Assembly (NCBI GenBank): GCA_002385675.1
Contig: DGDY01000275.1
Span: 2,029-21,880 of the forward strand
Source: Anaerolineales bacterium UBA3940
GTDB taxonomy: Bacteria; Chloroflexota; Anaerolineae; Aggregatilineales; UBA3940
Direction: 5' to 3'
DNA length: 19,852 bases
Shown: one piece after another, positions 1 to 19,852 of the stretch
Layout of the letters: each line of letters begins with the position of its first letter
Position numbering within the stretch: position 1 is the stretch's first letter
The notes under the pieces: model-generated
Databases searched by the model: none
What the model was told of the DNA's origin: nothing
The model's input: only the letters and a program-made list of their open reading frames with translations
Translations under genes and position numbers: made by a program

Positions 1-914
1 GGCAGGCCGGCAATCGTCGCCTCGCGCGTGTAAACAATATCGCCGGGGAAGAGCGCGACATCGGTGGACGTGCCGCCCATGTCAAACGTGATGATGCGCT
101 CATACCCGGCGAGGCGCGCCACGTGGAACGCGCCGACCGCGCCGCCTGCCGGGCCGGAAAGCGCGGTGCGGGCGGCCTCGCGGCGGGCGGTTGCGGCGTT
201 GATCACGCCGCCGTTGGATTGCATGATGCGCAGCCGCCGTCCATCCAGCCCGGCTTCGACACGCTCCAGGTAGCGATCGACGAGCGGCGCGACATAGGCG
301 TTGATAACGGTCGTGCTCGTGCGCTCATACTCGCGGTATTCCGGCAGGATCTCGCTGGAGAGCGATACCGACGCATGGCCGCGCAGCGTCTCGGCCAGAA
401 GCTGCTCGTGCTCCGGGTGCAGGAAGGAGAAGAGCAGGCATATCGCGACGGACTCGATGCCCTCCGCGCGGATGCGCTCGGCGACCGCGGCGGCACAGGC
501 CGGGGTCAGCGCCTCAAGCACGGTTCCATCCGCCGCGACCCGCTCGTCCACCTCGAAGCGCCACGCCGCCGGGACGAGCGGCTCGGGCTTCTGCGGAACG
601 AGGGCGTAGAGGTCGGGGCGGTCCTGCCTCCCAATGGCGAGCACATCCGCAAAGCCGCGCGTGGTGATGAGCGCCGTGCGTGCGCCTCGCCGCTCCAGCA
701 GCGCATTTGTGGCAATGGTCGAGCCGTGGACAACGTCGGCATGAGGGCTGAGGTTAAGGTCCTGCACGCCCGCCAGCAGCGCACGCGACGGATCGTCGGG
801 CGTGGTAGGGCGCTTGTACACAGTGATACGCCCATCCTCGACGAGGACGAAGTCCGTAAACGTGCCGCCAATATCGACGCCGAGAACGGTTGCGGGAGTG
901 GAGTCGGGGTACAT
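1..914 (-). CDS. hyuA: Hydantoinase/5-oxoprolinase subunit A (HyuA family), N-terminal part, cut by window edge
   Basis: ATP-dependent hydantoinase/oxoprolinase A subunits open five-membered cyclic amides such as 5-oxoproline or hydantoins, usually with a B subunit. About 304 codons are visible and the C-terminus lies beyond base 1; family A subunits are usually near 680 residues or longer. Visible landmarks in order are the N-terminal phosphate loop [11 protein letters not shown] (residues about 14-24), [17 protein letters not shown] (about 62-78), the MQSNGG stretch, [10 protein letters not shown], and the second nucleotide-binding motif [12 protein letters not shown] (about residue 275). 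The start chosen is ATG at 914; a GTG lies one codon upstream and no strong ribosome binding site is present. It follows the DtxR-type regulator by 13 nt, so it probably shares that transcript. The family assignment is firm, but the substrate (hydantoin, oxoproline, acetone, N-methylhydantoin) cannot be told from this half. Confidence 0.9.
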
Positions 915-927
915 CACGGGCGACAGC

Positions 928-1584
928 TCAGTCGAGGTTGACCCAGATGTGGGCGGCGATGCCGCGGCCCAGGATGTGCTCCGTGCCGTCTACGAGAAGG
1001 GTCATCGGCCCATTGTAGGGCGCGATGTCCTCCACGCGCAGCGGCATGCCGGGGTACAGGCCGCGCTCGCCGAGGTACTCAAGGAGCGTCGTCTCCTCTC
1101 GGAAGATGCGGGCGATGCGCCCTGCTGCGCCGACCTCCATCTCGCTCAGCGGTACGTCATGCAGGTCGGCAAGCTCGCCCTCGGCAGTAGGGATCGGGTT
1201 GCCGTGCGGACACGTCGCCGGGTTCCCGAGAAACGCCGCGAGACTCTCAACGACCTCGTCGGCAGTCGAGTGCTCAAGCTGGCAGGCATACTCGTGAGTC
1301 TTCTCCCAGGGGATGTCAAGCTGGTCCATCAGGAAGCATTCCCACAGGCGGTGCCGCCGCACAACGTGCAGCGCCCGGCGCCGGCCCGTCGCTGTGAGCT
1401 GGACACCCTTATACGGCGTATGGACAAGTAAGTCTCGCTCGGCCAGCCGCTTCATCATCTCGGTCGCGGAGACGGTCGAGACCCCCAGACGCTCAGCGAT
1501 CCGCGAAATGGCAACCTGCTCGTCGCCGCCGTCGAGTTCAAAGATCGTCTTGATGTACATCTCGGTACTTTCGGAATCGCCCAT
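928..1584 (-). CDS. DtxR/IdeR-family iron-dependent transcriptional regulator with C-terminal FeoA-like domain
   Basis: A 218-residue metal-dependent repressor of the DtxR/IdeR/MntR family. Residues 1-70 form the winged helix-turn-helix (ISRIAERLGVSTVSATEMMKRL), 71-135 the dimerisation and metal-binding domain, and about 145-216 an SH3-like FeoA domain. The DtxR metal ligands fall at a constant offset of minus one: M9, C101, E104 and H105 for the primary site (DtxR M10, C102, E105, H106), and H78, E82 and H97 for the ancillary site. The Cys at 101 argues for an iron-type (DtxR/IdeR) rather than a manganese-type (MntR) sensor; this is inferred from family knowledge. A G-rich ribosome binding site precedes the ATG. 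The gene is divergent from the DUF364 putative metal-chelation gene and upstream of hyuA, so it may regulate one or both. Confidence 0.92.
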   Translation of the reverse strand: MGDSESTEMYIKTIFELDGGDEQVAISRIAERLGVSTVSATEMMKRLAERDLLVHTPYKGVQLTATGRRRALHVVRRHRLWECFLMDQLDIPWEKTHEYACQLEHSTADEVVESLAAFLGNPATCPHGNPIPTAEGELADLHDVPLSEMEVGAAGRIARIFREETTLLEYLGERGLYPGMPLRVEDIAPYNGPMTLLVDGTEHILGRGIAAHIWVNLD

Positions 1585-1628
1585 GATGCCCCCGCTGATT
1601 GCTGCCTGTAACGGGTATGCCGTCTCGC

Positions 1629-1634
1629 ATTATA
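1629..1634 (-). promoter_or_regulatory. -10 element (TATAAT) for the DtxR-type regulator
   Basis: Read on the minus strand, a perfect TATAAT lies about 45 nt before the regulator start, in the context GGGTGTTATAAT. No recognisable -35 hexamer sits at 16-18 bp. The same GGGTGTTATRAT context recurs before hypA. Only the -10 is supported. Confidence 0.4.
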
Positions 1635-1680
1635 ACACCCGTGGTGAGTTGCCGCACGGCTGGATGCGTGGCGTGCCGCC

Positions 1681-1709
1681 TTGGGGTGAGATTGAATGGA
1701 GGGTAGAAT
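1681..1709 (+). promoter_or_regulatory. Putative sigma-70-type promoter for the DUF364 gene
   Basis: TTGGGG (1681-1686), a 17-bp spacer and TAGAAT (1704-1709) give a plausible promoter. The expected transcription start near 1716 supports the start codon at 1747 over the upstream ATG at 1696. The region between this promoter and the divergent regulator promoter (1585-1746) holds no gene and is where a DtxR-type operator could sit, but I could not identify a convincing operator palindrome. Confidence 0.4.
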
Positions 1710-1746
1710 ACGGTCAGGATTGAAACAACATGATCAGGAGTTAAGG

Positions 1747-2520
1747 ATGGTGCTAGACGCTCTGCTCGGCGGCCTGCCCGCCGACCGGCCCGTGACGGGC
1801 GTGCAGGTGGGCATCCACTGGACGATTGTCGGGCTGGCGGAAGGGCCCGGCGGCGAGCCTGCTCGCTGGGGCATTGCCAAGACGCTGCTGCCTGTGGAAG
1901 GGCCGGGGCACAGCCACGAGCACGAGGAAGGCTCTGTCATTGAGGCGGGGCGGCTGCATACGTACTCCGCGCACGAGCTTATCGGGCTGATCCGCGACGG
2001 CTCCGGGCCGGAGCGAAGCATCGGCTGGGCGGCGCTGAACGCGCTCTACGCGCCGGATCGCAGCCGATGTGTGGAGCTCAACGCGCGGGACTTTCTGCTG
2101 GAGCATGGCCGCGGGAAGCGTATTGCGGTGATCGGGCACTTCCCGTTTGTCGAGAAGCTGCGCGGGGCGGCGCAGGATGTGTGGGTGCTGGAGCTGAACC
2201 CTGCGCCGGGCGACCTGCCCGCCTCGGCGGCGGAGGACGTGCTGCCGCAGGCGGATATCGTCGCTGTGACCTCGCTGACGCTGCTGAACGACACATTCGA
2301 GCCGCTTGCGAAGCTGTGGCGGCCCGATGCAACCGTGCTGCTGCTCGGCCCCTCGACGCCGTTTGCCCCGGTGCTGTTCGAGATGGGCGTGGATTACCTG
2401 TCCGGGACGGAGATCGTTGATCCGGAGGTTGCGAGCCGGCACGTGGGGCAGGGCGCATGCTTCAAGCAGATGGAGGGTGTGCAGCTTTTGACAATGGCGA
2501 AGGACGGTGCGCCGGCGTGA
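1747..2520 (+). CDS. DUF4213/DUF364 putative heavy-metal chelation protein
   Basis: A 257-residue soluble protein matching the two-domain DUF4213 plus DUF364 architecture, described in domain databases as a putative heavy-metal chelation domain with a Rossmann-like C-terminal half. Landmarks are an N-terminal segment with GVQVGIHWTIVGLAEG, the IAVIGHFPFVEKL strand-loop, ADIVAVTSLTLLNDT, and the signature GPSTPFAPVLFEMGVDYLSG followed by VDPE. The ATG at 1747 is preferred over the longer ORF beginning at 1696 because AGGAG lies 6 nt upstream and a promoter candidate ends at 1709. No signal peptide is visible. Its exact role is unknown. The family often occurs with metal uptake or anaerobic metabolism genes, and here it faces a DtxR-type iron regulator, which fits metal homeostasis. 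Confidence 0.8.
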   Translation: MVLDALLGGLPADRPVTGVQVGIHWTIVGLAEGPGGEPARWGIAKTLLPVEGPGHSHEHEEGSVIEAGRLHTYSAHELIGLIRDGSGPERSIGWAALNALYAPDRSRCVELNARDFLLEHGRGKRIAVIGHFPFVEKLRGAAQDVWVLELNPAPGDLPASAAEDVLPQADIVAVTSLTLLNDTFEPLAKLWRPDATVLLLGPSTPFAPVLFEMGVDYLSGTEIVDPEVASRHVGQGACFKQMEGVQLLTMAKDGAPA

Positions 2521-2573
2521 GCCGGAGCTCTACTGGCGGCACGTTCTACTTCAACTGGGACAGGAGACAAGCC

Positions 2574-3524
2574 TTGAAACGCCAACTGCGAGGCTGGATA
2601 ACGGGAGTTGTGATACTGGCGCTGGCAGCGCTGGCCTGCAACGCGCCGGGCCTGCGCGGGGGCGCGGCACTGCCCCAGCCGGAGGCGACGCCTGCCACGC
2701 CGATTATCGACCCGACGTTGCTCACGCCCGCCCCGACAGAGGAGGTGGAGAGCACGCCCTCACCAACCCAGCCCGCCGAGGCGATCCCCTCGCCGACGGG
2801 CTGCGGGTACTGGGCGGAGTTCGTGGATGATGTGACCGTGCCCGACGGATCGCAGTTCGCGCCGGGCGAACCGTTCGAGAAGACGTGGCGCTTCCGCAAT
2901 AACGGCTGCCTGGACTGGCCCGAGGGTACGCAGATGATCTTCTGGGGCGGCGACCAGATGGGCGGGCCGGACGCGGTAGACGTGCCGCCCACCACCTTCA
3001 ATGAGCTGGTGGACATCACCGTGCCGCTGACAGCGCCGCGCGAGCCCGGTAGCTACACCGGCTACTGGCAGATCCGCGCGCCGGACGGTGCGGGCGTCGG
3101 CCCGTATGTGTACGTGCAGATCGAGGTGGTCGAGGCGAACGGCGACGCCCAGCCGGGAGGTGGTGACACGCCGGGTGGAGCCGGTATCGCGCTGGCGAGC
3201 ACGTGGGTCAACCAGGACGTGCAGGATGGCGATATTGCGCGCTTGCAGGCGCGGGTCGTGGGCGACCGCATCGTGGTGCATCGCTGGGACCAGTGCGGCA
3301 CGTCGCTCTGCGACCGGGGCGAGCAGTCTACATCGGTGGCGGACGCAAGCGACAACGTGCTGACGCTAACGTGGCGCATCGAGGGGCAGGGGGAACTTGC
3401 CCGCACGGAGACGCTGCAGGCGGCGCTGCTGCTCGATAAGCGTCTGCAGGTAACGGGTACGGTTAACTACGACGACCCCGCGCAGGCGGACACGACCTTC
3501 ACCGAGTATTTTGTGCAGGAGTAG
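2574..3524 (+). CDS. Secreted lipoprotein with NBR1-type Ig-like domain
   Basis: A 316-residue probable surface lipoprotein. The start chosen is TTG at 2574, preceded by AGGAG at 7 nt; it gives a classic signal peptide: basic KRQLR, a hydrophobic stretch to about residue 21, then ALAC with the lipidated Cys at 22. A Pro/Thr/Glu-rich linker follows to about residue 70. Residues about 75-185 form an Ig-like fold of the NBR1 central-domain type (FEKTWRFRNNGCLDWPEGT, then a beta-sandwich ending GPYVYVQIEV). The C-terminal 110 residues (LASTWVNQD, then VVHRWDQCGTSLCDRGEQ) look like a second beta-rich domain with a possible Cys pair. A GTG at 2517 overlaps the preceding stop and is in frame, so a longer coupled form cannot be excluded. 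Ligand and function are unknown. Confidence 0.8.
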   Translation: MKRQLRGWITGVVILALAALACNAPGLRGGAALPQPEATPATPIIDPTLLTPAPTEEVESTPSPTQPAEAIPSPTGCGYWAEFVDDVTVPDGSQFAPGEPFEKTWRFRNNGCLDWPEGTQMIFWGGDQMGGPDAVDVPPTTFNELVDITVPLTAPREPGSYTGYWQIRAPDGAGVGPYVYVQIEVVEANGDAQPGGGDTPGGAGIALASTWVNQDVQDGDIARLQARVVGDRIVVHRWDQCGTSLCDRGEQSTSVADASDNVLTLTWRIEGQGELARTETLQAALLLDKRLQVTGTVNYDDPAQADTTFTEYFVQE

Positions 3525-3566
3525 GGCATCTGAGCCCTCTATACGACAGGCGAACGATATTAAAAT

Positions 3567-3593
3567 GGAGCCGCGAATAAATTTCGCGGCTCC
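3567..3593 (-). terminator. Stem-loop ending the hyp operon (also an intergenic palindromic repeat)
   Basis: An 11-bp perfect stem (GGAGCCGCGAA / TTCGCGGCTCC) with a 5-nt loop sits between the convergent lipoprotein and hypD genes. On the minus strand it is followed by ATTTTAAT, so it should terminate hyp transcripts. On the plus strand the tail is not U-rich. Its core is shared, with one mismatch, with the element at 6445. Confidence 0.6.
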
Positions 3594-3645
3594 AGTCTTG
3601 TGAGTGGTTCTATAAAGCCAAGCCCTCACCGTTGGCAAAGGTTGT

Positions 3646-4752
3646 TTACGCCTCGATGGCCTCCGCCTCCAGCCGTCCGAACTGGTAGTAAGCCGCGCAG
3701 GCGCCCTCACTGGAAACCATCGGCGCGCCGAGCGGCGTGCGCGGGGTGCACTGCTTGCCGAACGCCGGGCACTGGTTGGGCTTGAGCCGTCCTTGCAGCA
3801 CCAGCCCTGCCTGGCACAGCGGCGACTCCTCCACCTCGATATCCCCGACTGCGAAGCGGACCTCAGCATCGAACTCCGCATACTCCGGGCGCAGACGCCA
3901 ACCGGACTGAGGGATGAAGCCGACGCCGCGCCACTGTCGGTCGCAGGGCTCAAAGACTTCATTGATGACAGCCTGCGCCGCGACGTTGCCGGTGGGTATA
4001 ACGAGCCGCTCGTAAGCGTTCTCGATCTCCGCGCGCCCGGCCTCAAGCTGGCGCACCGTGCGCAGAATGCCGCGGGCGAGATCGACCGGCTCAAACCCGG
4101 TGACGACAATCGGCACGTGGAACTTTTCCACAAGCGGCTGGTACTCCCATGTGCCCATCACCGTGCAGACGTGACCGGCAGCAAGGAAGGCCTGGATGCG
4201 GTTGTCGGGCGAGCTGAGAAGCGCGTCGATGGCGGGCGGCACGCGGACGTGCGACACCAGCATTGAGAAGTTTTGGATGCCCTGCCGGCGGGCCTGCTGA
4301 ACGGCCATCGCGTTGGCGGGGGCGGTCGTCTCGAAGCCGACGGCGAAGAACACGACCTCCTTGTCCGGGTTTTCGCGGGCAAGCTTCAGGCAGTCAAGCG
4401 GCGAGTATACGACACGCACGTCACCGCCCTCGGACTTGACCTGGAACAGGTCCTTCTCGGAGCCGGGCACGCGCAGCATGTCGCCGAAGGATGTGAAGAT
4501 CACATTGGGTTGAGCAGCAATGGCAAGCGCCCGGTCGATAAGCTCCAGCGGGGTGACGCAGACCGGGCAGCCGGGCCCGTGGACGAGTTCAAGCTCTGGG
4601 GGGAGCAGGCGGTCAAAGCCGTGGCGAATGATGCTGTGCGTCTGGCCGCCGCAGATCTCCATGATCACCCAGGGGCGGGTCACGGTGCTGCGGATCTCCT
4701 CCAGCAGGACGGCGACCTTCTCCGCATCGCGGTACTCGGTCAGGTACTTCAT
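3646..4752 (-). CDS. hypD: [NiFe]-hydrogenase maturation protein HypD
   Basis: A 368-residue iron-sulfur scaffold protein, full length for the family. HypD works with HypC to assemble the Fe(CN)2CO moiety of the [NiFe] active site in the cytoplasm. Visible signatures are EICGGQTH (C34), GPGCPVC (C62 and C65), the GFETTAP segment, [33 protein letters not shown], and the C-terminal cysteine cluster [21 protein letters not shown] and [10 protein letters not shown] that binds the [4Fe-4S] cluster. The start ATG at 4752 lies 2 nt past the hypC stop with GGCGAGGAG overlapping the end of hypC, indicating tight translational coupling. It is the last gene of the operon; no hypE or hypF follows. Confidence 0.97.
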
Positions 4753-4754
4753 GG

Positions 4755-5018
4755 TTACTCCTCGCCGGGTAGCTCAACTCCCAGCTCTTCGCCAAGCACG
4801 TCGATCTCTCGGAGCAGGCTCAGTGTTTCGAGCGCCTCCTGCTCGTCGATGATGTTGAGCGCAAAGCCGACGTGGATCAGTGTGTAGTCGCCGACCTTCG
4901 CCTGCGGGACGTAGGCCAGGCAGGCTTCCTTCGTCACGCCGCCAAAGTCCACAACGCCCATCTGGAGGCCGTCGCGCTCAAAGATCTCGATAATCTTGCC
5001 GGGGACTCCCAGGCACAT
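4755..5018 (-). CDS. hypC: [NiFe]-hydrogenase maturation chaperone HypC/HybG/HupF family
   Basis: An 87-residue HypC chaperone that carries the Fe(CN)2CO precursor with HypD and delivers it to the hydrogenase large subunit. The family requires Cys at position 2 after Met removal, so the start is the ATG at 5018 (MCLGVPGKI) and not the upstream in-frame ATG at 5042, which would bury Cys2 behind eight residues. GAGGAG lies 7 nt before the chosen start. H49 in the [10 protein letters not shown] motif corresponds to the conserved HypC histidine. The acidic C-terminus ([10 protein letters not shown]) is slightly extended. It begins 20 nt after hypB ends and stops 2 nt before hypD. Confidence 0.96.
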
Positions 5019-5038
5019 GGTACAACTCCTCTCAGTGG

Positions 5039-5722
5039 TCATTTGGCCTGCGCAACTGTCGCGCGCTTCTCCCGCACACGCTGGCGGAGCCAGTCAAACC
5101 AGGCATCGAGCCCCTCGCCGGTGCGGCATGAAACGGGGAAGAAGGTCACGCCCTCGTTCAGCGCCTCCACACCCCGGCGGAAGTATTCGACGTCGAAATC
5201 CTGCAGCGAGAGGTAGTCGATCTTGTTCAGGAGCAGCACATCCGCACCCTTGTACATCGCCGGGTACTTGTAGGGCTTGTCGTCGCCTTCGGGCACGCTG
5301 GCAATGACGATGCGGGCATCGGTCCCCAGATCGAAACCGGCAGGGCAGATGAGATTGCCAATGTTTTCGACGATGAGCAGGTCGATGCCGGAAAGATCAA
5401 GCCGGGGCATGACGCTTGCCATCATGTTGGCGTCGAGGTGGCAGTTGCCGCCCGTGTTGATCAACTCGACCTGAATGCCCTGCGTGGCGATCTTCTCGAC
5501 ATCGACGGGGACCACGTCGCCGTCAACCGCGGCGATGCGCATCTCACCCTTCAATGCCTCGACGGTGCGCAGGATCAGGCTGGTCTTACCGGCGCCGGGT
5601 GAGGCCATGATGTTGATCGCGAACACGCCCGCATCGGCAAGCTGCTGGCGGATATCCTGCGCGATGCGGTCGTTCGCGCTGAGAATCTTCTCTTCGACGT
5701 TAATCTTCCGGGTTGTCGTCAT
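5039..5722 (-). CDS. hypB: Hydrogenase nickel-insertion GTPase HypB
   Basis: A 227-residue SIMIBI-class GTPase that, with HypA, inserts nickel into the hydrogenase precursor. The Walker A motif is SPGAGKTS (residues 41-48), the G-domain metal-site residues are C94 and H95 in GGNCHLDA and C126 in ENIGNLICPA, and the guanine-specificity motif is NKID (166-169). It lacks the N-terminal Cys motif and the His-rich stretch found in nickel-storing HypB forms, so it is the short, non-storage type. Its ATG at 5722 overlaps the hypA end by 23 nt with GGAG just upstream, so the two are probably translated together. Some HypB/HypA pairs also serve urease; no urease gene is in view. Confidence 0.97.
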   Translation of the reverse strand: MTTTRKINVEEKILSANDRIAQDIRQQLADAGVFAINIMASPGAGKTSLILRTVEALKGEMRIAAVDGDVVPVDVEKIATQGIQVELINTGGNCHLDANMMASVMPRLDLSGIDLLIVENIGNLICPAGFDLGTDARIVIASVPEGDDKPYKYPAMYKGADVLLLNKIDYLSLQDFDVEYFRRGVEALNEGVTFFPVSCRTGEGLDAWFDWLRQRVREKRATVAQAK

Positions 5723-6074
5723 GATCTCCGGGTCCTTTGATCTCGATACTCTCTAGCTGAAACTGGTCGCCATCGGACATGTGTACGCGGACCGAGCCGC
5801 AGGACGGGCACGCGCCGTCAAACTCCCGGAACAGGAATTCGACACCGCACCCCTCACACCTTAGCTTGCCGGGGATGTACGTGAAGTGAAGTTCTGCCTG
5901 CTCGGCAATGGTGCCCTCGGCGATCATTCCCCAGTAGAACTGGAGCGAGGAGTCCACAATGGATGAAAACTCGCCGACGACGATGTTGAGGCGGGTGACC
6001 GCCTCCGCGCCGGCGTCCTCGGCGTGGCGAAGCGTGAGCGAGAGCAGTTGTTCGGCGATCCCCAGTTCGTGCAT
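5700..6074 (-). CDS. hypA: Hydrogenase nickel metallochaperone HypA
   Basis: A 124-residue nickel chaperone, first gene of the hypABCD operon. The N-terminal MHE supplies the nickel-binding site (H2, with E3). The zinc-binding loop has two CxxC pairs, C73/C76 and C89/C92. FSSIVDSSLQFYWG matches the conserved core of the family. The C-terminal tail is acidic and extended (GPGDHDDNPED) and overlaps the start of hypB. The ATG at 6074 has AGGA 8 nt upstream. A TATGAT -10-like element lies about 30 nt before the start. Confidence 0.96.
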   Translation of the reverse strand: MHELGIAEQLLSLTLRHAEDAGAEAVTRLNIVVGEFSSIVDSSLQFYWGMIAEGTIAEQAELHFTYIPGKLRCEGCGVEFLFREFDGACPSCGSVRVHMSDGDQFQLESIEIKGPGDHDDNPED

Positions 6075-6103
6075 GGTGCATTCCTGCGACTATGTTCGAG
6101 GCG

Positions 6104-6109
6104 ATCATA
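6104..6109 (-). promoter_or_regulatory. -10-like element (TATGAT) for the hypABCD operon
   Basis: On the minus strand TATGAT sits in the context GGGTGTTATGAT, about 30 nt before hypA. The -35 is weak. The context nearly equals that of the DtxR-family gene promoter at 1629-1634. Confidence 0.35.
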
Positions 6110-6192
6110 ACACCCTGCGCGGGAGGTGGCAGGCACGGGCGTCACGTAAGTTGACGATGTTTGTCATAAATGTGGCGTAGGCAGCAGGCAAC

Positions 6193-6226
6193 AAAAAAAC
6201 TCCTGACCGGGTCGGCCAGGAGTTTC
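6193..6226 (-). terminator. Intrinsic terminator of the tRNA-Gln transcript
   Basis: On the minus strand, just past the tRNA 3' end, ACTCCTGGCCG pairs with CGGTCAGGAGT through a short ACC loop (one mismatch) and is followed by seven T residues. It is a textbook rho-independent terminator. It also separates the tRNA from the downstream hyp operon. Confidence 0.88.
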
Positions 6227-6232
6227 TTCAGG

Positions 6233-6304
6233 CTGGGGGACAGGGATTCGAACCCCGACTAATGGATCCAGAGTCCACTGTTCTGCCGATTAAACTATCC
6301 CCCA
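6233..6304 (-). tRNA. tRNA-Gln (anticodon CTG)
   Basis: A 72-nt cloverleaf on the minus strand. The acceptor stem is TGGGGGA paired with TCCCCCA and the discriminator base is G. The anticodon arm TGGACTCTGGATCCA gives loop CTCTGGA with anticodon CTG, and the T arm contains GGTTCGAATCC. The 3' CCA is not encoded (GCCT follows), so it must be added after transcription. Anticodon CTG reads CAG, the glutamine codon favoured in a GC-rich genome. It has its own promoter and terminator and is therefore a single-gene transcript. Confidence 0.95.
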
Positions 6305-6315
6305 ATGCGGGGCAT

Positions 6316-6344
6316 ATTGTAACGCGTGTTTTTCACCTTCGCAA
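6316..6344 (-). promoter_or_regulatory. Promoter of tRNA-Gln
   Basis: On the minus strand: TTGCGA (-35, 6339-6344), a 17-bp spacer and TACAAT (-10, 6316-6321). The expected start lies a few nt before the tRNA 5' end. This is the best-matching sigma-70 promoter in the window. Confidence 0.75.
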
Positions 6345-6444
6345 CGATCTCGTGGATGTTTCTAACTGTATTTTTATGAGAAGGGGGAAGAATTGGAGTG
6401 GGTGTGCAGAGCAGGGAGAACCGGGGCATCACGGATGAACTTCA

Positions 6445-6465
6445 CCGCGAATAAACTTCGCGGCT
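6445..6465. repeat. Second copy of the short intergenic palindrome
   Basis: A 7-bp perfect stem (CCGCGAA / TTCGCGG) with a 5-nt loop TAAAC, followed by CT. It matches 20 of 21 bases of the core of the hairpin at 3571-3591. It has no T-tract on either side, so here it is not a terminator. The surrounding 6345-6525 holds nothing else I can name apart from the -10 before the FHA gene. Confidence 0.6.
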
Positions 6466-6511
6466 AAACGGCCATCAGAGGCGCGGCATGGTAGGTTTGC
6501 GACGGGTAAGC

Positions 6512-6517
6512 TATAAT
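6512..6517 (+). promoter_or_regulatory. -10 element (TATAAT), probably giving a leaderless FHA-gene transcript
   Basis: A perfect TATAAT ends 8 nt before the ATG at 6526, so transcription would start within 1-2 nt of the start codon. There is no room for, and no sign of, a ribosome binding site. The -35 region is weak. Confidence 0.5.
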
Positions 6518-6525
6518 GCCGAAAT

Positions 6526-7314
6526 ATGAACGGCGATCATTTTTCCCGGTTTGAGGCGCGCATCCAGCGGCTGATCGAGGGTGGCTTTGCCCGGCTGTTC
6601 GCGGGCCGGCTGCACCCGCGTGAAGTGGCGATACGGCTGGCGCGCGCCATGGAAGATGGAGCCGTACAGACGGCGGAGGGTGTTATGCGGGCGCCGGACG
6701 TCTACCTCGTCCGGCTACACCCTCAGGATCACCGCGCGATCATCGAGAGCGGCGAGGACATCACAACGCGGCTAGCCGAGGAACTGGTCGAGCTGGCGCG
6801 AGCGTCGGGGCTGCAACTGGCGCAGCACCCGGAGGTGCGTCTGCTAGCCGACCGGGGCGTGCCGCCTCACGAGGTGGAGATCACCGCGCAGCACGTGCGC
6901 CCTAACCGCGAAACCACGCAGGCGATGCCGCTCAACCGCTTGCAGGACGTGATGCAGGAGGCCCGGCCACGGCAAGCTATGTTGATCGTCAACGGTGACC
7001 GCTACGTGACGCTCGACAAGCCGGTGATTAACCTCGGGCGTCAGCGCGACAACGACGTGATCATCGACGACCCGACGGTTTCCCGGCACCACGCCCAGAT
7101 CCGGCTGCGCTTCGGAAGCTACGTCCTGTTTGATCTGGGCAGCCGGGGCGGAACGACGGTCAACGGGTATCCGATCCACGAGAAAGTCCTGCAGCCCGGC
7201 GACGTCATCGGGCTGGCGCGCTCGAGCACCTGCGTTTATGTTGAGGACGGCGTCGCAGACGATCTCGATGATCCGATGGACGATACCGAAGCTTATCCGC
7301 CGCTTCGCCCGTGA
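6526..7314 (+). CDS. fhaA: FhaA-like protein: DUF3662 (FhaA N-terminal) plus FHA domain
   Basis: A 262-residue cytoplasmic protein. Residues 5-120 match DUF3662, the FhaA N-terminal domain (FSRFEARIQRLIEGGFARLF, then LHPREVAIRLARAMEDGAV). Residues about 165-240 are a forkhead-associated phosphothreonine-binding domain with GR at 171-172, SRHHAQI starting at 186 and TTVNG ending at 214. In actinobacteria FhaA (FipA) binds phosphorylated MviN and FtsZ and links Ser/Thr kinase signalling to peptidoglycan synthesis. The central linker is much shorter than in the mycobacterial protein, and the tail is acidic. It is first in a run of fhaA, fhaB, MTA phosphorylase, SEDS and PBP genes. A -10 element 8 nt before the ATG suggests leaderless translation. 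Its partners are unknown; no kinase gene is in the window. Confidence 0.9.
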   Translation: MNGDHFSRFEARIQRLIEGGFARLFAGRLHPREVAIRLARAMEDGAVQTAEGVMRAPDVYLVRLHPQDHRAIIESGEDITTRLAEELVELARASGLQLAQHPEVRLLADRGVPPHEVEITAQHVRPNRETTQAMPLNRLQDVMQEARPRQAMLIVNGDRYVTLDKPVINLGRQRDNDVIIDDPTVSRHHAQIRLRFGSYVLFDLGSRGGTTVNGYPIHEKVLQPGDVIGLARSSTCVYVEDGVADDLDDPMDDTEAYPPLRP

Positions 7315-7328
7315 GGTAATGTCTCCCC

Positions 7329-7769
7329 ATGTCCCCAGAACTCGTCATCCTGCTGCTACGCGTGGCGATTGCCCTCGTTCTGTACGCCTTCCTCGCGGGG
7401 GTGTTCTATTACCTGCGGCGTGATGTGCAGGTTGCCAGCGAGCAGATCGAGGAAACGCAGCTCCTGAGCGGGCGTCTGGTGATCGTCCGCTGTGATGACG
7501 GTGTGCCGGTTGAGGTCGGGCGAGAGTTCCGCCTGCAGCCGATCACGGTGGTGGGGCGTGGCCCGACGAGCACGATCATCGTGCCGGACAGCTTCGTCAG
7601 CACGGAGCACGCACGCATCGTGGCCCGGCGCGGGCAGTGGTGGCTGGACGACCTCAACAGCCGCAACGGCACATACCTGAACGGCGTACCCCTCTCGGGG
7701 CCAATTGTGCTGTCGTCGGGTGATATTATCAGCATCGGGCGCGTTGAGTTTAGATTCGAGGTTGGCTGA
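7329..7769 (+). CDS. fhaB: FhaB-like membrane-anchored FHA domain protein
   Basis: A 146-residue protein with an N-terminal transmembrane helix (about residues 5-28, LVILLLRVAIALVLYAFLAG), a basic YYLRRD stop-transfer end, a short linker, and a C-terminal FHA domain (about residues 70-145). FHA core residues visible are GRGPTSTIIVPD, VSTEHARI and LNSRNGTYLNG. This matches FhaB (FipB) of actinobacteria in size and layout, where it sits between fhaA and the phosphatase/rodA genes. It begins 14 nt after fhaA ends; GAGGT at the fhaA stop may serve as a distant ribosome binding site. It likely recruits a phosphorylated partner to the membrane near the SEDS/PBP pair; that role is inferred from context. 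Confidence 0.88.
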   Translation: MSPELVILLLRVAIALVLYAFLAGVFYYLRRDVQVASEQIEETQLLSGRLVIVRCDDGVPVEVGREFRLQPITVVGRGPTSTIIVPDSFVSTEHARIVARRGQWWLDDLNSRNGTYLNGVPLSGPIVLSSGDIISIGRVEFRFEVG

Positions 7770-7804
7770 ACCCAGGCCAGCCACCGGCAGAACAGGAGAC
7801 AAGT

Positions 7805-8683
7805 ATGGACAGCGACCGCGACGACGTCCGCATTGCAGTGATCGGCGGATCCGGCCTGTACAATATGCCCCAGCTTACCGACGTCGTGGAGCGCGAAATT
7901 TCAACGCCCTTTGGCCCGCCCTCTGATTCGATCATCGTCGGTACGCTGAACGGCGTACGTGTTGCGTTCCTGCCGCGCCACGGGCGAGGGCACATCTACC
8001 TGCCGCACGAGGTGCCGTACCGGGCCAACATCTATGCCCTGAAGTCGCTCGGCGTGCGGGAAGTGATCGCCGTGAGCGCGTGCGGCTCGCTGAGGGAGGA
8101 TTTTTCGCCGGGGCACGTCGTCATCCCCGACCAGCTATTTGACTGGACGAAGGGCCGCCGCGAGACGTCGTTTTTCGGCGATGGGCTGGCAGCGCACGTC
8201 GGCGTCGAGGAGCCGTTCTGTCGCGAGTTGAGCGGTATGTTGATTGAATGCGTTGAGGAAGCGGGCGGTATCGTCCACGAGGGTGGGGCGTTCGTGACGA
8301 TTGAGGGGCCACGCTTCAGCACGAAGGCCGAGAGCAATGTCTTTCGCGCGCTGGGGATGTCCATCATCGGCATGACGACCTCGCCTGAAGCGTTCCTCGC
8401 CCGCGAGGCGGAGATGTGCTACGCCGTGATGGCGCACGTCACCGATTACGACGTGTGGCACGAGACGGAGCAGGCGGTGACGGTCGATCAGGTCGTGCGC
8501 ATCCTGCAGGATAACATCGCGCTGGCGCAGGAGGCCCTCGTGCGGGTGGTGGCCCGGCTCGCCGAGCGCACACCGACCTGCAAGTGCGACCACGCCCTCG
8601 AGTCGGCCATCATCACCGACCGGCGCAAAGTCTCACCCGAGGTCGCCAAGCGGCTGGGCCTCATCGTCGGCAAGTACCTGTAA
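7805..8683 (+). CDS. mtnP: S-methyl-5'-thioadenosine phosphorylase (PNP/MTAP family)
   Basis: A 292-residue nucleoside phosphorylase that cleaves 5'-methylthioadenosine with phosphate to adenine and methylthioribose-1-phosphate in methionine salvage. Motifs are IGGSGLY (residues 13-19, phosphate loop), PRHGRGH (57-63), IPDQLFDWTKGR, EGPRFSTKAES, GMTTSPEAFLAREAEMCYA and TDYD (213-216), with the Asp context expected for 6-amino purine recognition. A C-terminal CxC (C259/C261) resembles the disulfide motif of thermostable MTAPs. A CAGGAG ribosome binding site lies about 7 nt before the ATG. It is 35 nt after fhaB and 35 nt before the SEDS gene. It sits where actinobacterial clusters carry a PP2C phosphatase and has no obvious functional link to the cell-wall genes. 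Guanosine/inosine-type specificity is less likely. Confidence 0.9.
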   Translation: MDSDRDDVRIAVIGGSGLYNMPQLTDVVEREISTPFGPPSDSIIVGTLNGVRVAFLPRHGRGHIYLPHEVPYRANIYALKSLGVREVIAVSACGSLREDFSPGHVVIPDQLFDWTKGRRETSFFGDGLAAHVGVEEPFCRELSGMLIECVEEAGGIVHEGGAFVTIEGPRFSTKAESNVFRALGMSIIGMTTSPEAFLAREAEMCYAVMAHVTDYDVWHETEQAVTVDQVVRILQDNIALAQEALVRVVARLAERTPTCKCDHALESAIITDRRKVSPEVAKRLGLIVGKYL

Positions 8684-8718
8684 GTCCGCCGTGAGAGCCG
8701 CGTCTGAACGCGCCGCCC

Positions 8719-10071
8719 ATGTTTGCTGATACCGCTCGTCCGTCGCCGGAGCTGGTGAGCTACCGGGAGCGGATGCTGCTGCTGGCCGCAGCAGTGTTCG
8801 TTGTGCTGAACCGTGTGCTGCTCGTGCTGGTGCGCGGGGATGCGTGGTACAGCCTGTGGCCGGTCGGCGTGTGGCTGGCATGCACCGTCGGAATGCACGT
8901 TGTGCTGAACCGCGTGCTGCCCCACCGCGACCCGCTCATCACGCCGCTGGTGATGCTACTTGGCGGGTGGGGGCTGACGCTCGTCAGCCGGCTGGCCCCG
9001 CCCTTCGAGGTGAGGCAAACCATCTGGCTAGCGATTTCGGTGGTCGCTTTGCTGGCGGTTGTGGTGCTGCTGCCGCCGCACCTCCGCGTGCTGAAGCGCT
9101 ACCGCTACACGTGGCTGCTGGCGGGCGTGGTCCTGCTCGCGGCGACGCTGATCTTCGGCGTGAACCCGTCCGGTGACGCGTTCGCGCCGCGCCTCTGGCT
9201 CGGCTTCCGCGTGATCTTCTTCCAGCCCAGCGAGATCCTCAAGCTGCTGCTCATCGTGTTCCTGGCGAGTTACCTTGCCGAGAAGCGTGAGATCATCGTA
9301 ACGACGCGGGTGAAGATCGGGCGCTGGGAACTGCCGCCGCCGTCTTACCTGGCGCCGATGCTGCTGATGTGGGGCTTCATCATGGTGCTGCTGATCTGGC
9401 AGCGCGACCTCGGCACCGCGTCGCTGTTCTTCCTCATCTTCCTGGCCATGCTGTACGTCTCGACCGGGCAGATCGGGTATGTGGTCGGCGGGCTGGCGCT
9501 GCTGGGAGCGGCGGGCGTGGTGGGCTACCTCCTGTTTGATGTGGTGCGGCTCCGCGTCGATACGTGGATCAACCCCTGGCCGGAGGCGTCGGACCGCGCA
9601 TTCCAGATCGTTCAGTCGCTGCTGGCGTTTGCAGCGGGCGGTGTGTTCGGGCGGGGTGTCGGGCTGGGCGCGCCGACGTTCATCCCGGTGGTGCACTCGG
9701 ACTTCGTATTTGCGGCCATCGCGGAGGAATGGGGCCTGCTCGGGGCGCTGGGCGTGGTGCTGTGCCTGGCTGTGCTCGTGCTGCGCGCGCTGCGTGCTGC
9801 CATCAGCGCAAGCCGCTGGCCGTTCCACTCGCTGCTGGCGGCGGGGATTGGCGTGTCGCTGGGCGTACAGTCCCTGCTGATCATGGCAGGGGTGCTCAAG
9901 CTCGCGCCGCTGACAGGCGTGACTCTGCCATTTGTCAGCTACGGCGGAAGCTCGCTGCTGTCGAGCTTCATTATGATCGGCCTGCTGCTGCGCATCACCG
10001 ATGCCGAGGCGCAGGCGAGCGCGGCGGGCGGAACCTTGCAGGAATCGCTGAACCGGAACTTCATGCCATGA
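8719..10071 (+). CDS. rodA: SEDS-family peptidoglycan glycosyltransferase (FtsW/RodA/SpoVE)
   Basis: A 450-residue integral membrane protein with about ten hydrophobic helices. SEDS proteins polymerise lipid II into glycan strands together with a cognate class B PBP. Key family motifs are present: FQPSE (168-172), QRDLGTA (228-234), DTWINPW before QIVQSLLAFAAGG, HSDFVFAAIAEEWG with the conserved Asp at 328 (the position of the catalytic acid in RodA/FtsW), and PFVSYGGSSLLSS near 404-416. It therefore appears competent. The start at 8719 has no clear ribosome binding site. Its stop overlaps the PBP-homologue start (ATGA, 10068-10071), a sign of translational coupling. Synteny with fhaA/fhaB favours a RodA role; FtsW cannot be excluded from sequence alone. 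Confidence 0.93.
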   Translation: MFADTARPSPELVSYRERMLLLAAAVFVVLNRVLLVLVRGDAWYSLWPVGVWLACTVGMHVVLNRVLPHRDPLITPLVMLLGGWGLTLVSRLAPPFEVRQTIWLAISVVALLAVVVLLPPHLRVLKRYRYTWLLAGVVLLAATLIFGVNPSGDAFAPRLWLGFRVIFFQPSEILKLLLIVFLASYLAEKREIIVTTRVKIGRWELPPPSYLAPMLLMWGFIMVLLIWQRDLGTASLFFLIFLAMLYVSTGQIGYVVGGLALLGAAGVVGYLLFDVVRLRVDTWINPWPEASDRAFQIVQSLLAFAAGGVFGRGVGLGAPTFIPVVHSDFVFAAIAEEWGLLGALGVVLCLAVLVLRALRAAISASRWPFHSLLAAGIGVSLGVQSLLIMAGVLKLAPLTGVTLPFVSYGGSSLLSSFIMIGLLLRITDAEAQASAAGGTLQESLNRNFMP

Positions 10072-11465
10072 ACCGATCGCTCAGGAGACTCGCGGCGGCG
10101 ATGCTGGCTGCCTTTGCCATCGTAGCGCTCACGCTCGGGTACTGGGGGCTCGTGCGCAGCGAGTCGCTTCTTGCCCGTGAGGACAACCCGCGCCGGATCC
10201 TTGACGAGCAGCGGGTGCGGCGGGGGACGATCTACGACCGCAATGGCAGGGTGCTCGCCGAGACGGTTGTCAACCCCGACACCGGGCTGGCATCGCGCGA
10301 GTATGTGTCACCCAGCGTCGCGCCGGTGGTCGGCTACTACAGCCTGCGTTTCGGTGTTGGCGGGGTCGAGGCGGCGCAGGATGACTTCCTGCGGGGCGTG
10401 GGCCTGCTCGACGCGCGGCAGGAACTCGTGCGCGATCTACTGCATGAGCCTCCGGTGGGCGGCGATGTGCGGCTGACCATCGATCTGGATGTCCAGGGGA
10501 CGGCGGCCCGCTTGCTGGAGGGGCAGGCGGGTGCGGTTGTCGTGCTGTCTGTGCCAGAAGGCGAAGTGCTGGCGCTGGCCAGCGCGCCCAGCTTCGACCC
10601 GAACGAGCTTAGCGACCGCTGGGATGAGCTGATTGCCGACCCCGACGCACCGCTTCTGAACCGGGCGACGCAGGGACTTTACCAGCCGGGAGAAATCCTG
10701 CAGAGCGTGATTCTGGGGGCGGCGCTCAACAGCGGCAGTGTGAGCGTAGACGACGAGTGGTTTGGCCCGCTCTCGGCCTCGGTTGACAACCTGATTCTGC
10801 CGTGTGCGGGCGACTCGCTCGGGGTGGAGACCATCGGGGATGCGTTCATTGCGGCCTGCCCGGCGCCGTTTGACCGGATGGCGACCGACCTGGGTGAGGA
10901 TCGCGTGCTCGCGGCGCTGCGCGATTTCGGGCTGCTCAGCGCACCGGCGCTCGGCATACCGACTGACGCTGTAACCGAGGAAGAGGTGATCGCCGCCGAC
11001 GACCCCGGCAGACTGGCCGTGGGGCAGGGCGGGCTGACCGTTTCCCCGTTGCAAATGGCGCTCGTCGCCGCCGCTTATGCCGATCACGGGCGTATGCCGC
11101 CTGTGCAACTCATCGAGGCCCGCCGCGCCCCCGATGGACCGTGGCAGGAGGTTGAGGCGAGCGGCAACCCGCGCGGGACGCTCAGCCGGGCAAGCGCAGA
11201 GGCGATGGTGGAGCTTATGGGTCGGGCGGCGGACGAGGGCGTGGCGTCTGCGGCGGCGGTGGGCCAGAGCCGGGTGTACGGCCATGCCGGGCTGGCGCTC
11301 TCCGGGCCTGAGGCGACGACCAACGCCTGGTTTATCGGTTTCATGCGCGCCGGGGATGGCCGCGCGGTTGCGGCAGCGGTATTGCTCGAAAACAGCGCCG
11401 ACGTGAGCCGGGCCTCCCACATTGGCGGGGAGGTGTTACGGAGCGCGCTGAACGCCATCCGATGA
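10068..11465 (+). CDS. Class B penicillin-binding-protein homologue lacking all catalytic motifs (pseudo-transpeptidase)
   Basis: A 465-residue bitopic membrane protein: one N-terminal helix (residues about 8-28), the class B hinge motif RRGTIYDRNGRVLAE (51-65), APVVGYYSLRFG (85-96), GGDVRLTIDLDVQ, and a transpeptidase fold with VVVLSVPEGEVLALASAPSF, GQGGLTVSPLQMA and AWFIGF. It resembles actinobacterial PbpA. The three active-site motifs are all replaced: SxxK in PGSTFK becomes E209-I-L-Q212, SxN becomes A263-C-P265, and KTG becomes H406-A-G408. The reading frame is intact, so this is not a decaying pseudogene by appearance. The start ATG at 10068 overlaps the SEDS stop (ATGA). An ORF open to 9564 is an out-of-frame run through the SEDS gene. 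Likely role, inferred: a structural activator of the SEDS partner without cross-linking activity. Confidence 0.85.
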   Translation: MNRSLRRLAAAMLAAFAIVALTLGYWGLVRSESLLAREDNPRRILDEQRVRRGTIYDRNGRVLAETVVNPDTGLASREYVSPSVAPVVGYYSLRFGVGGVEAAQDDFLRGVGLLDARQELVRDLLHEPPVGGDVRLTIDLDVQGTAARLLEGQAGAVVVLSVPEGEVLALASAPSFDPNELSDRWDELIADPDAPLLNRATQGLYQPGEILQSVILGAALNSGSVSVDDEWFGPLSASVDNLILPCAGDSLGVETIGDAFIAACPAPFDRMATDLGEDRVLAALRDFGLLSAPALGIPTDAVTEEEVIAADDPGRLAVGQGGLTVSPLQMALVAAAYADHGRMPPVQLIEARRAPDGPWQEVEASGNPRGTLSRASAEAMVELMGRAADEGVASAAAVGQSRVYGHAGLALSGPEATTNAWFIGFMRAGDGRAVAAAVLLENSADVSRASHIGGEVLRSALNAIR

Positions 11466-11471
11466 TGAAAC

Positions 11472-11503
11472 AACCCCCTTCCGATTGCCAGAAGGGGGTT
11501 TTG
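11472..11503 (+). terminator. Intrinsic, probably bidirectional, terminator after the PBP homologue
   Basis: A 10-bp perfect stem (AACCCCCTTC / GAAGGGGGTT) with a 9-nt loop is followed by TTTTG on the plus strand, 6 nt after the stop codon. On the minus strand the tail is TTGTTTC, so it can also stop the convergent CpXC gene transcript. Confidence 0.88.
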
Positions 11504-11534
11504 ATGTCTCAAACTGGCGGGCGCTCAGCGCCGC

Positions 11535-13088
11535 TCAGACGAGGGTTTGCACTTCCATCCGGATGGCGTCAAGGCGCTCGGCGACCGGTGTATTACCCGC
11601 CTCGCGGATCTGTGCCGACAGCTCCTGCATGAGTTCGACCAGTTCCGGGGAGAGCTCGTCGCTGCGCTCGCGCAGGATCTGGCGGGCCTCGTCCATCGAC
11701 TGTGCGGACAGAAGATCGTTGATCAGGCGGATCTCAGGAGGCGCGGCCTGCTTGATAAGCTCGGTGGCTTCCGCCTCGACGGCCTCAAGGCGCGCGGCCT
11801 GTCGCTCCTGCCCGGCTTCATGAAGCTGCTTGGTGACAGCACGCAGCGTGGCCAGGAACTGCGGCGTCAGCAGCCCCGGCTGCTCGCGCAGCAGCGCCCG
11901 TGCCTGCTCGTCCGACTCGGCCTGCAGCAGAAGCTCGATCAACTGGACCGAGGTTGACTGCTCGAGGAGAGACAGGACACGGTCGCGGATATCCTTGAGC
12001 CTGGTGGAGCGGTCGAGCTGGCCGTTCTGCCGTGCCAGCTCAAGCTCGCTCTGCAGGACGGACATGAAGGTGTCATTGATCCCCCGGCTGTTCTGCAGAA
12101 TGGCTTCGTCAAGGTTGTCCGCGCTGACCAGCTTATTGAGCGTCTGGCGCGCCTGCTCATAGGCCGCCTGGGTCTGGCGCCGGTACTCGTTGCCGACCTC
12201 CTGCAGAAGCGCCCGCGCCTGCTTAAGCTGCTCGGCCCGCTCGCCCTCTGCCTGCTCGATGCGGTCTGTCAGTATCTCGAAGGTGAGGTAGTCAAGCAGC
12301 GGCGCGCCGAGTGCGGCGAGCGCCTCCAACTTGGGCTGGTTGCCGGCGGCGTTGACCACCAGATCGACAAACTTCTCCCGCGTGATCTCGCTGCCCAGCG
12401 CGCGAAGTTCCTCGTTGGCCTCGGCGATGGCGTCTTCCCGGGCCTTAAGCTCGCGCCCGGCCTCGGTCGTTTCCATCAGTCGGCTGCGGATGTTAAGCAG
12501 GCGGAGCGACGTCCGGGCCTGGCCTGCCTGGCTGGCCTGCTGGGCGGCGACGCTGAGAAGCTGGAGGAAGGTGGCATCGACCAGGTCGAGGTTCTCCTCC
12601 ATCAGGCGGTTTGCTTCCTCGGTGTTGCTGGCGGTGGCAAGCCTGTTGATGAGATCGACCTGGCGTTGCTGCGTGTCGATCATCTCGCGCGTAATGCCCT
12701 CCGCCTCAAGAACCGTATCTATAAGCCCCTGCAGGGTCAGCGGGGTGCCGGGCTGGAGCAGGTAGCCCCTTGGCGCGTTCTCGGGCAGGGAGCGCATGAC
12801 GGTGTTGGTCAAAGTGCCGATGAGGCGCTCTCGATCCTCCTTGCCCATGTTGAGCTCCATCGGCACGTATACGAGGGCGAGTTGCTTCTCCGGGTCATGG
12901 TACATGATCGGTATGCTGGCCATGCCCTGGAAGCCGCAGTGCGGGCAGGAAACGAGGTTTATGCGCCCGCTGATCAGTCTCTCCTTGGCGGTAGGGTCGA
13001 CACCAACATCAATAATCTGCTCGAGAATGGCACGAAAAGGCTGCCTGCAGTTGGGGCAGCTAATAGTCTGCTGTATTGGTCTAGCCAT
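11535..13088 (-). CDS. CpXC-domain protein with C-terminal tandem helical repeats
   Basis: A 517-residue soluble protein. Residues 9-95 match the CpXC domain: two zinc-ribbon-like Cys pairs, C11/C14 (CPNC) and C48/C51 (CPHC), followed by an all-beta stretch (ASIPIMYHDPEKQLALVYVP). From about residue 140 to the end the protein is nearly all helical, with five diverged copies of a 65-95-residue unit starting near residues 146, 242, 317, 383 and 455. The unit reads roughly L-I-x-x-L-L-x-A, acidic turn, E-A-x-x-x-L, then F-x-x-x-L, A-G-Q and L-x-x-I-R. No signal peptide or membrane segment is seen. AAGGA lies 6 nt before the ATG. It follows the histidine kinase by 108 nt and converges on the PBP homologue. 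Its function is unknown; the helical part suggests a protein-interaction scaffold. Confidence 0.82.
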   Translation of the reverse strand: MARPIQQTISCPNCRQPFRAILEQIIDVGVDPTAKERLISGRINLVSCPHCGFQGMASIPIMYHDPEKQLALVYVPMELNMGKEDRERLIGTLTNTVMRSLPENAPRGYLLQPGTPLTLQGLIDTVLEAEGITREMIDTQQRQVDLINRLATASNTEEANRLMEENLDLVDATFLQLLSVAAQQASQAGQARTSLRLLNIRSRLMETTEAGRELKAREDAIAEANEELRALGSEITREKFVDLVVNAAGNQPKLEALAALGAPLLDYLTFEILTDRIEQAEGERAEQLKQARALLQEVGNEYRRQTQAAYEQARQTLNKLVSADNLDEAILQNSRGINDTFMSVLQSELELARQNGQLDRSTRLKDIRDRVLSLLEQSTSVQLIELLLQAESDEQARALLREQPGLLTPQFLATLRAVTKQLHEAGQERQAARLEAVEAEATELIKQAAPPEIRLINDLLSAQSMDEARQILRERSDELSPELVELMQELSAQIREAGNTPVAERLDAIRMEVQTLV

Positions 13089-13184
13089 AAAAGGTCCTTT
13101 CAGAAGTCACTAACGCGCAAACTCCAACACTTGTCGGATCGCGGTCGAGTCATGGGTCGATGCAGGGGGTGAAACGACCGCGCG

Positions 13185-13190
13185 ATTGTA
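13185..13190 (-). promoter_or_regulatory. -10-like element (TACAAT) upstream of the CpXC gene
   Basis: On the minus strand TGTTACAAT lies about 97 nt before the CpXC start, just after the histidine kinase stop. No good -35 is seen. The intergenic stretch would give a leader of about 90 nt, in which I see no clear structure. Confidence 0.3.
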
Positions 13191-13196
13191 ACATGC

Positions 13197-14771
13197 TCAA
13201 TCCTCACGAGACAACGGCAGCTCAAAGGTGAATGTCGTGCCTTCGCCGGGCTCGCTCTCCGCCCAGATGCGCCCGCCGTGTGCTTCAATAATCGAACGCA
13301 CGATGTACAGGCCGAGACCCACGCCCTGCGTCTCCCGCGTGAGGGCGTTGTCGGCGCGGTAGAAGCGGTCGAAGATCATCTCCTGCTGGCCGGGGCGAAG
13401 GCCCACGCCCTGATCGCTGACCCAGACGCGGACGGCGTCCGTGGCGACCTCGCCGCCAAGCGTGATCGTCCCGCCATTGGGCGAGTACTTGATGGCATTG
13501 CTCAGCAAGTTGGAGAGCACCTGCCCGAGCCGCCGCTCGTCGCCGGGGATCGGCGGGAAGTCAGGCGGGAACTCGACCCGGATCTCATGCCGGGTGGTCT
13601 GCGTGCGGAACTTCTCTGCGACACGCTCGGCAAGCTGGTCTAGCGAGACCTCGCCAAAGTCGAGTGTGAAAGTGCCGAGCTGCAGGCGCGAGGCATCAAG
13701 CAGGTTGTCGATCAACTCGGAGAGCTTGTCAGCTTCCTCGTCGATGACGGTCAGGCCGCGCAGCACTGTTTCGCGGTCCCACTCGACGTCGTCGCGGCTG
13801 AGCGTGCTGGCATAGCCCTTGATCACCGAAACGGGGGTCTTGAGTTCGTGCGAGATGACCGAGATGAACGTGGTTTTGGCTTCCTCTGCCTCGCGGAACT
13901 TGGTGATGTCGCGCACGTTGCCGATAATGTTCCGCAGCTCGCCGCGCTCGTTGAACAGCGGCGCGTAGGTAATGCCGACGCTGAGCGTCGAATTGCTGGT
14001 GTGCTTGAGGTCCCCCTCAACGTAGAGCATGCTCTGCTCGTGAAGCGGCCAGCCGTTCGCGACCGCTTCTTCGAGATCGACGCGCGATTCCCGGCGTGCC
14101 CAGCGGATCACTTCGCTGTGAGGCGCGCCCTGCGCCTCGTCCACGCGCCAGCCGGTCATGCGGGCGAGCGCGAGGTTGATGCTCTCAATGGTGAGATCGC
14201 GGTTCAGGATCATGATGCCGTCCGCGCTGTGGCGCAGAATGGCGTCGAGCCGCTGCTTCTCGGTGGTGACCTGCTCGTAGAGGCGGGCGTTGTGCACAGC
14301 GATGGCGGCCTGGTCGGCGAAGCTCTGGAGCAGGCGCACCTCGTTCCGCGTAAAATTGCCACCGGTGGCGCGGAAGATGTACACCACGCCGACGAGCTCC
14401 TGGCCGATGGCCATTGGCAGGGCGATCACCTGGTGAAGCCCCATGCCAGCGGCCTGCGCAACCAGACGCATCTTGCGGTTAAGCTCCGGAATGACGAAGC
14501 TGTCGCGGTCCTTATGAACGATGTCTGTGAGCAGCGGGGTGAACAGGTGCAGCACGGCGGACGGGATGCCGTAGCTCGCGCGGACGGTGAATGTCTTGCT
14601 GTTCTCGTTGCCCAGCGCGATCAGCCCGGCCTGCCCACCGAGCATCTGCGTTGCGGACTCAAGGATGCGGCGCAGTACCTCGTTCAGGCTGAGCTGTGAG
14701 GTCAGCGCGCGAGAGATATCGAGAAGATAATCTCGCTGCTGTATCAAATGGGAAATCATGTCCTGGAACAT
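13197..14771 (-). CDS. Soluble GAF-PAS sensor histidine kinase
   Basis: A 524-residue histidine kinase without membrane segments, so it senses a cytoplasmic signal. Domains in order: a short N-terminal coiled segment (1-25), GAF (about 25-165), PAS (about 172-292; ILRHSADGIMILNRDLTIESIN), HisKA dimerisation domain with phospho-acceptor H308 in SVISHELKTP, and HATPase_c (about 405-520) with the N box (NLLSNAIKYSPNGG), G1 box (DQGVGL) and G2 box (GVGLGLYIV). All catalytic boxes look intact. No response regulator is next to it, so it is an orphan kinase. The ATG at 14771 lies 6 nt downstream of a TACAAT -10, implying a leaderless transcript. The alternative ATG at 14759 has AGGA only 1 nt upstream. 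Its signal and partner are unknown. Confidence 0.92.
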   Translation of the reverse strand: MFQDMISHLIQQRDYLLDISRALTSQLSLNEVLRRILESATQMLGGQAGLIALGNENSKTFTVRASYGIPSAVLHLFTPLLTDIVHKDRDSFVIPELNRKMRLVAQAAGMGLHQVIALPMAIGQELVGVVYIFRATGGNFTRNEVRLLQSFADQAAIAVHNARLYEQVTTEKQRLDAILRHSADGIMILNRDLTIESINLALARMTGWRVDEAQGAPHSEVIRWARRESRVDLEEAVANGWPLHEQSMLYVEGDLKHTSNSTLSVGITYAPLFNERGELRNIIGNVRDITKFREAEEAKTTFISVISHELKTPVSVIKGYASTLSRDDVEWDRETVLRGLTVIDEEADKLSELIDNLLDASRLQLGTFTLDFGEVSLDQLAERVAEKFRTQTTRHEIRVEFPPDFPPIPGDERRLGQVLSNLLSNAIKYSPNGGTITLGGEVATDAVRVWVSDQGVGLRPGQQEMIFDRFYRADNALTRETQGVGLGLYIVRSIIEAHGGRIWAESEPGEGTTFTFELPLSRED

Positions 14772-14777
14772 ACCCTA

Positions 14778-14783
14778 ATTGTA
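14778..14783 (-). promoter_or_regulatory. -10 element (TACAAT) giving a leaderless histidine kinase transcript
   Basis: On the minus strand TACAAT ends 6 nt before the kinase ATG, so transcription would begin at or very near the A of the start codon. The -35 region (CTGATT at 16 bp) is weak and abuts the 28-bp palindrome at 14804-14831. Confidence 0.45.
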
Positions 14784-14803
14784 GCATTTAGAGGCGATAA
14801 ATC

Positions 14804-14835
14804 AGGAGGTCGCTGCATGCAGCGACCTCCTTTTT
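14804..14835 (+). terminator. 28-bp perfect palindrome with T5 tail between aminotransferase and kinase genes
   Basis: AGGAGGTCGCTGCA and its exact complement form a 28-bp perfect palindrome (14804-14831), with T5 at 14831-14835 on the plus strand. It lies about 43 nt past the aminotransferase stop, where a minus-strand terminator is expected. However, the T-tract is on the plus strand, and the minus-strand tail is only GATTTATC. It may be a bidirectional terminator, or a dyad operator next to the kinase promoter. Confidence 0.55.
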
Positions 14836-14874
14836 ACGCACTTCTAATTGTTAAGGGGCCAAGCGGACCCGACT

Positions 14875-16227
14875 TTATAGATTGCTCTCGACGGACGTGA
14901 GCACCCGGTCGAAGATGGCAAGCGCCTCGTCGGCGATCTCGCGGGTGATCATGAGCGGGGGCATCAGGCGGATAACACTCTCGCCCGCGCCGAGGAGCAG
15001 CAGGCCGTTGTGGAATGCCTCATCTACGATCTGGTCACGGAGATCATGGGCCGGGGTGCGCTTCTCGCGGTCGCTTACGATCTCGATGCCGATCATCAGG
15101 CCCTTGCCACGCAGGTCGCCGATCAGCGGGTGGCGGGTCTGCATCTCGCGCAGGGCGTCGAGCAGGTACTCGCCCATCTCGGCGGCGTTCTGCATGTAGC
15201 CGTTCTCGATGAGGCGCAGGGTTGCAAGCGCCGCCGCGCACGAAACCGGGTTGCCGCCGAAGGTGTTGCCGTGCGCACCGGGGCCCCAGGTCATGATGCT
15301 CTTGCGGGCGATGACCGCGCCGAGCGGCATGCCGCTGGCGATGCCCTTCGCGCTGGTGACGATGTCCGGCTCGACGCCGAAATGCTCGATGGCCCACCAC
15401 TTGCCCGTCCGCCCGATACCGCTCTGTACCTCGTCGGCGACGAGCAGGATGCCGTAGCGGTCACACAAGTCGCGCAGCGCCGGGAAGAAGCCGGGCGGGG
15501 GCACGACATAGCCGCCCTCACCAAGGATCGGCTCGACGAAGATGGCGGCAACCTCGTTGCCGGGCATGAAGCTCTTGAAAACCGTGTGCTCAATGTAATC
15601 CACGATCACCTCGCCGTAGTCCTTGCCATCCGGCACGGCGAAGACCGGGCGGTAGGTGTCGGGGTAGGGGACGTGAGTCACGCCGGGCACGAAGGGCGCA
15701 AAGCCTTCCTTCTGGCGGTACTTGCTGGCAGTCAGCGAGAGTGCGCCCATCGTACGCCCGTGAAATGCGCCGTGGAAGGAGATAAGCCCCTGGCGCCCGG
15801 TATGGTGGCGGGCCAGCTTGAGCGCCGACTCAACCGCTTCAGCGCCGGAGTTCGTGAAGAAGATCTGAGCTTCTTCCTCGAAGGGGGCGATGGCGGCGAG
15901 CTTCTCGGCAAGCGTGACCGCGACATCATAATGGAAGTCGGCGAGGCAGATGTGCAGGAACTTCTCGGCCTGCTCCTTGATGGCAGCGACGACCTCGGGG
16001 TGGCAGTGGCCCGTTGAGGTGACGGCGATGCCGGTCATGAAGTCGATGTAGCGGCAGCCATCAGCGTCCCAGACCTCGGCCCCCTGGGCGTGATCGATGA
16101 CCAGCGGATAGGAGCGGGGCAAAGAGGGCGACAGGACTCGACGATCGCGCTCGATGATCGCCTCGCCTTTCGGGCCGGGGATCGGCGTGTCGGGGTTCAG
16201 CGGTTTCGGGGCAACAGCGTCAGTCAT
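14875..16227 (-). CDS. Class III PLP-dependent aminotransferase (acetylornithine/4-aminobutyrate aminotransferase family)
   Basis: A 450-residue fold-type I, class III aminotransferase. Signatures are YIDFMTGIAVTSTGHCHPEV near the N-terminus, FTNSGAEAVESALKLAR (the PLP phosphate-binding turn), ISFHGAFHGRT, LLVADEVQSGIGRTG with cofactor Asp D265, and the Schiff-base lysine K294 in TSAKGIASGMPLGAV. The N-terminal PGPKGEAIIERD leader is typical of a subgroup labelled acetylornithine aminotransferase family or GABA transaminase, which in thermophiles includes broad-specificity ornithine aminotransferases and amino-acid racemases. Substrate therefore cannot be fixed. AGGAG lies 9 nt before the ATG. 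No arginine-biosynthesis or GABA gene is adjacent; it is 55 nt after the M50 protease gene and may be transcribed with it. Confidence 0.92.
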   Translation of the reverse strand: MTDAVAPKPLNPDTPIPGPKGEAIIERDRRVLSPSLPRSYPLVIDHAQGAEVWDADGCRYIDFMTGIAVTSTGHCHPEVVAAIKEQAEKFLHICLADFHYDVAVTLAEKLAAIAPFEEEAQIFFTNSGAEAVESALKLARHHTGRQGLISFHGAFHGRTMGALSLTASKYRQKEGFAPFVPGVTHVPYPDTYRPVFAVPDGKDYGEVIVDYIEHTVFKSFMPGNEVAAIFVEPILGEGGYVVPPPGFFPALRDLCDRYGILLVADEVQSGIGRTGKWWAIEHFGVEPDIVTSAKGIASGMPLGAVIARKSIMTWGPGAHGNTFGGNPVSCAAALATLRLIENGYMQNAAEMGEYLLDALREMQTRHPLIGDLRGKGLMIGIEIVSDREKRTPAHDLRDQIVDEAFHNGLLLLGAGESVIRLMPPLMITREIADEALAIFDRVLTSVESNL

Positions 16228-16282
16228 GATAGTTGTCTCCTATGTAGTTGAAAAGAGGATCATGCGCGGCTGCGCACGATGA

Positions 16283-17386
16283 TTACGACCAGCTACGGCG
16301 GATGTCATCCAGGCTGACAATGCCGTAAAACTCCTGCCCGTGCATGACGGGCAGCGCCGCAAGCTGGTAAGTTGACATTTCCTGCAGGGCCACCCAGAGG
16401 GTTTCCTGCGGCTTGACGACGGGGAACTGAGTGCGCATGATGTGAGCAACAGTGCGCTGCTGGCGGCTGCGGAGAGCACGCTGCACATCGTCAATACTGG
16501 CCAGCCCGACGACGCGGCCACCAACGACGACCGGCAGCGTGCCGCCGGCGCGCTCAAGACGGGCCGCCAGACGTGGCGTGAGCGCCTCCCAGGGCGCAAC
16601 GCTGTCGGTCGCGGCGCGGTACACGCTCCCGACTTCGAGCCGGACGAGCGCCCGCCGCCGCCGTACGTAGACCTCCTCGTGCTGCGCCCCGGCCCACACC
16701 AGCGGGGCAGCAATTGCAAGGACGGGGTTGGGCGAGTTGCTGCCGGACAGCAGGCCGTGCCCGACCCACAGTATAATGCCGACAGCCACCAGCCGCCCCA
16801 GCCACGCGGTCAGGCGGGTGCCTGTTTCGTAGTCGGTCAGGATGGCGAGTGCCGCCCGCATCACCCGCCCGCCGTCCATCGGGAAGGCGGGCAGCATGTT
16901 CGAGAAGAACAGCAGGGCGTTGACCCAGAACGTGTACAGCAGGAGCGTCCTGCCGCTCTGCGGCGCGAGAAAGAGCAGATAATCCGGCCAGGAGGCCAGC
17001 GAGAACGGCTGGATCAGATAGGCGATTACACCCAGCAGCAGGGCAAGCCCCAGGTTGACTACCGGCCCCGCGAGTGCGATGAACAGCTCATGCCGGTAGT
17101 ACGATGGGCTTGACTCCAGTTCGGCCAGCCCACCAATTGGCAGCAGCGTGATGCGGTGGACGGCCAGCCCTAAGGCCCGTGCCTGCAAGCCGTGACCCAG
17201 TTCATGAAGCAGCACGCACCCAAAGAGCAGCAGCACAGCCAGGATGCCGAAAGCGGCGCCCTCGACGCTGCCGTAGCGCGCCCAGCCCTGCCACGCCCCC
17301 CACGCAATGACGAGCGCAAAGCTGAGGTGTATATCAACGGCGATACCGCCGATTCGGGCAACGCGGATGCCGCCGTTTCGCCACAC
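16283..17386 (-). CDS. Site-2-type M50 membrane metalloprotease with two CBS domains
   Basis: A 367-residue intramembrane zinc metalloprotease. The open frame extends to 17614 but overlaps the preceding membrane-protein gene, so the start is placed at GTG 17386, which gives the usual family N-terminus (GGIRVARIGGIAVDIHLSFAL). The catalytic HELGH is at 61-65 and the third-ligand motif NMLPAFPMDGGRV has D171. About six hydrophobic helices fill residues 15-245. Residues about 250-365 are two CBS motifs (PVVVGGRVVGLASIDDV and LPVMHGQEFYGIVSLDDI), which in other proteins bind adenosine nucleotides. Such S2P proteases (SpoIVFB-like, Rv2625c-type) cleave membrane-bound precursors. No obvious substrate, such as an anti-sigma factor, is in the window. 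The start has no strong ribosome binding site. Confidence 0.88.
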   Translation of the reverse strand: MWRNGGIRVARIGGIAVDIHLSFALVIAWGAWQGWARYGSVEGAAFGILAVLLLFGCVLLHELGHGLQARALGLAVHRITLLPIGGLAELESSPSYYRHELFIALAGPVVNLGLALLLGVIAYLIQPFSLASWPDYLLFLAPQSGRTLLLYTFWVNALLFFSNMLPAFPMDGGRVMRAALAILTDYETGTRLTAWLGRLVAVGIILWVGHGLLSGSNSPNPVLAIAAPLVWAGAQHEEVYVRRRRALVRLEVGSVYRAATDSVAPWEALTPRLAARLERAGGTLPVVVGGRVVGLASIDDVQRALRSRQQRTVAHIMRTQFPVVKPQETLWVALQEMSTYQLAALPVMHGQEFYGIVSLDDIRRSWS

Positions 17387-17465
17387 GCTGCAACCAACCT
17401 GTCCAGTTTCAATGCCGGGGCAGAATGCCCTCGGCCCGTTTGCGGTTCTGCTGCCGGGCGATGGG

Positions 17466-17870
17466 CTAGCTGCCGCCCATCCCGTAAATAATGACGCCCA
17501 GCGCAGCCATGCCAAAGCCGAGGAGCAGGCCGATCGTCTGGAGCCAGCCAAACACCGACCCGCCGACGTGGGAGCCGTAGCCCATCGCATCGGCAAGGGT
17601 GACGGCGGCGGCAAAGACCATACCTGTCAGCCCGAGACGCACGCCGATGTCGCGCATCAGCGTGCGCCGGCCATTGCGATGGATGAGCGCCCGGGTGACG
17701 ACGTACGCGCCGAGCACCAGCAACACCAGGCCGGTCAGAATGCCGATAATCTGCACCAGGCCGATACCTGGCGTGACATCGGCATTGACTGCGCCGGGGA
17801 ACAGCCCGAGGAAGAGCACCACGGCGCCCAGAACCATGCAGAAAACACCCAACTGGGCCAGGCGACTCAT
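17466..17870 (-). CDS. Small four-helix membrane protein of unknown function
   Basis: A 134-residue, very hydrophobic protein with four predicted membrane helices near residues 5-25, 36-60, 75-95 and 106-130. There is a conserved-looking loop (LFPGAVNADVTPGIGLVQ) between helices 1 and 2 and a basic cytoplasmic-type loop (RALIHRNGRRTLMRD) between helices 2 and 3. I do not recognise a family and assign no function. The ATG at 17870 overlaps the stop of a possible 8-codon ORF that has the better ribosome binding site. It ends 79 nt before the chosen M50 protease start, so the two may be co-transcribed. Confidence 0.75.
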   Translation of the reverse strand: MSRLAQLGVFCMVLGAVVLFLGLFPGAVNADVTPGIGLVQIIGILTGLVLLVLGAYVVTRALIHRNGRRTLMRDIGVRLGLTGMVFAAAVTLADAMGYGSHVGGSVFGWLQTIGLLLGFGMAALGVIIYGMGGS

Positions 17871-17893
17871 GCTCGGCTGCCTGCGGCTTTCAT
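17867..17893 (-). CDS. Possible 8-codon leader ORF coupled to the membrane protein
   Basis: On the minus strand an ATG at 17893, with AAGGA 5 nt upstream, opens an 8-codon frame (MKAAGSRA) whose TGA overlaps the ATG of the membrane protein gene (ATGA). The downstream ATG itself has only a weak ribosome binding site. This looks like a translation-coupling leader, but so short a frame could be chance. Confidence 0.3.
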   Translation of the reverse strand: MKAAGSRA

Positions 17894-17923
17894 CGTACGT
17901 CCTTGTTGCTCCATAGTTGCACT

Positions 17924-17929
17924 ATTCTA
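17924..17929 (-). promoter_or_regulatory. -10-like element (TAGAAT) before the small membrane protein
   Basis: On the minus strand, GATAGAATAG lies in the 80-nt gap after the dipeptidase stop, about 30 nt before the possible leader ORF. No good -35 is visible. It suggests the membrane-protein gene can be transcribed separately from the peptidases. Confidence 0.3.
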
Positions 17930-17950
17930 TCATCTGCCTGCGCCGCCCGG

Positions 17951-19045
17951 CTACTCCGGGAGCGCCCGGCGCAGGATACGCAGCCAGTTGCCTCCGAAGA
18001 TCGCCGCGATGTGCTCCTCCGTGTAGCCGAGTTCGGCGAGCGGCTCGCGGAGCTTCTGCAGGTCAGCAATCGTGTCGATGCCCGCCGGGGTGTGCTGCAC
18101 GCCAAAGCCGCCGTCGAAGTCGGTGCCGATACCGACGTGGTCGATGCTGCCCGTCACCTGGCAGACGTGGTCGATGGCCGCGGCGACGGTGTCCAGCGGG
18201 ACGGCCTGCTTGCCATCCCCGCGCTGCCAGCCCGGCTTGAGGAAGCGGTTGTACGGCACGATGCCGACCACGCCCTCACGCTCGGCCAGCCGCCGGATCA
18301 TGTCGTCGGACAAGCCGCGAGTGGTCGGCAGGAAGCGGCGGGGGTTGGCGTGGCTGGCGATCAGGACACCCTCGTAGCGATCCACGGCCTGATAGTAGGC
18401 TTCCTCGGCGAGGTGGCTGAGGTCGAGAACCATGCCGAGGTCCTGCATGACTTCGAGCAGGCGCATGCCGTCGGCGGTGAGCGGGCCGGGCTCGTGCGTG
18501 CCCCCGGCGTAGCGCGTGGCCTCCCAGGCAAGCCCGATGATGCGCACGCCCTGCTCGAACCACTCCTCGACCTGCTCCGGCTCCAGCACCGGGTCGGCGC
18601 CCTCCATCAGGGGCACAAGCCCGATGCGCCGGTCCTCAATCCCCCTGTCGTTGGCCCAGGTGGCGAGTATTTCCTCAAGCTCGCCCTGCGTGCCGATCAG
18701 CCGGAAGACTTCGTCCTGCTCGACGAGGCGCTTGTAGGCGTCAAGCTGGGCGCTGGCACGGGCGGCTGCCTCGGCGGCGTTGCGGTAGGTCTGCGTATCC
18801 CACGGGCCGAGTGCGCGGGCGGCGGGCGCGACGAAGAGCGTGGCGAAGATCACGCCGACGTGCCCCAGCAGCCATTCCGGCTTGCCGAGCAGTGTGTCAC
18901 CGTTGATGCCCGGCGCGGCGGTGCCCACCTCTCGCTCACGGATCGCCAGCGCGGAGCGGGTGTAATCGCGCCCGAACGTCAGGATGTTCCAGGCGATGTC
19001 TTCGTGGGCGTCAACGATCAGCACGGGTCGATCCTTACCATTCAC
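17951..19045 (-). CDS. Peptidase M19 family (membrane/renal dipeptidase-like)
   Basis: A 364-residue amidohydrolase-fold dipeptidase that hydrolyses dipeptides, often with broad or D-residue tolerance, using a binuclear zinc site. The metal ligands are visible: H14 and D16 (VDAHEDIAW), bridging E148 (LMEGAD), H211 (LDLSHLA), H232 (IASHAN) and D309 (IGTDFDG). No signal peptide is seen, so it is probably cytoplasmic. The start is GTG at 19045, with GGAG about 9 nt upstream. It follows the M42 peptidase by 6 nt, a tight operon, and the pair probably completes intracellular breakdown of short peptides. Length is normal for the bacterial family. The substrate is unknown. Confidence 0.92.
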   Translation of the reverse strand: MNGKDRPVLIVDAHEDIAWNILTFGRDYTRSALAIREREVGTAAPGINGDTLLGKPEWLLGHVGVIFATLFVAPAARALGPWDTQTYRNAAEAAARASAQLDAYKRLVEQDEVFRLIGTQGELEEILATWANDRGIEDRRIGLVPLMEGADPVLEPEQVEEWFEQGVRIIGLAWEATRYAGGTHEPGPLTADGMRLLEVMQDLGMVLDLSHLAEEAYYQAVDRYEGVLIASHANPRRFLPTTRGLSDDMIRRLAEREGVVGIVPYNRFLKPGWQRGDGKQAVPLDTVAAAIDHVCQVTGSIDHVGIGTDFDGGFGVQHTPAGIDTIADLQKLREPLAELGYTEEHIAAIFGGNWLRILRRALPE

Positions 19046-19051
19046 GGGGAG

Positions 19052-19852
19052 CTACTCCGCCAGCAGGTACTCGGCGATCAGGCGCGCGGATGCAACAAGG
19101 CTGTCGATGTGCGTGCGCTCGTAGTGGTGAGATGCGTCCACGCCGGGGCCTATCAGCCCGACGATTACGTCCGCGCCTGCACGCCACAGCGCCTCGCCGT
19201 CCGAGCCATAGTACGGGTAGATGTCCAGCTTGTAGGGGATCGAGGCCTTCTCAGCGAGCGCGACGAGCCGCCGCTTCATTTCGATATGGTACGGCCCACC
19301 GGCGTCCTTCACGCAGATGCCGACGGAAAACTCATCGGAGTTCTGCGAGCCACCCGCCGCCGCCATGTCAACGGTAAGCAGCTCGGCCAGATCAGGCGGG
19401 AAGCCGCTTGCGCCGCCATGCCCGACCTCCTCGTAGTGGCTGATATGGATTGTCGTGCGCTGGGCGGGTTGCAGGCCAGCATCGGCGAGCGCCTTCACGG
19501 CGGCGTACACGCAGGCGACGCCGGCTTTGTCGTCAAGGTGGCGCGAGCGAATGAAGCCGGTATCGCTGACCTCGACGCGCGGGTCGAAGACGACAAAATC
19601 GCCGACCTCAATGCCGAGCGCGCGTGTCTCGTCCGCAGAGGTGGTGCGGGCGTCGATGCGCACCTCGTAGCCGTTCTCGTCGCGCTTGAACTCGCGGGCG
19701 TCGCTGCCGTAGATGTGGACCGAAGCCTTGCAGGGGATGATCGTGCCACGATAGGCCCGGCCATCATGGGTGTAGATGGTGACGCCTTCACCCTCTACGG
19801 AGCCCCAGGCCCAGCCGCCAAGCTGGGTGAGCTTCAGGCGGCCATTCGACTT
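19052..19852 (-). CDS. M42-family metallo-aminopeptidase, C-terminal part, cut by window edge
   Basis: 267 codons are visible and the N-terminus lies beyond base 19852. M42 peptidases are binuclear, often dodecameric (TET) cytoplasmic aminopeptidases. Motifs seen are GRLKLTQLGGW and RGTIIPCKASVHIYG in the inserted beta-rich dimerisation domain, SRHLDDKAGVACV with the bridging Asp, HYEEVGHGGA with the catalytic Glu pair, VDMAA for a metal Asp, and ASHHYERTH with the last metal His. The short form starting at GTG 19663 would omit the insertion domain and part of the metal site, so it is not the gene start. The sequence resembles the M42 subgroup found in NAGGN osmolyte operons, but no other genes of that pathway are visible, so that link is only a possibility. 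Confidence 0.9.
   Translation of the reverse strand, partial: KSNGRLKLTQLGGWAWGSVEGEGVTIYTHDGRAYRGTIIPCKASVHIYGSDAREFKRDENGYEVRIDARTTSADETRALGIEVGDFVVFDPRVEVSDTGFIRSRHLDDKAGVACVYAAVKALADAGLQPAQRTTIHISHYEEVGHGGASGFPPDLAELLTVDMAAAGGSQNSDEFSVGICVKDAGGPYHIEMKRRLVALAEKASIPYKLDIYPYYGSDGEALWRAGADVIVGLIGPGVDASHHYERTHIDSLVASARLIAEYLLAE

Follow-up and report, generated by a model that had tools for sequence, protein, structure and literature searches.

What does a penicillin-binding protein (PBP) do beside a SEDS polymerase once all three of its catalytic motifs have gone? The question is raised by a gene in the window, by which we mean the whole stretch of 19,852 nucleotides from Anaerolineales bacterium UBA3940 that was analyzed here. 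A first-pass annotation, made from the DNA letters alone, had read this gene as a PbpA-type class B PBP (bPBP) homolog in which EILQ, ACP and HAG replace SxxK, SxN and KTG, lying in an open frame that overlaps the stop of an intact SEDS gene, and had proposed that the product is a dedicated pseudo-transpeptidase. The coordinates given for the three replacements proved exact and agreed with the HMMER alignment, and the arrangement of the two genes was seen as described: the frame is open and shares ATGA (10068-10071) with the SEDS stop, an overlap of 4 bases. The features of the locus are collected in Table 1.

Table 1. Features of the SEDS-pseudo-PBP locus and its upstream neighbors, in positions of the window.
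Feature	Positions	Strand	Basis
FhaA-like protein (FhaA_N + FHA), upstream neighbor	6526..7314	+	Pfam
FhaB-like FHA protein, upstream neighbor	7329..7769	+	Pfam
S-methyl-5'-thioadenosine phosphorylase (MTAP), upstream neighbor	7805..8683	+	Neighborhood comparison
SEDS (RodA/FtsW family) glycosyltransferase, 450 aa	8719..10071	+	PF01098, 3.4e-71
HSDF with catalytic Asp (counterpart of E. coli RodA Asp262)	9694..9705	+	Sequence comparison
Pseudo-transpeptidase, PbpA type (class B PBP), 465 aa	10068..11465	+	Pfam PF00905 + PF21922, AF2, Foldseek
N-terminal membrane helix of pseudo-PBP, residues 2-29	10071..10154	+	AF2 secondary structure; membrane placement inferred
PBP_dimer_2 domain (membrane-proximal, pedestal-like), residues 52-133	10221..10466	+	Pfam PF21922
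Inactive transpeptidase domain, residues 155-458	10530..11441	+	Pfam PF00905; fold kept in AF2 model
Degenerate SxxK = EILQ	10692..10703	+	Alignment
Cys246 of pseudo-PBP, paired with Cys264 (10857-10859)	10803..10805	+	99-100% in inactive clade
Degenerate SxN = ACP	10854..10862	+	Alignment
Degenerate KTG = HAG	11283..11291	+	Alignment

The assignment to the PbpA-type bPBPs also held. The features of this subfamily (N-terminal membrane helix, PBP_dimer_2 domain and transpeptidase fold) are all present: Pfam matched PF00905 (E-value 1.1e-25) and PF21922 PBP_dimer_2 (6.1e-10), the AF2 model (pLDDT 92.0, pTM 0.89) retained the transpeptidase fold, and the best Foldseek match of that model was M. 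tuberculosis PbpA (3un7). HMMER alignment to M. tuberculosis PbpA placed EILQ over STFK, ACP over SCN and HAG over KTG, and none of the D,D-transpeptidase motifs SxxK, SxN and KTG was found in the window protein. The protein is a bPBP homolog, yet judged by its motifs no D,D-transpeptidase, and it is predicted not to bind penicillin covalently. Copies that are 99% identical exist in the protein database (clusters P0002, 7 sequences, and P0003, 3 sequences).

A database search at E 1e-3 returned 1170 matches; of the 120 listed ones, which we examined, 119 lacked the motifs and one (P0107) carried them. We aligned 405 rows, made up of 284 loci (identical aligned sequences removed) and 121 proteins, the window's included, with six protein rows being repeats at more than 97% identity to a locus row. 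When SxxK, SxN/SxD and K[TS]G were scored at aligned positions, all three motifs were absent in 334 rows (window included), all three were present in 71, and no row was mixed. One of the 334, locus L295, aligned N-terminally only; by eye it keeps KTG, lacks the SxxK-SxN segment, contains a low-complexity junction and groups with an intact sister lineage, and it may represent an independent event or a misassembly. Since the same loss is seen in the window and in 333 further rows, against 79 of 83 other PBP loci (described below) that are intact, chance is excluded, and on the aligned sequences motif loss is a character of the clade, not decay in one strain.

When the 334 inactive rows were scanned for the motif patterns, no displaced catalytic motif turned up at the active site by aligned columns. 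GK[TS]G strings in P0037 and P0053 and a [PAST]GSxxK string in P0058 lie off site, at residues 152 and 70, and an S[CSVILY]N-xx-F/Y string occurs in 15 of the 334 rows, none of the 334 carrying SxN or SxD at the aligned position. Relocation of the Ser, Lys and KTG residues to another part of the active site, which had been named as a possible objection, was rejected on these grounds.

The nearest relatives of the window PBP among the searched genomes, at up to 55% identity, belong to the order of genome G001 and the family of genome G296. In that order 154 genomes were searched, and all 130 loci read (from 130 genomes) were inactive, a few of them being incomplete (e.g. L292) or interrupted by a stop (L217); the close relatives with intact motifs that would have spoken for a strain-specific defect were not found there. 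The pseudo-PBP gene is not universal in the order, because 24 of the 154 genomes had no usable ortholog: 19 gave no match stronger than other PBPs produce, four held fragments only, and one (G156) had a weak match interrupted by an in-frame stop. In L146, one of the four fragments, the SxN and KTG positions were lost too.

Across the class, 396 genomes were sampled and 90 loci read (L111-L140, L295-L354), a non-random set taken from the top of the list together with 20 chosen because they matched in part only; in the rest of the sample, loci were read in those genomes that also belong to the order above. These comprised 77 inactive rows (among them L295 and the truncated forms), eight intact loci (L115, L316, L324, L329, L337, L342, L345 and L347), four repeats of inactive loci already read and one locus, L323, that yielded no ORF; L008 (G008) and L107 (G012), from two further genomes of the class, are also intact. 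The class holds intact lineages, and inactive ones are common. Among the matches listed, the names attached to inactive loci were Anaerolineae, Anaerolinea, Bellilinea, Anaerolineaceae, Thermoflexales and Promineifilum, the class assignment Anaerolineae being taken from record titles. A scan of genome contigs with one narrow pattern, which is no census, returned many intact Firmicutes and Actinobacteria among the matches listed.

Trees were built after removing the motif columns. With FastTree (378 rows) the inactive rows fell on one side of a branch, requiring one change. IQ-TREE on 84 chosen rows likewise required one change, with an SH-aLRT of 99 for the inactive clade, which lay within Chloroflexota; with shuffled labels about 26 changes were needed, and 0 of 500 shuffles was as low. 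The nearest intact rows on the tree were L115, P0107 and L347. A tree of N-terminal columns, which holds the truncated forms, needed three changes, or two without L295, at weak support, with intact L347 weakly nested among inactive rows and L295 beside its intact sister group. The data are most simply read as a single loss in an ancestor that belonged to Chloroflexota and, going by record titles, to Anaerolineae; two losses are possible. Faster evolution of the inactive rows could pull them together on a tree.

Omega was estimated by the Nei-Gojobori method for 41 independent pairs of 70-98% identity, three of which were saturated. For inactive pairs whose dS was finite (n = 28) it ranged from 0.037 to 0.363 (median 0.18), and for 10 intact pairs from 0.045 to 0.202 (median 0.07), rough values with several dS above 1. 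The transpeptidase part alone gave a similar pattern, reaching 0.43 in inactive pairs. These pairs are relatives, the nearest relative of the window gene with DNA being only 55% identical; a closer protein relative, P0004, is 79% identical. The inactive clade is under purifying selection that is real though relaxed, as the difference between the two medians indicates. The check proposed in the first-pass annotation, whether the motif loss is conserved in a clade under such selection, was run and came out in its favor; the inactive orthologs form a clade of this kind, with a less clear picture in the N-terminal-only tree.

Constraint is unevenly spread along the protein. When pairs were matched for identity over residues 20-133, inactive ones were 7-15 points less alike than intact ones in their transpeptidase part, in six of six bins (for example 0.345 in inactive vs 0.464 in intact pairs at an N-terminal identity of 0.4-0.5), a comparison weakened because the pairs are non-independent and more phyla are represented in the intact set. 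Compared with intact relatives, the transpeptidase domain changes more quickly than the membrane-proximal part, in which N40, R42, R52, G53, R77, G89, G96 and E101 are near-invariant in the inactive clade. Among the truncated loci L295-L314 (n = 20), residues 241-255 have no counterpart, the first ~210 residues are nearly complete, and the SxxK site of many reads like DLAR. What is missing from the truncated sublineages is the SxN region and some of the transpeptidase domain; the N-terminal part is still there.

The SEDS gene was found to keep the motifs claimed for it, with FQPSE at 9220-9234 and SYGGSS at 9937-9954 in addition to HSDF. Asp262 of E. coli RodA, in an HTDF context, is required for activity (PMC10449877). 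In the readable SEDS partners of inactive PBPs the Asp of HSDF/HTDF was kept in 192/192, xQP[SA]E in 189/189 and SYGGSS in 189/192. We scored SEDS adjacency as same-strand, stop-to-stop frames with overlap permitted. Of 214 inactive loci, 193 were paired with SEDS, either adjacent upstream (143) or as single-frame SEDS-PBP fusions (50; 792-982 codons, stop to stop); 14 had no SEDS nearby despite sufficient flank, and in seven the flank was too short. The corresponding figures for 70 intact loci were 58 adjacent, three fused (L017-L019), eight with none and one with a short flank.

Twelve inactive loci had enough flank for the wider neighborhood to be compared, and FhaA and FhaB genes lay upstream in nine of them and MTAP in 11. 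FHA genes also occur near many intact PbpA loci, and MTAP lies beside the intact L008; MTAP probably has no functional role in the SEDS-pseudo-PBP pair. In actinobacteria, rodA, pbpA and pknB form a gene cluster.

Searching two sets of related genomes, of 12 and 9, with PF00905 yielded 78 and 69 matches, respectively, or 4-10 per genome. We read 83 other PBP loci (the best 30 of the 78, the best 30 of the 69 and 23 from the search for nearest relatives), with some genes present under two identifiers, and 79 of them carried the three motifs in order, in a sample that favors intact PBPs because it was drawn from the better matches. The four others were two inactive proteins of the present family (L400 and L401), a fragment matching the C-terminal end of the query (L150) and a match with an in-frame stop (L396). 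Each of the 21 genomes had at least two intact PBP loci elsewhere, including FtsI-type (EPGSxxK, SLN) and PBP2-type (PPGSxFK, SCN or SCD) proteins; no FtsI-type locus was present among the loci read in G406 and G296. YkuD (L,D-transpeptidase) matches were found in all 12 genomes searched, and SEDS matches numbered 2-4 per genome in 12 genomes, fragments included (two in G001, one in G296). The first-pass annotation had left cross-linking to be done elsewhere or to be absent. With the PBP complement of the window genome read from that of its relatives, the former fits better because intact transpeptidases occur elsewhere in the related genomes, and the latter part of the claim fits less well.

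Taken together, the clade-wide loss, the purifying selection in relatives and the pairing or fusion with SEDS support reading the protein as a dedicated pseudo-transpeptidase, and we think it likely that this clade-fixed protein serves its SEDS polymerase as a non-catalytic activator and scaffold. A PbpA-type bPBP lost SxxK, SxN and KTG, most simply once, and was retained as the SEDS partner, presumably able neither to acylate penicillin nor to cross-link. The polymerase would be bound and turned on by the membrane helix and pedestal-like domain of this protein, and FtsI-type, PBP2-type or class A PBPs, or L,D-transpeptidases, would supply the cross-links in the glycan that it makes.

We infer activation from the precedent of engineered dead mutants. 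Activation of the SEDS partner is the accepted role of cognate bPBPs (PMC10257715, PMC8078798, PMC12713402); one model has it act via the pedestal and extracellular loop 4 (PMC8078798), and opening of PBP2 activates RodA (PMC10257715). B. subtilis PBP2B S309A and C. difficile SpoVD S311A still support, fully or partly, the work of the SEDS partner, with another bPBP gaining importance (PMC5656894, PMC8078798, PMC12713402). Dead PBP2B supports division provided that PBP3 is present (PMC5656894, PMC8078798), and dead SpoVD, which requires its SEDS partner, partly supports asymmetric division, aided by a second bPBP that does so without its own catalysis, and fails in cortex synthesis (PMC12713402). 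The precedent is not uniform, because the second bPBP of C. difficile is a non-catalytic helper and cortex synthesis fails. The available part of PMC6207328 held nothing on a dead PBP2.

The pseudo-PBP might instead be a non-catalytic regulator of another kind, one that restrains SEDS or whose emptied cleft binds stem peptides or recruits an intact PBP. The transpeptidase domain is kept outside the truncated sublineages with omega well below 1, which argues for a role beyond the pedestal, and a second bPBP beside a dead one is known from B. subtilis and C. difficile (PMC5656894, PMC12713402). However, sublineages without the SxN region keep the N-terminal part, so that cleft binding is not essential everywhere, and activation is what the papers cited above accept as the role of cognate bPBPs; we regard such a regulator as unlikely. 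It is quite improbable that the pair makes a polymer other than cross-linked peptidoglycan and hence needs no transpeptidase. One or two other full SEDS proteins and intact PBPs in the 12 genomes would leave the pair free to specialize, but the partners keep the SEDS motifs at the frequencies given above, and the FhaA/FhaB neighborhood is common to many intact PbpA loci. A different polymer would be compatible with activation by the pseudo-PBP.

The residues at the replaced sites are non-random (weighted frequencies in the inactive clade of ~71% for Gln212, ~70% for His406, near 100% for Cys264 and 98% for Pro265), as they would be if Gln212, Cys264 and His406 did other chemistry in the same cleft. 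Against this, the Gln site varies (Q/E/Y/L), as does the His site (H/Q/Y/F), and neither residue is kept in truncated lineages. In 63% of intact rows the middle position of the SxN motif is occupied by Cys already, and Cys246 is equally fixed, which makes a structural disulfide likelier. We consider a new active site very improbable. The near-invariant Cys246/Cys264 pair probably forms a disulfide, as in M. tuberculosis PbpA. Gene decay, a frameshift or an assembly error could be entertained in view of an omega above that of intact relatives, but is refuted by the conserved inactive clade: fixation is clade-wide in a supported clade, copies exist at 99% identity, relatives are under purifying selection and SEDS fusions occur, leaving this explanation a negligible chance.

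The nearest known counterparts are other SEDS-bPBP pairs, engineered dead bPBPs and intact Chloroflexota PbpA proteins. M. tuberculosis PbpA (3lo7, 3un7; RodA-PbpA pair) keeps SxxK, SxN and KTG, and its structures are beta-lactam acyl-enzymes by title, whereas the window protein has none of the three motifs. E. coli RodA-PBP2 and FtsW-FtsI are likewise pairs of a SEDS protein and a bPBP, with activation through the pedestal (PMC10257715, PMC8078798), but there the PBP cross-links as well, which the window PBP is predicted not to do. PBP2B S309A and SpoVD S311A are laboratory point mutants, whereas here three motifs have been lost naturally and the loss is fixed in a clade. The nearest intact relatives, the orthologous Chloroflexota PbpA proteins L115, P0107, L347, L316 and L031, keep all three motifs. 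In the literature searched, which covered few subscription papers, we found no naturally inactive bPBP and no such case among Chloroflexota PBPs.

On balance we favor the view that the two jobs of a bPBP have been permanently split throughout one Anaerolineae order and in further lineages of the class, the former transpeptidase serving only as an activating and scaffolding SEDS subunit that is often fused to the polymerase. If so, a SEDS polymerase is predicted to work without a cross-linker of its own and without a beta-lactam target in the complex, and in some lineages the dead domain would already be in the process of being dismantled. Standalone activation of SEDS by a bPBP has so far been argued from engineered mutants, and a natural clade would make the question directly testable; the series from intact to motif-less to truncated proteins would show which parts of a bPBP are needed after catalysis has gone. 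The case also cautions against taking a PF00905 match in a genome as a sign of either a penicillin target or cross-linking. The natural fusions would be single-chain synthases, predicted to be transpeptidase-free. The AF2 model of one of them (L003, 891 residues) showed a confident SEDS plus PBP fold (pLDDT 94.3, pTM 0.88), and the structural matches listed for it were PBPs only, over model residues 453-891.

Seventeen of the 20 loci read with a truncated transpeptidase domain (L296-L305 and L308-L314) formed one group on the tree built from N-terminal alignment columns alone. In these loci the domain was shortened, with the SxN region absent and PVGDLAR often standing at the SxxK position, and the proteins were encoded either as separate frames of 367-511 aa or as SEDS fusions of 891-982 aa. 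The erosion in L306 and L307 looks separate from that of this group. Locus L295 grouped on the same tree with L115, an intact Chloroflexota PbpA, and its PbpA-type frame carried a low-complexity stretch in place of the SxxK-SxN segment, a state reflecting either an independent loss or a misassembly.

Fusion and inactivation are separate events, as three SEDS-PbpA fusions from Dehalococcoidia (L017, L018, and L019) had intact motifs. Genome G260 (loci L300 and L355; main contig of 5.35 Mb) contained only two SEDS matches. One had an FtsI-type PBP approximately 5 kb away, and the other lay beside the truncated pseudo-PBP; the SEDS-pseudo-PBP pair may have replaced RodA in this genome.

Directly 3' of the pseudo-PBP stop in the window lies an inverted repeat followed by T residues, which, from its sequence, resembles an intrinsic terminator. 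In the CpXC protein, a long remainder after the domain had no Pfam match.

Features located in the window and in L295
Feature	Location	Strand	Basis or remark
Protein with Ig-like domain, next-to-BRCA1 type (PF16158)	window 2457-3524	+	Pfam
Hydrogenase maturation cluster: HypD, HypC, CobW/HypB/UreG-family protein, HypA	window 3646-6074	-	Pfam
Inverted repeat CCCCCTT ... AAGGGGG, then T residues	window 11472-11503		sequence reading
Protein with N-terminal CpXC domain	window 11535-13088	-	Pfam
PbpA-type frame	L295:1028-2167	-	GKTGTA kept
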